A stretch of 61,731 nucleotides of DNA, taken from an uncultured Eubacteriales bacterium (GTDB lineage: Bacteria > Bacillota > Clostridia > Christensenellales > Aristaeellaceae). The DNA lies in the NCBI GenBank assembly GCA_902765735.1, contig CACXBB010000005.1, positions 51,357-113,087 of the forward strand, written 5' to 3'. The notes under the pieces were generated by a model that was not told where the DNA came from, made no database searches, and was given only the letters and a program-made list of their open reading frames with translations. The stretch's first letter is position 1. Every line of letters begins with the position of its first letter. Both the position numbers and the translations under genes were made by a program. This document shows, piece after piece, positions 1-61,731 of this stretch.

Positions 1-95
1 TTCCGCAGGCTTAGTGGGGCTAAGTCAAGGGAAATCAACGCAGAAATGCAGCCAAAGACGCCGAAAATGCGCTTCAGGCATTTTAGAAACACACT

Positions 96-98
<3 letters not shown>
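1..98. mobile_element. MITE copy 1 (partial, window edge)
   Basis: This is the end portion of a palindromic element that is complete at 12334-12493 and partial again at 61636-61731. It runs from the window edge to base 96 and is followed by TA (97-98). Its terminal sequence GAAACACACTC-TA matches the complete copy. It has cut a histidine kinase gene, whose stop codon it supplies. No transposase is present in the window. The TA target is typical of IS630/Tc1-mariner-type elements; that family assignment is inference. Confidence 0.85.
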
Positions 99-521
<423 letters not shown>

Positions 522-568
522 GGGGGAATCCCTCCCGATACAAATAATAACCCTGATTATACATTATC

Positions 569-597
569 ATTATATATGATTTGCCATGAAATTGCAA
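569..597 (-). promoter_or_regulatory. Sigma-70/SigA promoter for kinase fragment
   Basis: On the minus strand TTGCAA is followed after 17 bases by TATAAT, about 50 bases upstream of the kinase start. Confidence 0.6.
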
Positions 598-638
598 TTG
601 CTTTTGACGCTTTACGTGCGGTGCGCCGGAGGGGCATG

Positions 639-2999
639 CTACTTCACCGTCACGGTGACGTCCCTGCGCATGCCGTTGTTGGCCACCACGCAGACCGTGC
701 AGGTGCCGGGGCTTATGCCCTTCACCCGGCCCCTGCCGTCCACCACGGCGATGCTGCGGTCGCTGCTGTAATAGCGCAGCTTCCTGGCGTGCTTCAATAC
801 CTTCTTGCCCTTCGCCACGCCCCTGACGTTTGCCCGTATCCGCCTGCGCCCGCCGACCTTCACGGTCAGCGCGGCCTTTTGCACGGTCACTTCCTTCGCG
901 TTGCAGTAGTCTTTGTTCTCGCCGCCCGCGATGGCGTGGACGGTGGGCGAGGCCCTGTCGATATACGTCTTGACGCCGTTCTCGATCCGCCAGGCCATGA
1001 CGTAGCACTTGTAGGCGGTCCCGGTCTTCAGCCCGGTGATGCTGCAATCGTTCTGCGCGCCGGCCGGGACGGACGCGATCATCTGATAGACGCTCTTTTT
1101 GCCGCACCTGGCAAAGAAGACATCGTAGCCGTCCGCGCCGGGCAGCGGCGTCCAGCCGAGCGTCATGGACGTCGGGCCGACGGTCACGGCGACCGGCAGC
1201 AGGGGGATGTCGCCGGGAACGACGATCTCCGGCCTGTTTCGGATGGTGAGCGCGGCGCCGGTGAAGGTCAGCGCATAGTTGGCCGATGCGGCCAGTGTGC
1301 CCTGCGTGATCGCGTAGGTCCCCGGCAGCTCGCCCGCGGCGCGGGCGAGCGCCCCGGTCAGCCTGTCGCCGCCGATCAGCCCGGTGACCGTGTACGTCAG
1401 CGCGGGGTCGGGCTCCGTCTCGACCTTTGACTTCGCGTCGGCGGTCACCGTCAGCGGCGCTTTGGCGATATTCACCGTCGCGCTGCCGGCGACATCACAA
1501 TACCCCCTTGCCGACACCTTGTAGCATACGGTGTGCGCGCCCGCGTCGGTGTAGGTCGGGCTCCCGTCCAGGGTGTACTGCCCTTCCTCGGTTCCGTACT
1601 TCACTTCATACCCGCTGTCCGGCGCGGTAACGGCGACGGTGATCCCGTGCGCGGCGCCGTCGTAGACGCCCTCATAGCCGGTGGCGGCGTGCTTGATGGC
1701 GAGCCCCAGCACAGCCTCCGTGCCCGCGTCGTTCCAGCCCAGGGCGCAGCCGTCGTCATCCGATTTAAACAGGGCGATGTCCCCGCCGCTTTCCTTCAGG
1801 CCGTCGGTGAGCGTCACGAAGCCGTCCTCGGAGTCGGGCTTCGCCAGGGTGGTCACGCCGATGGGCGCCGCGCAGGTCAGTTTGCCCGCCACGGTGATGA
1901 GGCTGTCCCTGTACAGGTAGACGTTGTCCGCCCCGGACCCGTCCCGGGTATTCCCGGAGATGTCGGGCGCGCCGGAGAGGGCGAAGCGCGCATCGACATC
2001 GACGTACACGCCGCCGCCGCCCCAGGCTGCCGTGTTGCCGGTGATCGCGCCGCCGGACAGCGTGAACGCGCCGCCGGCGTCCTCCATGCCGAACACGAAC
2101 ACCCCGCCGCCGCCGGAGCCTGCGGCGTTGCCGGCGATGCGCCCGCCGGTCATGTCGAACGCGCTGCACTCGCCCGCGTACACGCCGCCGGAATCGTCCT
2201 GGGCGAGGTTGTTCTCGATCGCGCCGCCGGTCATGCCGAACGTTGCCGCCGACACGAACACGCCGCCGCCGTTGGCCACGGCGGTATTGCCGGCGATGCT
2301 GCCGCCGGACAGGGCGAACGCGCCGCCCTCCAATACATATTGCAGGGTGTTGTAGGTTAATTCGACGGTGTACAGCGAAAAGCCCTCCGTCTCCACCACC
2401 GCGGTGGTCGCGTCTTCGGCGGTCACGTCCAGCTTTTCGGCGGTCATGTCGTCGGCGATGTGGTAGACGTTCGTCTCGAGGTTCTCGTCCGCCACCTCCG
2501 CCATCGCAAAGGATACCTGCACCGTCCGGCCCTCCGCGGGCTGGAGCTCGACGCCCTCCGCGTCGAGCACCCGGATGTCAAAGGTGTAGCGCGCCGCGAC
2601 GTTTTGATCATCGTCGCGGACCTCGTCCACCGCTGCCTCCGCCAGGCCCTGTTCGTCGAGCAGGACCTTCGTCACGGACAGCATGGCACTGGCGGGGAAG
2701 GTCCCGGCGTCGGCCCTGACCGTCACGATCACGCCGTCGCAGAGGGCGGATTGGGAGAAGGGGACGACTCCCTCCGGCGCTGTCGCGCCACCTCCCTCGG
2801 AGAGGGAGGCTTTCGCCGGTTCGTCCGCTTCCGTCGCGTCTTGTTCCGCGTCGGTTTTGTCGTCCGTGGGTTCGCCTTCCGCGTCGTTGGCGGTGACCGC
2901 GGCGATATCGCCCTCGGTCAGCGCCGGGCTCTCGGCGATGCCGCCCGGCATGACGAGCATCAGGGTGAGCAGTATGGCCAGTAGACGCCTGATCTTCAT
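639..2999 (-). CDS. Large secreted surface protein (Pmp-like glycine repeats, MBG, FN3, Big_2-like domains)
   Basis: A 786-residue exported protein, probably displayed on the cell surface. Residues 1-24 form a signal peptide, followed by an acidic Asp/Glu-rich linker. About residues 220-330 carry repeats of the form GG-I-x-N-x-A-x-GGGV(Y/F)V, resembling beta-helix polymorphic membrane protein repeats. About 380-520 resemble MBG domains (YDGAAHGITV start, then a second half), followed by a fibronectin type III-like region (TLGWTPLPGADGYDVF) and a C-terminal Big_2-like domain ending VTVTVK. The start at 2999 is chosen for the GGGAGGG site seven bases upstream; the longer open frame lacks a ribosome site. 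No sortase motif is visible. A role in adhesion or matrix binding is inference from domain content. Confidence 0.8.
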   Translation of the reverse strand: MKIRRLLAILLTLMLVMPGGIAESPALTEGDIAAVTANDAEGEPTDDKTDAEQDATEADEPAKASLSEGGGATAPEGVVPFSQSALCDGVIVTVRADAGTFPASAMLSVTKVLLDEQGLAEAAVDEVRDDDQNVAARYTFDIRVLDAEGVELQPAEGRTVQVSFAMAEVADENLETNVYHIADDMTAEKLDVTAEDATTAVVETEGFSLYTVELTYNTLQYVLEGGAFALSGGSIAGNTAVANGGGVFVSAATFGMTGGAIENNLAQDDSGGVYAGECSAFDMTGGRIAGNAAGSGGGGVFVFGMEDAGGAFTLSGGAITGNTAAWGGGGVYVDVDARFALSGAPDISGNTRDGSGADNVYLYRDSLITVAGKLTCAAPIGVTTLAKPDSEDGFVTLTDGLKESGGDIALFKSDDDGCALGWNDAGTEAVLGLAIKHAATGYEGVYDGAAHGITVAVTAPDSGYEVKYGTEEGQYTLDGSPTYTDAGAHTVCYKVSARGYCDVAGSATVNIAKAPLTVTADAKSKVETEPDPALTYTVTGLIGGDRLTGALARAAGELPGTYAITQGTLAASANYALTFTGAALTIRNRPEIVVPGDIPLLPVAVTVGPTSMTLGWTPLPGADGYDVFFARCGKKSVYQMIASVPAGAQNDCSITGLKTGTAYKCYVMAWRIENGVKTYIDRASPTVHAIAGGENKDYCNAKEVTVQKAALTVKVGGRRRIRANVRGVAKGKKVLKHARKLRYYSSDRSIAVVDGRGRVKGISPGTCTVCVVANNGMRRDVTVTVK

Positions 3000-3204
3000 G
3001 GGGGGTGCCCTCCCTTGACTGGGTCGGTGACGGGAACTGCGGTTTAAGAACACATTATGTCCATATTGCCAGTTTTTGACTGCTATATTATACCATTCCA
3101 ATCCGATGGGCACAATACTGTCCGCTTCGTAAAATGTAACTTTTTGCGCTGCGCGGCATGACATCTCTCCCCCCTGAGGCAAAGTGAGGTTTTTCGAGGT
3201 CCCC

Positions 3205-3233
3205 TTGACCCATCCGCGCCGCTGTTGTACAAT
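3205..3233 (+). promoter_or_regulatory. Promoter of metallophosphoesterase gene
   Basis: TTGACC and TACAAT separated by 17 bases, 65 bases before the start codon. Confidence 0.6.
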
Positions 3234-3297
3234 ATACACAGCACCACGGAGCCGTGCGGACGCGGTCCTGAAACGATCAGTACAGAGGGATGATGAC

Positions 3298-4533
3298 ATG
3301 AGCGCAAACGGCGTCCTGACGCGGACGGGCCGCGTCCTTGTGGCGATGCTCGCCGTGACCGTCGCGCTCGGCATGGGTCCGCCCGCCCGCGCGACGCGGA
3401 TCATGGTCGTCTCCGATCTGCACTACATGGCCCCCGCGCTCTATGAGGGCAGCGATCTGTTCCTCCGCGTCCTGAGGGCCGGCGATGGCAAGATCACGCA
3501 GCACGGCGAAGCGCTGATGGCCGCGCTGCGCGACGAGGCCGCCCGGCAGGCGCCCGACGCGCTCATCGTCACCGGCGACCTGGCGTTCAACGGCGAGAAG
3601 GCCAGCCACGAGGCCCTGGCGGAATGGTTCGCCGGCATCGAGGCGGAGGGTGTGCCCGTGTGGGTCATACCGGGCAATCACGACATCAACGTCTCCACGG
3701 CACGGCGGTTTGACGGGGACGGCTGGACCTATACCCCGACCGTTTCACCGGAGGAATTTCGCGCGATCTATCGGGAGTACCTGCCGCCGGAAGGGGCGTG
3801 CGCGCCGGACAGCTTTTCGTATCCCGTCAGGGTGGACGACCGCCTGTGGGTCGCCATGACCGATGTGGCCTTCTATCGGGGAGAGTCCCAGCCCTTCGGC
3901 CTGTTCATGGCCGGTCATGCCGCGTGGCTGGAGGATGTCATGCGTCAGGCCGGGGACGCCGAACTGATCACCGCGTCCCATCACAGCCTGCTGCCGCACA
4001 CGGAGTTCTCCCGGGACAGCTATGTGATGCTGGGCAATGAGACGATGCTGGATCTGGCGCGGAAGTACGGCGTGCGCCTCCACCTCTCCGGCCATTTGCA
4101 CGTGCAGCACATGACGGACCGGGACGGCGTGACGGACGCGGCCCTGGGGGCGTTCTGCACGTGGCCGCACAGGTACGCGCTGGTGACGCTTACGGACGAC
4201 GGCCGCCTGGAGTACGAGGCGCGGTCGCTGGACGAGGCGCTCCTGCCGGAGGGGTTCATGGCGATGAGCCGGGCGTGGTTTCGCGATATCGCCGGGGCGA
4301 AGGCGGCGGCGTCGCTGCCGGAAGGCACGACGGATATTGAGACGCTGGCCGATTACGCGGCGCGCTTCACTCTGGCCTATTTCTCCGGCACGTACCGAAG
4401 CGACGACCCGGCCTGGCGGGCCGATCCGGCCTATGCGCTGTGGCAGCGGCAAGGGGACAACCCGTTCTGGCAATACATGCGCCTGGTGATGGGCGAGCCG
4501 AACGGGGAGAACCTGCACCGGGTTCTGAGTTGA
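3298..4533 (+). CDS. Secreted metallophosphoesterase (calcineurin-like)
   Basis: A 411-residue exported calcineurin-like phosphoesterase. After an N-terminal hydrophobic segment (residues 11-32) come the family's metal-binding blocks in order: SDLH (Asp40, His42), GDLAFNG (about 92), GNHDIN (about 125), SHHSLLPH (about 228) and GHLHVQH (about 265). These give a complete dinuclear metal site for hydrolysing phosphomono- or diesters, outside the membrane. The start is chosen for AGAGGGATGATGAC just upstream. It lies 36 bases before the LRR protein, which has its own ribosome site, so the two may be co-transcribed. The substrate cannot be deduced. Confidence 0.88.
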   Translation: MSANGVLTRTGRVLVAMLAVTVALGMGPPARATRIMVVSDLHYMAPALYEGSDLFLRVLRAGDGKITQHGEALMAALRDEAARQAPDALIVTGDLAFNGEKASHEALAEWFAGIEAEGVPVWVIPGNHDINVSTARRFDGDGWTYTPTVSPEEFRAIYREYLPPEGACAPDSFSYPVRVDDRLWVAMTDVAFYRGESQPFGLFMAGHAAWLEDVMRQAGDAELITASHHSLLPHTEFSRDSYVMLGNETMLDLARKYGVRLHLSGHLHVQHMTDRDGVTDAALGAFCTWPHRYALVTLTDDGRLEYEARSLDEALLPEGFMAMSRAWFRDIAGAKAAASLPEGTTDIETLADYAARFTLAYFSGTYRSDDPAWRADPAYALWQRQGDNPFWQYMRLVMGEPNGENLHRVLS

Positions 4534-4569
4534 TTTGGAGAATATGAAAAAACACAGGAGGGATCCCTC

Positions 4570-6282
4570 ATGAAGATGCTCGTCAGAATACTGGCCGTCG
4601 TGCTCATCGCGGCGCTGCTGACCCCTGTGGCCCTGACGGAGGGGGAAGCGCCCGTTCAGGATGACCTGCCGGAGAGCGCTCCGGCGGCGGAGACCGCCTC
4701 CTCCGAAGCCCCCGACGCCGTCCCGGAGGACGCCCCGGAGGACGCCATCGACGACATCTCCGATGTCGCCGTCTCCGAGCCCGTGGACGCGATCGTGGCG
4801 GAGGAATCCGTCGATCTGGAGGACCCGGCCCCGGACATTGCCGAAATCGAGCTGCCGCTCGACGAGCCCTCCGACGCATCCGAAGTCGCCTGCGATCCCG
4901 CCGGGGCCGGGGACCTTCTCTTCGCCCCGTCCTCCTATCCCATCTTCCTCGGCACGAGCGCCATACCCTCCGACGGCTTTGTGAATTACATCAGGGATAA
5001 CATCGATCTGGACAAAAACGGCTGGCTTACCGAAGAGGAAGCCATGAAGGTGACCGATATCGTCTTCCCCCACCACTATTCCGAAACCCTGGGGAGAGAG
5101 GTCTGCGACCTGAACATCACCACGCTCGCCGGAATCGAGCTGTTCCCGGAGCTGGCGATCCTGGACTGCAACGGAAACCTGCTGGACTCCCTGGATCTCA
5201 GCAGCAATCCGAAGCTGCAATCGCTGAGCTGCGAGGACAACGCGCTGGTGACGCTGAACGTCGCCGACAACCCCTCTTTGCAGCATCTGTACTGCAGCGG
5301 CAACGCGCTGACTGCGCTCAATCTCAGCGGCAATCCGGCGCTGCAGAGCCTGAGCTGCGGCGACAACAAGCTGAACGCGCTGGACCTCGGCGGCAACGCC
5401 GAACTTATGCACCTGTCCTGCTATGAAAACGCGCTGAGCGGGCTGAACCTCGCCAACTGCAAGAAGCTGGAGAGCCTGACCTGCTTCGGCAACCAGCTCA
5501 CAGCGCTGGATGTCAGCAACAACACGAATCTCGAGTACCTGAGCTGCACGCACAACAATATCGCGAAGCTGGATATCAGCGACCTGCCCCGGATCGCGCC
5601 GTATGTCTCGGAAGCCTACAAGCGCGATGAGGACGCCACCGGCGTGTACTACTGTCAGACGGTGGAGGTCGATGAATACGGCGCCGAAACCTGGTCCGGA
5701 GGCCGGCTCTATTGCGACAAGGCCACCGAAGTCATCACGGCCAAGCCCGCGCCCGAGCCCGCGACGCCCGCCGCGACGACGCCCGCGCCCGACCCGCTGC
5801 CCACCATCCCCGCCTATAAGAAGGTCAACAAGGCCACGGTGACCGCCGTCTCGGGCACCGTGTACCAATTGGATCTCGGCGGCAAGACGGGCAGGAAGTA
5901 CCGGTCGAGCAACAAGGGCGTGGCCATGGTCTACAACGACGGCAGGGTGATCGTCAACGGACAGGGCAAAACCAAAATCACCTTCAGGGTCGGGAAGAAG
6001 AAGCGCACGCTGACGCTCAGGGTCGTGGACCCGACCCTGCCGGCGCGCGTCACGCTGACCGCGCCCACCACGGCGGTGAAGAAGGGCGACACCCTCACGC
6101 TGACGGCCACCGTGCCGGAGGGCGCCAACGCCGGCGGCTTCAGGTGGAAGAGCAGCAATAAAAAAGTCGCACGGGTGAAAAACGGCGTGGTCACCTTCCG
6201 GAAGAAGGGGAAGGTCACGATCACCGTGACGACCGTGCGCGGCAGGAAGAAGGCCCGGCTGAAGTTCAGGGTCAGTCCCTGA
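4570..6282 (+). CDS. Secreted cysteine-ladder leucine-rich-repeat protein with EF-hand and Big_2 domains
   Basis: A 570-residue exported protein. It has a signal peptide (1-24) and a long acidic Ala/Glu/Asp/Pro linker to about residue 115. A canonical EF-hand loop follows (DLDKNGWLTEEE, about 146-157). Then come about nine short repeats of the form L-x-x-L-x-C-x-x-N-x-L with a conserved Cys in each copy, a Pro-rich spacer and two Big_2-like domains at the C-terminus. The Cys ladder resembles Listeria internalin J. Cell-surface binding is the likely role. The linker of this protein and of its neighbour at 639-2999 are similar in composition, suggesting a shared export and display route. No LPXTG motif is seen. 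Confidence 0.82.
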   Translation: MKMLVRILAVVLIAALLTPVALTEGEAPVQDDLPESAPAAETASSEAPDAVPEDAPEDAIDDISDVAVSEPVDAIVAEESVDLEDPAPDIAEIELPLDEPSDASEVACDPAGAGDLLFAPSSYPIFLGTSAIPSDGFVNYIRDNIDLDKNGWLTEEEAMKVTDIVFPHHYSETLGREVCDLNITTLAGIELFPELAILDCNGNLLDSLDLSSNPKLQSLSCEDNALVTLNVADNPSLQHLYCSGNALTALNLSGNPALQSLSCGDNKLNALDLGGNAELMHLSCYENALSGLNLANCKKLESLTCFGNQLTALDVSNNTNLEYLSCTHNNIAKLDISDLPRIAPYVSEAYKRDEDATGVYYCQTVEVDEYGAETWSGGRLYCDKATEVITAKPAPEPATPAATTPAPDPLPTIPAYKKVNKATVTAVSGTVYQLDLGGKTGRKYRSSNKGVAMVYNDGRVIVNGQGKTKITFRVGKKKRTLTLRVVDPTLPARVTLTAPTTAVKKGDTLTLTATVPEGANAGGFRWKSSNKKVARVKNGVVTFRKKGKVTITVTTVRGRKKARLKFRVSP

Positions 6283-6323
6283 TCGCCCGCCGGGCTGAAC
6301 GGTCGCCCATTTTTCACATAAAA

Positions 6324-6436
6324 TTGACTTGCGTTCCCCCTCATGTGGATTATAATATGGGTAGACATAACTAACCGGGCGCCCGCGGACTCAGACGGCG
6401 TTGTGTTTTTTACGCGCATAGGTTAGTTAAATCTAA
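6324..6436 (+). promoter_or_regulatory. Promoter with two TTAG-N6-CTAA-type operators
   Basis: TTGACTTGCGT (6324-6334) is followed by TATAAT at 6351-6356, 16 bases after TTGCGT. Directly downstream, at the expected start site, is GTAGACATAACTAA (6361-6374). A second palindrome, TTAGTTAAATCTAA, lies at 6423-6436, 23 bases before the start codon. The same operator occurs upstream of DUF3793, DUF2325 and in the orphan promoter near 21.4 kb. Half-sites TTAG/CTAA resemble DtxR/IdeR/MntR-type metalloregulator boxes; regulator identity is inference. Confidence 0.65.
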
Positions 6437-6459
6437 TTTCTGAGAGAGAGGGCACGGTC

Positions 6460-7077
6460 ATGGCTGAGAGGAAAACGGCGGCGCAGATCATGAAGAAGAA
6501 GGCCTTTATCAGGGCGAGGATCGAGCGGCAGATGCCGAAGGCGCAGGCGGACGCGCTCTGGCAACAGGCGACGGAGCGGCTAAAATCCATCATGGATCAA
6601 TACGCGGATCTCCCCAAAGGCATGCGCCCGCACACGGACGCGCGCATATTCCCGTCCGCGGCTATCTATCTGGCGGCAAAGGAGCGCCTCGGGGCGCAGG
6701 CGGCCTGCGCCGTCATCGAGGACGCCGCCGTGGAGCTGACCGGCAGGTACGCCAAAGTGCTGGCGGGGCTGATGCGCGTGCCGGGCATGCGCTCGCTGTT
6801 CATACGCATCTGGGACCCCCTGACGCGGCGGGTCTTCGGGCCGGACAACGGCTTCAAAAACGTGTTCTATCCGAAGGTGAAGGGCGAATACCGCATGGAC
6901 ATACTCGCCTGCCCCTACTGCCGGTACTTCACGGAGCTCGGCTGTCCGGAGCTGACGAAGATCTTCTGCGCCAACGACGACCGGATGTACGGCAGCCTGC
7001 CGGGCCTCGCGTTCGAGAGGACGGGCACGCTCGGCAGGGGCGCGGACAAGTGCGATTTCTGCATCAGGAAGGTATAA
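6460..7077 (+). CDS. ATC-hydrolase family protein (first copy)
   Basis: A 205-residue cytoplasmic protein resembling the L-2-amino-thiazoline-4-carboxylic acid hydrolase family. The family's C-terminal cysteine blocks are present: CPYCRY, GCPELTKIFCANDD and CDFCI. In characterised Pseudomonas relatives the enzyme opens a thiazoline ring en route to cysteine; most Firmicutes members have unknown substrates, so the reaction here is not established. The start follows GAGAGAGGGCACGGTC. The gene is 23 bases behind a metalloregulator-like operator and next to a second family member. The multiple Cys could equally bind metal. Family confidence is fair, function low. Confidence 0.7.
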   Translation: MAERKTAAQIMKKKAFIRARIERQMPKAQADALWQQATERLKSIMDQYADLPKGMRPHTDARIFPSAAIYLAAKERLGAQAACAVIEDAAVELTGRYAKVLAGLMRVPGMRSLFIRIWDPLTRRVFGPDNGFKNVFYPKVKGEYRMDILACPYCRYFTELGCPELTKIFCANDDRMYGSLPGLAFERTGTLGRGADKCDFCIRKV

Positions 7078-7100
7078 AAACTCCATGGATGGGGAGTGAC

Positions 7101-7757
7101 ATGACCATGAGATATTGCGGAATGCCCGCGGGCATGTGGCTGCTGTTCGTCGGCTCCTTCAGGAAGCAGCTTGCGCAAACGCTCGGCTTCAGCGCGGTTC
7201 GCGCAAAGGCGATCGCCGAAAAGGCAAAGCACAGATACAGGCAAATCGTCCGAAGCCTGCCGGAATTTGAGAAGGGCGATCGCTTTATGATGAACATATT
7301 GAGCTGCGCGATGTTCTCCGCGTTTCTGCTGGAAATGCCGACAAGGCCGACGGTCGATCAGGCGGCGGACTACTACCGCGAAGCCATGACGACCGGCGCG
7401 ATGAAGGCCTTCTGCCGCATGACCGCCGGGACAAAATTCACGCAAAAGGACATCGAGGGGATGAAGCGGACCGCGGCGCTGAACGCGGCGGACCGCAATC
7501 CCTATTCCTGGAACATGACCTTCCACCCCTATCCCGACGGCGGCGGCTACGAGGCGCGGTTCACGCGGTGCGGCATCTGCGCGCTGATGAAGGAATTGGG
7601 GTTATTTGACTACGTCCCCGCCATGTGCCGCCTGGACTACACCATGAGCGCGCTGGGCGGGGTGAGCGACTTCGTCCGGGAATACACGCTGGCCTCCGGC
7701 GGGCCGTACTGCGACTGCGGATACAGGAAGAAGCGCGCGGGAAACGATCAGAAATGA
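7101..7757 (+). CDS. ATC-hydrolase family protein (second copy)
   Basis: A 218-residue paralogue of the preceding protein, 23 bases downstream and presumably in the same operon. Shared features are the N-terminal helical region and C-terminal Cys-bearing blocks (RCGICALMKELG, AMCRLDY, and PYCDCGYRKK at the end). The start at 7101 follows GGGGAG; a second ATG at 7107 is an equally possible start. The two proteins are clearly diverged, so this is not a recent duplication. Co-expression of two family members suggests a heteromer or successive steps, which is speculative. Confidence 0.7.
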   Translation: MTMRYCGMPAGMWLLFVGSFRKQLAQTLGFSAVRAKAIAEKAKHRYRQIVRSLPEFEKGDRFMMNILSCAMFSAFLLEMPTRPTVDQAADYYREAMTTGAMKAFCRMTAGTKFTQKDIEGMKRTAALNAADRNPYSWNMTFHPYPDGGGYEARFTRCGICALMKELGLFDYVPAMCRLDYTMSALGGVSDFVREYTLASGGPYCDCGYRKKRAGNDQK

Positions 7758-7904
7758 TGCCCAAACGACCGGTTTTTGGGCTGAAATACCCTCGCTCCTC
7801 TCCCTGTCATTCTTCCCTATCCTCTGTGGAAGCCCAGGGCGACCAGGCAAAGCGCATCTGTCTCCGGCAGGCTGTCCGGGAGGATGCCTTCATAGATGGA
7901 AGGC

Positions 7905-8282
7905 TCAGTCCGCCGGCGTGCTGTGCCGGTCGATGTACAGATCGTAGACGTTCATGATCTCGGCGTTGCCCTGCAGGTCGGCATAGATGTAGACCAGCGC
8001 CCAGGTCGGCGCGGCATCCGGCACCACAGGCGTGATCTGGCAGAGGATGCAGTAATTCATGCCGGCGACGACCTGCGTGGACAGCAGCGCGACAGGGGTG
8101 TATTGAGCCCCCACCAGCCCGTCCAGGGCCTTGTCAAAAGCGGCTTGCGCGTCCTCGGGCAGCTCGGCGGCCTCGTGAGGCACGTTATACCAGCCTCCGG
8201 ACAGCGGTTCACACAGGGCGGAAACGGCGCACAGCGCCAATATCAGGGTCAGTGTTGCGATGCGAAGAACAGTGCGTTTCAT
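7905..8282 (-). CDS. Small secreted protein with cystatin-like signature
   Basis: A 125-residue exported protein. Residues 1-24 are a signal peptide. The mature part begins with a Gly-Gly-Trp segment (29-31), has an amphipathic helix (about 37-56) and then QVVAG at 70-74 in the context TQVVAGMNYC. The Gly pair, helix and QxVxG loop appear in the order and spacing of cystatin-type cysteine-protease inhibitors. Two cysteines (78, 81) follow. The start has a perfect AAGGAGG. No partner protease is adjacent. The similarity rests on short motifs and length; a fold search would decide. Confidence 0.6.
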   Translation of the reverse strand: MKRTVLRIATLTLILALCAVSALCEPLSGGWYNVPHEAAELPEDAQAAFDKALDGLVGAQYTPVALLSTQVVAGMNYCILCQITPVVPDAAPTWALVYIYADLQGNAEIMNVYDLYIDRHSTPAD

Positions 8283-8348
8283 CTCGAAAACCTCCTTGCC
8301 GTTTTATTGCATTATAACACAATCACAGCGGCCCGGGCAACGAGAAAT

Positions 8349-8473
8349 TCACTGATTAATGATCGCCTCGGAGCTCAGCATCTCGGCAAAGGCGGCCGCG
8401 GAGGAATTGTCCTCCAAAGTCGCGTAGAATACCCTGTCGTTCGCAGCGATCACGAGAGTTGGCGTTGATTGGA
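8349..8473 (-). pseudogene. Remnant of a cyclophilin-like fold protein
   Basis: In one minus-strand frame, from just after the rhodanese stop codon, the sequence reads TLVIAANDRVFYATLEDNSS and continues to a stop at 8349. This matches the first strands of the bacterial cyclophilin-like domain, but the rest of the domain (about 80 residues) is missing and there is no start codon. It is a decayed 5' piece. Confidence 0.5.
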
Positions 8474-9169
8474 CTAACGATCCAGGTCGGTGGTTGCCAG
8501 GAGCTCGACAGCCACGTTCAGATCATGATCAACCTTCACCGCATACACATGATCCAGATTCCCGCCGATCGGGGAGCGCTCCTCCACGGTCATCGTCGTC
8601 TCGCCGGGCCTGATGCCGGTGAATGTGAATATGACCTGATATGCCGCGCCATCCAGTTCCTCATGATTGGCATCGAAATATTCCCGCGCCGAGTCCCAGG
8701 AGACGATATCCGAATCAAGGGTGATGTTGTACTCCGGCCCACCGCCATCGAAGGAGTGGAAGGAGAGGATGGCCGGCTGCCCTCCGGTCACGATCTCCCC
8801 GGTCCACGTATTGATGCCGCCGAACTCATAGATGTTCTTATAACCCATGCCTGCCAGCTTTTGGGCGGCCTGCTTCGACCGGTTCCCACTGCGGCAATAA
8901 ATCAGGATGATCTGGTCATAGTCTGGCAGGGCTTCCGGTGAATCGCATCCAATGGACTCATTGGGAATCAGTATGGCGCCGGGGATGTGGCCGGCGTCAT
9001 ATTCGTCCTGTCGGCGCACATCCACAACGACATGGCCGTCGTCGAGCGCCATCATTTGCCGGGCTGTCTCCTGGTCGATCTGTCGATAGCCTCCCGCCAT
9101 AGCACCGCCTCCTGCCGCGCACCCGGAAAAAAGCATCAGCGCCAAAAGGATCATAATAATCCGTCTCAT
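8474..9169 (-). CDS. Rhodanese-domain lipoprotein
   Basis: A 231-residue lipoprotein with lipobox LFSGC (acylated Cys17). Residues about 28-130 form a rhodanese domain with the active-site loop YCRSGNRS (Cys92) and the closing GGINTWTG segment. The C-terminal 100 residues have a separate beta-rich domain of uncertain family, containing FTGIRPGETTMTV, a chagasin/inhibitor I42-like or secreted beta-sandwich pattern. It probably handles sulfane sulfur or disulfides outside the membrane. The start at 9169 follows GGAGAG. Remnants of other genes flank it on both sides. Confidence 0.85.
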   Translation of the reverse strand: MRRIIMILLALMLFSGCAAGGGAMAGGYRQIDQETARQMMALDDGHVVVDVRRQDEYDAGHIPGAILIPNESIGCDSPEALPDYDQIILIYCRSGNRSKQAAQKLAGMGYKNIYEFGGINTWTGEIVTGGQPAILSFHSFDGGGPEYNITLDSDIVSWDSAREYFDANHEELDGAAYQVIFTFTGIRPGETTMTVEERSPIGGNLDHVYAVKVDHDLNVAVELLATTDLDR

Positions 9170-9200
9170 AGATCTCTCTCCATCCTGAAATAGCTGTTTT

Positions 9201-9280
9201 TCACTTCGCGTCCGCAAAATCATAGGACTCTCGTATCCATGAAAGCAGTTCATCACACTTTGCCTGGGCATTATTCTGTC
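9201..9280 (-). pseudogene. Remnant: C-terminal tail of an unrecognised protein
   Basis: A minus-strand frame reads CDELLSWIRESYDFADAK then stop, preceded by a stop in the same frame. A similar decayed tail (LRSWMREACDSANAK) occurs at 11953-12044, about 75% alike at DNA level. The pattern resembles the end of small YdeI/DUF5655-like proteins, a tentative match. Confidence 0.35.
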
Positions 9281-9572
9281 CTCTCGATAATCATTCCTGC
9301 CGCTCCATCCTCCGGCGAATTGTGTTCATCATGGATGTGTCCTCCCGGCTGCAATGAAGGTGGAACGCCGCCCGGCCGATCGTGGAGACGCTCCTGGCGG
9401 CCATATGCCTTGTCATGGTCTTGATCAGCCGCAGGCATGGTATTACGCGGACGCCCTGACGCAAAGCCTGCAGCCTCGATTCCAGATGGACAGACGTGAG
9501 CAGAACCCCGAGGCGCTGCTGCGGGCGGTGGAAAGCGTTTAAGGGTTCATGGAAGCCGAACGAAAGGCACGT
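9281..9572. other. Intergenic region with decayed coding-like sequence
   Basis: No intact gene is seen. A plus-strand frame ending at 9542 (AWYYADALTQSLQPRFQMDR, then to the stop) looks protein-like but has no convincing start and was not recognised. A stem (TTAAAGAC / GTCTTTAA) at 9572-9594 spans the stop codon of the decarboxylase gene and may be a weak terminator; no T-run follows. Confidence 0.3.
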
Positions 9573-10763
9573 TTAAAGACACGAAGAGTCTTTAATCGCA
9601 GCAGCCAGATCGTCGAGAAAAGCCCGGAGCCGCTCTTGTGTGACGTGCTGCATGACGACGATGTGGGAGAGCGCGCCGCCGAGCCGCGCGTCATTATCCG
9701 GCGCAAGTCCGTACCGGTTCACGACGGACTCCGGAGGGCGCTTGAAATAGACCGTGTTGGACATGGGCTCCAGCCATGCGGGCCAACCCATTTGATCCAG
9801 GGAAGCCTTCAGCCAGCCTGCGGTGTCCAGCATGGCCGCCGCCTGTTCGGCAAAGGCCTCCTTGCCGGTATGCTGAAAGATCCACCAGAATTTCAGGGGC
9901 GTCAGCGCGGATCGGGAGCAGTTGATCATGGGCATCTTGCCGTTGAGGTATGCGACCTCATAGGGGTTTTGGTTTTTGAGGACATCCATGGTCGTCAGGA
10001 AGAACCCCGCGGGTTCATCCATGCCGAAGAACTTGTGCCCGCTGACCGCGATGGAATCAAAGGGCTGTATCCTCCGGTCCGTGACGTCCCTGAACACCGT
10101 ATAGGGCAGATAGCCGCCGAACAGCGCCGCGTCGATGTGCCGGTAGACCGGTATGGAGGGATGCCTCGCCAGCACCGCGTCGAGCGCACTTCGGTCATCC
10201 ACGCCGCCCTTGAACGTCGTGCCCATCGCATAGACGACCAGCGCCGGGCGGTCCGGGACCAGCGCCCTGTCGAATTCTTCCGGAATCATACAGCCGTGGA
10301 CATCGGCGGGAATCAGCGCCATATCGAGGTTCTGCAAATCGGCCAGCCGTTTGCTGGAGTAATGCGCGGCGTCGGACACATAGACGATGGGCTTCTGCTT
10401 TGTCAGCCGCTCCAGATACTTGGCGCCGAAATAGATGCCATGATTGTTCCCGTCTGTGCCGCTGAAGGTGACGATCCCCCACAGATTGCCCTTTTCGAAA
10501 CCGTAGAGCGGCCCGAGGTATTCGATGACCTCGCGCTCGAATTCGAGGGAGTTCATCAGGTGAGAGCAATCTTTATCAAAGGGATCGCCGGCGTTGTTGA
10601 CCATGGCAAGGTTGAGGCCGCTGCCCGCAAACCATTTATAGAAGCCGATCAACAGGCTTTTCTGATTGGTCGGGTATCCGAATGCCTTGAGCTTGTGTGT
10701 GACCATATCGGCGGCAAAGGTATCGAGACGGGCCTGCGCGGGATCCAGATAGGATTCATTCAT
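9573..10763 (-). CDS. PLP-dependent group II decarboxylase (histidine-decarboxylase-like)
   Basis: A 396-residue cytoplasmic fold-type I PLP enzyme. Visible blocks are FSGTDGNNHGIY (cofactor-phosphate region), HIDAALFGGY (ring-binding Asp) and SGHKFFG, with the Schiff-base Lys at about residue 243. Length and motifs match PLP-type histidine decarboxylases and related amino-acid decarboxylases; the substrate cannot be fixed from sequence. It would release CO2 and an amine. No antiporter gene is adjacent, so an acid-resistance role is not supported here. The start follows AAAGGGG. It is last in a minus-strand series with the HD and SGNH genes, 127 bases after the HD gene. Confidence 0.85.
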   Translation of the reverse strand: MNESYLDPAQARLDTFAADMVTHKLKAFGYPTNQKSLLIGFYKWFAGSGLNLAMVNNAGDPFDKDCSHLMNSLEFEREVIEYLGPLYGFEKGNLWGIVTFSGTDGNNHGIYFGAKYLERLTKQKPIVYVSDAAHYSSKRLADLQNLDMALIPADVHGCMIPEEFDRALVPDRPALVVYAMGTTFKGGVDDRSALDAVLARHPSIPVYRHIDAALFGGYLPYTVFRDVTDRRIQPFDSIAVSGHKFFGMDEPAGFFLTTMDVLKNQNPYEVAYLNGKMPMINCSRSALTPLKFWWIFQHTGKEAFAEQAAAMLDTAGWLKASLDQMGWPAWLEPMSNTVYFKRPPESVVNRYGLAPDNDARLGGALSHIVVMQHVTQERLRAFLDDLAAAIKDSSCL

Positions 10764-10890
10764 TGGATTATCCCCTTTCTGAGTTCTTTGGGTGTTTGAT
10801 ATCAGCGTTTTACAGTAACCGTTGCAATTCATGTCTTCTTAACAGCCTGATGGTGCGCCACGGCAATATCCTGCCGGATGGCAAGGCCCG

Positions 10891-11361
10891 TCACACATCC
10901 GCAAATCCCAACTCCCCGCACAGCTTTGCGTAGCGCGCCTGCTCGTGCGGCTTGACCTCCTTCGTCGGGTCGGAGAGGCTGTGGTCGATCACGTCGGCGT
11001 CCTTGAGGATCTCATCCATGGGGGCGTCTGTCTCAGCCTTGCTGTCGTGATGCAGTATGGCGGAGCAGATGACGTCCGTCTCCTCGGGTGTGGTCATCTC
11101 CAGCTTTTCCAGCAGCTTTCGCGCGTAGTCCGCGCCGAGGCGGGCGTGGTCGTCATAGCTGTCCGACTTGTAAGCATACAGGTCGTGGAGCAAACCCGCC
11201 ATCGTCGCCAATTCGGCGTTCTTCCCGCGCTTCTTCGCCAGCATCGCCGCCGCCAGCGCGACCCCGTGCAGGTGGGAGACGGCCTTCAGGCGCTTGTCCT
11301 CGTCCTCGATCTTCTCCAGGACCCTGTATACCTGCTTCTGCAAATCCTTGATCCGGCTCAT
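10891..11361 (-). CDS. HD-domain phosphohydrolase
   Basis: A 156-residue protein with an HD domain: HLHGV (about residue 30), GLLHDLYAY (the HD pair), and HHDSKAE further on, as in HDIG-type hydrolases. Such stand-alone small HD proteins usually hydrolyse phosphate esters of nucleotides; the substrate is unknown. Its start overlaps the stop of the upstream SGNH hydrolase gene by four bases (ATGA), which implies translational coupling. Confidence 0.82.
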   Translation of the reverse strand: MSRIKDLQKQVYRVLEKIEDEDKRLKAVSHLHGVALAAAMLAKKRGKNAELATMAGLLHDLYAYKSDSYDDHARLGADYARKLLEKLEMTTPEETDVICSAILHHDSKAETDAPMDEILKDADVIDHSLSDPTKEVKPHEQARYAKLCGELGFADV

Positions 11362-11921
11362 ATTCTTCCCTCCATCTCATGCAGGCGCGCCGCCAGCCCG
11401 TCTGCGAAGCGCGCATGTCCCTCTTCCGTGAAGTGCACCCCGTCGTAAGCAAGTTCAACATCCCATTCGCCCGCGTCGGCGAACCAGATGCCTGGTCGCT
11501 CCGCCAGGGCACTGTACCGCCGCGCCAGCGCCTTCGACGCCGCCACGAGCCCGTCGTCGGGCACCCACGCGCCGCGCCTCATGGGCTGCGGGCCGACCAG
11601 CAGGATATGCGGCATATTGCACCGGCTCAGGAATGCCTCCATCCGCGCGGCGGCCTCCCCGGCCGTCGCGCCGTTCAGCAGGTCATTGGTGCCGAGCATG
11701 ACGATGAGCGCATCCGCACCGTACCGCTCCGCGTCCCTGCGAAACTGGAGAAACTCAACTTCCCGGCCGGGAATCATCCGCCCGTTTTTGCCGTCGTTGA
11801 TGACCTCATGGCCGGTCTTTTCCGCCAGCAGCTCCGGCCAGGGCGCGTCATACCGCCCGCCGAAGAAGCCGCGCGGGTCGTAGCCATAGGTGTTGGAATC
11901 CCCGAAGCACCACAGCTTCAT
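11358..11921 (-). CDS. SGNH/GDSL-family hydrolase
   Basis: A 187-residue esterase/lipase-like hydrolase. Block I is FGDSNTYG with the nucleophilic Ser, the oxyanion Asn is in MLGTNDLL, and the catalytic Asp/His pair is in DGVHFTEEGH. There is no signal peptide, so it acts in the cytoplasm, plausibly on acylated sugars or small esters. The start at 11921 follows GGAGGGTGGACG. It overlaps the HD gene by four bases. Confidence 0.88.
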   Translation of the reverse strand: MKLWCFGDSNTYGYDPRGFFGGRYDAPWPELLAEKTGHEVINDGKNGRMIPGREVEFLQFRRDAERYGADALIVMLGTNDLLNGATAGEAAARMEAFLSRCNMPHILLVGPQPMRRGAWVPDDGLVAASKALARRYSALAERPGIWFADAGEWDVELAYDGVHFTEEGHARFADGLAARLHEMEGRI

Positions 11922-11952
11922 CGTCCACCCTCCTGTTCCCCCTGGTTCCTCG

Positions 11953-12044
11953 CTTTGCGTTCGCAGAATCACAGGCTTCCCGCATCCATGAACGCAGCGC
12001 TTCATCCAGTTCCTCCGGCCTGCTGACGACGATATGGTGCGCCC
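11953..12044 (-). pseudogene. Remnant similar to the tail fragment at 9201-9280
   Basis: The minus-strand frame reads WAHHIVVSRPEELDEALRSW and MREACDSANAK without start or stop. It matches the fragment at 9201-9280 in its last 16 residues. It sits between the broken GNAT gene and the SGNH gene. Confidence 0.35.
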
Positions 12045-12051
12045 ATGGTCG

Positions 12052-12933
12052 TCATCGGGTCTCCCGCCCGTATTCGTAGATCAGTTTGTCGTATATCCTG
12101 TCTCCGACCGGGAGGCCGTCCTTTTCCGTGTTCACAAGCCTCATCCCGGCCTTTTCAAGCACGCGCCCCGATGCGGCGTTGTCCGCGACGCACCAGGCGG
12201 TCACACAGGAAATGCCTTCGTTATCCGTCAGGTATTCCAGCACCTTTTTCAGGGCTTCCGTCGCGTAACCGCGTCCCCGCCAGCCCCGCACGACGCTGAA
12301 GCCGACCTCGATGCGGTCGTCCCTGTAATCGTAGAGTGTGTTTCTAAATGCCGGGAGATGCAGTTTCGAGCGGATTTGGCTGCATTTCAAGGCGATTTTC
12401 CGCAGGCTTAGTGGGGCTAAGTCAAGGAAAATCAACGCAGAAATGCAGCCAAAGACGCCGAAAATGCGCTTCAGGCATTTTAGAAACACACTCTAGGCCC
12501 CGATCGTCCCGATCACGACATCGTCGACATCCATCACCCACGAGTAGACATGCCCATCATGATAACCGTCGATGAACCGGCGCACGGTGTCTTCGGCCAT
12601 CTCCGGGGTCGCGTAAGGATTCCATCCCGAGTAACGAACCGTCTCGGGATCCGTCCCCAGGCGGCGATACAGCGGTTCGGCGTCTTCCGGGCAATATCTG
12701 CGCAGGACCATCCGTTCCGTCCACAATTCCACCGTCCCGTGCACTTCGATTTCTTCGATTGAGGCGATCTGCGAACGGTAGATGAGCACGTCCCCAATGA
12801 AAACGCCGTCCTCGTCTTCGCCGTACTCGTGCATCAGAAACTCGCGCATGCCGTAACTTGCCATGCCCGTGAAGTTCTCTCCGTATATGTCCGTTATGCG
12901 GACGTGCTTTCCCTCGTACTTTGACAGATCCAT
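12052..12933 (-). pseudogene. GNAT acetyltransferase gene split by a MITE
   Basis: The upstream half (12496-12933) begins with a small LSM-like/beta-barrel N-terminal domain (about 65 residues, MDLSKYEGKHVRIT) followed by the first half of a GNAT fold (TERMVLRRYCPEDAEPLYRR). It stops at a TAG made by the MITE. The downstream half (12052-12331) carries the acetyl-CoA-binding motif GWRGRGYATEAL and the C-terminal strands (NAASGRVLEKAGM). Removing 12334-12493 and one TA joins the frames as IGA-YDYRDD with no change of phase, so the insertion is clean. The ribosome site is GGAG six bases before the start. Without an intact acetyl-CoA site neither piece should work. Confidence 0.88.
12332..12495. 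mobile_element. MITE copy 2 (complete, 160 bp, TA target duplication)
   Basis: A complete 160-bp element (12334-12493) flanked by TA on both sides. The ends are inverted repeats of about 21 bases (GAGTGTGTTTCTAAATGCC and its complement). Most of the element is an imperfect palindrome: further inner arms are TTGGCTGCATTTC/GAAATGCAGCC and GATTTTCC/GGAAAATC around a central CTTAGTGGGGCTAAG hairpin. It encodes nothing. The structure is that of a foldback MITE mobilised in trans; TA target choice suggests an IS630-type transposase. Confidence 0.9.
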
Positions 12934-13204
12934 GCTTCACTCCGTTTTCAGCCGGGCATAGTCCCCGTCGATGCGGGCGGCGACTGTGAGAATACCCTGT
13001 ATTCCCGGATACAATATGATGATACAATGCCTCATAAACAGTCTGACCCCCGCCAGTTATGCCGCCTGCCAGGCAACACAGTCGTCGGGGATCAGTGAGG
13101 CTGTCCCGGCGCCTATGACCGGGTCAATGCGGGAGTATTACATCCGGGGAGCCATGCCGGGCATCTGATGCCAAAATGGATGCGAATGCCGTCCATCGCG
13201 CAGA

Positions 13205-14764
13205 TCAGGCAGCCGCCGTCTGTGTGGCTGATGTATCGTTCAAAGCGTCGTTTGCGGTCTCAAAGGCCGGAAAGTTCTTCTCGATCAGCTTCCGCGTCTC
13301 GGCGGAGACGTTCTCCGCCCATTCGGTCAAACCGCTGTCCTCCGCCCAGGACTGCATATCCGAAAGCGCCGTGTCCGCCCAGGCGGTCACGCCGGATTCT
13401 TCGGCCCAGGCGGAGACGGATTCCCCGGCATCCTCCGTCATGCCGCGCAGGCCGTCCCAGGCCTGCGAGAGGCCGGACAGGAATTCGTCCGCGTGGGAGG
13501 GTTGGGCGGTCAGGTTCGCGTACGCCTCACCCATCAGCAGGTGTTTGTAGCCGTTGCCATCCTCGTTGGGCGCGCACAGGAAATCCACATCCACGCCGTC
13601 CTGGAACACCATCACGATGTCGCTGCCGCCGAACAGGAAATAGCCCATGGGATCGCCCTTCTCGACCTTCGCGCCGACGACAACATTATCCTCCCAGTTG
13701 CAGGAGCAGATCTGCGACATGCCGATGGGCAGCACCGCCACGAGGCCGTAATCTTCCGTGTCGATGATCACGCAGTCCCGGGTTTCGATCATCTGCCAGC
13801 CGGGGATGGCGTCGATGAGTATGTAGCGCCCCGTCTCGGGGTCCCACTCGGTGATGCCGCCCGCGCCGTTGACCGCCGGGATCTTCCGCACCTCCACAAT
13901 GGTGCCGCTGACCGGGAAGTGGTAGCGGTGGTAGTCGTTCACGTCGAGGAAGGTGTGGGTCAGCGTGCCGCCTTTGAAGGCGTCGGCGTATTCGGAATCC
14001 GGGCCGATGAGCTGCCGGACGGAGGTGAAGTTGGCGGACTTGATGGCCACGCCCTCCTTTTGCACCAGGTCGCCGTTTGCGTCGATGTCCCAGATGCCCT
14101 GGGGCGCGGAGTCCGCGGGGGCGACCACGGCGCTGTGGGCAACCGGGCGCACGGACGGGTCGACGAGATGGCGGGAGAACCACTCGTTGAAGGTGTGCCA
14201 GACGTTCTCATCCGCGTACCAGCCGTGCTGCATGTTCATGCCGGGGTCGTCCTTGATGCGCTGGTAGTAGATGTCGTTCCAGCTCTCCTCCGTGGAGAGG
14301 AACGCGCCCCACTCGTCGGAGTATTCTTTGCACCAGGTGGCGATGGGCTCGTGGTATTGGAGGGTGGGGTAGTAGTACCCGAGGCCCTCCAGCTCCTCCA
14401 GCGGCTGGTCCAGCAGGAACCAGATGTAGTCGATGCTCTGGTCGATGTGGTTGTAGAGCGTGGGGTATTCCACGTCCGTCAGCACGTTCCAGGGCATGCA
14501 GGTCACGGCCCAGTCGATGAAGTCGTAGAGCTCGTCAACGCTGTCCACGGGATTGGTATTGGGGTCCGGGTTGATCTCACGCGCCTTTGCGATGGACTTC
14601 TCCATCAGCGCCATCAGTTCGGGGTCCTCCTCCAGGTATGCCATCATTGAAAGCGCCGCCTGTGAACGGGGCAGGTCAGGGACGGGCGCCGCCTCGGCCA
14701 GGCAGGTGAGCGCGCTCATGGCCAGCACCAGGGCGAACAGCAGGGAAATGATTCTGTTTTTCAT
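13205..14764 (-). CDS. Secreted phosphatidylserine-decarboxylase-like protein
   Basis: A 519-residue protein with a signal peptide (1-24) and an N-terminal helical domain of about 220 residues found in this subgroup. A PSD-like domain follows: DYHRYHFPVSGTIVEV at about 275-290, and FGGSDIVMVFQ at about 376-386 in place of the LGST self-cleavage motif. The Gly-Ser pair is retained, so autocleavage to a pyruvoyl enzyme is possible. Classical PSD is a membrane enzyme of phospholipid synthesis; an exported relative could act on an extracytoplasmic serine compound, which is unproven. The last 120 residues are Ala/Ser/Glu-rich and amphipathic. The ribosome site is GGAGGGAGG. Confidence 0.85.
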   Translation of the reverse strand: MKNRIISLLFALVLAMSALTCLAEAAPVPDLPRSQAALSMMAYLEEDPELMALMEKSIAKAREINPDPNTNPVDSVDELYDFIDWAVTCMPWNVLTDVEYPTLYNHIDQSIDYIWFLLDQPLEELEGLGYYYPTLQYHEPIATWCKEYSDEWGAFLSTEESWNDIYYQRIKDDPGMNMQHGWYADENVWHTFNEWFSRHLVDPSVRPVAHSAVVAPADSAPQGIWDIDANGDLVQKEGVAIKSANFTSVRQLIGPDSEYADAFKGGTLTHTFLDVNDYHRYHFPVSGTIVEVRKIPAVNGAGGITEWDPETGRYILIDAIPGWQMIETRDCVIIDTEDYGLVAVLPIGMSQICSCNWEDNVVVGAKVEKGDPMGYFLFGGSDIVMVFQDGVDVDFLCAPNEDGNGYKHLLMGEAYANLTAQPSHADEFLSGLSQAWDGLRGMTEDAGESVSAWAEESGVTAWADTALSDMQSWAEDSGLTEWAENVSAETRKLIEKNFPAFETANDALNDTSATQTAAA

Positions 14765-14800
14765 AACAGTCCTCCCTCCAATGTTAAATACTATAACACT

Positions 14801-14829
14801 ATTTTACCACAAAATGGGACAACGGGCAA
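14801..14829 (-). promoter_or_regulatory. Promoter of the PSD-like gene
   Basis: On the minus strand TTGCCC and TAAAAT are separated by 17 bases, about 37 bases before the start codon. Confidence 0.6.
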
Positions 14830-14879
14830 CTGCAAAATCCACCCCTTCTTCAGGATGCGGCCCCGCATTCAAAGGCGCT

Positions 14880-15157
14880 GAAAGAAGAACGGGCATGAGG
14901 TCGGCGACAGACTGTTGAAGAAAGCGACAGACATCCTCCGCGCTGTGGAGGAGAGCGACGGAATGGCCTTCCGCGTCGGCGGGGATGCGTTTATCTTCGT
15001 CGGGCTGCACCTGGGCAGGGAGGCGGCGAAAGCGCTCAAACGCCTGTGGGAGGAGGCACTCAAGCGCCTGAATGTACAACACGGACAGCATAATTACAAG
15101 GCACACGGCTGCGGCAAACCGACAACCGGCATTACAATCCCCGAATGGCCACGCTAA
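14880..15157 (+). pseudogene. GGDEF (diguanylate cyclase) remnant
   Basis: A plus-strand frame without a proper start, closed upstream by a stop, reads NGHEVGDRLLKKATDILR and then FRVGGDAFIFVG. This is the core of a GGDEF domain, but the signature Glu is Ala (GGDAF) and the upstream half of the domain is absent. After about 60 residues the similarity is lost. It is an inactive relic of c-di-GMP signalling. Confidence 0.65.
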
Positions 15158-15325
15158 AGATGGTTGCGGAAGTAGCGGCGATTTCCGCTATGGCGGGCAA
15201 GACGGGCAACAACGATCGCGTGATCCTGGGCAAATTCATAAACTACTGTCCCGTCATTTTTATTGCTGAACGCCAGCGCCGTCTCGCGTTTCCTTCACAA
15301 TCCCGACACTTTTGTTTTAGTATTA

Positions 15326-15592
15326 TTAGATTGCCCTTCCAACGGCTCTCGCGAACTCCCAATGCAGCGGGACCTCTTTTCCATCGGGCCAGAAGGGGAA
15401 CTTCTTTCGCGTGAAGGGGAGGCCGTTGCGCAGTATGGACAGCCAGTGATTTCCCGCCGCGGCAGGCATATCCCCATCGCAGGGCAGGAAGCCGATGCCT
15501 GCGGATATGTTCATCAGCGCCGCGTCCATATTCTCTGCAAAGAGTATGTCGCTCTGCGCTGTTATTGCGACTGCAACATCATTATAGCATGA
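15326..15592 (-). pseudogene. Remnant resembling a LysR-type effector-domain end
   Basis: One minus-strand frame reads DILFAENMDAALMNISAGIG, FLPCDGDMPAAAG and on to EFARAV before a stop at 15326. The order fits the C-terminal third of a LysR substrate-binding domain, but neither helix-turn-helix nor start is present. Between 15158 and 15325 nothing recognisable was seen. Confidence 0.35.
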
Positions 15593-15664
15593 ATTTCGGC
15601 GCTACTCCCTGCGAGAAGCGCCGACCCGGCCAACCGCCCTTCGGGCCGGTTGCCTATTCGTGAT

Positions 15665-17416
15665 TTACTGCATACATTCATGCACCCACGCAATGAAGTT
15701 CTCGATGGAGGCGCCGGTCCGCTCGGCCATCGTGTGGCCCTGGCCCCAGACGGTCTCAAAGTCCACCTGCATCTCGTCGCTGTACGCCGCCGCGGCGAGG
15801 GCGAGGTCAATCTCGGTGCACAGCGCCGTGTCGCCCTGATTGATCCCGGTGCGGATGCGCCAGAAGGTCGCGGGCGTGCTGGTGCCGTAGCCCTCACAGG
15901 CCGGGGAGAGGTAGTACATCGGGTTGTACATGTTCACGCGCACGTCCACCGTGTTGCCGAGGGCGTCGGTCCTGGCCAGGTCGTCGGCGAAGGCCTGCGC
16001 ATAGTCGCTGTCGGCGACCAGCCCGGCCAGAATGGCGTCGAAGTGCGCGCCGCTGCCGTCGCCGTAGCCGAACAGCGTGTTCTCGCCCTGCCCGGCGTCC
16101 AGCTGGTCGAAGGCGGCGATGCCCTTCGAGGCGTTCTTCAGCGCCTGCGTGAAGTCGGCGACGCTGGTGATCGTCACGGTGTTGGTCGCCTCGTCCCAGC
16201 TCACCCATTCGCCATTCGCGTTCAGCGCGTCGATGTAGTCCTGCCTGGTCTCATAGGTACCGCTGAGCGACAGCCCGGAGGATTCGGTCTCCGCGCGGGC
16301 GATGCCGTCCATTTCCTCATAGTTTGCGCCTTCCATGCCCGGGCCAAAGCCCTCGGGCATCTCACCGTTCGCGAAATCCGGCCTCTGGCCGTTCTCGGGA
16401 CGTCCCATGCCGCCGTGCCCGCCGCCGAAGCCGCCGGTGGAAGAAGCGGTATACGGGAATTCATTGTCGCTCAGGAAGTGCTCCAGCGAAGTCTCGACGA
16501 CCCGCTTGACGTAGTCGTAATAGCTGCCGCTCTGCCAGATGCCGTCCGCGCTCTCCGTCAGCGTCAGCGCGTTTCCCGCCTCATCCGTCAGGCCGAGATC
16601 GTTGATGTACGCCGCGAAGGCCAGCGCCATGCCGTCGGAATACGCCTGCTCCTCGTCCGTGAGGCCGGAGCGGGTGTTGCCCATGTTCCACTCGTAGGCC
16701 TCGTCCGCGATGTCGAGGTTCGTGATCGGGCACCAGCACATGCTGCCCTTGACGGCGTCGCTCTGGTCCATCACCGCGCCGATGGCCTGAAGATACGGCG
16801 TATACAGGTCGCTGTTGCCCGTCGCGCCGAGCAGCGCGCTCTGGGCGCCCCCGCCGCTCATGCCGAGGGAGAAGACGCTGTCCATGTCGCCGGGGAGCCG
16901 GTCAGAATTGTAGCGGGTATAGCGGATCGCCGCCTTGAAGTCCGTCACGCCCGCCGGAGCGCCCGCGTCGCGGCCCCGCGCGCCGGCAATGATGACGATG
17001 ATGCCCTCATTGGTGTAATCCGAAACCGAGCCGTAGCCCATGGAACTGTCATAGCCCGTCGGCGCGCTCATGGCGGAATAACCGGGCGTGTTCACGGGGA
17101 GCACCAGCGGCGCGGTCCCGGCGGTGTACGCGCCGACGGTCCCCGCCGCGTTCACTTCGCAGGTGTAAGTGCCGTCGCCGTTGTCCGTCGCCGTGAAGTA
17201 CGCGCCGGGCACGAATACGCCCATCGTCTCATAGCCGCTGTCCGCGGGATTGGCGGCGTAGGAAAGCCCCACCTGCCAGTACACGTCGTCCGAAGCCTCA
17301 TATTGCCACTTCGTCATGTCGATCTTCGGAAGTGTGCTTTCTTCGGCGAAGGCCATCTCGGAAAACAGAGACACCAGCATCATCATGCACATCGTGATTG
17401 CCATCATCTTTTTCAT
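15665..17416 (-). CDS. Secreted tannase/feruloyl-esterase-like alpha/beta hydrolase
   Basis: A 583-residue exported esterase. Residues 1-24 are a signal peptide. The nucleophile elbow is GMSGGGAQSA with Ser at about 188, and the catalytic His lies in WGQGHTMAE near residue 560. Between them is a large lid-like insertion with a Gly/Met/Pro-rich loop (about 325-375), as in bacterial tannases, which hydrolyse galloyl esters of plant polyphenols. Sequence alone does not separate tannase from feruloyl or other aryl esterases. It stands alone, minus strand, with its own ribosome site GAGGAGGAAC. A plant-derived diet niche would fit. Confidence 0.8.
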   Translation of the reverse strand: MKKMMAITMCMMMLVSLFSEMAFAEESTLPKIDMTKWQYEASDDVYWQVGLSYAANPADSGYETMGVFVPGAYFTATDNGDGTYTCEVNAAGTVGAYTAGTAPLVLPVNTPGYSAMSAPTGYDSSMGYGSVSDYTNEGIIVIIAGARGRDAGAPAGVTDFKAAIRYTRYNSDRLPGDMDSVFSLGMSGGGAQSALLGATGNSDLYTPYLQAIGAVMDQSDAVKGSMCWCPITNLDIADEAYEWNMGNTRSGLTDEEQAYSDGMALAFAAYINDLGLTDEAGNALTLTESADGIWQSGSYYDYVKRVVETSLEHFLSDNEFPYTASSTGGFGGGHGGMGRPENGQRPDFANGEMPEGFGPGMEGANYEEMDGIARAETESSGLSLSGTYETRQDYIDALNANGEWVSWDEATNTVTITSVADFTQALKNASKGIAAFDQLDAGQGENTLFGYGDGSGAHFDAILAGLVADSDYAQAFADDLARTDALGNTVDVRVNMYNPMYYLSPACEGYGTSTPATFWRIRTGINQGDTALCTEIDLALAAAAYSDEMQVDFETVWGQGHTMAERTGASIENFIAWVHECMQ

Positions 17417-17499
17417 ATTTGTTCCTCCTCTCGATTATGGCCGAATGATATCAGAGAAACATAAAATGAACCTGAAATTGGATGTTAACTTTTGTTGCT

Positions 17500-17733
17500 T
17501 TACCAGTGGAATGTCCTCAACCACCGCGCAACGGTAATATCGACACTCTCAATGCCCATTTCGTCGCATAAAGCGACAATTTCTGGCAAAGATTCGGGGA
17601 GAACCAGTTTGCCGAGGCTGATCTTTCCGGGAACCGATCCGGGCGGCAAAAAGGGATAATTTAAAAAACTGAAACGCACGGTCGCCATCCGGTGATCGTG
17701 CGTTTCCACTGACACATTGTTGATACTCGACAA
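17500..17733 (-). CDS. Small hypothetical protein or gene remnant
   Basis: A 77-codon frame (MSSINNVSVETHDH to WLRTFHW) with no clear ribosome site and no family recognised. It lies between the tannase-like gene and the GLUG gene, and its context of decayed genes makes a remnant likely. Confidence 0.25.
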   Translation of the reverse strand: MSSINNVSVETHDHRMATVRFSFLNYPFLPPGSVPGKISLGKLVLPESLPEIVALCDEMGIESVDITVARWLRTFHW

Positions 17734-17779
17734 TACCGAGGTCCGATTCTGTCCGTCGGTTTCCGCCTTTGAAAATCAA

Positions 17780-19432
17780 TTATGCCGCAGGTTCTTCCTC
17801 CCCCATCTCCGCCAGGTTTTCCTCGCAGAACAGCGTGATGACGTTCTCGATCATGGCCTCGTCCGCGTCCGCCGGGAAGCCCGCCGCCAGCCAGTAGGCG
17901 TAGGGGCCCGCGTTGTACTGGGTCAGCGCGTCCACGTCGCTGCCGTAGCGGAACTCCAGGTGATAGGTGGTCGCGGGGGTGTCGGGCATCATGAAGAAGT
18001 AGCGGAACTCGCCCGCGTCCGCGTCGGCAGTCTCGTAGAGCGTGCCGTCCATCATCCCATTAAGCGACAGCGGGCCAACGTAGGCATATTCGTGGCGGAA
18101 CACCTCGTTCCCTTCAAGCGTGCCGCTGATCGTCGCGCCGTCGAAGGTGATCGTATCCACGCCGTTGATGAAGGCGCAGTCGAACTGCGCGCCGTTCGAG
18201 CCGTCGCCGTAGGCGTCAATGGCCTCCTGGCCGTAGATCGTGCCGCTGCAAGCCGTTTTGAGCATCTCCGCGACCCCGGGCGCGGCCTCCTCGCCGACGA
18301 CCGCGACGCAGGGATCGAGCCAGAGTTGGTCGTACTCCGGCGCGGTGATCATTGGGAACAGCGCCACATACGTGCCCTTCACGTCCTCCAGCAGCTGCGC
18401 GGCATTCGCAGCGTCATTCTCCACCGTGCAGTCCACCAGCTCAAATTGCGTCGGCTGGTCGAAGGGCGCGCCGTTCGCAGCGGCCACTTCTTCGTTATAG
18501 AAGCCCGCGCCCACGATGTCGCCGACGCCGTCCGCGTTTTCGCCCGTCGCCACCGAGACGTTCTTCACCGCGCAGTTTTTGAACACAGTCACGGGCATGC
18601 CGAGGCTCTCGTCGGCAAAGCCGCCCGCGTAGCCGGTGATGCCGCCGATCCAGTAGCAGTTGTCGCCCGCGGTGATGGTTACGTTCTCCGCCACGCAGTC
18701 GGTGAACTGCTCCGCCGCGAAGCCGCAGCCGGACACGCCGCCCAGGCCGTAGCAGTTGCTGCCCGCGGTGACCGTGCCGGTGGCCGTGCAGCCCACGACG
18801 CTGGTCATCTCCAGGCCGCCGCCCACGATGCCGGCGTTGGCCGTGCCGTCGGGAAGCGCGATCTCCGCCTGCGCAGAGCAGTTCTCGATCATCGAGCCCA
18901 TGCCCGCGCCGACGATGCCGCCGTACATGCCCTCCTCCGACATCTCGCCGGCGTGGGCGGTCACCTTGCCATTGACCAGCGTCACACCGGAGACGGTGGA
19001 GCAGTAGGCGTAGCCCACCACGTCCGCGCTCATCAGCGAGGCGTCCACGCTGGCGTTCTCCAAGGTAAAGTTGGCGATCTGCGCGTTGTTCGCGCAGCCG
19101 AAAAGCCCCATCGCCCAGCCCTCGGGCTGGTTGATCGTCAGGTTGCTGATCGTGTGTCCCTGGCCGTCAAACGTGCCCGTAAAGGCCGTTTCCACGGCGG
19201 GGATCTCCTGCTCCTCCTCGCTCTCGCCGGAGGGCGCGTAGGCGCCGATGGGCGTCCACTCGGCGCCCTTGAGGTCGATGTCGGCGGTGAGGACGTAGTT
19301 GCCGGACAGATTGTCGTTGATCGCCGCGAGTTCTTCGGCGGTGGCGATTTCGATGTGTGCGTCGCCCTCCGCCAGCGCCATCGCTCCCATCATCATCACC
19401 AGTACCAGCATCAGACAAGTCAGTTTCTTCAT
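17780..19432 (-). CDS. Secreted GLUG-repeat protein with ZinT-like C-terminal domain
   Basis: A 550-residue exported protein. After a signal peptide (1-22) comes a beta-helix region to about residue 330 with GLUG-type repeats (GxxxGLFGCANN, GGIVGAGMGS, GGITGYAGG). The last 200 residues resemble the ZinT/YodA metal-binding lipocalin-like fold: an N-terminal helical stretch, GNEVFRHEYAYVGPL, FRYFFMMPD, TYHLEFRYGSD and a final helix. ZinT binds Zn or Cd outside the inner membrane. Some usual His ligands are not obvious, so metal binding is uncertain. It is the last gene of the DUF3793-flavodoxin operon, and its start follows GGAGGAGG. Confidence 0.7.
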   Translation of the reverse strand: MKKLTCLMLVLVMMMGAMALAEGDAHIEIATAEELAAINDNLSGNYVLTADIDLKGAEWTPIGAYAPSGESEEEQEIPAVETAFTGTFDGQGHTISNLTINQPEGWAMGLFGCANNAQIANFTLENASVDASLMSADVVGYAYCSTVSGVTLVNGKVTAHAGEMSEEGMYGGIVGAGMGSMIENCSAQAEIALPDGTANAGIVGGGLEMTSVVGCTATGTVTAGSNCYGLGGVSGCGFAAEQFTDCVAENVTITAGDNCYWIGGITGYAGGFADESLGMPVTVFKNCAVKNVSVATGENADGVGDIVGAGFYNEEVAAANGAPFDQPTQFELVDCTVENDAANAAQLLEDVKGTYVALFPMITAPEYDQLWLDPCVAVVGEEAAPGVAEMLKTACSGTIYGQEAIDAYGDGSNGAQFDCAFINGVDTITFDGATISGTLEGNEVFRHEYAYVGPLSLNGMMDGTLYETADADAGEFRYFFMMPDTPATTYHLEFRYGSDVDALTQYNAGPYAYWLAAGFPADADEAMIENVITLFCEENLAEMGEEEPAA

Positions 19433-19451
19433 GGGGATACCTCCTCCTTTA

Positions 19452-19859
19452 TTATCCAATCGCTTTCGCCAGCGCTTCCAGCGCCGCGGTGGCCTCGTCG
19501 TCCGGCGCTTCGTTGCAAATCACGCTGTCACAAGCCAGTGCCACGCCCGCGGCGCCCGCGTCCGCCTCTCAGTCGCGCATCCACTGGCCGTCTCCCCAGC
19601 CGTAGGAGCCGAACAGCGCCACCTTCTTGCCCGCAAGGCTTTCCTTGACATCGTCCCACATGGGCTGAAAAACAGTCTCCTCCAGCACCTCGTCGCCCAT
19701 TGCGGGGCAACCAAATGCGATAGCGTCATAGTCGGCAACCTTTGCCGCGCTGAAATCGCCGCACTCGATCTTGTCCGCGCCAATGGCATTTACAATAACA
19801 TCTGCCATGGCCTCCGTGTTGCCGGAACCGCTGTAGTACACCACTGCAACCTTGCTCAT
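19452..19859 (-). pseudogene. Flavodoxin interrupted by one in-frame TGA
   Basis: The frame encodes a complete short-chain flavodoxin of 135 residues: the FMN-phosphate loop VVYYSGSGNTEAMA, FGCPAMGDE, and FGSYGWGDGQWMRD. Codon 97 is TGA (19569-19571) where the family has Trp, and the frame then continues correctly (EADAGAAGVALACDSVICNE and on) to TAA at 19452. A single TGG-to-TGA change explains it. The truncated product lacks the last helix and strand. TGA is a normal stop in neighbouring genes, so codon reassignment is ruled out; a base-call error remains possible. The ribosome site is GAGGAGGACA. Confidence 0.85.
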
Positions 19860-19881
19860 ACTGATTGTCCTCCTCAAATAT

Positions 19882-20436
19882 TTATGCGGGTCTCGCCGCC
19901 ACTGTCAGTCTCGACAGCGGACAGCCCGACGCAAACAGCCTTTGATAGACTGACTTGCACTTTTCATAGCGTTTGAAGGCCGCCAATGCCTCGCATTCAT
20001 TGGCATAAACCTTCCAGCAGCCGCAGGCCAGACAGTTCCGGCCGCCGTTCTCGATGAAGCCCAGCACGTCCTCCAGCGGATAGCCGAGAAACACGCCGAT
20101 CTCATGGGGGAAGGTGTCGGCGTCGTTCAGGCGCGATTTCAGCGTTTCAAGCGCGCCGCCGACATCGAAGCGCACATAGCCGCAGGATTTCAGCAGGCAC
20201 TGTATGGCTCTGTCCTGGAGTGTCTTTGTCAATTCGTCCACTCGATAGACGTAGACGAGCGCCTTGTCCCGCGTCTGCCTCAGGACGGACAGTGCGACGC
20301 CCTTTCCACTCAACATCGCCCGGAGACCGGCAAATTCGGCGTCAAAATCTCCTCTGATCGTATAGTTGAACAGGTTTCCGAGCTTTAACCGGGCCAGCGT
20401 CGGCGAGGCATGGTCGATGATCGCACGATCCAGCAT
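19882..20436 (-). CDS. DUF3793 family protein
   Basis: A 184-residue cytoplasmic protein matching DUF3793. Recognisable points are the N-terminal CDS start block APTLARLK-like (ASPTLARLKLGNLF), the central PHEIGVFLGYPLEDVLGF and the Cys pair NCLACGCWKVY, followed by a basic helix. The function is unknown. Members are often next to flavodoxin or ferrous-iron transport genes, as with the adjacent flavodoxin here. It is the first gene of the operon, with promoter and operator at 20455-20507, and the ribosome site is GGAGGG. Confidence 0.82.
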   Translation of the reverse strand: MLDRAIIDHASPTLARLKLGNLFNYTIRGDFDAEFAGLRAMLSGKGVALSVLRQTRDKALVYVYRVDELTKTLQDRAIQCLLKSCGYVRFDVGGALETLKSRLNDADTFPHEIGVFLGYPLEDVLGFIENGGRNCLACGCWKVYANECEALAAFKRYEKCKSVYQRLFASGCPLSRLTVAARPA

Positions 20437-20454
20437 GGCGGTCCCTCCACAGTA

Positions 20455-20507
20455 TTAGTTATGGCTAATTACGATGTTATATTACACTAACTCCATAGCG
20501 TTGTCAA
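20455..20507 (-). promoter_or_regulatory. DUF3793 operon promoter with TTAG-N6-CTAA operator
   Basis: Minus-strand TTGACA (20502-20507) and TAATAT (20479-20484) are 17 bases apart. The palindrome TTAGTTATGGCTAA sits at 20455-20468, just downstream of the expected start site. An extra half-site (TTAG in the spacer) lies between the two promoter boxes. Confidence 0.7.
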
Positions 20508-20576
20508 TGGCTTTTCAGGAATTTCACATTGGAAAACGGTGCGCTTTTCTTGGATTGACCAATTCTGAAATAACAC

Positions 20577-20625
20577 TTGACAGAGGTGGTTAGAGTATGC
20601 TAATATGATGGTTAGATATAACTAA
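20577..20625 (+). promoter_or_regulatory. DUF2325 promoter with two TTAG-N6-CTAA operators
   Basis: TTGACA (20577-20582) and TAATAT (20601-20606), 18 bases apart. One operator, TTAGAGTATGCTAA (20590-20603), covers the spacer and -10; a second, TTAGATATAACTAA (20612-20625), covers the start site. Their centres are 22 bases apart, about two helical turns. Confidence 0.72.
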
Positions 20626-20647
20626 TTCATCTGTTCAGGAGGGGCAT

Positions 20648-20935
20648 ATGAGCGCGATCATCATCGGAGGCAACGAGTGCATGGGGCGCACCTACTGCGA
20701 CCTGTGCGCGAAGTACAACATCACCGCCCGAACGATTCCGTTGAAGAAGGGCAGCTTTGCCAACCAGCTGGGAAAGCCGGATTACATCTTTGTCTGTATG
20801 GACACCGTCTCCCATCCCCTCGTCATCAGCGCGCAGAAGGAAGCTCGTAAGCACGGCGCGCAGCTGGTCAGGCTTCGTCGCGGCAGCGCGTCGGCGCTGG
20901 AGCGCGAACTGATTCGCGTGACCGCACAGGCGTAA
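20648..20935 (+). CDS. DUF2325 family protein
   Basis: A 95-residue cytoplasmic protein of DUF2325, a small Rossmann-like domain: SAIIIGGNECMGRTYCDLC at the start and a DTVSHPLV block mid-way. The function is not known. It is divergent from DUF3793 and shares its operator type, so both probably answer to one metal-sensing repressor. The start follows AGGAGGGGCAT. Confidence 0.82.
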   Translation: MSAIIIGGNECMGRTYCDLCAKYNITARTIPLKKGSFANQLGKPDYIFVCMDTVSHPLVISAQKEARKHGAQLVRLRRGSASALERELIRVTAQA

Positions 20936-20979
20936 GGCAATCTCACCTTTTCAATAATCCGCGCTTTTCATCGGTACAA

Positions 20980-21138
20980 TCATATGCTCCAGTCTGCGCT
21001 GGCGGTTTGCAGCTGCGCCATGCGTCGGAACGCGCTGTCCTCCCGGGCGAGCAAGTCCTTTGGAGCGCCCTCCTCGGCGACGGTCCCGCCCGAGAGCACC
21101 ACGATTTTGTCCGCGCCGCTGACGGTGCGCATTCTACA
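20980..21138 (-). pseudogene. ABC transporter ATPase C-terminal remnant
   Basis: A minus-strand frame ending at TGA 20980 reads RTVSGADKIVVLSGGTVAEE and GAPKDLLAREDSAFRRM, the sequence that follows the H-loop in exporter-type ABC ATPases. Walker motifs and the membrane domain are absent. It lies downstream of an orphan promoter (21395-21427), suggesting an operon lost by deletion. Confidence 0.75.
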
Positions 21139-21678
21139 CATATTGCCTGCTTCGCAAGAGGATCAGGCGGTATCAACCAATCCGGCTAACCAATGATTCG
21201 TTCAGATTGCCGCCAGCACATCCTATTGCCGGGGATCAGCCGCAGCGTCTTGCCGTTCTGATCTGCAGATTCCCTAAAATCCACATGCTTTATCGCGCCT
21301 CTTTCGCGACCGACTGCCCTTATTACAATTAGCATAAACTAACTTATGCCGATTAAAAAACGCCCCGCTCCATGGGTTAGTTTTGTCTATCTCTATTATA
21401 TCCCCCTTTGAGAATATTGCAAGTCAAATTTGTGTGAAGCGTGCCAGGCATCGGCATTACGCAGGCTATGCGAAAGATCAGGCAGATCCATGCCCTGTTA
21501 TTTGTACTGCGGCACTGTCATCGCGCCGCGGGGGGGAACAGACCGTCTGAACAGTCTGGACAGCATGCTTTCATTATGGTAAAATACCCCTGTGAGGCGC
21601 AAACAGGGGGAGGCGGCGACACTTTTGTAAGCTGTCTTCAATGATTCGATACCGTCCGATACCGCGGAGAGGTTTGTC
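21139..21678. promoter_or_regulatory. Orphan minus-strand promoter with two operators in a gene-free region
   Basis: Minus-strand TTGACTTGCAA (boxes 21417-21427) and TATAAT (21395-21400) form a promoter. TTAGTTTTGTCTAT at 21377-21390 and TTAGCATAAACTAA at 21329-21342 are operators of the shared type. The DNA downstream (21139-21328) holds no intact gene, and the plus-strand side up to 21678 shows nothing recognisable apart from the leader of the acyltransferase gene. Confidence 0.6.
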
Positions 21679-23370
21679 ATGACGCAGACATACTGGATAT
21701 ACCTGTTCTACTTCCTTCTCGGGACGCTGGTGTTCTTCGGCGCGCGGCGCATCCCCGGGGGCGAATGGAACGACGGGTACACCTCCCTTGAGCAGACCAA
21801 GGTCCTTCTGGGCATCATGGCGCTGGGCGTGGCGCTGCACCACATGGCCCAGAAGACCTGCGCGCCCTGGCACCCGTCCCAATACACGGTGCACGGGCTG
21901 GACCCCTTTGTACAGATGGGCTATCTGTTCGTGGGCGCGTTCCTGTTCTGCAGCGGCCTGGGCCTCTACCGGAGCGTGAAGACCATGCCGGACTATCTGA
22001 AGGGCTTCGTCCGCAGGCGCATACTGCCCATTGTGATCGCCTATTACCTGTCCGAATGGCTATACACCGGGGTCCGGCTGGCCATGGGCGAAGAAATGGA
22101 CGCCCTGACGGTTGTGTGGTATCTGTCCGGGCTTCACATGGCCAACTTCAACGCCTGGTACGCCGTGGCGATCTGCTTCTTCTACCTGGCCTTCTGGGCG
22201 GCCTTCCGGTACTGCAAGCGGGAGGGCGCAGCGATATTCTGCGTGTTTCTGTTCGCGCTGGCCTATGCGCTGCTGGGCGCGCTGATCGACCAGCAGACCG
22301 ACTGGTGGGAGCTGGGCGAATGGTGGTACAACAGCATACTGCTGTTCCCGCTGGGCCTGCTGTTCGGCAGATATGAGAAGCAGGTGACCGCGTTTCTGAA
22401 AAAGGGCTGGCTGCTGTGGCTTTTGCTGGCGCTGGCGGCGACCGTCGCGCTGTTTTACCAGTCGCAATGGCTCATCGACCACGCCTGGGGCTACTACAAC
22501 GATTTAAGCGACCCCATGAAGGTCCCGCACCGGCTGATGAGCGCCGCCGCCCAGTGGCTGTCGGCGTTCGCGTTCGTTGCCGCCTGCTTCCTGCTGACGA
22601 TGAAGGTGCGGCTCGGCAACCGGGCGCTTCAATGGCTGGGCGGCGTGACGCTGGAGTTCTACCTCGTGCACGGCATCTTCGTGGAGCTCTTCGGGTACAA
22701 CTTTCACGACATCTCAAAGAGCCTCTATTACATCCGAAGCGTGCCGCTCTACGTTTGCGCGGTGCTGGGCTGTTCCGTCGTCGGGACGATCCTGTTTAAC
22801 CGTTTGTGGAAGGCCGTCGTGGGGCTGACCCGGGGCGGTCCGTCCCGGGCCCGACCCGTCCGCGCCGCGCGCGGCGTCAGATCGAAGCGCCGCTTTCTCG
22901 TGCTGATCGTCGCGGCGCTGGGCGTCGCGCTGCTCATGCGGCAGCTCTCCGGCAGCGAGAACACGCGGGTGATGAACGGCCTGGAGTTTCGCCTGCCCGA
23001 GGGCTACGTCAGGCGGTACTCCGACAGCCGCTACGGGGTCTGGGAGTACGCCGGGGACGATATGCGTCCCGGCAACCTGATCCTCGACGGGGATATCCGG
23101 GACGACAAGGCGGGTAACCTCGCCACGGCGCAGCAGGTGCTCGCGGAGTGCGACTGGCTCCGGGAGGCGGAGCTGTACGTCAACCCGCAGGACGTGCGCA
23201 TGGTGCGGGGCTTCGCCGACTACGCAGGGCACCCGGAGCGGCGGTACTACATCGAGAGCGCGGGCCCCATACTGCTGATGAGCATGATCGAGGACACGCG
23301 CCATTACAGCGCGGAGGACTGCGAGGCGGTCATGGCGCAGGTGGCGGCGGGCGTTCGACCGACGAATTGA
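21679..23370 (+). CDS. Membrane acyltransferase (acyltransferase-3-like) with extracytoplasmic tail
   Basis: A 563-residue polytopic protein. About ten hydrophobic segments occupy residues 1-385, with the probable active-site His pair in ALGVALHHMAQ (about 55-58) and other acyltransferase-3-like features (LEFYLVHGIFVELF near the last core helix). A basic stretch (RARPVRAARGVRSKRR) and one more membrane segment lead into a soluble C-terminal domain of about 140 residues (FRLPEGYVRRYSDSRYG). It probably transfers acyl groups to envelope glycans or lipids. The start follows GGAGAGG. The acceptor is unknown. Confidence 0.78.
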   Translation: MTQTYWIYLFYFLLGTLVFFGARRIPGGEWNDGYTSLEQTKVLLGIMALGVALHHMAQKTCAPWHPSQYTVHGLDPFVQMGYLFVGAFLFCSGLGLYRSVKTMPDYLKGFVRRRILPIVIAYYLSEWLYTGVRLAMGEEMDALTVVWYLSGLHMANFNAWYAVAICFFYLAFWAAFRYCKREGAAIFCVFLFALAYALLGALIDQQTDWWELGEWWYNSILLFPLGLLFGRYEKQVTAFLKKGWLLWLLLALAATVALFYQSQWLIDHAWGYYNDLSDPMKVPHRLMSAAAQWLSAFAFVAACFLLTMKVRLGNRALQWLGGVTLEFYLVHGIFVELFGYNFHDISKSLYYIRSVPLYVCAVLGCSVVGTILFNRLWKAVVGLTRGGPSRARPVRAARGVRSKRRFLVLIVAALGVALLMRQLSGSENTRVMNGLEFRLPEGYVRRYSDSRYGVWEYAGDDMRPGNLILDGDIRDDKAGNLATAQQVLAECDWLREAELYVNPQDVRMVRGFADYAGHPERRYYIESAGPILLMSMIEDTRHYSAEDCEAVMAQVAAGVRPTN

Positions 23371-23471
23371 AGGCCGCCGCCGCAAAACGTTACTTGTTTG
23401 ATCTCAGTGACAATAGACAGCAAAGGCCGGTTACATCGCGAAGGTTTGATAAGATGATGGGAGGTACGATC

Positions 23472-24446
23472 ATGCGCAAGATCAAATGGGGCGTGCTGGG
23501 CACGGCCAACATCGCCAGGGGGTGCACCATTCCCGGCATGCGATTGGCGGAGAACTGCGCGCTGTACGCCGTCGCCGGGCGCAGCCTTGAGAAGGCGGAG
23601 CGCTTCAAGTCGGAATTCGGCTTTGAAAAGGCCTATGGCAGCTATGAAGCGCTGCTCAATGACCCGGCGGTGGAGGCGGTCTACATTCCCCTGCCGAATT
23701 CACTGCACTGCGAATGGGTCATCAGGACCGCGAAGGCCGGCAAGCACATACTTTGCGAAAAGCCGCTGGCTCCCAGCGCGGCGCAGGCCGCGGAGATGCA
23801 GGCCGCGGCCCGGGAGAACGGCGTGCTGCTCATGGAGGCGTTCGCCTATCTGCACAGCCCGCTGACCGCCGCCATCAGGGCGGAGCTGGAACGCGGCGCG
23901 ATCGGCGAGGTGCGCTACCTTGAGAACGCCTTCATAACCTCGGACTACGACCTGTCCAACATCCGCATGCGCCGGGAGACCCTGGGCGGCAGCCTGTACG
24001 ACCTGGGCTGCTACTGCATCTCCCAGGCCGTCTGGCTGCTGGGCGAGCCGGAGGCGGTTCGCGCCGTCGCGGATTTCTCCGATGAGGGCGTGGACCGGCT
24101 GACGACGGGATTCCTGAGCTACCCGGGCGGCACCCGCGCCGCCTTTACCTGCGGCATGGTGCTGCCCACCGAGCAGGACAAGCGCCTGGACCGGTTGCAG
24201 ATCCACGGCGCGAAGGGCGTGCTGCGCACCGACGCGGAGTTCAACCAGGCCGGGCGGCTCTCCTATCAGATCGTCACGGACGGACAGGTCGTCACCCGCT
24301 GGGTGGACGCGCCCCAGAACTACAGCCTGGAGGTCGCGCAACTCGGGCGCTGCATCGCCTCCGGCGAGCCGCCTCACGTGAGCGCCGATTTTACGCTCGC
24401 CACCGCGCGGACGCTGGACAAGGCGCTGGCCGCGATCGGATACTGA
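23472..24446 (+). CDS. Gfo/Idh/MocA-family NAD(P)-dependent oxidoreductase
   Basis: A 324-residue cytoplasmic dehydrogenase. The N-terminal Rossmann fold has GVLGTANIARGCTIPG, the conserved EKPLAP loop (about residue 97) and a C-terminal substrate domain with GGSLYDLGCY. Enzymes of this family oxidise sugars, inositols or related diols; the substrate is open. The gene stands alone behind the acyltransferase (about 100 bases), with GGGAGG before the start. Confidence 0.9.
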   Translation: MRKIKWGVLGTANIARGCTIPGMRLAENCALYAVAGRSLEKAERFKSEFGFEKAYGSYEALLNDPAVEAVYIPLPNSLHCEWVIRTAKAGKHILCEKPLAPSAAQAAEMQAAARENGVLLMEAFAYLHSPLTAAIRAELERGAIGEVRYLENAFITSDYDLSNIRMRRETLGGSLYDLGCYCISQAVWLLGEPEAVRAVADFSDEGVDRLTTGFLSYPGGTRAAFTCGMVLPTEQDKRLDRLQIHGAKGVLRTDAEFNQAGRLSYQIVTDGQVVTRWVDAPQNYSLEVAQLGRCIASGEPPHVSADFTLATARTLDKALAAIGY

Positions 24447-24531
24447 CAAAAGCTGCCGGGGATATGCCGGTATCCCGCCAGGCGCACGGGCATGGCCCGT
24501 GAAATCAAGGCGGCGCCATATTCAGGAGGGA

Positions 24532-25173
24532 TTACTCGGGATAGCGCTTCAGTATGTTTTCCCGGCTCCGGGAGATGTGCCGCGCCATGGCGCTTCGGGC
24601 CTCCTCCGCCCTTCCGTCCCGGACGGCCTGCAAAATGGCGATGTGCTCAAAGGTGGACTCCCTGTAATGTGCCGCCGCCTCGTCTCCGCCGCGCCCCGTG
24701 CTGGGGCCGTTCCACATTTCCAGCAGGTAGCTCTTCAGCTTGTGATTGTCCGCCGCGGTCCAGATCGCCATGTGAAGGTCCTGATTGAGCGCCTCGTAAT
24801 CCGCCCGGTTCAATGTGTCCAGACGGTCCCGCAGATCATAGAGCCGCTCCAGGAGGGCGGCGGTCGCCATGCCGTTGGCGGCGGCCCGCGCGGCGGCCTC
24901 CGACTCGAGCAGCAGGCGCATGTCGAAGATATCGGCGATGAACTTCCGGTCGATGTTGTTGACGATGGCCCCCCGGTTCATCCGCAGGGTGATCAGCCCC
25001 TCGGCCTCCAGCGCCTGGAACGCCTCGCGCACCGGCGTGCGGCTGACCCCCAGCTGCGCGGCCACATCGCTGAGGCTCAGTTCGTCCCCGCTGCGGTACT
25101 CCCCGGTGTAGATCGCCTTTTTCAATATCGAGGTGATGCGCACCCGAACGGGCATGAGCTCCAATGCGTCCAT
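24532..25173 (-). CDS. GntR-family transcriptional regulator (FCD/FadR type)
   Basis: A 213-residue DNA-binding protein. The winged helix-turn-helix is at about residues 20-70 (LSLSDVAAQLGVSRTPVREA), followed by an all-helical FCD effector domain with FDMRLLLESEAA, DLHMAI and H-containing metal-site helices (YRESTFEHIAILQA). It is divergent from the dehydratase genes and should control them by binding the TGTATAC-type palindromes between the two genes. The ligand is probably a hydroxy- or dicarboxylic acid of that pathway. The start at 25173 follows GGAGG. Confidence 0.9.
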   Translation of the reverse strand: MDALELMPVRVRITSILKKAIYTGEYRSGDELSLSDVAAQLGVSRTPVREAFQALEAEGLITLRMNRGAIVNNIDRKFIADIFDMRLLLESEAAARAAANGMATAALLERLYDLRDRLDTLNRADYEALNQDLHMAIWTAADNHKLKSYLLEMWNGPSTGRGGDEAAAHYRESTFEHIAILQAVRDGRAEEARSAMARHISRSRENILKRYPE

Positions 25174-25191
25174 GGTCAAATCCTCCATTTG

Positions 25192-25371
25192 TTGTATACG
25201 ATATATCATATATTATAATCCAGCCGACAGGCAGATTCAATTGTGGAAAATATCCATCATTCATGCACATTATATATACAAAATGCAGAAAAACAGCGCG
25301 CGACACGGCGGTCTCTTGACTTTGACGGCGTTCTGTTTTATTATATGTATATCGTATATTGTATACAATAT
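25192..25371. promoter_or_regulatory. Divergent promoter region with GntR-type operator
   Basis: On the plus strand TTGACT (25316-25321) and TATTAT (25339-25344) are 17 bases apart. A perfect 16-base palindrome, ATATTGTATACAATAT (25356-25371), covers the expected start site. A related half, TTGTATAC, lies at 25192-25199 near the regulator's own start, fitting autoregulation. Confidence 0.7.
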
Positions 25372-25399
25372 TCAAACCGAGCACAGGGAGGGAAGCCGC

Positions 25400-26659
25400 A
25401 TGCACGCAATCGAGAAGATACTGGCGAAGAACAGCGGGAGAAGAGAGGTCAGGACCGGGGAGATCGTGACCGCGAAGGTCGATTTTGCCGAGATCAACGA
25501 CCTGTACTTGCAGACCGTCTATTCCTTCTATGAAATGGGCGGAGAGAAGGTGTGGGACCGGGAGCGCTGCGCCTTTGTGTTCGACCACTACGCGCCCTGC
25601 CCGGACGTGAAGAGCGCCGCCAACCACAAGGCGATGCGGGAGTTTGCCCAAAAGAACGGCCTGCGCTTCCACTTTGACACCAACTGCGGCGTGTGCCATC
25701 AGGTGATGCCGGAGGCAGGCGTCGTGTACCCCGGCATGATCCTCGTGGCCACCGACTCCCACACCACCACCCACGGCGCGTTCGGCGCGATGGGCACCGG
25801 CTGCGGCGCGACGGACATGGCCACCATACTTATGACCGGTGAGATGTGGTTTCGCGTGCCGGAGATCATCGAGGTGCGGCTGGAGGGCGAGGCGCCCAAG
25901 GGCGTGTATCCCAAGGACGTGATCCTGGCGGTGCTCGGGAAGATTCGCGCGGACGGCGCGGTGTACAAGGGCATCGACTTCACGGGCTCCTACGTCGAGA
26001 GCCTGAACGTGGCCGGGCGCATGGTGATCTGCAACATGGCGGTGGAGATGGGCGCAAAGACCGCCTACATGCAGCCCAACCGGGACGTGCTCGACTACGT
26101 GACCGCCCGGGCGGTGCGCCCGTTCGAGATACAGCACACGGACCCGGGCTACCGGTACGCCGAGACCCATGTGTTCGACGTCGGCGCGCTGGAGCCGGAG
26201 CTGGCCTGTCCGCACAGCGTGGAGAACGTCCACACGCTGCAGAGCGTGATCGCGCAGGGGGATGTGAAGCTGGATCAGGGCTACATCGGCTCCTGCACCG
26301 GCGGCCGCACGGAGGACATCGCCGCGGCGGCGCAGATCCTGAAAGGCAAACACATACCGCCCTACACGCGGCTCATCGTGGTGCCCGCCTCCAACGCTGT
26401 GATGCAGGAATGCATCCGGCTGGGCCACATCCAGGCGCTGATGGATGCCGGCGCGACCATCAACGCCCCGGGCTGCGCGGCGTGCCTGGGCGTCCACGCG
26501 GGCATACTGGCCCCCGGCGAGGTGTGCATCACCAGCACCAACCGCAATTTCCCCGGCCGCATGGGGTCCAAGGAGGCCAGCCTCTACCTGGCGTCCCCGG
26601 CCACCGTGGCGGCGAGCATATTAAACGGCAAGATCACCGACCCGAGAGCGTATCTGTAA
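25400..26659 (+). CDS. Aconitase-family dehydratase, large subunit (isopropylmalate/homoaconitate/dimethylmalate type)
   Basis: A 419-residue subunit of the LeuC/HacA/DmdA type. The Fe-S cysteines are in GSCTGGRTEDI and GCAACLGVHAG; ATDSHTTTHGAFGAMGTGCG is the substrate-phosphate block. The length and short form match the archaeal-type LeuC2 group rather than Proteobacterial LeuC (about 465). It pairs with the small subunit 15 bases downstream. There is no leuA or leuB, and a dedicated GntR regulator is present, so a catabolic hydro-lyase (for example 2,3-dimethylmalate or homoaconitate) is as likely as leucine synthesis. Confidence 0.88.
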   Translation: MHAIEKILAKNSGRREVRTGEIVTAKVDFAEINDLYLQTVYSFYEMGGEKVWDRERCAFVFDHYAPCPDVKSAANHKAMREFAQKNGLRFHFDTNCGVCHQVMPEAGVVYPGMILVATDSHTTTHGAFGAMGTGCGATDMATILMTGEMWFRVPEIIEVRLEGEAPKGVYPKDVILAVLGKIRADGAVYKGIDFTGSYVESLNVAGRMVICNMAVEMGAKTAYMQPNRDVLDYVTARAVRPFEIQHTDPGYRYAETHVFDVGALEPELACPHSVENVHTLQSVIAQGDVKLDQGYIGSCTGGRTEDIAAAAQILKGKHIPPYTRLIVVPASNAVMQECIRLGHIQALMDAGATINAPGCAACLGVHAGILAPGEVCITSTNRNFPGRMGSKEASLYLASPATVAASILNGKITDPRAYL

Positions 26660-26674
26660 GAGGAGGGCAAAACA

Positions 26675-27178
26675 ATGGAAACGAAGCTGACAGGCAAAGT
26701 CATCGTGGTGGGCGACAACATCGACACCGACCAGATCTACCCCGGCGCGTACCTCGCCCTCACCGATCCGCAGGAGATCGGCCGCCACTGTCTGGAGGGC
26801 GTCAGCGCGGACATCGCCCCCCATTTCCCGCAGGGCGGCATCGTGGTGGCGGGGCGCAACTTCGGCTGCGGCTCGTCGCGGGAACACGCGCCCATCGCGC
26901 TCATCAACATGGGCGCGAAGGCGGTGCTGGCCGATTCCTTCGCCCGGATATTCTATAGAAACGCCGTCAACCTGGGGCTCTTGCCCATCGTCTGCACCGG
27001 CCTGCGCGACAGGGTCCGCGACGGCGACGCCGTGACGCTGGACCTCGACGCCGGCCAGGTCACGCTGTGCCAAACGGGCGAGACCCTGCCCTGCGACCAG
27101 CTCGGCGAGCAGCAGCGGATGATCCTCGAGGCCGGCGGCATCAAGCCCCTGATGCGCGCGCGGTTCGGGAAGCGGTGA
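26675..27178 (+). CDS. Aconitase-family dehydratase, small subunit
   Basis: A 167-residue swivel-domain subunit (LeuD/HacB/DmdB type) with VVGDNIDTDQIYPG at the start and GRNFGCGSSREHAP at about 60-73, the substrate-binding loop. It follows the large subunit by 15 bases with GAGGAGGGC as ribosome site. The two form the catalytic heterodimer with the 4Fe-4S cluster in the large subunit. Confidence 0.9.
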   Translation: METKLTGKVIVVGDNIDTDQIYPGAYLALTDPQEIGRHCLEGVSADIAPHFPQGGIVVAGRNFGCGSSREHAPIALINMGAKAVLADSFARIFYRNAVNLGLLPIVCTGLRDRVRDGDAVTLDLDAGQVTLCQTGETLPCDQLGEQQRMILEAGGIKPLMRARFGKR

Positions 27179-27224
27179 TCATCGAACACCAAATGTCAAA
27201 ACCATGAAATCCACTTTTTAACCC

Positions 27225-27254
27225 TTGACAGGAACGTATGTTCGATATTATAAT
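27225..27254 (+). promoter_or_regulatory. SOS promoter with LexA box
   Basis: TTGACA (27225-27230) and TATAAT (27249-27254). Between them is GAACGTATGTTC (27232-27243), a perfect GAAC-N4-GTTC LexA/DinR box of the Gram-positive type, placed to block polymerase. Confidence 0.88.
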
Positions 27255-27336
27255 TATATATACCAAGAGGCACTTTACGAAAGATGAGTTTGACGGCTTT
27301 CGTGGAGTGCCTTTTTTGCGTCAAGGGGGTGACGGC

Positions 27337-28728
27337 ATGCCGGATTCGACCTACATCTGCATCGATCTGAAATCGTATTACGCCTCGGTGGAGTGCGTGT
27401 CCCGCGGGCTGGACCCGCTGACGGCGCGGCTCTTGGTGGCGGACGAGACGCGCTCGGACAACACCATCGTGCTGGCGGTCTCACCCGCGCTCAAGGCGCT
27501 GGGCGTGCGAAGCCGTCCGCGGCTGTTCGAGGCGAAGCAGGCGATCCGGCTGGCGGAGGCGCAGTTGAAGCGGAAGATCGACTTCATCATCGCCCCGCCG
27601 AGGATGGCCGAATACGAGCGCGTGTCCGCGGCCATCTACGCCGTCTATCTCAAATATGTGGCCGTGGAGGACATCCACGTCTACAGCATCGACGAGGTGT
27701 TCATGGACGTGACGGCCTACCTGTCCCTGTACCGCGAGCAGGCGGCGCGCTCGGGCATGGCCCCGGCGCACTGCATGGCCATCACCATCATCCGCGACGT
27801 TTTGAAGCACACCGGCATCACGGCCACGGTGGGCATCGGGACGAACCTGTACCTGGCCAAGATCGCCATGGACATCGTGGCGAAGAAGGCCCCGCCCGAC
27901 GCGGACGGCGTGCGCATCGCGGAGCTGGACGAAGAGATGTACAAGCGCCTGCTGTGGCCGGTCAAGCCGCTGACGGCCTTCTGGCAGATGGGCGAGGGCA
28001 AGACGCACCGGCTGGCGAAGTACGGCATACTCACCATGGGCGACATCGCGCGCACGTCCGTCGAGGACGAGGAGTTCCTGTACCGGCTGTTCGGCATCGA
28101 CGCGGAGATCCTTATCGACCACGCCTGGGGCATCGAGCCCTGCACGCTGGCCGACATCAAGGCGTACAGGCCCAGGGCGCACTCGCTGTCCGTGGGACAG
28201 GTGCTCCCCCGACCCTACGCCTTCGGGGAGGGGCGGCTGGTGTTTTCCGAGATGGTCGAACAGCTGTCGATGGACCTGGTGAAGAAGGGCCTCGCCACCG
28301 ACTGCCTGACCTTCTGGGTCGCCTTCGACCCGGTGTCGCTGGAGAAGTGCGCCTACGACGGCCCGCTGGTGGTGGATTACTACGGCAGGCTGCACCCCAA
28401 ACACACCAACGGCACGGTGCGGCTGCGGACGCGGACCTCCAGCGCACGGGTGCTGCGGGAATCGCTGCTGACAGCGTTTGACGCGCGCGTGGATCAACAG
28501 CTCTACCTGCGCAGGCTGGGCGTGGCCGCGTGCGACACGCACAACGAGTGCGTCCAGCTGGACATGTTCACCGACTACGCGGCGCTGGAGAGCGAGGAGC
28601 AGGTGCAGCGGGCGATACTGTCCATCCGCCGCAGGTACGGCAGCAACGCCATATTGAAGGGCATGAACTATCTGGACGGCGCGACGGCCCGCGAGCGCAA
28701 CACGCAGATCGGCGGCCATCGCGCTTGA
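27337..28728 (+). CDS. Y-family DNA polymerase (UvrX/UmuC-like)
   Basis: A 463-residue translesion polymerase. Catalytic acidic residues lie in CIDLKSYYASVEC (near residue 10) and YSIDEVFMDV (about 110). A helix-hairpin-helix/little-finger region follows, and there is a UvrX-type C-terminus. Such polymerases copy past damage and raise mutation rates. The start at 27337 follows AAGGGGGTGACGGC. A LexA box in the promoter predicts SOS induction. It is followed 12 bases later by a YolD-like gene, the usual partner in Firmicutes. Confidence 0.9.
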   Translation: MPDSTYICIDLKSYYASVECVSRGLDPLTARLLVADETRSDNTIVLAVSPALKALGVRSRPRLFEAKQAIRLAEAQLKRKIDFIIAPPRMAEYERVSAAIYAVYLKYVAVEDIHVYSIDEVFMDVTAYLSLYREQAARSGMAPAHCMAITIIRDVLKHTGITATVGIGTNLYLAKIAMDIVAKKAPPDADGVRIAELDEEMYKRLLWPVKPLTAFWQMGEGKTHRLAKYGILTMGDIARTSVEDEEFLYRLFGIDAEILIDHAWGIEPCTLADIKAYRPRAHSLSVGQVLPRPYAFGEGRLVFSEMVEQLSMDLVKKGLATDCLTFWVAFDPVSLEKCAYDGPLVVDYYGRLHPKHTNGTVRLRTRTSSARVLRESLLTAFDARVDQQLYLRRLGVAACDTHNECVQLDMFTDYAALESEEQVQRAILSIRRRYGSNAILKGMNYLDGATARERNTQIGGHRA

Positions 28729-28740
28729 GGGGGGAGGACT

Positions 28741-29172
28741 ATGGTATTTGCCTATGACGATCTGCTTCGGCTGCATCGGCCCGTCCACGACGGCGACGTG
28801 TTCAGCCGCAGGCACCCGAAGATGGCGCGGCTCAACCGGGCGAAGCTGTTCGCGCCCTTCGCCGCGCTGACCGGGTTTGAGGAGGCTGTGCGGGCAAAGG
28901 AGGTGCCCTACGTCCCGAAGCGCGTGCTCGCCCCGGAGGCGGCCGCCGCGCTAAACGGGACCCTGAACAGGCTCGCGCGCTCCGGACCCACGCGGGTGAA
29001 GGTGGAATACTTCGAGGTCTGCACCGACAAAAACCACGACGCCTGCGGGCGCATGGGGCTGTACCACACGCTCACCGGCGTCGTCCGGAGGGTCGATCCA
29101 ACAGGCCGATTTGTCATGATCGGGGACAGGTGCATCCCCTTTGACGCCATCGGCACACTCACCATTATCTGA
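28741..29172 (+). CDS. YolD-like protein
   Basis: A 143-residue partner of the upstream polymerase. The YolD-like signature is RRHPKMARLNRAKLFAPFAA (near residue 23), followed by a beta-rich C-terminal half. YolD-like proteins are encoded beside Y-family polymerases in Bacillota and are proposed UmuD-like accessory factors. The gene is co-transcribed, with GGGGGAGG as its ribosome site. Confidence 0.82.
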   Translation: MVFAYDDLLRLHRPVHDGDVFSRRHPKMARLNRAKLFAPFAALTGFEEAVRAKEVPYVPKRVLAPEAAAALNGTLNRLARSGPTRVKVEYFEVCTDKNHDACGRMGLYHTLTGVVRRVDPTGRFVMIGDRCIPFDAIGTLTII

Positions 29173-29248
29173 GGACAAATATCTGATCGGGAGGGGCGTC
29201 CCGGAGTCCATCCGCCAGGAGCTGCGCTTCTCCCGTGATCTGATTATC

Positions 29249-29749
29249 TCAAAGCACATGCTCCGCCTCGAGCACCGGCCATCCCTCCCTGTCCACCTCG
29301 CGGATGACCTCAAAGCCGTTCTTCCGCCAGAAGTGGTTGGACTGGGGATTATCCCTGTCGATCGTCAGCCGCACGGCGCGCTTCCCGGTGGATTTCAGAT
29401 AAGCCTCCGCCCCGCGGACGATGCCGCTGCCGATCTGCCTGCCCTGATAGCGCCGGTCCATCATGAAAAAGCCGAAGTAGGCGATCTCCGGGGCGGGATA
29501 GCCGTCGACGATGTCCATCACCGCGACCAGCTCCGGCCCTTCATAGAAGCCCACGTAGTGCTTGCGCGACCGGTCCACCCCCGGCGGGGCGACGCGCATG
29601 TCGCTCAGGACCTGCGCCAGGGTGGGCCGGGCCTTGCAGTACCGATAGAACTGCCCGTTCTCCCGGCACAGCGCCAGCACCGCGCCCGCGTCGGCCTCCG
29701 TCAGCCTCCGGACGGTGAACCGATCGCTCAGCCTTGATATCTCCATCAT
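29249..29749 (-). CDS. GNAT-family acetyltransferase
   Basis: A 166-residue GNAT. The acetyl-CoA loop is RRYQGRQIGSGIV (about 97-109), with the flanking YFGFFMMD strand and the terminal FWRKNGFEVIRE block. The acceptor is unknown. The start is one of two adjacent ATGs (29749 or 29746) after GGGGGTTGTCTG. It faces the YolD-like gene, so the two converge within 77 bases. Confidence 0.85.
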   Translation of the reverse strand: MMEISRLSDRFTVRRLTEADAGAVLALCRENGQFYRYCKARPTLAQVLSDMRVAPPGVDRSRKHYVGFYEGPELVAVMDIVDGYPAPEIAYFGFFMMDRRYQGRQIGSGIVRGAEAYLKSTGKRAVRLTIDRDNPQSNHFWRKNGFEVIREVDREGWPVLEAEHVL

Positions 29750-29768
29750 CAGACAACCCCCAATTCAC

Positions 29769-29940
29769 GGCGGGTAACTGTTCAGTCCCGGACTCCCTCC
29801 GACCCGCTTCGCGGGCCACCTCCCTCTAAGAGGGAGGCTTTATCGATACTGACAGGGAAGCTCTTGTGTCCAAAAGGCTCCCTCTCCGAGGGAGCTGTCA
29901 GCGAAGCTGACTGAGGGAGTCCACCCCGGCCGGACTGAAC
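29769..29940. repeat. Pair of hairpin repeats of the GAGGGAG subtype
   Basis: Two units in opposite orientation. Each has a CTCCCTCT/AGAGGGAG (or CTCCCTCTCCGAGGGAG) hairpin, a second hairpin (CCCGCTTCGCGGG; CAGCGAAGCTG) and a GAGGGAGT end. They fill the space between the GNAT gene and whiA and may serve as a terminator. Confidence 0.7.
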
Positions 29941-29945
29941 AGTCA

Positions 29946-30929
29946 TCACGGCGACTCTTCCCGTCGCTCGCCCCTCAGCCGGATCTCCTCGCCGCTGCGG
30001 AGCTTGTTGGCGATGTCGGTCAGCCTGCGCAGCCGGGCATTGACGCCGGACTTGCCGATGGGCGGGTCGAGCAGCTCCCCCAGGCCGGACAGGGAGGTCT
30101 CGGGGTTGTTGGCCCGGGCGTAGGCCATTTCCCGCAGGGACCTGGGCAGCTTCTCCAGGCCCAGTTCGCTGTCGATATAGCGGATGTCGTCGATCATGGT
30201 CTCCGCGGCGTCCACCACCCGGTTGATGTTGGACTGGTCGAAGTTCATCTGCCGGTTGACGTGGTTGGAGACCTCCTTGCGCACCCGTATGTTCTCCAGC
30301 GCCAGCACCGCCGCGCCGGCGCCCAGCAGCGACAGCATGTCGGAGATGGCTTCGGCCCGCTTGAAGTAGACCACCCACTTGTTTTTGCGACGGGCGATGC
30401 CGGGTGTGAGCTCAAAGTACGCCAGACACTCGGCCACGCGGTGGGCGAACGGCTCGCTGGGCGCGGCGATTTCGAGGTGATAGTGCTTTTCAAGGCTGTT
30501 GATCTCGCCACACATCAGAAACGCGGCGCGTACAAATGCTTTTTTGCAGCAGGCGAAGTGCGTGATGCCTTCGCCCGGGACCTGCTTCAGGCCGAGGAAA
30601 CCGGGATTGTCCGTCAGCCGGAGGGAATGGAGCAGCGCTCCGGCCTCTGTCTCGTCCACTACCAGCCGGTAGCGTGTCATGTGGTTCAGCGCGTCGCCGG
30701 TCAGCACCTGGATCTCCCCCGCCACTCCCCAGTGGCGCTTAAGCATGCTGAAATAACGCCGCACGGTGGCGGCGTCCGAGGTGGTGATACACAAGGCATA
30801 TCGCCCCTGCCCACGCCAAGTGATGCCCCCCGAGGCCAGCAGCGCCGAGGCCAGCTCGCTGCGGGCGCAGCAGACGTCGTCGGCCTTCACCCGCGCCAGC
30901 TCGCCCCGCACATCCGTGGTAAACGACAT
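29946..30929 (-). CDS. whiA: WhiA, DNA-binding/sporulation-type regulator
   Basis: A 327-residue WhiA. The N-terminal two-thirds is the degenerate LAGLIDADG homing-endonuclease-like domain (from SFTTDVRGELARV, with HLEIAAPSE further on). The C-terminal helix-turn-helix includes LGELLDPPIGKSGVNARLRR. In Gram-positives WhiA influences cell division and chromosome segregation and, in actinobacteria, sporulation. It starts two bases after murB ends. The usual neighbours rapZ and gluP/yvcK are not in the window, so this is a shortened version of the common arrangement. Confidence 0.95.
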   Translation of the reverse strand: MSFTTDVRGELARVKADDVCCARSELASALLASGGITWRGQGRYALCITTSDAATVRRYFSMLKRHWGVAGEIQVLTGDALNHMTRYRLVVDETEAGALLHSLRLTDNPGFLGLKQVPGEGITHFACCKKAFVRAAFLMCGEINSLEKHYHLEIAAPSEPFAHRVAECLAYFELTPGIARRKNKWVVYFKRAEAISDMLSLLGAGAAVLALENIRVRKEVSNHVNRQMNFDQSNINRVVDAAETMIDDIRYIDSELGLEKLPRSLREMAYARANNPETSLSGLGELLDPPIGKSGVNARLRRLTDIANKLRSGEEIRLRGERREESP

Positions 30930-30931
30930 GG

Positions 30932-31840
30932 CTATTGATCCTCTCCGATGATCCGCACCTCCGGCTCCAGCGCGACGCCGGAGTGCGCCCGGACCTCGTC
31001 CTGCACGATGCGGATCAGTTCGATGATGTCCTCGGCGGTGGCCTCGCCGGGCTTGACGATGAACCCGGCGTGCTTCTCGCTGACCTGCGCGCCCTTGACG
31101 GACCGCCCCTTGAGCCCGGCGGCCTCGATCAGCGCCCCGGCGAAGTGGCCCTCGGGCCGCTTGAAGGTGCTGCCGGCGCTGGGGTAGTTCAGCGGCTGCT
31201 TGTCCCGGCGACGGGCGTTCAGCTCCCGCATGCGGGCGGCGATGGCCTCGGGGTCGTCCGGCCGAAGCGCAAACCGCGCGGACAGCACCACGCCCCCCTC
31301 CCGGAGGGGCCGGGTGGTGCGGTAGCCCATCTGCATATCGTCCCTCGTGAGCGTGCGGACCTCGCCGTCAATATAGACCTCGGCGTCGATCAGCACGTCA
31401 GAAAGCTGCCCGCCGTAGGCCCCGGCGTTCATGGCGCAGCCGCCGCCCAGCGTGCCCGGGATGCCGGAGGCGAACTCCAGCCCGGAGAGCCCGGCGGCCT
31501 GGGCGTAGGCCGCCACCCGCGCAAGCGACGCCCCCGCCCAGGCGGTGATGACGTTCTCCACCCGGGCAATGGCGGCCATGCCCTCGCCCAGCGCGATCAC
31601 CAGGCCCCGGATGCCCCCGTCTTTGACCAGCAGGTTGGAGCCGTTGCCGATCACCATGACCGGCAGCCCCGCCGCCTTTGCCGCCCCGATGGCCTCGACG
31701 GTCTGTTCCGGCGACTCCGGCAGGAACATCACGTCCGCCGGGCCGCCCACGCGGAAGGTGGTGTGCTTCGACATGGGCTCGTTGAGCAGTATCTGATCTT
31801 CACGCGCCATGGCGCGGAGCTTCCCAAGCAAATTCGTCAT
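30932..31840 (-). CDS. murB: UDP-N-acetylenolpyruvoylglucosamine reductase
   Basis: A 302-residue MurB that makes UDP-MurNAc using NADPH and FAD in the cytoplasm, the second committed step of peptidoglycan synthesis. Motifs are TTFRVGGPADVMF, GNGSNLLVKDGG, SGIPGTLGGGCAMNAGAYGG and, at the active site, YPSAGSTFKRPEGHFAGALI with the proton-donor Ser; the C-terminal HAGFIVKPGEAT is present. It is a type II (short) MurB by length. The start at 31840 follows GGAGGCATTTC. It sits between the MBOAT gene (13 bases) and whiA. Confidence 0.96.
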   Translation of the reverse strand: MTNLLGKLRAMAREDQILLNEPMSKHTTFRVGGPADVMFLPESPEQTVEAIGAAKAAGLPVMVIGNGSNLLVKDGGIRGLVIALGEGMAAIARVENVITAWAGASLARVAAYAQAAGLSGLEFASGIPGTLGGGCAMNAGAYGGQLSDVLIDAEVYIDGEVRTLTRDDMQMGYRTTRPLREGGVVLSARFALRPDDPEAIAARMRELNARRRDKQPLNYPSAGSTFKRPEGHFAGALIEAAGLKGRSVKGAQVSEKHAGFIVKPGEATAEDIIELIRIVQDEVRAHSGVALEPEVRIIGEDQ

Positions 31841-31853
31841 GAAATGCCTCCGA

Positions 31854-33260
31854 TCAGAAGTTGAAGTAGATGAACGGGTTGTAGCTGCCCACCGCAATGT
31901 AGGTGACGGCGATGAAGGTCAGCGCCAGCAGGCACATCGACCCCGCCACCTTCATCAGGTTCGGGCTCAGGCGCCATCTGTCCCGCAGAAGCTCAGGCAC
32001 GGGCAGGCTGAACAGCACCCCCGCGGCGAAGAACGGCCCGTATTCCCGCAAAAACGCGCCGGTCAGCGGGTTCCACAGCGGCGCGCCGCTCAAGCCGAAC
32101 ATCGATCCATAGAATATGCGGGCGACGTGCAGATTATCCGAGCGGATCATCACGGTGATGGTGACCACCACGAACATGGCGTAGAAGTGGCCGATCCTGT
32201 GCTCGGACATCCACTTGCCCAGCCCGGTCAGGCGCTCGATCACCAGGAACACGCCGAAGCCGAAGCCCCACAGGAAGTAGGTCCAGGCCGCGCCGTGCCA
32301 CAGGCCGGTAAGGGTCCAGACCACCATCATGTTGAACACCAGTCGGGGCAGCTTCACCCGGCTGCCGCCCAGGGGGATGTAGAGGTAGTCCCGAAACCAG
32401 GTGCCCAGGGAGATGTGCCAGCGGCTCCAGAACTCCGCCACCGATCTGCTGATGAAGGGATAGGTGAAGTTCTCCAGGAAGTGGAAGCCGAACATGCGGC
32501 CCAGGCCGATGGCCATGTCCGAATAGCCGGAGAAGTCGTAGTACACCTGCATCAGGTACGCGCAGGCCGCCAGCCACGAGGACACCACCGAGAGCTGGGC
32601 CGTCTCCAGCCCGAAGGCCGTGTCCACCAGCAGGCCCAGGTTGTTGGCCAGCAGCATCTTCTTGCACAGGCCGCGCATGAAGCGCACCGTGCCCTCGATG
32701 AAGTCGTCAAAGTTCTCCCGCCGGTGCTCGATCTCGTCCGCCACGGTCTGGTAGCGCACGATGGGGCCGGCGATCAGCTGGGGAAAGAAGGAGATGTACA
32801 GGCACACGTTCATGAGGTTCCTCTGCACCTTGCCCTTGCCCCGGTAGACGTCGATCACGTAGCTCATGGCCTGGAAGGTGAAAAACGATATACCGATGGG
32901 CAGCGTGATCTGCGGCACGGGCAGGCGAAGGCCCGTCCACTGGTTTAAACTGGTCAGCAGGAACATCAGGTACTTGAACACGCCCAGCAGGCCCAGGTTG
33001 AAGACCACCATCAGCGCGATCGCCAGCTTCGCCTGCCTTTTGTCGTCCCGCGCCCGGTCCACCCACAGCCCGAACAGCCAGTTCATGACGATGGAGGCCA
33101 TCATGATCGGGAAGAACTTCGGCGCGCCGAAGGCGTAGAAGCCCAGGCTCATCACCGATAAAAACACGTTCGCCGCCGTCCGCCAGCGCATCAATATGAA
33201 ATAGCCGATCAGCGTCACCGGCAAAAAGTAAAATAGAAACTCAATGCTCGAAAATACCAT
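31854..33260 (-). CDS. MBOAT-family membrane O-acyltransferase (AlgI/PatA-like)
   Basis: A 468-residue polytopic enzyme that moves acyl groups onto extracellular polysaccharide or peptidoglycan. It has about eleven membrane segments, the PIGISFFTFQAMSYVIDVYRG block, RFWSRWHISL-type EFWSRWHISLGTWFRDYLY, and the catalytic His in TGLWHGAAW (about 322). The usual SGNH-like partner (AlgJ/X, PatB) is not adjacent. It heads the MBOAT-murB-whiA minus-strand series. O-acetylation of a surface polymer is the likely role. Confidence 0.92.
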   Translation of the reverse strand: MVFSSIEFLFYFLPVTLIGYFILMRWRTAANVFLSVMSLGFYAFGAPKFFPIMMASIVMNWLFGLWVDRARDDKRQAKLAIALMVVFNLGLLGVFKYLMFLLTSLNQWTGLRLPVPQITLPIGISFFTFQAMSYVIDVYRGKGKVQRNLMNVCLYISFFPQLIAGPIVRYQTVADEIEHRRENFDDFIEGTVRFMRGLCKKMLLANNLGLLVDTAFGLETAQLSVVSSWLAACAYLMQVYYDFSGYSDMAIGLGRMFGFHFLENFTYPFISRSVAEFWSRWHISLGTWFRDYLYIPLGGSRVKLPRLVFNMMVVWTLTGLWHGAAWTYFLWGFGFGVFLVIERLTGLGKWMSEHRIGHFYAMFVVVTITVMIRSDNLHVARIFYGSMFGLSGAPLWNPLTGAFLREYGPFFAAGVLFSLPVPELLRDRWRLSPNLMKVAGSMCLLALTFIAVTYIAVGSYNPFIYFNF

Positions 33261-33909
33261 CTGTGCAATGCTCCTCGGGAAATTGGGCCGGGATCGGATA
33301 CCCTAAACCGCCTTTTCCATTATAGATTACGCCGCTTCGTTTGTCCAGCATCAGCGGGTAAAAACAGACTCTTCACGGAAACTTGTGGGGTCCTCTTCTC
33401 CGTCACTTACGGGACCTCTCCGCCCCCTGACGCTTCGCTAGGCCCTACGGGCCGGGGCACCTCCCACTCCCTCCGTCTCGGCTTCGCCGAGCCACCTCCC
33501 TCTAAGAGGGAGGCATGACGGGGTACCTCTCCGCCCCTGACGCTTCGCCAGACCCTACGGGCCGGGGCACCTCCCACTCCCTCCGGCCCTACGGGCCACC
33601 TCCCTCTGAAGAGGGAGGCATGACGGGGAGGCAAGGGGGCTACGGCCTGCGCGCGGCAGCCTTTGCCTTCCCCTTCAGGGGAAGGTGGCATGGCGAAGCC
33701 ATGACGGATGAGGTGCCCCTCCCAGGGGAGCTGGCACAGCCACAGGCTATGACTGAGAGGTCATGGGTGCCTATCTCCAGGAAAACGTGAAGAACCAAAA
33801 AATCGTAGGGGCGCCGATGCGGCGCCCGCCTGGGTACGAAACGCATCGTACTTCATGGGCGGGCGGCGCATCGCCGCCCCTACGACATGCACGAGGCATC
33901 TGCCGTCGC
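33261..33909. repeat. Gene-free block of nested palindromic repeats
   Basis: From 33405 to 33760 there are at least four hairpin-repeat units of both subtypes in alternating orientation: GAGGGAGG hairpins at 33480-33520 and 33590-33620, and CCTTCCCC/GGGGAAGG hairpins at 33662-33692. From 33806 to 33892 follows an inverted-repeat unit with outer arms GTAGGGGCG and CGCCCCTAC. No gene is seen. 33261-33404 is unremarkable. Confidence 0.75.
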
Positions 33910-35244
33910 TCACCCCGCCATCTTATACGTGGCGGCGTTGGACAGCCAGATCTCGCCGGTCTTGTTGTTTTCGACGACGGCGCGGAAGCTCAGCGCTTCG
34001 GCGTCCTCCGCCGCCGTGGCGGGGATTGAGAACGCCCCGCCCAGGCTGTTGGCGATGCCGGCCTTGAGCGCCTCGTCCCCCAGCAGCGCCACGATGTCGT
34101 CGCCCCTGAAGTCGTGGTCGGCGCCCTTGCCCATCAGCACGGCTTTCAGCGTGCAGGGATCATAGCCGTCGTTGGTCAGTATCCAGTTGAAGCTCAGCAC
34201 GTCCCCCGGCTTGCCGTCGGGGTCCGCGGTCAGCACCAGGCTGTCGTTCACGCCCATCCACTTCTCCCCGGGGATCGATTTGACCCACGCGCTGACCAGC
34301 GCGTCCAGCTGGGCGGGCTTGATCCAGCCCTCCGCGAACACCAGGTCGTTGTCCCGGGCGAACTGGGCGAAGGCGGCGTCCAGCTTGCCGCCGTAGATGC
34401 CGTCCACCTTGCCCACGTTGTAGCCCAGCGCGTTGAGCATGTTCTGCACCGTCTTGACCAGCTCGCCCTTATCCTTCCTGGCCAGGCTGGGCTCCGCCTT
34501 GACGGTCTCGCGCACCTCCATGCCGCACACCGTGCACTTGTAGGCCCGCTCGCCGTCCGCCTCGCGGGTCAGGGGCACCAGGGTCGTCCAGGGACCGGGG
34601 GTGTGGGCGAGCTGCTCGAGCTCCTCGGTCTCCTTGTCGCCGCAGACCTTGCAGGTGCGGCTCCTCATGCCCTTGTCGGCGCAGGTGGCCGGCTTCTCCA
34701 CGGCCCACTCGCCGTAGCTGTGGCCCGTCTTTTCGATCTTCTTCTTCCCCTTCTTGCCGCACTTCTTGCACGTGGTCACCTTCTCGCCGGCGGCGGCGCA
34801 GGTGGCCTTCTTGGTGACGGTCCACTTCCCCCACTGGTGCTTGGCCCTCTCGATCTCCTTGGTCTTTGTCACGCCGCAGGTGGTGCAGGTGTGCTCCTTG
34901 AGGCCCGTCTTGGCGCAGGTGGGCTGCCGGGTGATGCGCCAGTCCGACCAGGTGTGCTTGTGGGGCTTGGCGTTGCTCAGGTGCTTGTTGGCGATCCAGC
35001 CGGTGCGCGTCTTGCCCTTTTTGTTGACGTATTCGATGTAGGACCAATTGCCGTCGGTCTCGAGGACCTCAACGCTGCCGCCCTCGGGCAGGCGGCTGAT
35101 GACCTCCGAGTTCTTGCTGTTGCTCTCGCGGACCTTGGCCTGATCGGTGGTGACATACATCGTCACCGCCAGGGCGGACGTCGCCAGCGCCGCAACCAGC
35201 AAAAGCGCCGTCAGCGCAACAATCATCCTGTTCATGATCTTCAT
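33910..35244 (-). CDS. Secreted SH3 / Cys-pair-repeat / peptidoglycan-binding protein
   Basis: A 444-residue exported protein. After the signal peptide (1-26) comes an SH3b domain (about 30-92, KVRESNSKNSEVISRLPEGG). Four repeats of the form H-x-W-x-x-W...TC-x3-G...C-x-x-C-G follow (about 95-265), each able to bind a metal through Cys residues. A PG_binding_1 domain (MLNALGYNVGKVDGIYG, about 285-345) precedes a C-terminal beta domain of about 100 residues. The order suggests a wall-bound protein. The start at 35244 follows AGGGGGTGTTCGACA. Confidence 0.83.
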   Translation of the reverse strand: MKIMNRMIVALTALLLVAALATSALAVTMYVTTDQAKVRESNSKNSEVISRLPEGGSVEVLETDGNWSYIEYVNKKGKTRTGWIANKHLSNAKPHKHTWSDWRITRQPTCAKTGLKEHTCTTCGVTKTKEIERAKHQWGKWTVTKKATCAAAGEKVTTCKKCGKKGKKKIEKTGHSYGEWAVEKPATCADKGMRSRTCKVCGDKETEELEQLAHTPGPWTTLVPLTREADGERAYKCTVCGMEVRETVKAEPSLARKDKGELVKTVQNMLNALGYNVGKVDGIYGGKLDAAFAQFARDNDLVFAEGWIKPAQLDALVSAWVKSIPGEKWMGVNDSLVLTADPDGKPGDVLSFNWILTNDGYDPCTLKAVLMGKGADHDFRGDDIVALLGDEALKAGIANSLGGAFSIPATAAEDAEALSFRAVVENNKTGEIWLSNAATYKMAG

Positions 35245-35365
35245 TGTCGAACACCCCCTGACGCTGTTTTCCTGTTTATATACTACACCCATCCGGCTAT
35301 GAAATGCCAAAATTGGCGCGTTATTTAATCATTAGTTAATCATGTTGAAATCATATAAATCCCAC

Positions 35366-37180
35366 TCACTGCCCGTTCCCCATGAGCGCCTCCCGCAGGT
35401 TGATGGGCCCCGCCCCGGCCTCATCACCCGCATCCTCCGCTTCGGCCTGCCCGCCGGACCCGTCGGCCCCGGGTATTCTCTCCGCCTCCTTCAAATTGAT
35501 CACCCGGTCCCGGGTGCCGTAGGTATCGAAGATGTACGCGCCGATCTCCTTGTCCTTGCCGAAGCCGAGCATGTAGTCGCAGGCGTCGATCTCCTCGTTG
35601 CTGTAGATCTGGTCCAGCTTGCGCACCTGCACATCATCGGCCAGCATCAGGCAGTTGATCATGTTGTAGATAAAGCCCATGTCCTTGGAATCCTGATCGA
35701 TCAGCACGTAGTATTTCGCCTCGGGTTCAACCCCGTACCCGGACACCAGCGTCTCCAGCGTCTGCCGGTATTCGGCGCGGGTGACGGCCTCCTCGTTGTT
35801 GGTGCGGAAATACTGGGAATACTTGGGCATGCCGGAGACCACGATGGCCAGCGCGCAGGCGGCGCAGCAGGCGGTCGTCCATTTCCTGCCGTTCTTTATA
35901 TCTCTGATCCGCTCGGACAGCAGCAGCATCGCCATCACCATGACGCCCGTGGAGAAGATCAGTATCGTGCCGTGATACCGGGGATAGCTGGCCAGCCGCA
36001 CGGCCTCCTTCTCCGACATGGTGAAAATATACATGCCCGTCATGCCCACCTGATAGAGCAGATAGCACACCACGCCGTAGATCAGCAGCGTCCTGACCGT
36101 GCGCTCCTTTTTCAGAAGCACCCACACCAGCACGCAGGCGGCCAGCGAGAGCAGGAACACCGCCAGGTACGGGTTGGCGAGGGAGAAGACCTCCTGCGCC
36201 ATCTTGGTGATGATGGTGCGCACGGACCCGGCCCGCTTGTTCATCAGCATGCGCTTGAAGTTGTCGATGGACATGGAGTGCTGGGCCATCATGCCGGACT
36301 CATACACGTAGGCTACGTGCCGGTTCCACAGAAGCAAAAACGCAAACGGCGCGACCAGCGCCGCCAGGCCCTTCTTCCAGCCGCCCCACAGAAACACCAG
36401 GAACACCACGAACAGCACGAACAGCGCGCCGCTGTTCTTGACGGTGATCAAGAACGTCAGCCAGGGGATCACGTAGAAGCCCTTCTGCTTCAGTTCCCTG
36501 CCGTAGTATACGCAGAAGGACGCCGCGCCCAGCCCCACGAAGGCCAGCGCGCTGTCCACCAGAAGCTGGTCGAAGTTGTTGTCCACGCACAGCAGCAGCA
36601 TCGGCCCTATGAAGCCCAGCACCTTCGCCGGGGTGTTCTTCGCCAGGCCCAGAAAGCCCGCGAACATCGCCGCGGCGCAGGCCCAGTGGGCCAGCATCTG
36701 GAACCACTCGGCGTGGATGCCGGAGATCTTCGCGAAGTAGTAGATCAGCGCCCCCGCGCCCAGCGGATAGGACTGAAAGCGGATGTAGCTGTCCGTGAAG
36801 TTGGGGAAGCGGTCCTTCGTCAGCATGTGCCTGACCGCCAGCCCCCAGTGGGTGAAGTTGTCCAGATGGATGAAGTGGCAGCCCCACAGCCGCGCCACCA
36901 GTATGGCGCACATCATCAGGAAGAACGCGCCGCCCAGGGACAGCGTGAGCTTCCGCTTCTCCTTCACGAGAGTCCATGCGAGGCACACCAGCCCGCCCAG
37001 GCACACCAATATCGCCGTCTCCGGCAGCACGTTCAAAAGGCCCGCCACGAACATCACGCTGCCGATGCTCACAAAGGTGAAGCCTATGGACAGCTCCGGC
37101 GCGATTTTGCGGCTGAAATAGCGCATGTAGCCGAACATCGACGCGCACAGCACGATCAGCCGGATTGCCTTTATGATCAT
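35366..37180 (-). CDS. Large polytopic membrane protein, glycosyltransferase-39-like
   Basis: A 604-residue membrane protein with about thirteen hydrophobic segments. An early loop reads FIHLDNFTHWGLAVRHML with FQSYPLGAGALIYYFAK shortly after, resembling the acidic catalytic loop of polyprenyl-phosphate-sugar glycosyltransferases (GT39/GT83, GT-C fold). A soluble C-terminal stretch (about 500-604) ends with an acidic tail. It would transfer sugars outside the membrane. The start at 37180 follows GGGAGAGATGGAAG. It lies next to an O-antigen-ligase-like gene, fitting a surface-polysaccharide pair. Confidence 0.7.
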   Translation of the reverse strand: MIIKAIRLIVLCASMFGYMRYFSRKIAPELSIGFTFVSIGSVMFVAGLLNVLPETAILVCLGGLVCLAWTLVKEKRKLTLSLGGAFFLMMCAILVARLWGCHFIHLDNFTHWGLAVRHMLTKDRFPNFTDSYIRFQSYPLGAGALIYYFAKISGIHAEWFQMLAHWACAAAMFAGFLGLAKNTPAKVLGFIGPMLLLCVDNNFDQLLVDSALAFVGLGAASFCVYYGRELKQKGFYVIPWLTFLITVKNSGALFVLFVVFLVFLWGGWKKGLAALVAPFAFLLLWNRHVAYVYESGMMAQHSMSIDNFKRMLMNKRAGSVRTIITKMAQEVFSLANPYLAVFLLSLAACVLVWVLLKKERTVRTLLIYGVVCYLLYQVGMTGMYIFTMSEKEAVRLASYPRYHGTILIFSTGVMVMAMLLLSERIRDIKNGRKWTTACCAACALAIVVSGMPKYSQYFRTNNEEAVTRAEYRQTLETLVSGYGVEPEAKYYVLIDQDSKDMGFIYNMINCLMLADDVQVRKLDQIYSNEEIDACDYMLGFGKDKEIGAYIFDTYGTRDRVINLKEAERIPGADGSGGQAEAEDAGDEAGAGPINLREALMGNGQ

Positions 37181-37256
37181 CTTCCATCTCTCCCATTTTG
37201 GTACAGTGATATGGTTATTCAGTCCTGACGGTACATTGTTCTTTGCCGGGCTTCGC

Positions 37257-37432
37257 CCGAGAGTGCAGAGTGCAGTTTTGGTGGAAATCCTTCGGATTTC
37301 TTTGATAATAAGGTTACGAATCATCGTACAGACACAACCGATATCTGTTTAATCAAAACAAATCCCGGAGGGATTTGAACCAAAGCTGTACTCTGCACTC
37401 TGTACTCTGTACTCTCCAAACTCCACACTCAG
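37257..37432. repeat. Composite foldback repeat, AGAGTGCAG arms (copy 1)
   Basis: The left arm is AGAGTGCAGAGTGCAGTTTT followed by GGTGGAAATCC-TTCGG-ATTTCTTTGAT. The right arm, inverted, is AATCCCGGAGGGATTTGAACC followed by tandem CACTCTGCACTCTGTACTCT-type heptamers. The right arm reaches the stop codon of the O-antigen-ligase-like gene. Other copies lie at 45724-46047 and 58596-58975. Confidence 0.8.
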
Positions 37433-39102
37433 GTTTCGGCGTGCATCACCCGTCCTGCGGCGTAGAAGAACAGCAGGTTATACACGGTGGCGTCGGTGAA
37501 CAGCAGCGACTCCACCAGCGGCAGCAGCAGCAGCGTGCCCGCCAGCACGGCGAACATGTGGCCGCCCGCGTCCGCCCCGGCCGGGGCCGTCAGCGCCCGC
37601 GCCGCGGGCCTGACCAGCAGCCCCAGCGTGCCCAGCAGGCACAGCAGCATGAACGCGCCGCCCCTTGCCAGCACCTCCAGAAAGCCGCTGTGCAGGTACA
37701 GCGCGGGATAGCGCTCCGGGTTGTAGGCCTTCATGCGCTCGATGATGTCGTCGGAGCCCATGCCCAGCAGCATGTCCGCGGGGTGGTGGATCAGGTAGTC
37801 GATGCTGTTTGACCATATCGCGCCCCTGCCGTTGCTGAACACGTCCAGAAGCCCGGCGGACATGGTGCGGGGCACCATCACGCCGTCAGCGATCTCCGTA
37901 GCCTCGTCGACGATCACGTCCTCGATCCGATCGACGTACTTCTTCTCCTCGGCGTCCTGCTTCATGCGCTCCAGCAGGCTGGGCTCCGCGGAAGCGCCCA
38001 TGCGGCTGGCTGCGAGCACGTCCACGGTGAACACGCCGCTGACCGCAAGCACCGTCAGTATGAGCGTCAGCCCCCAGGCTGCCAGGCCCGTGAGCATGCG
38101 CCGGGGACGGCCCGCCCGCTTCAGCCAGACCCAGCGAAACGCCATCGCCCCCAGGCCCAGGCCCAGGGCGATCTCGGCGGTGCGGGACTGGCTGTGGGCC
38201 AGCGCCATCACGTCGGCAACGATGATCAGCGCAAGCGGGGCCTTGAGCGACCGGCGCCACGGGGCGTACAGGCAGTAGATCGTACACAGTATGCCGGTGG
38301 CGGCGCAGATGCCCGTGCTGTTGGGGTGCATCAGCGCCCAGATCCGGTCGGCGACCAGCCCCGGCATCTGTATGCCCAGCTTGGAGGGCAGCCAGTCGGT
38401 CTCGATGGGCCGGCCGGTGAACACCGTCGCCACCGCCGGGACGAGGTACGTCAGCCACAGCCCCGCCACCATCAGGCACAGCGCGCGGCCCTCCCGCCGC
38501 AGGTGCGCCTCGTCCGCGCCCTCGGGGACGATCCCCGCCACCAGCATCGCGCCGCAGGCGTGGGTCAGCACCGCCAGGCCCTTGAGCGTGCGGTTGCGGC
38601 TGTGTTGCAGCATCTCGCCGCCGCGCGCGCCGCGCCGCACCGCCTGTCTGGCCCCCCAGGGCAGCCACTCTGAACGGCCGAAGAACTCGGAAATGACCGT
38701 CGCAAGCAACACCGCCAGCGCCACCGCCAGCAGCACAAAGCACAGCCGGAAGATCCTCCGGCGCTTCACATCGACACCGAATGCCATACACCCGGTCCAC
38801 ACCGCCGCGAAACCCAGCGCCAGCACCGCGAGCCCTCGCGGGGACAGGTTCCCGTTGCGCACGGCCGCCAGGATATAGAACCCCGCCATGCCGAAGAGCA
38901 GGCCGTTCCGGGCGTTCAGGCGCACCTGTCCGCGGGAGAGCGCCCTGGCGACCAGCAGCACCGTCCAGGGCGCGAGCACGAACACCGTGCCGTAGAGGAA
39001 CACGCTCCAGTTCACGCAGCTGATCCAGTACAGCGCCACCGCCAGGAACAGGCAGAGCGTCCGCGCCCACATCCAGCCCTTCGATTCCATACGCTTCGGC
39101 AT
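37429..39102 (-). CDS. O-antigen ligase/polymerase-like membrane protein
   Basis: A 557-residue protein with about twelve membrane segments. The large extracytoplasmic loop before the last helices (about 400-490) has HSGFLEVLARGG, the His-containing motif typical of O-antigen ligase/Wzy-type proteins (WaaL_PCP). It probably polymerises or ligates surface polysaccharide repeat units. Promoter boxes are at 39139-39168. The start at 39102 has AAGGAG twelve bases away, a rather wide gap; a start four codons later is possible. Confidence 0.78.
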   Translation of the reverse strand: MPKRMESKGWMWARTLCLFLAVALYWISCVNWSVFLYGTVFVLAPWTVLLVARALSRGQVRLNARNGLLFGMAGFYILAAVRNGNLSPRGLAVLALGFAAVWTGCMAFGVDVKRRRIFRLCFVLLAVALAVLLATVISEFFGRSEWLPWGARQAVRRGARGGEMLQHSRNRTLKGLAVLTHACGAMLVAGIVPEGADEAHLRREGRALCLMVAGLWLTYLVPAVATVFTGRPIETDWLPSKLGIQMPGLVADRIWALMHPNSTGICAATGILCTIYCLYAPWRRSLKAPLALIIVADVMALAHSQSRTAEIALGLGLGAMAFRWVWLKRAGRPRRMLTGLAAWGLTLILTVLAVSGVFTVDVLAASRMGASAEPSLLERMKQDAEEKKYVDRIEDVIVDEATEIADGVMVPRTMSAGLLDVFSNGRGAIWSNSIDYLIHHPADMLLGMGSDDIIERMKAYNPERYPALYLHSGFLEVLARGGAFMLLCLLGTLGLLVRPAARALTAPAGADAGGHMFAVLAGTLLLLPLVESLLFTDATVYNLLFFYAAGRVMHAET

Positions 39103-39138
39103 GAGACTGCAATACTCCTTTTTGTTTATACACGGCGT

Positions 39139-39168
39139 ATTATACCATGCCTCCCGATGGCGTGTCAA
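39139..39168 (-). promoter_or_regulatory. Promoter of O-antigen-ligase-like gene
   Basis: Minus-strand TTGACA (39163-39168) and TATAAT (39139-39144), 18 bases apart. Confidence 0.75.
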
Positions 39169-39178
39169 TGACGCCCAC

Positions 39179-39207
39179 TGGACATCGCCGCGGCGGCGTG
39201 GTATACT
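39179..39207 (+). promoter_or_regulatory. Promoter upstream of candidate sRNA (first of two)
   Basis: TGGACA (39179-39184) and TATACT (39202-39207) 17 bases apart; the -10 context GGTATACTGT is repeated exactly at the second promoter (39281-39290). The transcript would begin with a hairpin, CACTGT/ACAGTG (39232-39265), whose loop carries a TTCCCC motif. Confidence 0.5.
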
Positions 39208-39282
39208 GTATGTAATGAAAAAATGATCATCACTGTCGGTCGTTCCCCGCGATTTGTTAACAGTGAGTTGATAAAAGGCTGG

Positions 39283-39411
39283 TATACTGTCCGCGTAAGG
39301 CAGGCTGGCCTTCGATCCGAATCCCCCTTCAACCTACTCCCCTTCCTCAATTTCGGATATCGGATTCGTTTTCCCCTTCAACGAATCGCGGGGGCACAGC
39401 CTGCTTTTTTT
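39283..39411 (+). ncRNA. Candidate C-rich small RNA with terminator
   Basis: An extended -10 (TGGTATACT, ending 39288) predicts a transcript from about 39295. GCAGGCTG (39300-39307) pairs with CAGCCTGC (39397-39404), which is followed by seven T, giving a closing stem/terminator. Inside is a hairpin GATTCGTT/AACGAATC (about 39363-39386). The motif CCCCTTC occurs three times (39324-39330, 39339-39345, 39373-39379), the last in the hairpin loop. Alternative pairing CGAATCC/GGATTCG is also possible. C-rich loops of this kind in RsaE/RoxS-type RNAs pair with ribosome-binding sites. No known family was matched; no coding potential is convincing. Confidence 0.6.
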
Positions 39412-39453
39412 GCATTAAGGTAGCTATTATTCATTCGGTATATCGTTTTGTCC

Positions 39454-39482
39454 TTGATAAAGAATAGTAATTGTGTTATAGT
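39454..39482 (+). promoter_or_regulatory. Promoter of AT-rich island gene
   Basis: TTGATA and TATAGT 17 bases apart, 65 bases before the start codon. Confidence 0.7.
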
Positions 39483-39547
39483 ATTAATACAATCTTTCAA
39501 TAACATTTTTCACTCTTTAATACATTGACCATAGCAGGAGGTTCAAC

Positions 39548-40609
39548 ATGAAACGAGTATTGTTGTTCGTATTTATCCTGATGCTTCTCGGTGTTGTTGC
39601 CTTGGCGGACAGCAAGCCAATTCTTTTTGACAATGAGGATGTTCGTATTGTCGCTGAGGGTGCGGAATTAAGCAAAGATTATGTTCATGGTGGAGAGTAT
39701 CTGAATTTGAAAGTTATTGTTGAGAATAACACAGACAAACAGGTTAGGGTTTCTGCTGAGAACTGCGTTATTGATGATTGGGATGTTGATTCATATTGTC
39801 ATATTGAAGTCCAACCTCACAAAAAGAAAAAGGATGAGATTGCTGTTTATTATCAGAACTCGGACATCACCAGTTTTAAAAAAGTCAAAACCTTAGGGCT
39901 TATTTTTAATTTGCTATTCAATTCTGAATACGGGACATCCAAGACCTACAAAGGTAAAAATATAAAAGGAAAATGGATTAATTCTAAAATTGGCGGTAGC
40001 AATTCAAAATCAACTAATAATAAAAAGAAGAAAACCAGTAAGAATACTGACAATTCGGCCTACAAGGATTTAAAATATGGCGATGAAGGAATCGAGGTAG
40101 CATCGCTTCAAATTCGACTTATGGAACTGGGCTATTTGGGACCGACGGAAAACGGTTATGGAGATAAAACGGTTGAAGCTGTTACAAGGTTTCAAAAAAT
40201 AGCAGGCTTGGACATTACAGGCATTGCAGATTCCGAAACTCAAGTTGCATTATTTGATGAAGATGCACCATCCAATTCATTCATTGATGATGATTATAAA
40301 TCAATTATGAGAGATCCTCAGGGGACTTGGCGAAATGCCTATATAATCAAGGGAAAAGTGCATCAGGTCTTAGAAGATAGTTCTTTTGGTACGCAGAATA
40401 AGAATGTCAAGCTATTGGTTGCAACAGCCGACGGCTATGAAAACTTAGTTCTTGTTGAATATACAAGGCAAGAAGGAGAATCTCGTGTACTTGAAGATGA
40501 TACTGTGACTTTCAGAGGCGAAGCCCATGGCACATATCAATACTATAATGTTTTTAATCAAATAAGAGAAGTCCCATATTTTACAACATTTGAAGTGAGC
40601 ATCAATTAA
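39548..40609 (+). CDS. Secreted peptidoglycan-binding protein (AT-rich gene)
   Basis: A 353-residue exported protein. It has a signal peptide (1-20), an Ig-like N-terminal domain (about 22-130, GGEYLNLKVIVENNTDKQV), and a Lys/Ser/Asn-rich linker. A PG_binding_1 domain follows (about 170-235, LQIRLMELGYLG and AVTRFQKIAGL), then a C-terminal OB-fold-like domain (about 255-353). The gene is conspicuously AT-rich and uses A/T-ending codons, unlike its neighbours, so it is probably acquired. The ribosome site is AGCAGGAGG. Its stop codon touches a MITE. Confidence 0.82.
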   Translation: MKRVLLFVFILMLLGVVALADSKPILFDNEDVRIVAEGAELSKDYVHGGEYLNLKVIVENNTDKQVRVSAENCVIDDWDVDSYCHIEVQPHKKKKDEIAVYYQNSDITSFKKVKTLGLIFNLLFNSEYGTSKTYKGKNIKGKWINSKIGGSNSKSTNNKKKKTSKNTDNSAYKDLKYGDEGIEVASLQIRLMELGYLGPTENGYGDKTVEAVTRFQKIAGLDITGIADSETQVALFDEDAPSNSFIDDDYKSIMRDPQGTWRNAYIIKGKVHQVLEDSSFGTQNKNVKLLVATADGYENLVLVEYTRQEGESRVLEDDTVTFRGEAHGTYQYYNVFNQIREVPYFTTFEVSIN

Positions 40610-40770
40610 GGGGCTGTCTCAAAACGCATATAGATTCATGAAACATGCGTAGGGGCGCCAATGCGGCGCCCGCCCGGGTTCGAAACGTGTCGTACTTCAT
40701 AGGCGGGCGGCGCATCGCCGCCCCTACAACATGTATTCATTTGAATGATTATGCGTTTTGAGACAGCCCC
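40610..40770. mobile_element. 161-bp MITE with nested GTAGGGGCG repeat
   Basis: Terminal inverted repeats GGGGCTGTCTCAAAACGCAT and its complement bound the element. The inside is an inverted repeat unit (GTAGGGGCGCC...GGCGGGCGGCGCATC...CCCCTAC, about 40650-40733) that also occurs at 33806-33892. The ends match the GGGCTGTCTCAAAA type seen on several insertion sequences. No transposase is present. Confidence 0.82.
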
Positions 40771-40802
40771 TATTTCCTTCTTCTTGTCGAAAGGAGTTTA
40801 AT

Positions 40803-41345
40803 ATGAGAATCAGATCGACAATCCTCTCTCTTATCCTTATCCAAATATTGGCAGTATCTGCCGTGGCTGCAAGTCGTTCGTTTATTCCTTGCGATTGCAA
40901 TCAACAGCCGTGTACTTGCTTTATTCAATTGGGAGATGAAGGCGGTTTTGTAAAAAGAATAGTTGAGTTATTGATAGATCAAGGATATCTCGCATCGAAC
41001 GTTCCAACCGGTTTGTTCTCTGAAGATGTCGAAGCAGCTGTAATCGAGTTTCAAATAAGAAATAATTTGCCTCAGACAGGAACGATGGACGATGACACGC
41101 TTACACTATTGATTTGGGGCATGTTGCCAGAAAAGTTGGACAAGGCGTTCCCAATTGTCTCAGGGGAACCCAAGACATATCCTGATCAGGTATTCATTCC
41201 TACCGACGGAGGGAAAAAACGTCATCATAGTAAAACTTGTAGCAATATGTATGATCCCAGAAAGGTTTCTATTCGGAATGCCGCTCAGCTTGGTTTTGAT
41301 GCGTGCGGAAAATGTGCAAAAAAGAAAGAAGAACACATGTATTGA
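40803..41345 (+). CDS. Small secreted protein: peptidoglycan-binding domain plus one Cys/His repeat
   Basis: A 180-residue exported protein (signal peptide 1-22). An N-terminal Cys-rich segment (CDCNQQPCTCF) leads into a PG_binding_1-like domain (about 40-105). The C-terminus has one unit of the KxHHSKTCSNMYDPRKVS...GFDACGKC type, the same Cys/His module repeated 13 times in the protein at 53534-56935. It is AT-rich like its upstream neighbour. The start follows AAAGGAG. Confidence 0.78.
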   Translation: MRIRSTILSLILIQILAVSAVAASRSFIPCDCNQQPCTCFIQLGDEGGFVKRIVELLIDQGYLASNVPTGLFSEDVEAAVIEFQIRNNLPQTGTMDDDTLTLLIWGMLPEKLDKAFPIVSGEPKTYPDQVFIPTDGGKKRHHSKTCSNMYDPRKVSIRNAAQLGFDACGKCAKKKEEHMY

Positions 41346-41396
41346 AATAAAACCCGCCGAAAAGCGCTTATCTTCTGCCATGTGAGGAGAGGACCC

Positions 41397-42263
41397 ATGC
41401 TGCACTTCATCTACAATCCCCAGGCGGGAAACGGTCGGTCGGAGCGCGCCCGGCAGGTCATCGAGCCCCTGCTTGGGGACGCGCCTCACGCCTTTCACAT
41501 GACCCGGGACCGCGGCGACGCCACGGCCATCGCGCGTCAGCTCACGTCGGACCCCGAGGAAACGGACATCATCGCCATGGGCGGCGACGGCACGCTGCAC
41601 GAGGTGCTCAACGGCCTGCGCGACCCGTCCCGCGCGCGCATGGGGCTGATCCCCTGCGGCAGCGGCAACGACTTCGCGGCCACGGCGGGCATCCCGACGG
41701 ACCCGGCCCGGGCGCTCGGCCTCATACTGACCGGCACGGCGAAGCCCACCGACTACCTGGACTGCTCCGGGGTGCGGGGCATCAACGCCATCGGCACCGG
41801 CATCGACGTGGACATACTGCGCCGCTACGCCGCCATGAAGCGGCTCAGGGGCTCCGCAGCCTACCTGGCGTCGCTGATACTGACCGTTGTGAACTACGCG
41901 CCCAAACGGTTCAGCGAGATCACGGCGGAGGGCGCCGAACCCCACGAGGCGCTGATCGCCTGCGCCGCCAACGGCCGGAGCTTCGGCGGGGGCATCCCCA
42001 TCGCCCCAAAGGCCGAGATCGACGACGGGCTGCTGGACGTGATCATCATCGACGGCATCAAAAAGCCCGCCATCCCCGGCGCGTTCGTCAGACTGATGAG
42101 ACGGCAGGTGCTGGATATCAAACAGACGCTATTCAAGCGGCAGACGCGGCTGACCGTGAAGGCCGACGCCCCCATGCCCCTGCAGATCGACGGGGAGATC
42201 TACGAGGACCTGCCCTTCGACGTCCGGCTGATCCACGGGGAGCTCCGGTATTACAGGCCATAA
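41397..42263 (+). CDS. Diacylglycerol/lipid kinase (DagK-like)
   Basis: A 288-residue cytoplasmic lipid kinase. NPQAGNG opens the fold, GGDGTLHEVLNGL (about 61-73) is the nucleotide-binding GGDG motif, and GSGNDFAATAG follows; the C-terminal half is the beta-sandwich ending DGEIYEDLPFDV. It would phosphorylate diacylglycerol, recycling lipid from polymer synthesis. The ribosome site is GGAGAGG. Composition returns to GC-rich here, marking the end of the AT-rich island. Confidence 0.93.
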   Translation: MLHFIYNPQAGNGRSERARQVIEPLLGDAPHAFHMTRDRGDATAIARQLTSDPEETDIIAMGGDGTLHEVLNGLRDPSRARMGLIPCGSGNDFAATAGIPTDPARALGLILTGTAKPTDYLDCSGVRGINAIGTGIDVDILRRYAAMKRLRGSAAYLASLILTVVNYAPKRFSEITAEGAEPHEALIACAANGRSFGGGIPIAPKAEIDDGLLDVIIIDGIKKPAIPGAFVRLMRRQVLDIKQTLFKRQTRLTVKADAPMPLQIDGEIYEDLPFDVRLIHGELRYYRP

Positions 42264-42271
42264 AAACACCA

Positions 42272-42303
42272 ATGCGGAGGTCGCGTCAGCGCGACCTCCG
42301 CAT
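42272..42303 (-). terminator. Stem-loop between convergent genes
   Basis: A perfect 14-base stem, ATGCGGAGGTCGCG/CGCGACCTCCGCAT, with a four-base loop. On the minus strand TTTTT follows ten bases later, so it may terminate the CPBP operon; it overlaps that gene's last codons. Confidence 0.6.
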
Positions 42304-43161
42304 CATGATTCCCACCACCAGCGCCAGCGCCGCGGTCACCCACAGCCCGTACACCAGCCCCGCGTCGCCGCCGGTGAGCAGCGTCTCGGACACGCCGTAG
42401 AGCCGGTACACCGCGCGGTCGCCGCCGCCCTGCCCCAGCAGGAACATGGCGGCGAAGCTCCAGCCCCATCGAAAGCCCACCGGGGCCCACAGGCCGAAGC
42501 GGTCGTGGCACAGGGCGCAATACGCCCCCATCAGGGCGACGTTCACCGCGGAGATCCAGGTACCCGAATAGCCGCCGTTGGTCAGGAAGAACAGCGCCGT
42601 CGAGGCGATCACGGCCCACACCGCGCCCCATCGGCGCTTCACCCGGTCGTACACCACGCCCTTGGTGAACAGCTCCTCTGCCAGCGTGGTCAGCAGTATG
42701 AGCGCCCACAGCGGCAAAAGCCCGGGGGTGAGGCGGGGCCGGTTCAGCGGCCATTGAAGCCGCAGGCTGTCCGTTATGAGAAACACCGCCGCCGACACGA
42801 GCGCCAGCGCGACGCCCGCCGCCCAGTGCGAGGCGGCTTTTTTGATGTCCGGGCGGGGCAGTCGCGCCTTGCAGACCCCCACGGCGTACAGCATCGCCGC
42901 CGCGTCCACGATCAGCGTCACGATACTGCCCTGCCAGCCGTACAGCGTCCGCGCCCAGCCGGGGGCCCGGGCGACGGTATCGGGGCGCAGGTTCCACGCT
43001 GCAAACAGCGCCCTGAGAAGCGCCCCCAGCCCCAGCCGCACGCCGACGGTCACCAGAAAAAACCCCGCGACCGCCGCCACCGGCGCGAATATGTCCTTTC
43101 GCAGCATGTGCCGCCGGGGCTTCGGCGGCACATCCTGTTGAATACGCTTGCTCTTGCTCAT
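42286..43161 (-). CDS. CPBP-family intramembrane metalloprotease-like protein
   Basis: A 291-residue membrane protein with about eight hydrophobic segments. The first CPBP motif is TLAEELFTKGVVYDRVKR (about 158-175; EE then K rather than R), the second FFLTNGGYSG, and a His in CALCHDRFG. These are the glutamate/His sites of CAAX-type proteases. The reading frame begins directly after the phosphorylase gene's stop, so it is the last gene of the operon. The change from EExxxR makes activity uncertain. Confidence 0.72.
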   Translation of the reverse strand: MSKSKRIQQDVPPKPRRHMLRKDIFAPVAAVAGFFLVTVGVRLGLGALLRALFAAWNLRPDTVARAPGWARTLYGWQGSIVTLIVDAAAMLYAVGVCKARLPRPDIKKAASHWAAGVALALVSAAVFLITDSLRLQWPLNRPRLTPGLLPLWALILLTTLAEELFTKGVVYDRVKRRWGAVWAVIASTALFFLTNGGYSGTWISAVNVALMGAYCALCHDRFGLWAPVGFRWGWSFAAMFLLGQGGGDRAVYRLYGVSETLLTGGDAGLVYGLWVTAALALVVGIMMRRSR

Positions 43162-44472
43162 TTACTCCACGACGGCGCGAATCAGCGGCCGCGCCTCCGG
43201 CTTTTCATCCCCGATGACGATGGACTGCCTGATCAGCGCGGCGGCCCCCGCCTGATCGGAGCCGTCCCCGGCGTGCAGCGTGCACAGCGGATCGCCCTTC
43301 TTCACCTTATCGCCCACGCGCACCTTCATCACCAGGCCCACAGACAGGTCCAGCACGTCGGTCTTGTGCAGCCTGCCCGCGCCCAGCAGCCGGGCGGCGT
43401 TGCCGATGTCGCTGGTGGTCATGCCGGTGACGTAGCCGTCCCGGTCGGCCGCCACGTCCACGAGATACTTCGCCTTGGGCAGCAGCGATGTGTCATACGC
43501 CACCCTCGCATCGCCACCCTGGGCCTCGATCATCTCGGAGAACTTTTTGAGGCCCTCGCCGCTTTCGATCTTTGTCTCCAGCATGGCGATGCCCTCGGGG
43601 ACGTCCTTCACCACGCCCGCGTTTCTGAGGATGTGGGCCCCGAGGGTCAGCGACACGGCCTTCAGGTCGCCCTGCACGCGCCCGGCCAGCACGTCGATGG
43701 CCTCCTCGACCTCCAGCGCGTTGCCGATGTAGTTGCCCAGGGGCTGGTCCATGTCGGTGATCAGCGCGGAGAACTTCTTGCCGCTCATGTTGCCGATGCG
43801 CACCATGGTCTCGGCGAGCTGCCGGGACTTCTCCTCGGTGTCCATGATGGCCCCGGAGCCGGCCTTGACGTCCAGCACCACCACGTCGCAACCCGCCGCC
43901 AGCTTCTTGGAGAGTATCGAGGACACCACCAGCGGCAGGCAGTCCACCGTGGCGGTCACGTCCCGCAGGGCGTAGAGCACCTTGTCTGCGGGGGCCAGCT
44001 CGGCGGTCTGGCCGATGATGGCGCAGCCCACCCGGTTGACCTGGGCCTTGAAGGCGTCGATGTCCCGGTCGATGGACAGCCCGGGGATGGACTCCAGCTT
44101 GTCCAGCGTGCCGCCGGTGAAGCCCAGCCCGCGGCCGGACATCTTGGCCATCTTCACGCCGCAGCAGGCCACCAGGGGCACCAGGATCAGGGACGTGGTG
44201 TCGCCCACGCCGCCGGTGGAGTGCTTGTCGGCCTTCACGCCCACGATGTCCGAAAGGTCCAGCGTGTCGCCGGAGTGGGCCATGGCCATGGTGAGGTCGT
44301 AGGTCTCCTGATCGTCCATGCCGTTGATGCAGATGGCCATCAGCAGCGCGGAGGTCTGATAGTCGGCAAAGCCGCCGTCCACCACGCCCTGCACGAAGGC
44401 CTTGATCTCCTGTTCGGACAGTTTGCCGCCGAACCGCTTCTTGCGGATGATATCACAGGGATTCATGTTCAT
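43162..44472 (-). CDS. pdp: Pyrimidine-nucleoside phosphorylase
   Basis: A 436-residue enzyme that splits thymidine, deoxyuridine and uridine with phosphate to free base and (deoxy)ribose-1-phosphate. KHSTGGVGDTTSL (about 80-92) is the phosphate-binding signature, MSGRGLGFTGGTLDKLE the substrate block, and a C-terminal biotinyl-like domain (KVRVGDKVKKGDPL) is present. The start at 44472 overlaps the upstream gene's stop (ATGA), replacing a ribosome site. Sirtuin, glycosylase and phosphorylase in one operon suggest nucleoside and base salvage. Confidence 0.93.
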   Translation of the reverse strand: MNMNPCDIIRKKRFGGKLSEQEIKAFVQGVVDGGFADYQTSALLMAICINGMDDQETYDLTMAMAHSGDTLDLSDIVGVKADKHSTGGVGDTTSLILVPLVACCGVKMAKMSGRGLGFTGGTLDKLESIPGLSIDRDIDAFKAQVNRVGCAIIGQTAELAPADKVLYALRDVTATVDCLPLVVSSILSKKLAAGCDVVVLDVKAGSGAIMDTEEKSRQLAETMVRIGNMSGKKFSALITDMDQPLGNYIGNALEVEEAIDVLAGRVQGDLKAVSLTLGAHILRNAGVVKDVPEGIAMLETKIESGEGLKKFSEMIEAQGGDARVAYDTSLLPKAKYLVDVAADRDGYVTGMTTSDIGNAARLLGAGRLHKTDVLDLSVGLVMKVRVGDKVKKGDPLCTLHAGDGSDQAGAAALIRQSIVIGDEKPEARPLIRAVVE

Positions 44473-44957
44473 AATATCAATGCCTGACGCCACTGCGCCA
44501 GCTTCCTTTCATAGGATAGGGTATATGCGGGGCTGGTGGAGGGCATCACCCGCCAGTCCAACCCTTCCAGATAGGCCTTGCCGGTCCGGGCGAACAGCCG
44601 GTGGGCCGTGCCGCCGTTGAACAGCACCCGCTCGATGCCGGGGCATTCCGAAAACAGCCTGCCGAAGTCGTTGAGCTCCGGCTGTCGTATGGCACTGTCC
44701 AGCGAGCCCTCCCGCTCGCAGGCGGTGAGGCTGTCCCACAGCGCCAGCCGGTTCTCCAGTATGAGCGCCCGCTTTTCATCGACGCTCCCGGGCAGGTTCG
44801 CCCCAAACACCTCCGAGAGTATGCGCCAGAAGGCGTTGCGCGGGTGGCCGTAGTAGAACCCGGCCTCAAGGGACGCCACGCTGGGCATGGAGCCGAGGAT
44901 GAGTATCCGGGCGTCGGGCCGCGCCACCGGGGGAAAGGCGACGATCCGTCCGCTCAC
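44469..44957 (-). CDS. DNA-deoxyinosine/uracil glycosylase (UDG family 6, HDG-like)
   Basis: A 162-residue DNA glycosylase. RILILGSMPSVASLEAGFYY and GHPRNAFW match the family 6 motif 1, and VMPSTSPAYT the C-terminal loop. It removes deaminated bases (hypoxanthine, possibly uracil). The start is a GTG at 44957 overlapping the sirtuin's stop; the stop overlaps the phosphorylase start. The whole operon is therefore translationally coupled. Confidence 0.85.
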   Translation of the reverse strand: MSGRIVAFPPVARPDARILILGSMPSVASLEAGFYYGHPRNAFWRILSEVFGANLPGSVDEKRALILENRLALWDSLTACEREGSLDSAIRQPELNDFGRLFSECPGIERVLFNGGTAHRLFARTGKAYLEGLDWRVMPSTSPAYTLSYERKLAQWRQALIL

Positions 44958-45661
44958 AGCTCGGAGAAGACCTTGCCGATCTTCTCGTGGATCACCAGAT
45001 CGGCGCGGCTGTCCTGGGGCGTGGCGGACAGGTTCACCAGCACCAGCCGGTTGCCCCGGTACAGGTCCACCAGGCCCGCCGCCGGGTAGACGTTGAGCGA
45101 CGTGCCGCCGATGATGAGCATGTCCGCCTGGCTGATGGCGGCGCAGGCACCGTTGATGACGTCGTTGTCCAGGTTCTCGCCGTAGAGCACCACGTCCGGC
45201 TTGATGGTGCCGCCGCATTCGCACTTGGGCACGCTGTCGGCGTTCATGATGGCGTCCAGCCCGTAGAACTTGCCGCAGCGCATGCAGTAGTTGCGCAGCA
45301 CGCTGCCGTGGAGCTCGTAGACCTTCTTCGACCCCGCCGCCTGGTGGAGCCCGTCGATGTTCTGCGTGACCACCGCTAAAAGCCTGCCCTCTTCCTCCCA
45401 CTGGGCGAGCTTTTTGTGCGCCGCGTTGGGCTGGGCGTCGGGATAGATCATCTTGTCGCGGTAGAAGCGGTAGAATTCCTCGGGATTGCGCATGAAGAAG
45501 GGACGGCTGATGATGGTCTCCGGGGGATATTTGTACTTCATGTTGTACAGGCCGTCCTGCGAGCGGAAGTCCGGTATGCCGCTCTCCGTGGACACCCCCG
45601 CGCCGCCGAAAAACACGATGCGCTTCGATTCACTGACCCATTGCCTGAGCTGCTCGTTCAT
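44954..45661 (-). CDS. cobB: Sir2-family NAD-dependent protein deacylase
   Basis: A 235-residue sirtuin. FFGGAGVSTESGIPDFRS is the NAD loop, TQNIDGLH carries catalytic residues, ELHGS the active His, and CMRCG...CECGG the Zn ribbon; GTSLNVYPA closes the NAD site. It removes acyl groups from lysines, producing nicotinamide and O-acyl-ADP-ribose. It is the first gene of the four-gene operon. The start follows GGGAGTGATGTT. Confidence 0.94.
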   Translation of the reverse strand: MNEQLRQWVSESKRIVFFGGAGVSTESGIPDFRSQDGLYNMKYKYPPETIISRPFFMRNPEEFYRFYRDKMIYPDAQPNAAHKKLAQWEEEGRLLAVVTQNIDGLHQAAGSKKVYELHGSVLRNYCMRCGKFYGLDAIMNADSVPKCECGGTIKPDVVLYGENLDNDVINGACAAISQADMLIIGGTSLNVYPAAGLVDLYRGNRLVLVNLSATPQDSRADLVIHEKIGKVFSEL

Positions 45662-45723
45662 AACATCACTCCCTCACCTTATTTTAACATTTCGGGAGGG
45701 ATATGTCCAGAGCCAGGGGAAAA

Positions 45724-46047
45724 AAGAGTGGAGAGTGGAGAGTAAAGAGTGCAGTTTTGGTGGAAATCCTGCGGATTTCTTTGATATAGGGCTGCGACAG
45801 ATCGTATGTGTGCAGATGCCTTCCCCTTCAGGGGAAGGTGGCCGAGCGCAGCGAGGACGGAAGAGGTCGTCCCCCGTTTCCCGTGGGCGATGAGGGCATC
45901 GCCCCTACGGAATCTACGCCGTTGTAGGGGCGATGCCCTCATCGCCCGCCTGAAACACGGACCCGGACTGAACCAGTCACCTTCAATCAAACAAATCCCG
46001 TAGGGATTTGATCCAAAACTTCACTCTTCACTCTTCACTCTTCACTC
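45724..46047. repeat. Composite foldback repeat, AGAGTGGAG arms (copy 2) with nested units
   Basis: The left arm has tandem AGAGTGG units, then GTGCAGTTTTGGTGGAAATC. Inside are a CCTTCCCC/GGGGAAGG hairpin unit (45816-45870) and a GGGCGATGAGGGCATCGCCC inverted pair (45887-45952). The right arm is AAATCCCGTAGGGATTTGATC then CTTCACTC repeats, touching the cobS stop. Confidence 0.8.
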
Positions 46048-46773
46048 TCATATCACCGTCAGTGCGATCAGCGCGGCGCACTCGGCGACCGTCAGCGCAA
46101 ATCCCGCCACGTCGCCGGACACGCCCTTCAATGTGCGATAGACCCAGGTCATGGCCAGGGCGTAGGCGGCAGTTTCGACGAGCAGCGCCAAGGCGGGGCG
46201 TCCGAGCCACAGGGTGCAAACGATCACGCCGACAAGCCACATGCCAACCACCGCCATCCTCTGGGGCATGCGCCCCTCCATGCCGGCGTACTGGCTGTGG
46301 CCGATGGGCCGAAGCGTCAGCACCGCAAGCGCCGAGCCGCAGCGGGAGATCACGGGGATGAAGATCAGCGCCCGCAGGTCGCAAATGCCGTGCCGGGCGG
46401 CGTCGTAGCCAAACAGCGCGAGTACTGTAAGCCCCACCACGGCGTAGGCCCCGGTGTGGCTGTCCTTCAATATCTCCAGCCGCTTCTCCAGGGGCCGCCA
46501 GGACAGCATGGCGTCGCAGGTGTCCATGTAGCCGTCCAGGTGGATGAACCCCGTCAGCAGCCAGGGCAGCGCGACCATCAACGCCGCGGCGACCCCGGGC
46601 AACAGCCGCTGTCCGAGCCAGGCAAGCCCAGCCCACAACAGCCCGATCACCAGCCCCACCGCGGGCAGCGCGGCCAGCATCCAGTCCCGGGCGTCCTCGT
46701 CCCAGGGCCGCCAGGGGCAGGGGATCGCCGTGAACATCCCCAGCGCCATGAAAAACGCGCGGATCAGACGCAT
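46048..46773 (-). CDS. cobS: Adenosylcobinamide-GDP ribazoletransferase
   Basis: A 241-residue membrane protein with six to seven hydrophobic segments. It joins alpha-ribazole to adenosylcobinamide-GDP to give adenosylcobalamin. GFIHLDGYMDTCDAMLSW (about 75-92) is the family's acidic active-site block, and LKDSHTGAYAV follows. The start at 46773 follows AAGGGGGTTATGCC and overlaps the cobU end by ten bases. Confidence 0.93.
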   Translation of the reverse strand: MRLIRAFFMALGMFTAIPCPWRPWDEDARDWMLAALPAVGLVIGLLWAGLAWLGQRLLPGVAAALMVALPWLLTGFIHLDGYMDTCDAMLSWRPLEKRLEILKDSHTGAYAVVGLTVLALFGYDAARHGICDLRALIFIPVISRCGSALAVLTLRPIGHSQYAGMEGRMPQRMAVVGMWLVGVIVCTLWLGRPALALLVETAAYALAMTWVYRTLKGVSGDVAGFALTVAECAALIALTVI

Positions 46774-47297
46774 GGCATAACCCCCTTGTGAACGATCACC
46801 TGTCCGTGCACGACCTCCAGCACGTCGTCGCAGGCCGCGGCCAGCGCCCGGTCGATGCGCGCCAGTCCCCGGCGATAGGCCTCGGTCCAGTCGTCGTAGA
46901 GGTTGGCGTCGGAGTAGATGTAGTCCGACACCAGCACCGTCCTGGGCGCGCGGCGCACGAACTCCGTAAGCTCCCGGGCGATCTTCTCCGGCGCGCCGGG
47001 GTTCATGCCCGTATCGGTGAACATCTCGTTGGACAACAGCGCGGTCACGCTGTCCAGCAGAAAGGCCCCGGCGGGATCGGCCCGGTCCAGGCAGGAGAGT
47101 ATGTCCGCGCCGCACTCCAGCGTCTCAAACCCCCAGCCCGCGCGCTCCTGCCGGTGGCGGACGATCCGTGCGTCGTCCTCGCGATCCCGGGGGATCATGG
47201 TGGCCACGTAGTAAAGCGGCGTTCCCGCCGCCTTGGCGATGCGCTGGGCGTAGAAGGACTTGCCGTTCTTGCAGCCGCCGGAGATAAATGTGCTCAT
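46764..47297 (-). CDS. cobU: Adenosylcobinamide kinase / adenosylcobinamide-phosphate guanylyltransferase
   Basis: A 177-residue bifunctional enzyme that phosphorylates adenosylcobinamide and then adds GMP. The P-loop is SGGCKNGKS (about 6-14), and ATMIPRDREDDARIVRHRQER contains the guanylyl-acceptor His region. It is full length for the family, unlike the second CobU-like protein at 52011. It is 56 bases downstream of cobT. Confidence 0.93.
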   Translation of the reverse strand: MSTFISGGCKNGKSFYAQRIAKAAGTPLYYVATMIPRDREDDARIVRHRQERAGWGFETLECGADILSCLDRADPAGAFLLDSVTALLSNEMFTDTGMNPGAPEKIARELTEFVRRAPRTVLVSDYIYSDANLYDDWTEAYRRGLARIDRALAAACDDVLEVVHGQVIVHKGVMPCV

Positions 47298-47353
47298 AGG
47301 TCACGTTCCTTTGCCGATGCTTTCAGAGCTCCCGGACGCCATGAATGGCGTCC

Positions 47354-48451
47354 CTACGCCTCCCCCTGATACCGCTTGTTCGGGCGGATCTCGGCCAGAT
47401 AGTCGTCGTTGATGGCGGCCTCCTCGAAGGTGGCCATGTTGCGTATGACGCTCTGGGCCGCCGACATGATCTCAAAGGCGATGGGGCAGCCGCTGCCCTC
47501 GCCCAGCCGCATGTCGAGGTTGAGCATGGGCTGAAGTCCCATGGCGTCCATGGCCAGCATGTAGCCCTTCTCGCGGGAAGCGTGGGAGGGGAACATGTAC
47601 GCGGCGGCCGTCGGGCAGAGCCGGTACGCGCACAGCGCCGCCACCGCGGAGATGAAGCCGTCGATCACCACCGGCAGCCTCTGCGCCGCCGCGCCCAGGA
47701 ACGCGCCGCACATCGCCGCGATGTCGAAGCCCCCCACCTTGGCGATCACGTCGATGGGGTCCGCGGGGTCGGGCGCGTAGCGGGCGATGGCCTCGTCGAT
47801 CAGCCGCACCTTGCGCAGGTAGGCCTCGTCGTTGATGCCGGCCCCCCGGCTGACGGTGTCCGCCGCGGGCAGGTCCAAAAGGACACTCAGCACCGCCGAG
47901 GAGGTGGAGGTGTTGCCGATGCCCATCTCCCCGATGCCGACGACGTCCATGCCCTGTTGCTTCGCCAGCGCCGCGCGCTCCACGCCCACCAGCACGGCCC
48001 TCACGCATTCCTCCCGCGTCATGGCGGGCTCCCGGGCGAAGTTCTTCGTGCCGTGGGCCAGCTTGCGGTCGCAGACGCCGGGCTGTATGAAGTCGGCGTC
48101 GATGCCCACGTCCACCACGTCCAGCTCGGTGTGGAAGTGCTTCGCCAGCACCGCCACGCCGGTCAGTCCCCGGGTGAAGTTGATGGTCTGGGCCAGGGTC
48201 ACGCTCTGGGGCGCGCTGGCCACGCCCTCGTGGGCGATGCCGTTGTCCGACGCGAATATGATCACCCGGCGCTTCTCCATGGGGTTGAACACCTGTCCGG
48301 TGATCCCCGCCAGCTTCACGCTGATGTCCTCCAGCTTGCCCAGGCTGTGGGGCGGCTTCGCCAGGCTGTCCTGACGGGCGCGGGCGGCGTCCATGGCCCC
48401 CTGATCGGCGGGGACGATTTTCGAGAGTAAGGCGGTAAGTTCCTTTTCCAT
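47354..48451 (-). CDS. cobT: Nicotinate-nucleotide-dimethylbenzimidazole phosphoribosyltransferase
   Basis: A 365-residue CobT that makes the alpha-ribazole phosphate lower-ligand precursor. FASDNGIAHEGV, GEMGIGNTSTSSAV and the VIDGFISAVAAL block are typical. It is first of cobT-cobU-cobS; a short GGACGCC/GGCGTCC palindrome lies in the spacer to cobU. The start at 48451 follows GAGGAATGACACT. No cobalamin riboswitch was recognised upstream, where a repeat lies instead. Confidence 0.94.
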   Translation of the reverse strand: MEKELTALLSKIVPADQGAMDAARARQDSLAKPPHSLGKLEDISVKLAGITGQVFNPMEKRRVIIFASDNGIAHEGVASAPQSVTLAQTINFTRGLTGVAVLAKHFHTELDVVDVGIDADFIQPGVCDRKLAHGTKNFAREPAMTREECVRAVLVGVERAALAKQQGMDVVGIGEMGIGNTSTSSAVLSVLLDLPAADTVSRGAGINDEAYLRKVRLIDEAIARYAPDPADPIDVIAKVGGFDIAAMCGAFLGAAAQRLPVVIDGFISAVAALCAYRLCPTAAAYMFPSHASREKGYMLAMDAMGLQPMLNLDMRLGEGSGCPIAFEIMSAAQSVIRNMATFEEAAINDDYLAEIRPNKRYQGEA

Positions 48452-48469
48452 AGTGTCATTCCTCGTAAC

Positions 48470-48668
48470 AGTCATTAATTAGGAATTAGGAATGAGGAGT
48501 GAGGAATTATAGAATGCCGGAAGCCCGTCGTAGGGACGCCATACTTGGCGTCCGTTCAAGGCGAAACGGATTACGCGGACGCCAATAATGGCGTCCCTAC
48601 GGATGTCTTGCGCGACAACCGCTAGCCCAATTCCTAATTCCCAATTCCTAATTCCCAATTCCTAATTA
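48470..48668. repeat. Composite foldback repeat, AATTAGG arms (copy 1)
   Basis: The left arm consists of AATTAGG-type heptamers and ends ATTATAGAATGCCG. The middle is a GTAGGGACGCC/GGCGTCCCTAC inverted pair (48532-48602). The right arm is tandem CAATTCCTAATTCC. It ends at the stop codon of the NlpC/P60 gene. A relative lies at 51604-52000. Confidence 0.8.
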
Positions 48669-49142
48669 TCATAGATAGGCGCAGCCCAGCCGCCGCGCCC
48701 CGGTGCATTTTTCAAGATAGAAGCCCTCCAGTTCGCTGACGGTCACCTGATGCTTGGAGGACGAGGCGTGCACGAACATGTTCCCGCCCATGTAGAAGCC
48801 CACGTGGTCGCTGGGGTCCGAGTCGCGCACGGTGTCGAAGCACAGCATGTCCCCGGGCACCAACGCGTGCATCGCCACCGGACGCCCCAGGTTGTACAGC
48901 TCCTTGGCCGCGTGGGGCAGCTCCGGCAGACCCTCCCGGGCCGCGGCGAACAGCACCAGGCCCGAGCAGTCGAACCGGTCCGGCCCCGCGGTGTTGAACA
49001 CGTAGGGCTCCCCCAGGTGCTCAAGCGCCGTCATCACCATGCGCTCCCCCTGGGTCGGGCCGGTGAACAGCAGGGTGATCAGCACCAGGCACCCCGCCAG
49101 GCGGCGGGTGATGCAGTTAATCAAAAGGGCTTTTCTGCGCAT
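48669..49142 (-). CDS. NlpC/P60 peptidoglycan hydrolase
   Basis: A 157-residue exported cysteine peptidase. After the signal/anchor segment (about 12-32) the catalytic domain contains RFDCSGLVLF (Cys about 59), DHVGFYMGG (His about 113) and FVHAS. It cuts peptide stems of peptidoglycan. It is a minimal form with no SH3 or LysM domain. It follows the aldolase frame by 33 bases with GGAGACG as ribosome site. Confidence 0.9.
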   Translation of the reverse strand: MRRKALLINCITRRLAGCLVLITLLFTGPTQGERMVMTALEHLGEPYVFNTAGPDRFDCSGLVLFAAAREGLPELPHAAKELYNLGRPVAMHALVPGDMLCFDTVRDSDPSDHVGFYMGGNMFVHASSSKHQVTVSELEGFYLEKCTGARRLGCAYL

Positions 49143-49175
49143 AGGCGTCTCCTTGGTAACTATCCGGCGCGGAAA

Positions 49176-50255
49176 CTACTTCCCCGCCAGCGACTTGCGG
49201 TACTTTTCGCTCTCCCAGTTGGCGATGAACTGCTTGGCCTTTTCGCCCAGGGTGGACAGGGTATAGCCGTTTTCTTCGATGTTCTTGACGATGAACACGA
49301 TGGCGCACAGCGTCTCGGCGATCACCTGCGCCTTGGCCGCGGGCATGTTGAAGGTCACCGCGCCGGTGGCCGGGTCATAAAGCGCCATGCCCTCCCCGGG
49401 CGCGCCCGCCCCGAAGGCGAAGCTGCCGGTCAGAAACACCAGCTGGTCGGGATAGAGCGGGGACTCCAGCAGGAACTTCTCGGTGAACACGCCGGACTTC
49501 AGCGCCCCGGTCAGGTAGGGGCACTCCGCCGCGCACAGCCCGCCGCCCAGGTCCACAACCGACACCGCCGGGAAGCAGCCGTTTTCAAGCCCGAAGGCGC
49601 GGGCGATGCGGTCGTTGACGTCGGTGTGGATGCGCACGCATGCGTCGGGATCATCGGCGTGGGCGATCAGGCCGTGGTTCTGCATGAATATGGCGGCGGG
49701 ACGGCGGCCCGTCTCGGCCTCCACGCGCTTCAATTCGTCGCGGATGGAGAAGGTCAGCCGCGCGCCGGGATCGACGTAGGGCACCCAGCCCCAGGTGTAG
49801 TCCGCGCCCTCCAGCGCCTTCTTCGCGATCTCGGGCAGCTCCTTCGAGCAGGTGCACAGGTTGGCATACACGCTGTGGCTGTGGGCCACGTAGGTGTCCA
49901 GTATGGAGTGAAAGCCCGCCTCGACGGACGGCCGCAGCGCCGGCAGGCCCTCGATCACCCGGGTGTTGGCCTTCGCCTGTTCGCTGCCGGCCTTCTCAAC
50001 GTCCTCAAGCCCGGCGGGATTCGTGCCATTGTAGAATTTGCGCAGCGCCTCGTAGTCCAATACGGCGTAGGCTTTGTCGGGCCGGATGTCCTTTAGGCAG
50101 TAGCCCGACGCCTTGATGGCCATCAGCCCCTCCGCGAGCTTGGCCGAGGTGTTGCCGCCGCCGCCCTGCACGTAGTCCGCCCGCAGGCCCACCTCGGTGG
50201 AGACCCGGGTGAAATTCTCGAGCGCCCCGGCGTTGTCTTTAAAGAAATTGCCCAT
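49176..50255 (-). CDS. Class II aldolase/adducin family protein (internal start alternative)
   Basis: From the internal ATG at 50255 (GGAGGG nine bases upstream) the product has 359 residues. GGGGNTSAKL and the metal-binding HSHSVYANL and QNHGLIAH segments are family hallmarks; relatives cleave sugar phosphates such as rhamnulose- or fuculose-1-phosphate. The C-terminal half (VFLTGSFAFGAGAPG) is the extension seen in longer members. This is the more ordinary gene model if the missing TrmB stop codon is a recent loss. Confidence 0.5.
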   Translation of the reverse strand: MGNFFKDNAGALENFTRVSTEVGLRADYVQGGGGNTSAKLAEGLMAIKASGYCLKDIRPDKAYAVLDYEALRKFYNGTNPAGLEDVEKAGSEQAKANTRVIEGLPALRPSVEAGFHSILDTYVAHSHSVYANLCTCSKELPEIAKKALEGADYTWGWVPYVDPGARLTFSIRDELKRVEAETGRRPAAIFMQNHGLIAHADDPDACVRIHTDVNDRIARAFGLENGCFPAVSVVDLGGGLCAAECPYLTGALKSGVFTEKFLLESPLYPDQLVFLTGSFAFGAGAPGEGMALYDPATGAVTFNMPAAKAQVIAETLCAIVFIVKNIEENGYTLSTLGEKAKQFIANWESEKYRKSLAGK

Positions 50256-50924
50256 GTCTTTCATCCCTCCGTCGTTCATCCTTGCAATCATGAAGTGTAT
50301 CTTCTTGCCCTCGCGCATGTAGAGCATCTCGTGCTCGCTTAAATAGTTCGGCTCAAAGCCCGAGGCGTGCAGGTCGTCGGTCATGTAGACGACCTCGAAC
50401 CCCGCCTCCCGGAAGTAGCGCTTCGAGGCCGTGAAGAGCGCGTCGTCGTCGGTCTTGAACCAGATCTCGCCGCCGGGCTTCATGAACGCCCGGTATTGAT
50501 TGAGCTGCCGCGGATGGGTCAGCCGCCGCTTGTGGTGCTTGGCCCGCTCGTCCCAGGGGTTGGGGAAGCTGATGTAGATGCGCCCGATGCCGTCCTCAGC
50601 ACTGAAGGTGTCGTGGATCATCATGGCGTCCACCGCGGAGAACACGATGTTCTCCACCGGCATGTCGCCGTAGGCCGCGCGGACGTTGCGCACCGACACC
50701 GCCAGCACGTGCCGCACCTCGTCGATGGCGATGTAGTTGATCTCTTGATGCTCCCGGGCCATTTGCGCCGTGGCCACGCCCTTGCCGCAGCCGATCTCCA
50801 GGTGCACCGGCTGGTCCTTTTTGAAGAACCCCCGCCACCGGCCGATGTGGGTGGAGGGCTTGTCGATCATGAAGGGGCAGGCCGCCAGCTCGATCTCCGT
50901 CCAGGGCTTTCTGCGCATCCTCAT
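49176..50924 (-). CDS. trmB: TrmB tRNA m7G46 methyltransferase fused in frame to a class II aldolase domain
   Basis: One open frame of 582 codons. Residues 1-215 are TrmB: LEIGCGKGVAT is the SAM loop and FPNPWDERAKHHKRRL the catalytic signature; it methylates G46 of tRNA. TrmB would normally end near KIHFMIARMN, but there is no stop, and the frame runs on through MNDGGMKDMGNFFKD into a class II aldolase/adducin domain. An internal GGAGGG and ATG at 50255 allow separate translation of the second part. The start at 50924 overlaps the upstream gene's stop (ATGA). Whether one or two proteins are made is not decidable from sequence. Confidence 0.8.
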   Translation of the reverse strand: MRMRRKPWTEIELAACPFMIDKPSTHIGRWRGFFKKDQPVHLEIGCGKGVATAQMAREHQEINYIAIDEVRHVLAVSVRNVRAAYGDMPVENIVFSAVDAMMIHDTFSAEDGIGRIYISFPNPWDERAKHHKRRLTHPRQLNQYRAFMKPGGEIWFKTDDDALFTASKRYFREAGFEVVYMTDDLHASGFEPNYLSEHEMLYMREGKKIHFMIARMNDGGMKDMGNFFKDNAGALENFTRVSTEVGLRADYVQGGGGNTSAKLAEGLMAIKASGYCLKDIRPDKAYAVLDYEALRKFYNGTNPAGLEDVEKAGSEQAKANTRVIEGLPALRPSVEAGFHSILDTYVAHSHSVYANLCTCSKELPEIAKKALEGADYTWGWVPYVDPGARLTFSIRDELKRVEAETGRRPAAIFMQNHGLIAHADDPDACVRIHTDVNDRIARAFGLENGCFPAVSVVDLGGGLCAAECPYLTGALKSGVFTEKFLLESPLYPDQLVFLTGSFAFGAGAPGEGMALYDPATGAVTFNMPAAKAQVIAETLCAIVFIVKNIEENGYTLSTLGEKAKQFIANWESEKYRKSLAGK

Positions 50925-51196
50925 GGGGCGTCGTTCTCCCGGGGAACCACGGGATTCACCGGCGCGGCGGGGTCGTCCGGGTCGCCGTAGGGCATGCCCC
51001 TGGCGATCTTGTCGGCGTCCTCCGCCCGCTTCTTCATCACGTGTATCCAATACAAAAGCCCGATGCCGCCCAGGGTGGACACCACCCACAGGTCGACGCC
51101 CAGCCGGACGTTCCCCATGAACATCGCCATGAGCCCCGCCACGTACAATACGACGATCAGCAGGCTCAGCGCCGTACGGATGAAACTTCTGTTCAT
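50921..51196 (-). CDS. Small two-helix membrane protein
   Basis: A 91-residue protein with two membrane segments (about 8-30 and 36-53) and a polar Asp/Pro-rich C-terminus. No family was recognised. It overlaps trmB by four bases, so the two are coupled. The ribosome site is GGAGG. Confidence 0.7.
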   Translation of the reverse strand: MNRSFIRTALSLLIVVLYVAGLMAMFMGNVRLGVDLWVVSTLGGIGLLYWIHVMKKRAEDADKIARGMPYGDPDDPAAPVNPVVPRENDAP

Positions 51197-51324
51197 AGCA
51201 CATACCTCCGTAACATTGTGATATTCTATAAAAGAGGCGCTTTTCCCTGCCGAAAACGAAAATTTTCCTTGAAAGCCGGGGCAAATGGGGCTATACTGTT
51301 GCTGTACGAAGGGAGTGACGGCCC

Positions 51325-51606
51325 ATGCTGCCCATCGCGGAATTCGAGGCGCGGTTCAGGGATATCCTGGCGGCGCTGGACGACATTGCCGACGGCGAGG
51401 ACATGGAGGAGCTCAACGCCGAGTTCGAGGACGCGCTGTTCATGCTGTCGCAGATCGACCTCGGGGCCGACACCGCCCCCGAGGAATTTACGGACGCCCT
51501 GGACGAGTTCGACGCCCTCCGCGCCGACTACGCGCGCCTGCCCGCCGCCAAGGATGTCGCGGAGCGAATGGGGATGCTGATTGAATTTGCAAGGAAGAAC
51601 GGTTAG
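51325..51606 (+). CDS. Small acidic hypothetical protein
   Basis: A 93-residue, strongly acidic, helical protein (LDDIADGEDMEELNAEFEDA). It is cytoplasmic and was not recognised. GGGAG lies eleven bases before the start. A composite repeat begins at its stop codon. Confidence 0.65.
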   Translation: MLPIAEFEARFRDILAALDDIADGEDMEELNAEFEDALFMLSQIDLGADTAPEEFTDALDEFDALRADYARLPAAKDVAERMGMLIEFARKNG

Positions 51607-52000
51607 AAATTGGAAATGGGGAATTGGGAATTGGGAATTATAGAATGCCGCTGCCGCCAATTCTGTTAAACGCGGCAGCATAGCCTTCCCCTTGAGGGGA
51701 AGGTGGCACAGCCGCAGGCTGTGACGGATGAGGTGACAGCCTTCCCCTTGAGGGGAAGGTGGCACAGCCGCAGGCTGTGACGGATGAGGTGACAGCCTTC
51801 CCCTTCAGGGGGTTCAAGCGCCCGGAAAACAGTCCAGTGGACTTGCCTTCCCCTTTGGGGAAGGTGGCAGCCCGAAGGGCTGACGGATGAGGTAATCAGC
51901 GAGAACGGACCGGCAGGCCCCCGGAACGGTGGATTGCGCGCAGCGCAAGACGGAAGAGGTCGTAATCTCAATTCCCAATTCCCAATTCCCCATTATATGG
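51604..52000. repeat. Composite foldback repeat, AATTGGG arms (copy 2) with tandem hairpin units
   Basis: The arms are AATTGGGAATTGGGAATT (left, ending TATAGAATGCCG) and CAATTCCCAATTCCC (right). Inside, a 56-bp hairpin unit occurs twice in exact tandem (51682-51737, 51738-51793). A third unit follows, with a 35-bp insert around CAGTCCAGTGGAC, and a further variant. The insert-bearing unit recurs at 58768 and 59993. Confidence 0.85.
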
Positions 52001-52010
52001 AGGTTTTCCC

Positions 52011-52376
52011 ATGATACTGATCACCGGCGGGAGCTATCAGGGCAAGCTCAGCTACGCGAAGGCGCGGTTCGGGTTGACGGACGCCGACATCTGCCTGGGC
52101 GGGGTGGACTTTGACAAAAAGTGCCTGGCCTACGTGGAGCGCTACGCGCTGGAGGCGGTGCGGGCGGGGAAAGAACCCGCGGACGTCTTCCGGGCGCACA
52201 TCGACGCGCTTCGAAACAGCGTGGTCATCACCACGGACATCTCCGGCGGCGTCGTGCCCATGGACCCGGTTCTGCGCGCCTGGCGGGAGGCCTGCGGGCG
52301 CATGAACAGCTACCTGGCGTCCCAGGCGGACGAGGTCTGGCGGCTGTTCTGCGGTATCCCCCAGAGGCTGAAATGA
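52011..52376 (+). CDS. Short CobU-like protein
   Basis: A 121-residue relative of adenosylcobinamide kinase. It begins MILITGGSYQGKLSYA in P-loop position, but the Walker A end is GKLS rather than GKS/T. The C-terminal RMNSYLASQADEVWRLFCGI matches the end of CobU. The middle, including the guanylyl His segment, is largely missing, so full activity is doubtful. It is first in a coupled operon with the phosphatase and cobO. Confidence 0.72.
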   Translation: MILITGGSYQGKLSYAKARFGLTDADICLGGVDFDKKCLAYVERYALEAVRAGKEPADVFRAHIDALRNSVVITTDISGGVVPMDPVLRAWREACGRMNSYLASQADEVWRLFCGIPQRLK

Positions 52377-52942
52377 ATACGCTCTATCTGATAAGGCACA
52401 GCCTGACCGAGGCCAACGCCCTGAGACTCTACGGCGGCAGCACCGACAGCCCCCTCACGGCGGAGGGCCGCAAGATCGCGCTTGCACGGCGGGGCGCCGT
52501 TCCCGCCTGCGACGTGTACGTCACCAGCGGCATGCGCCGCGCCGACGAGACCCTCAGCCTGATGACGGGCCGCGGGGCCGATTTCGCGCTGCCCGGGCTC
52601 AGGGAGATGGATTTCGGCGCGTTCGAGATGCGCTCCTACGAGCAGCTGAAGGACGACCCCGCCTATCTTCTGTGGATCGGGGATCGGACGGGCACGGTCT
52701 GCTGCCCCGGCGGGGAGAATCTGAACGCCTTTCAGGCGCGGGTGCTCCGCGACGGCGCGCGGCTTCTCGCGCTGCCGGAGCACACCGCCTGCGCGGTGTG
52801 CCACGGCGGGGTGATCGTCAACCTGATGCAGGCGTGGTTCCCGGGGGAGGCGCGCAACTTCTACCAGTGGCAGCCCGGACCCTGCGGAGGGTACAGAATC
52901 GACGTGGCCGACGGACAGCCCGTGGGCTTTGGGGAGGTTTGA
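52373..52942 (+). CDS. Histidine phosphatase family protein (alpha-ribazole phosphatase-like)
   Basis: A 189-residue histidine phosphatase. LIRHSLTEAN holds the phospho-His (RHS instead of the usual RHG), REMDFGAFEM the second block and AVCHGGVI the second His. Placed between a CobU-like gene and cobO, it probably removes the phosphate at the end of cobalamin assembly, as CobC does. It overlaps the previous gene by four bases. Confidence 0.8.
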   Translation: MNTLYLIRHSLTEANALRLYGGSTDSPLTAEGRKIALARRGAVPACDVYVTSGMRRADETLSLMTGRGADFALPGLREMDFGAFEMRSYEQLKDDPAYLLWIGDRTGTVCCPGGENLNAFQARVLRDGARLLALPEHTACAVCHGGVIVNLMQAWFPGEARNFYQWQPGPCGGYRIDVADGQPVGFGEV

Positions 52943-52944
52943 AC

Positions 52945-53469
52945 ATGAAGATCGGACAATTCCAGGTGTACACCGGCAACGGCAAGGGCAAGACCACCGC
53001 CGCCCTGGGGCTGGCGCTTCGGGCCAGCGGCGCGGGGATGCGGGTGTACTTCTGCCAGTTCATCAAGGATCAGGCGTACAGCGAGATCAAAGCGCTGGGG
53101 ATGCTGCCCAACGTGACGGTAGAACAGTTCGGCACCGGCAAGGGCATACTGACCTACCGCGAAAAGGAGGACGCCGACGTCGCCTGCGCCCGGGCGGGGT
53201 ATGAAAAGCTGGCCGCCGAATTGACCTCCGGGCGCTACGACGTGGTGATCGCCGACGAGATCAACTGCGCCCTGATGTGCGGCCTGCTCGCCGAATCGGA
53301 CCTGCTCCGCCTCGCCGATTTGCGCCCCGAGGGCACCGAGCTGGTGTTCACCGGCCGCGGCGCCACCGACGCCATCCTCCACCGCGCCGACCTCGTCACC
53401 GAGATGCACCTGATCAAGCACTATTATCAGGAAAAGAAGCTGCCCGCGCGCAAGGGCATTGAGATGTGA
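52945..53469 (+). CDS. cobO: Cob(I)yrinic acid a,c-diamide / cob(I)alamin adenosyltransferase
   Basis: A 174-residue CobA/CobO-type ATP:corrinoid adenosyltransferase that attaches the 5'-deoxyadenosyl upper ligand. The P-loop is YTGNGKGKTTAALG (about 8-21), VIADEINCAL the Walker B-like block and TGRGATDAIL near the end. The start follows GGGGAGGTTTGAAC. A strong terminator follows. Confidence 0.93.
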   Translation: MKIGQFQVYTGNGKGKTTAALGLALRASGAGMRVYFCQFIKDQAYSEIKALGMLPNVTVEQFGTGKGILTYREKEDADVACARAGYEKLAAELTSGRYDVVIADEINCALMCGLLAESDLLRLADLRPEGTELVFTGRGATDAILHRADLVTEMHLIKHYYQEKKLPARKGIEM

Positions 53470-53488
53470 TTCCGTTTATATAACTCAA

Positions 53489-53529
53489 ACAGGGACCGCG
53501 GTTTTTCGCGGTCCCTGTCGTTCTTTTTT
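53489..53529 (+). terminator. Rho-independent terminator of cobO operon
   Basis: Stem ACAGGGACCGCG/CGCGGTCCCTGT (53489-53518) followed by TTCTTTTTT. Confidence 0.9.
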
Positions 53530-53533
53530 CGCT

Positions 53534-56500
53534 CTATTTCACCACGCTGGTCGGCGGCTGGCAGAACGGGCAGGCCTTATAGCCCCAGTCCCTGGCATAT
53601 TGCAGGGTGATCTTGGTGCCCTTCTTCATGCCCGTCTTGGAGCACTTGGAGGACTTGTGGTAGTAGTAATACTGCTTGCCCTTCAGATCGACGTACACCT
53701 TGGTGTCGCCGGGAGCGGAGTACTTGGTCTGCGAGGCCAGCGCCTTGCTGTAGGCGACGGCGCTCTTGGCGGAGATGCCGGTGCCCAGCTTCTGGGCGGC
53801 GGCCACGGCCTTGCTGATATTCTTGGCCTCCCTGTTGCTCAGGGTGATGCCCACGGTCTTGCCCTTGGCGCAGGTGGGGCAGAGCTTCTTGCCCAACGCC
53901 CTGGCCTGGGCCAGCGTGCCCGCCTGGGCCCCCGAGCCTGCGTGCATCTTGTAGTAGTGGTAGTACCGGTCGGCGGAGGAGGAGTACACCTTCTTGCTTG
54001 CGGTTGCCATGCACTTCGGGCAGGGCTTCTTGCCGTAGTTCATGGCGGTCTCCAGCGTCACCCGGGAGGGATTCTTCATATCCGAGCAGCCCCGCTTGGA
54101 GTGGTAATACTTGCCGCCCGCGGTGGTGTACACCTTGATGCCGCTGGTGCCGGACTTGTAGCTGGCCACCCGGGAGAGGCGCTTGGCCTTGGTGACGCAG
54201 TAGGGGCAGGGATCGTAGCCGTAGCCCAGCGCGGAGGCCAGGGTGCCGCTCTTGGCGCCGGAGCCCGCGTGGGTCCTGCTGTAATGGTAGTACCTGCCGC
54301 CCCGCGTGGCGTACACGGTGCGCCGCGCCGTCGAGCAGCACACCGGGCAGGCGTGCTTGCCGTAGTTCATCGCCTGTTCCAGGGTGATGCGGCTGGCGTG
54401 GGTCATGCCGGAGCAGTTCTTCCTGCGGTGATAGTACTTGCCGTCGGCCCGGGCGTAGACCTTGATGCCCGACTTGCCGCTCTTGTAGGTGTGGCTGTTC
54501 TTGAGCTTCTTCGCCGCGCTCTTGATGGACTCCACGGTCTTGCTGCTGGCCTTCTTGGCCGAGCTCTTCGACGAGGAAGCGCTGCTCTTCTTGCCGATGC
54601 AGTACTTGCAGGCCGTCTGGTTCAGCATCAGCGCCTGGGCCAGCGTGCGCGCCTCGCCGTTCTTCATGCCGGATTCCTTGCAGACGGGGGCGGAGTGGTA
54701 GTTCTTGCCCTCCTTGGTGGAATACACCTTGCGGTTGGCCGCGCCCGCGCAGGTGGGGCACGCCTTCTTGCCGGCGTCGATGGCCTGCTTGAGCGTGATG
54801 CGGCTGGCGTTCTTCATGCCGGAGCAGTTGCTGGTCAGGTGGTAGTAGGAGCCCGCCTGGGTGGCGTACACGTAGGTGTTGCCCGCCGTGGCGGTGGCCG
54901 CCGCGGAGGTGGTGGACGCCACGCCCGTGGACAGCGTGCCGGTGGAGCCGGTCTCACTCCAGCAGCGCGGGCAGCGCTTGTAGCCCGCGGCGATGGCCTG
55001 GGCCATGGTGCCGCTGGAGGCGTTGCTCATACCGGAGCAGGTGGCGTAGCTGTGGTAGTAGGTGCCGCCCTCCTTGGCATAGACCACGGTGTTGGACGCC
55101 GAGGCGCACACCGGGCAGGCCGCGCGCTTCTGAAGCAACATGCTCTTGAGCGTGTAGCGCTGGGCGTCCTTCATGCCGGAGCAGTACTGATCGGTGTGAT
55201 AGTACCGGCCCTTGGGCGTGCCGTAGACGTATGTGTCCAGCGAGTTCTCCTCGGCCTGTTTGGCCAGCTGGCTGGCGGTGGGCAGCGCGCCGCTCTTGAT
55301 ACACACGTCGCAGCGCTTCTTGCCCATGACCATCGCCTCGGACAGCGTGACCTCCATGGCGTTGGTCATGCCGGAGCAGGTCTTGTCCAGGTGGTACTTC
55401 TCGCCGTTCTTGGTGCAGTACACGCTGCTGCCCGCCGCCTTGCAGCAGGTGGGGCAGGCTTCCTTGCCGGCCAGCAGCGCGTTCTTCAGCGAGTTGCGGC
55501 TCGCCCCGGTCATGCCGGAGCAGGTGCTGGTCATGTGGTAGTACTTGCCCTTCTTGGTGTAGTAGACGTTGATATTGCTCCGGTCCCTGGTGTCGGAGGT
55601 GATGAACTTCACCGAGCCGGTTTTCAGACTCTGGGCGGTCTTGAGTATGCAGACCGGGCAGGGCGTCTTGCCCGCGCGCTCGGCCGCCTCCTTGGTGTAG
55701 ACGGTGGCGTCGGTCATGCCCTGGCAGGTGCGGTCCACGTGGTAGTAGGTGCCGCCGCGGGTGGCGTAGTAGGTGGTGGTGTCGCCGTCCGCCGCCGCGC
55801 CGATACACACCGGGCACGCGGACTGCTTGCGGTTGTTCTCCGCCACGTCCCTGGGCACGCGGGAGACCGACACGCCCTTGTCGATGTTGGTACAGTCGCT
55901 CTTGCTGTGGTAGTACAGGCCGGTGGCCGGGCTGTACACGTAGGCCGAGCTGGTGGCCGCGCCGGAGGCGCTCGAGCCGGTCAGCGGCGTGGGCGAGGGC
56001 GCCACGGCGGCCTCGCCGCCGGCCTCGTCGTCGTCGCCGTCGTCCGCCTCGTCGCCGGTCTCGTCGGCGGTCTCGTCCCCGGAAGTATCCTCGCCCAGGT
56101 TGTCCACCGTCAGGTCCAGATCGGACTTGGACGAGCCGTCCAGGTTCAGCGCCGAGACCGTGGCGGAGGGCGCCAGGGTGATGGTGGCGTCGGTGGTGGT
56201 ATCGCTGGCCCCGCCGAACAGGTTGTGGAACAGCAGTATCAGCGCCACGATGAACCAGATGGCCGACACCGCGCTGATGGCGTAGCGTACGGGCTTTTCG
56301 AACCGGTTCCTGCGCCACAGCAGATAGATGCCCAGCGGCGGGAACAGGAACAGCAGCAGGAAGGTGACCCAGTCGTTCTCGTCCACATACCGCATCAGCG
56401 GGCTCTCATTGGCGTAGTAGCCCTCCTCGCCGTAGCCGTCGCCGGCGTCCTCGTCGGAGTAGCGGTCGTCGTACTCGCCGGAATCGTCGTAGCCCTCGCC

Positions 56501-56935
56501 GTCCTCGTCGTAGCCCTCGCCGTCCTCGTCGTAGGCCTCGTCGTCGTAGCCGTCGTCATAGCCGTCGCCGGCGTCCGCGTCGTCATAGCCGTCGTCGTAG
56601 CCGGGATCGTCGTCGTAGCCGTCCCCGTTGTCGTCGTAGCCGTCCCCGTTGTCGTCGTAGCCGTCGTCGTAGCCGTCGTCAAAGCCGGGGTCGTCGGCGT
56701 AGTCCTGGCCGTCGGCGTCGTAGTTGTCGTCGTAGCCGGGGTCCGCGTAGTTGTCGTCGGCGTAGTCGGCGTCGTAGTCCTCGCCCTCGTAGCCGGCGTA
56801 GTTCTCCTCATTATCCGCATCGCCCGCCTTGGGCTTTCGGGCAAACAGCCGATGGATCTCGCCCTCGCCCCAGCGGTAGGCCAGACCCTGCTTCGACAGA
56901 TTGAATTTCAATTTTCCAATCGCGTGTGTTGCCAT
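53534..56935 (-). CDS. Membrane protein with 13 Cys/His repeats and an acidic Asp/Tyr/Gly tract
   Basis: A 1133-residue protein. The first 36 residues are basic-amphipathic. Residues about 38-180 are a very acidic DDGYDD-type tract. Two membrane segments (about 188-208, 220-240) enclose a basic loop (RRNRFEKPVR). After an acidic Thr/Ser linker come 13 units of the form V-Y-x3-G-x-Y-Y-H-x4-C-S-G-M-x2-A-x3-T-L-x2-A-x3-G-x3-C-P-x-C. In units 10 and 12 the first Cys is replaced by His (RTHAGSGA, KMHAGSGA), keeping a metal ligand. The pattern resembles small Zn-binding Ada-like domains. The start follows AAGGTGG; promoter at 57037-57065. The function is unknown; metal binding outside the membrane is the best guess. 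Confidence 0.85.
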   Translation of the reverse strand: MATHAIGKLKFNLSKQGLAYRWGEGEIHRLFARKPKAGDADNEENYAGYEGEDYDADYADDNYADPGYDDNYDADGQDYADDPGFDDGYDDGYDDNGDGYDDNGDGYDDDPGYDDGYDDADAGDGYDDGYDDEAYDEDGEGYDEDGEGYDDSGEYDDRYSDEDAGDGYGEEGYYANESPLMRYVDENDWVTFLLLFLFPPLGIYLLWRRNRFEKPVRYAISAVSAIWFIVALILLFHNLFGGASDTTTDATITLAPSATVSALNLDGSSKSDLDLTVDNLGEDTSGDETADETGDEADDGDDDEAGGEAAVAPSPTPLTGSSASGAATSSAYVYSPATGLYYHSKSDCTNIDKGVSVSRVPRDVAENNRKQSACPVCIGAAADGDTTTYYATRGGTYYHVDRTCQGMTDATVYTKEAAERAGKTPCPVCILKTAQSLKTGSVKFITSDTRDRSNINVYYTKKGKYYHMTSTCSGMTGASRNSLKNALLAGKEACPTCCKAAGSSVYCTKNGEKYHLDKTCSGMTNAMEVTLSEAMVMGKKRCDVCIKSGALPTASQLAKQAEENSLDTYVYGTPKGRYYHTDQYCSGMKDAQRYTLKSMLLQKRAACPVCASASNTVVYAKEGGTYYHSYATCSGMSNASSGTMAQAIAAGYKRCPRCWSETGSTGTLSTGVASTTSAAATATAGNTYVYATQAGSYYHLTSNCSGMKNASRITLKQAIDAGKKACPTCAGAANRKVYSTKEGKNYHSAPVCKESGMKNGEARTLAQALMLNQTACKYCIGKKSSASSSKSSAKKASSKTVESIKSAAKKLKNSHTYKSGKSGIKVYARADGKYYHRRKNCSGMTHASRITLEQAMNYGKHACPVCCSTARRTVYATRGGRYYHYSRTHAGSGAKSGTLASALGYGYDPCPYCVTKAKRLSRVASYKSGTSGIKVYTTAGGKYYHSKRGCSDMKNPSRVTLETAMNYGKKPCPKCMATASKKVYSSSADRYYHYYKMHAGSGAQAGTLAQARALGKKLCPTCAKGKTVGITLSNREAKNISKAVAAAQKLGTGISAKSAVAYSKALASQTKYSAPGDTKVYVDLKGKQYYYYHKSSKCSKTGMKKGTKITLQYARDWGYKACPFCQPPTSVVK

Positions 56936-57036
56936 ATTTTTACCACCTTATATTTCCCCGTCCGCGCACTCGCGCCAAACGGCTTCAGGGCAGCGGTGGC
57001 TGCCATTACAAACCTATGATACTTGATGCCATTACA

Positions 57037-57065
57037 AGCATACATCATATATTGGGCAATGTCAA
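57037..57065 (-). promoter_or_regulatory. Promoter of 13-repeat protein
   Basis: Minus-strand TTGACA (57060-57065) and TATGCT (57037-57042), 17 bases apart, in an AT-rich stretch of about 310 bases with no gene. Confidence 0.65.
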
Positions 57066-57171
57066 TCGGTTAGAGCACAAAAAGTGAAATTTTGTCATAA
57101 TTTAATGCAATAGTTTCGTCACATATCGAAATATTATCGCAAAAAATATGCCGAAAGATCACATTCTTCCA

Positions 57172-57200
57172 TTGCCTGCGAATTTCGATTGTGTTATAAT
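57172..57200 (+). promoter_or_regulatory. Promoter of CapA-like gene
   Basis: TTGCCT and TATAAT 17 bases apart, 49 bases before the start codon. Confidence 0.75.
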
Positions 57201-57248
57201 ATATCCATAATTTTGCGGAATCATTACGGGATTATTGGAGGTAGTGTT

Positions 57249-58547
57249 ATGTCAAAACCGGTAAGGGGCTTGCGGATCGGCAAATACCGCATCACGCCGC
57301 TGGGCCTGATTACATTGTCGATACTCTTACTTATTATAATAGGCGTGGTGGTGATGGTGGTGTTCAACCCCTTCGGCGGGATGGACAACCCCTTCGTAAA
57401 GGAAACGCCCACGCCGACGGTGGACCCGGCCAGCGTGACGCCCACGCCTTCGCCGTCGCCGTCCCCCTCCCCCACGCCGGAGCCTGAGCCGAAGACCGCC
57501 AGGATCCGCTCGCTGGGCGAGACGGCCATGCAGCTCAACCTGCTCAAATCCGTGGCCAACGGCAACGACTTCGACTTCAGCGAGATGTTCAGCTACGTCA
57601 GCGACATCATGGGCGACGCGGACTACACCGTGGCCGACGTGGAGGGCACGCTGGGCGGCGTCGCCGGGGTCAAGGGCAACCTGTCCGAGATGATCACCCC
57701 GCCGTCGCTCATCGAAACGCTCAAGGACTGCGGCGTGGACATGCTGACGCTTGCCAACGACCACGCCCTCGACGGCGGCGCGGACGAGCTCAAGGCCACC
57801 ATGCAGAACCTCAAGGACGCCGACATGGCCTACATCGGCGCGGCATCCTCCGCCGAGGAAAAGAAAGCCCCGGTCATCGTGGACATCAACGGCATCAACG
57901 TGGCCTTCCTGGCCTACACCGAGGACCTGGGCGGCAAGGAGAAGGAAGCGTCCAAGAGCCTTCTGAACGCCGTGAACCTGGTCACCAAGTCCAACGCCAG
58001 CGCCGACGTCAAGGCCGCCCGTGAGGCGGGCGCGGACGTGATCGTGTGCTACGTCAGCTGGGGCAAGATGCTCAAGCGCGACATCACCGCCAACCAGAAG
58101 ACCATCATGAAGGTGCTGGTCAAGGCGGGCGTGGACGTGATCATCGGCTACGGCCCCCACTGCGTGCAGCCCGCCGCGTGGGTGGATGGCCCGAAGGACG
58201 CCGAGGGCAACGTGCACCGCACGCTGATCATGTGCTCCACCGGCAACTTCCTGTCCGACCAGCGCGATCAGTACTTCGACTCCGGCATCATATTCGACTT
58301 CACCATCCAGGAGACCGGCCCGGCCACCGGCAAGTACACCATCACCGCGCCGACCTACATCCCGACCTACGTCTGGCGCGCGCAGGGCGAGGGCGACAAC
58401 TACACCTATCACACCCTGGCCGTGGGCCAGTGGCGCGAGGATCAGCCCGAAAATATGGCCTATACTGACGTCACCCGCATGCGCGCCGTGTGGTCCGAGA
58501 TCCAGAATATCATGGGGACCGACGTGGCCACCATCGCGGCGGAATAA
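57249..58547 (+). CDS. CapA-like metallophosphatase (poly-gamma-glutamate capsule type)
   Basis: A 432-residue membrane-anchored protein. One transmembrane segment (about 18-42) and a Pro/Thr-rich linker (to about 78) precede a CapA domain (about 80-400). Visible blocks are DVEGTLGG, LANDHALDGG, YVSWGKMLKR and GYGPHCVQPA, the metal-ligand order of the family. CapA proteins take part in anchoring or releasing poly-gamma-glutamate; no capB/capC is in the window, so it may act on another envelope polymer. The ribosome site is GGAGG. Confidence 0.88.
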   Translation: MSKPVRGLRIGKYRITPLGLITLSILLLIIIGVVVMVVFNPFGGMDNPFVKETPTPTVDPASVTPTPSPSPSPSPTPEPEPKTARIRSLGETAMQLNLLKSVANGNDFDFSEMFSYVSDIMGDADYTVADVEGTLGGVAGVKGNLSEMITPPSLIETLKDCGVDMLTLANDHALDGGADELKATMQNLKDADMAYIGAASSAEEKKAPVIVDINGINVAFLAYTEDLGGKEKEASKSLLNAVNLVTKSNASADVKAAREAGADVIVCYVSWGKMLKRDITANQKTIMKVLVKAGVDVIIGYGPHCVQPAAWVDGPKDAEGNVHRTLIMCSTGNFLSDQRDQYFDSGIIFDFTIQETGPATGKYTITAPTYIPTYVWRAQGEGDNYTYHTLAVGQWREDQPENMAYTDVTRMRAVWSEIQNIMGTDVATIAAE

Positions 58548-58562
58548 AAGCAAAACGAACCT

Positions 58563-58595
58563 GCCCCGCGCATATCGTGCGCGGGGCGATTTTTG
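58563..58595 (+). terminator. Rho-independent terminator after CapA-like gene
   Basis: Stem GCCCCGCGC/GCGCGGGGC with a seven-base loop, then GATTTTT. Confidence 0.88.
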
Positions 58596-58975
58596 GGAGT
58601 GCGGAGAGTGCAGAGTACAGAGTGCAGTTTTGGTGGAAATCCTTGCGGATTTCTTTGATTAAAATGGCTCGTTCCTGTACCCCTTCCCCCCGTAGGGACG
58701 CCATATATGGCGTCCGCTTATACCGCAGCACTCCGTAGGGGCGCCGATGCGGCGCCCGCCCAAAAGCCTTCCCCTTGAGGGGGTTCGAGCGCCCGAAAAA
58801 CAGTCCAGTGGACTTGCCTTCCCCTTTGGGGAAGGTGGCAGCCCGAAGGGCTGACGGATGAGGGCCCCCGGAATGGTGGCGCGCAGCGCCGGAAGAGGTC
58901 GTCACCCCATAAATCAAACAAATCCCGAAGGGATTTGAACCAAAACTGCACTCTCCACTCTCCACTCTGAAAACG
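58596..58975. repeat. Composite foldback repeat, AGAGTGCAG arms (copy 3) with nested units
   Basis: The left arm is GAGAGTGCAGAGTACAGAGT then TTTGGTGGAAATCC. Nested inside are GTAGGGACGCC and GTAGGGGCGCC half-units (58690-58762) and the insert-bearing hairpin unit (58768-58863). The right arm is AAATCCCGAAGGGATTTGAACC then CACTCTCCACTCT. Confidence 0.82.
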
Positions 58976-58993
58976 ACAATCGAGGTACGCCCT

Positions 58994-60004
58994 ATGTTAT
59001 CACAATCCCTCCTCACCTGGTACGACCAGAACCGCCGCGACCTCCCCTGGCGCGGCACCCGCGACCCCTACCGGATCTGGCTGTCGGAGATCATGCTCCA
59101 GCAGACCCAGACCGAGACGGTGAAGGGCTACTACGCCCGCTTCCTGGTCCGCTTCCCCACGGTGACGTCGCTGGCGTCGGCCGGGGAGGACGAGGTGCTC
59201 AAGCTGTGGGAGGGTCTGGGCTACTACTCACGGGCCCGCAACCTGCACGCGGCGGCGAAGGCCGTGGCGGCCTCGGACGGGGTGTTCCCGCCCGACGCGG
59301 CGGGGCTTCGGAGGCTGCCCGGCATCGGACCCTATGCGGCCAACGCCATCGCCTCCATCGCCTACGGGGAGGTCGCCCCGGCGCTGGACGGCAACCAGGC
59401 GCGGGTGCTCTCCCGGGTGCTGGCCTGGGAGGAGCCGTTAAAGACGCCCTTCGACCTGCTCTCCCCCGCCCTCGAGCTGATCTCAAGGGACCGCCCCGGC
59501 GACTACAACCAGGCGCTGATGGATCTTGGGGCCACCATCTGCCTCCCGAAGCGGCCGGACTGCGACCGCTGCCCGGTCAGGCCGTGGTGCAGGGCCTGCC
59601 GGGAGGACGCCGCCCCGGACTACCCCCGCAGGGTCGCGCCCGTCGCAAAAAAACAGCAGGACTGGACGATCCTGCTGATCACCTGCGGCGGCGGGACGCT
59701 GGTGCGCCGCCGCCCCAGGGGGCTGCTGGGCGGGCTGTATGAGTTCGTGGCGCTTCAGGGGCACCCCGACCGGGACGCGCTGCCCGCCCTCCTCAACGAA
59801 AAGGGCTTCTCGGGGGTCGAGATTCTGGAGCCCCTGCCCGACGCGAAGCACGTGTTCACCCATCTCGTCTGGCACATGCGGGGCTGGCGCGCCGTCTGCA
59901 CGGCCTATCCCCCGGATTACGCCCCCGCCGACGACCTCGACGCCCTCGCCTTCCCCAGCGCGCTGAGAACATATCGCACTGCCGCGCTGAAGCCTTCCCC
60001 TTGA
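58994..60004 (+). CDS. mutY: A/G-specific adenine DNA glycosylase
   Basis: A 336-residue MutY that removes adenine opposite 8-oxoguanine. SEIMLQQTQTETV has the catalytic Glu, LPGIGPYAANAI is the helix-hairpin-helix, ALDGNQARVLSR bears the catalytic Asp, and CLPKRPDCDRCPVRPWC is the C-x6-C-x2-C-x5-C 4Fe-4S motif. The C-terminal NUDIX-like lesion-recognition domain follows. The last residues (KPSP) and the stop codon are made by a hairpin repeat, so the original end was replaced. The ribosome site is GAGG. Confidence 0.94.
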   Translation: MLSQSLLTWYDQNRRDLPWRGTRDPYRIWLSEIMLQQTQTETVKGYYARFLVRFPTVTSLASAGEDEVLKLWEGLGYYSRARNLHAAAKAVAASDGVFPPDAAGLRRLPGIGPYAANAIASIAYGEVAPALDGNQARVLSRVLAWEEPLKTPFDLLSPALELISRDRPGDYNQALMDLGATICLPKRPDCDRCPVRPWCRACREDAAPDYPRRVAPVAKKQQDWTILLITCGGGTLVRRRPRGLLGGLYEFVALQGHPDRDALPALLNEKGFSGVEILEPLPDAKHVFTHLVWHMRGWRAVCTAYPPDYAPADDLDALAFPSALRTYRTAALKPSP

Positions 60005-60197
60005 GGGGGTTCGAGCGCCCGAAAAACAGTCCAGTGGACTTGCCTTCCCCTTTGGGGAAGGTGGCAGCCCGAAGGGCTGACGGATGAGCTTTGGGGAAGG
60101 TGGCAGCCCGAAGGGCTGACGGATGAGGTAATCAGCGAGGACGGGCCGGCAGGCCCCCGGAACGGTGGCAGCATCCTTTGATGCTGACGGATGAGGT
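59992..60197. repeat. Hairpin repeat cluster overlapping the mutY stop
   Basis: An insert-bearing unit (59993-60088) is followed by a partial duplicate (GGGGAAGGTGGCAGCCCGAAG...) and a unit whose variable hairpin is AGCATCCTTTGATGCT before GACGGATGAGGT. Confidence 0.85.
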
Positions 60198-60262
60198 GGC
60201 TGTCCCGCAACCTTCCGTGAAAATCCCTTCCCTTATTCTAATCTTTCTCTAATCCTGTTTTC

Positions 60263-60290
60263 TTGCCATTTCATGTTCGTGGGTTATACT
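60263..60290 (+). promoter_or_regulatory. Promoter of DUF4342 gene
   Basis: TTGCCA and TATACT, 16 bases apart, 31 bases before the start codon. Confidence 0.65.
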
Positions 60291-60321
60291 GTACCCATCA
60301 AATCGAACGGAGGACAAAACC

Positions 60322-60930
60322 ATGACGCAGTATGAAATGGCTGAAAAGCTCTCTGAGAAGTGCAATGTGACCCTGGAGAAGGCCAGGAACACCCTGGAGG
60401 CCGGCGATTGGAACATGCTCACGGCGACGCACCTGCTGGAGCAGGAGCAGTTCCGCAGGATGCAGGAGCTCAACGAGGTCGCCTCGGACTGCGGGGGCAT
60501 GGCGGTGCAGTACGCGACCGAGGAGGAAGCCGCCACGGAGGAGATCGTCCTCGACGCCGAAGCCGCCGCGACGGAGGAAGCCACCTTCGACGCTGTGACC
60601 GACGATTGCGGGCGCGCCGAAACCCCGAAGCGCCGCCGGAGCCACAGGGGCCTGGGGCGTATCATCCGCCGGGTCGTGGCCTTCGGCAACCGCAACCGCC
60701 TCGTGGTGCGGCGCAGCAGCGAGACCCTGATGCGGCTGCCGGTGACGGTGCTGGCGCTGCTTCTGCTGTGCGCCTTCTGGGTCTGCGTACCGCTTCTGGT
60801 GATCGGGCTGTTCGCGGGCTGCCGTTACAGCTTTGACGGCAAAGAGCTCGGCCGGAGGGACATCAACGGCGCCCTCGACAAGGCCGCCAGCGCCGCCGAG
60901 CACATGAGGAAGGCCGTCGCCGAGGCATGA
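60322..60930 (+). CDS. UBA-like / DUF4342 domain membrane protein
   Basis: A 202-residue protein. Residues 1-45 form a UBA/TS-N-like helical bundle (CNVTLEKARNTLEAGDWNML). An acidic linker follows, then a basic stretch and a DUF4342-like segment (about 118-165, NRNRLVVRRSSETLMRLPVT) with one membrane-embedded hydrophobic region. The function is unknown. The start follows GGAGGACAAAACC. Confidence 0.75.
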   Translation: MTQYEMAEKLSEKCNVTLEKARNTLEAGDWNMLTATHLLEQEQFRRMQELNEVASDCGGMAVQYATEEEAATEEIVLDAEAAATEEATFDAVTDDCGRAETPKRRRSHRGLGRIIRRVVAFGNRNRLVVRRSSETLMRLPVTVLALLLLCAFWVCVPLLVIGLFAGCRYSFDGKELGRRDINGALDKAASAAEHMRKAVAEA

Positions 60931-61393
60931 TACAACGATACAGCTCCCGCAATGTGGCTCTTTACGGAGTTATAGGGTTCTCTTCTCCATCGCTTACGGG
61001 ACCTCTCCGCCCCCTGACGCTTCGCTAGGCCCTACGGGCCGGGGGCACCTCCCACTCCCTCCGTCTCGGCTTTGCCGAGCCACCTCCCTCTAAGAGGGAG
61101 GCATGACGGGGAGGCAAGGGTCACGACCTACGCGCGGCAGCCTTTGCCTTCCCCTTCAGGGGAAGGTGGCATGGCGAAGCCATGACGGATGAGGTGCCCC
61201 TCCCAGGGGAGCTGTCGCCGACGAAGTCTTGAGGGGAAGGTGGCCGAGCGAAGCGAGGTCGGATGAGGTGCCTATCCCACAAGTTTCCGTGAAGAACCTG
61301 TTAAATCAAGAATCACCTGTAACGAAACGCGGATTGCGCCGTCCAACCCACAGAAAACGGGAAACACGGACCATCCAAGGGAGGAGACAAGCC
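60931..61393. repeat. Gene-free block of hairpin repeats
   Basis: 61010-61110 hold GAGGGAGG-type units (including CTCGGCTTTGCCGAG), and 61140-61270 hold CCTTCCCC/GGGGAAGG units with variable hairpins ATGGCGAAGCCAT and CGAGCGAAGCGAGG. The first is very like the block at 33405-33740. No gene is seen. Confidence 0.78.
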
Positions 61394-61621
61394 ATGACGC
61401 AGGCCAGAATGACGGAGATGCTCTCCCAGACCCTATGCGTGACCATGGAGGAGGCGCAGGCCGCCCTGGAGGCGAGGGACTGGAGCGTGCCGGAGGCGGC
61501 GCGGCTCTTGCAGCGGGAGCAGTCGCGCGCGCGGGTGGCCGCGAAGGCCGCCCGCCCCGAAAGCGGATGGAGACTGTTTTTCAACCGCTTCATGGGGCAC
61601 GGCGACGCGGCGGTGTTATAG
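61394..61621 (+). CDS. Small UBA-like protein, short relative of the 60322 gene
   Basis: A 75-residue protein. Residues 1-45 match the UBA-like start of the upstream protein (CVTMEEAQAALEARDWSVPE), but the DUF4342 and membrane parts are replaced by a short basic tail. It starts after GGGAGGAGACAAGCC. It could be an independent paralogue or a truncated duplicate. Confidence 0.68.
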   Translation: MTQARMTEMLSQTLCVTMEEAQAALEARDWSVPEAARLLQREQSRARVAAKAARPESGWRLFFNRFMGHGDAAVL

Positions 61622-61633
61622 AGCAACCGGCAC

Positions 61634-61731
61634 TAGAGTGTGTTTCTAAATACCGGGAGATGCAGTTTCGAGCGGATTTGGCTGCATTTCAAGGCGATTT
61701 CCCGCAGGCTTAGTGGGGCAATAGCAGTCGC
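61634..61731. mobile_element. MITE copy 3 (partial, window edge)
   Basis: Follows TA at 61634-61635 and matches the first 84 bases of the complete copy with few changes. From about 61720 the last twelve bases differ from both other copies. This is either a variant or an assembly-edge error. Confidence 0.8.

Follow-up and report, generated by a model that had tools for sequence, protein, structure and literature searches.

The closest described systems to the protein reported here are the metal-binding domain of Ada (PF02805) and the Ada-like C-terminal domain of secreted-type nucleases and metallo-beta-lactamase proteins. E. coli N-Ada is known from the PDB structures 1u8b, 1zgw, 1wpk, and 1adn. 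Passages of PMC4437013 describe C38 of Ada as the methyl acceptor and N-Ada as binding DNA; the passages on zinc in PMC5031224 do not mention Ada. Comparison of the secreted-type domain with six true Ada domains gave a profile-profile probability of 98.3, and several of its carriers passed the PF02805 cut-off. A Pfam scan of single-domain carriers revealed SNase in L103, L109, and L110 and metallo-beta-lactamase in L115; many of the remaining carriers have signal-peptide or lipoprotein-like starts, as judged by eye. Neither a tandem Ada-like array nor a paired thirteen-fold membrane architecture was found among the literature matches listed.

Here, we analysed a window of 61,731 nucleotides (the whole stretch of DNA under study) from an uncultured Eubacteriales bacterium of the family Aristaeellaceae. 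The ORF listing of the window contains a minus-strand frame at 53534-56935 coding for a membrane protein of 1133 amino acids. A plus-strand ORF (53459-57019) overlaps the whole array gene. From the N- to the C-terminus, the protein opens with a small conserved start (MATHAIGKLKFNLS...), which is followed by an acidic stretch; two hydrophobic segments joined by a basic loop come next, and then a linker and thirteen units that run up to the end. The two membrane segments ahead of the units, which the earlier note had described, were found at residues 188-209 and 214-240. Its acidic tail was misplaced: the acidic stretch is N-terminal (about residues 38-178) and lies ahead of the membrane segments, a smaller acidic patch is located in the linker, and the C-terminus is not acidic. 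The closest named records are the Clostridia MAGs RUG13574 and a goat ileum bin, with 94-95% identity over residues 140-1133. The features are listed below; all units were placed by the Cys/His listing and the unit profile, and units 3 and 4 also by the pair model.

53534..56935, minus strand: whole gene, 1133 aa protein (ORF and translation)
56843..56935, minus strand: N-terminal small beta module, residues 1-31, weakly DUF4236-like (sequence and prediction)
56402..56824, minus strand: acidic stretch rich in Asp/Tyr/Gly, residues 38-178, predicted disordered (composition and prediction)
56309..56374, minus strand: hydrophobic segment 1, residues 188-209, helix broken near Pro-Pro (sequence and prediction)
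56216..56296, minus strand: hydrophobic segment 2, residues 214-240 (sequence and prediction)
55946..56215, minus strand: linker, residues 241-330, predicted disordered (prediction)
55805..55939, minus strand: unit 1 (HCCC), pair A
55649..55774, minus strand: unit 2 (HCCC), pair A
55445..55567, minus strand: unit 3 (HCCC), pair B
55301..55423, minus strand: unit 4 (HCCC), pair B
55106..55234, minus strand: unit 5 (HCCC), pair C
54962..55084, minus strand: unit 6 (HCCC), pair C
54749..54877, minus strand: unit 7 (HCCC), pair D
54599..54727, minus strand: unit 8 (HCCC), pair D
54338..54466, minus strand: unit 9 (HCCC), pair E
54197..54316, minus strand: unit 10 (HHCC), pair E
54011..54139, minus strand: unit 11 (HCCC), pair F
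53870..53989, minus strand: unit 12 (HHCC), pair F
53561..53704, minus strand: unit 13 (HCCC), single

To describe the units, every Cys and His of the protein was listed. This revealed 13 H-x4-[C/H] sites, each followed by C-x2-C (13/13), in agreement with the thirteen H-x4-C...C-x-x-C units and the universal CxxC pair of the earlier note. The pattern H.{4,5}[CH].{17,30}C..C starts 13 times in the array, compared with 0.07 on average and at most 3 in 2000 shuffles of the same residues. The YYH-type His was confirmed in part: Tyr precedes the ligand His in 13/13 units, but the position before this Tyr is occupied by Lys in unit 4 and by Asn in unit 8. As had been noticed, the first Cys is replaced by His in unit 10 (H889) and unit 12 (H998). 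All 40 Cys lie within unit matches; 37 are ligands by position, and the others are C498, C507, and C867. The charge of the units ranges from basic to slightly acidic, and Pro mostly takes the place of the Lys adjoining the first CxxC cysteine.

A set of 51 arrays, taken mostly from the best matches rather than randomly and including L097 and L099 selected as paralogs, gave 584 unit matches, among which are the two halves of one L074 unit and a partial first match of L082. Ligand position 1 is His in 582 of the 584 (2 gaps); Cys occupies position 3 in 583 and position 4 likewise in 583, with a single gap at either position. Position 2 is Cys in 524, His in 44, Asp in 12, Phe in 1, and Asn in 1, with 2 gaps; it is thus C, H, or D in 580/582 matches with a letter, and 56 of the 58 changed units keep a metal ligand. 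Among thirteen-unit proteins, the His/Asp swaps are confined to units 9 to 12: position 2 of unit 12 is His in 21/21 proteins of the genus, and that of unit 10 is C, H, or D. Because position 2 varies almost only among metal ligands, the data fit what a working metal site predicts. At the level of sequence, this is strong evidence for a putative four-ligand metal site in each unit, as the earlier note had suspected, and we infer that the sites are occupied by zinc, most likely Zn(II).

The units resemble the secreted-type domain more closely than Ada itself. In a profile-profile comparison with the Ada-like domain of 23 secreted-type sequences, they gave an E-value of 3.3e-6 and a score of 33.1, with the ligand Cys pair aligned; 0/100 column-permuted nulls reached this score (maximum 11.3). 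Direct comparison with true Ada domains gave a weak and misaligned match with a score of 14.1 (1/100 nulls). The whole protein has no match above the Pfam or NCBIfam cut-offs, PF02805 included, in line with the earlier note, which had not recognised the tandem arrangement as a known family. Searched singly against PF02805, 1/13 units matched (best E 0.034), and the family search found no PF02805 match in the window's genome. The model of a two-unit pair (units 3-4) has a pLDDT of 92.9. Its matches in the PDB are weak, though 4/4 reported rows are E. coli N-Ada, and it matches Ada-labelled viral models better. The resemblance to small Ada-like or nuclease-associated domains proposed in the earlier note was therefore upheld, and we consider the units almost certain to be Ada-like metal modules.

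Like the Ada domain, the array units have by sequence four metal ligands ending in C-x2-C. They differ from N-Ada by the x4 instead of x3 spacing, by mostly Pro where N-Ada has the CxxC Lys, and by His in place of Cys38. The Cys38-equivalent position, the assignment of which rests on the secreted-domain alignment and on inference from PDB match ranges, is His in every unit with a letter, and the nucleophilic Cys is absent. Methyl repair by the units is consequently not expected. With its tandem and membrane-anchored units, the protein does not count as an Ada protein: it lacks the methyl acceptor and stays below the PF02805 cut-off. In contrast to the single Ada-like copy of the secreted-type nucleases and metallo-beta-lactamase proteins, which share the H-x4-C...C-x2-C ligands, the arrays have 5 to 16 unit matches, and the window protein has no enzyme domain in Pfam and NCBIfam scans. 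The unit is a known kind of domain; the paired thirteen-fold membrane architecture is new as far as we found.

The arrangement of the units in six close pairs and one single unit, a feature missing from the earlier note, was found in 29/29 thirteen-unit proteins. Within pairs, the gaps are of at most 7 residues (174/174), and between pairs of at least 12 residues (174/174), as measured between profile boundaries in these 29 proteins. Set A2 drew on 108 of 264 close pairs (176 once thinned), and set A3 on all thirteen-unit proteins except L057 and L065 (27/29). The array has 13 units in the window and in 20/20 fetched congeneric loci, and in 8/28 loci from other genera of the family; the other-genus arrays have 5 to 16 unit matches, many without strict pairing. 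The loci L066 and L068 are cut off by contig ends. In L082 (5672-9098), the units are spread over two frames (506 and 718 aa), which points to a frameshift or an assembly error. When the window units were compared one by one, the best match had the same index for 10 to 13 of 13 units in each of the 20 congeners and for 5 to 10 of 13 in the 8 other-genus proteins. The modules thus look old and kept one by one, rather than newly duplicated.

Some match was present in 28/28 congeneric genomes, though not always to the full protein. The window's own genome and 20 others were counted, and G001, G005, G006, G007, G010, G017, and G020 were left out; among these, G005 and G020 have only shorter relatives, and G007 and G010 have short frames. 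At an E-value of 1e-5, at least one unit was found in 79/150 genomes and 34/50 genera of the family sample. Across the phylum sample, units occur in 11/398 genomes including the window's own, the other ten having one or two matches each.

Shorter proteins with the unit were found in the window's own genome and elsewhere. One of them is encoded within the window:

40758..41345, plus strand: small protein with a signal-peptide-like start (by eye), PG_binding_1, and one divergent unit at the end (domain scan)

The protein encoded at 39548-40609 adjoins it, and PG_binding_1 is present in both. Another protein of the same genome has a unit after a single hydrophobic segment (by eye). A further one (L002, 319-2040, minus strand) combines 3 unit matches (4 by eye) with two hydrophobic segments and a linker rich in Pro/Thr. 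Units after a single hydrophobic segment were also seen in L095, L098, L100, and L101, presumably anti-sigma factors by their look; L095, L098, and L101 gave no Pfam match above the cut-off. Two close C-terminal units end the short proteins of L107 (943-1806, plus strand), L149 (2473-3282, plus strand; record labelled phage), and L112 (1339-2100, minus strand), so pairing is not confined to the arrays. TadE was matched above the Pfam cut-off in L107 and below it in L149, with no match in L112. The TadE-like proteins share the two close units with the arrays but are short, with no long array and no long acidic stretch seen.

On the upstream side of the array gene, a promoter-like site and two genes were identified.

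57037..57065, minus strand: sigma-70-type promoter-like site TTGACA-N17-TATGCT, 101 bases before the ATG (motif match)
57189..58547, plus strand: divergent neighbour with a PGA_cap domain (tblastn, domain scan)
58994..60004, plus strand: HhH-GPD and NUDIX_4 protein (tblastn, domain scan)

By tblastn, the PGA_cap gene was found in 31/48 fetched array loci, and the HhH-GPD and NUDIX_4 gene, which we take to be MutY-type, in 30/48, other genera included in both cases. Some of the loci without these genes are cut by contig ends; L076, L078, and L080 extend several kb past the array. Cobalamin genes on the other side of the array were found by tblastn in L047 only among the fetched loci. The sigma-70-type motif lies upstream of 25/29 thirteen-unit genes. 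The four misses are L066 and L068, cut by contig ends, and L053 and L058, where the 300-base upstream stretch stopped short of or inside the motif. Between the array gene and the PGA_cap gene (57066-57188), the sequence upstream of the promoter contains blocks that, by eye, seem conserved and may be a candidate regulator site.

The side of the membrane on which the array lies was deduced from charge. In 39/51 arrays, those in which the loop motif was found, the loop joining the hydrophobic segments has a charge of +2 to +4, and the 15 residues preceding segment 1 are net acidic in 37 of these 39. According to the positive-inside rule, basic loops stay inside. This places the loop inside and the array outside, which we regard as probable. 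If both segments span the membrane, the acidic N-terminus would be outside too. A re-entrant first segment with the N-terminus inside would fit the broken segment 1 and the basic N-termini of two shorter paralogs of the same genome (by eye).

Our leading reading, for which we see an even chance, is that thirteen Ada-like structural-zinc modules form a string that is anchored in the membrane, probably exposed at the surface, and suited to multivalent binding. Each module would fold round one metal ion held by His-x4-Cys (or His/Asp) and Cys-x2-Cys, and the six close pairs and the single unit on flexible spacers would form a multivalent binding fibre outside the membrane. Its ligand would most likely be an extracellular polymer. 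Among the candidates, nucleic acid tentatively ranks first, by analogy, since the nearest relatives end secreted-type nucleases and N-Ada binds DNA; the variable unit charge and the loss of the CxxC Lys argue against it. A more specific form, which we think unlikely, is a surface fibre of permanently "switched-on" Ada modules that would catch extracellular nucleic acid. In Ada, methylation of Cys38 makes the Zn-Cys4 site less negative and thereby DNA binding easier. By ligand arithmetic, His in the Cys38 place would give a formal charge of -1, as in methylated Ada, and an HHCC unit a charge of 0, so that thirteen constitutively DNA-compatible modules might be on display.

The main rival, a possible but less favoured one, is a zinc-stiffened surface stalk or adhesin, in which the modules serve mainly as structural spacers or attach to neighbouring cells, to peptidoglycan, or to other polymers of the wall, and not to nucleic acid. 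The constant module count in the fetched congeners, the index-wise matching with variable spacers, and the varied unit charge all speak for it, as do the unit found alongside PG_binding_1, the two close units ending the TadE-like protein of L107 (L149 being below the cut-off), and the frequent PGA_cap neighbour. Against this, Pfam and NCBIfam scans of the array protein revealed no known adhesin domain, and a common neighbourhood with the PGA_cap and MutY-type genes is no proof of a functional link. A metal store, buffer, or scavenger, with exchangeable zinc or another thiophilic metal in the thirteen sites, seems improbable. It would account for thirteen complete sites and for position 2 replacements that remain ligands in 56/58 cases, but each site lies inside a folded module with other conserved residues, where metal sites are usually structural, and the promoter is of a plain sigma-70 type. 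A cytoplasmic array, with both ends inside and the anchored modules working on intracellular DNA or RNA, is very unlikely. In its favour, reduced Cys sites are easy in the cytoplasm, Ada itself is cytoplasmic, and export is difficult for an acidic N-terminus of 190 residues that lacks a signal peptide. Against it, the +2 to +4 loop favours an array outside, and the relatives look secreted.

These comparisons suggest that one Clostridia family has assembled long paired arrays, whose unit count is the same in all congeners examined, out of a domain that is familiar from DNA repair and also terminates secreted nucleases. With one ligand position naturally alternating between C, H, and D, the metal site is easily testable, and the array offers a direct route to what the secreted Ada-like domain binds.

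The N-terminus weakly resembles the core of DUF4236 (PF14020). The motif LKFNLS..G....G gave a score of 21.5 over only 15 aligned columns, a value reached by 0/200 nulls (maximum 19.4). The Pfam score is far under the cut-off, 12.7 bits against 27, and was obtained for 1/7 N-termini. An Ada-like motif was found in 0/14 other DUF4236 proteins, read from 14 of 20 loci, the remaining six being outside the pattern used. Two viral models labelled DUF4236 also matched the pair model, and in L109, a protein with DUF4236 and SNase carries a unit as well, located behind a hydrophobic segment.
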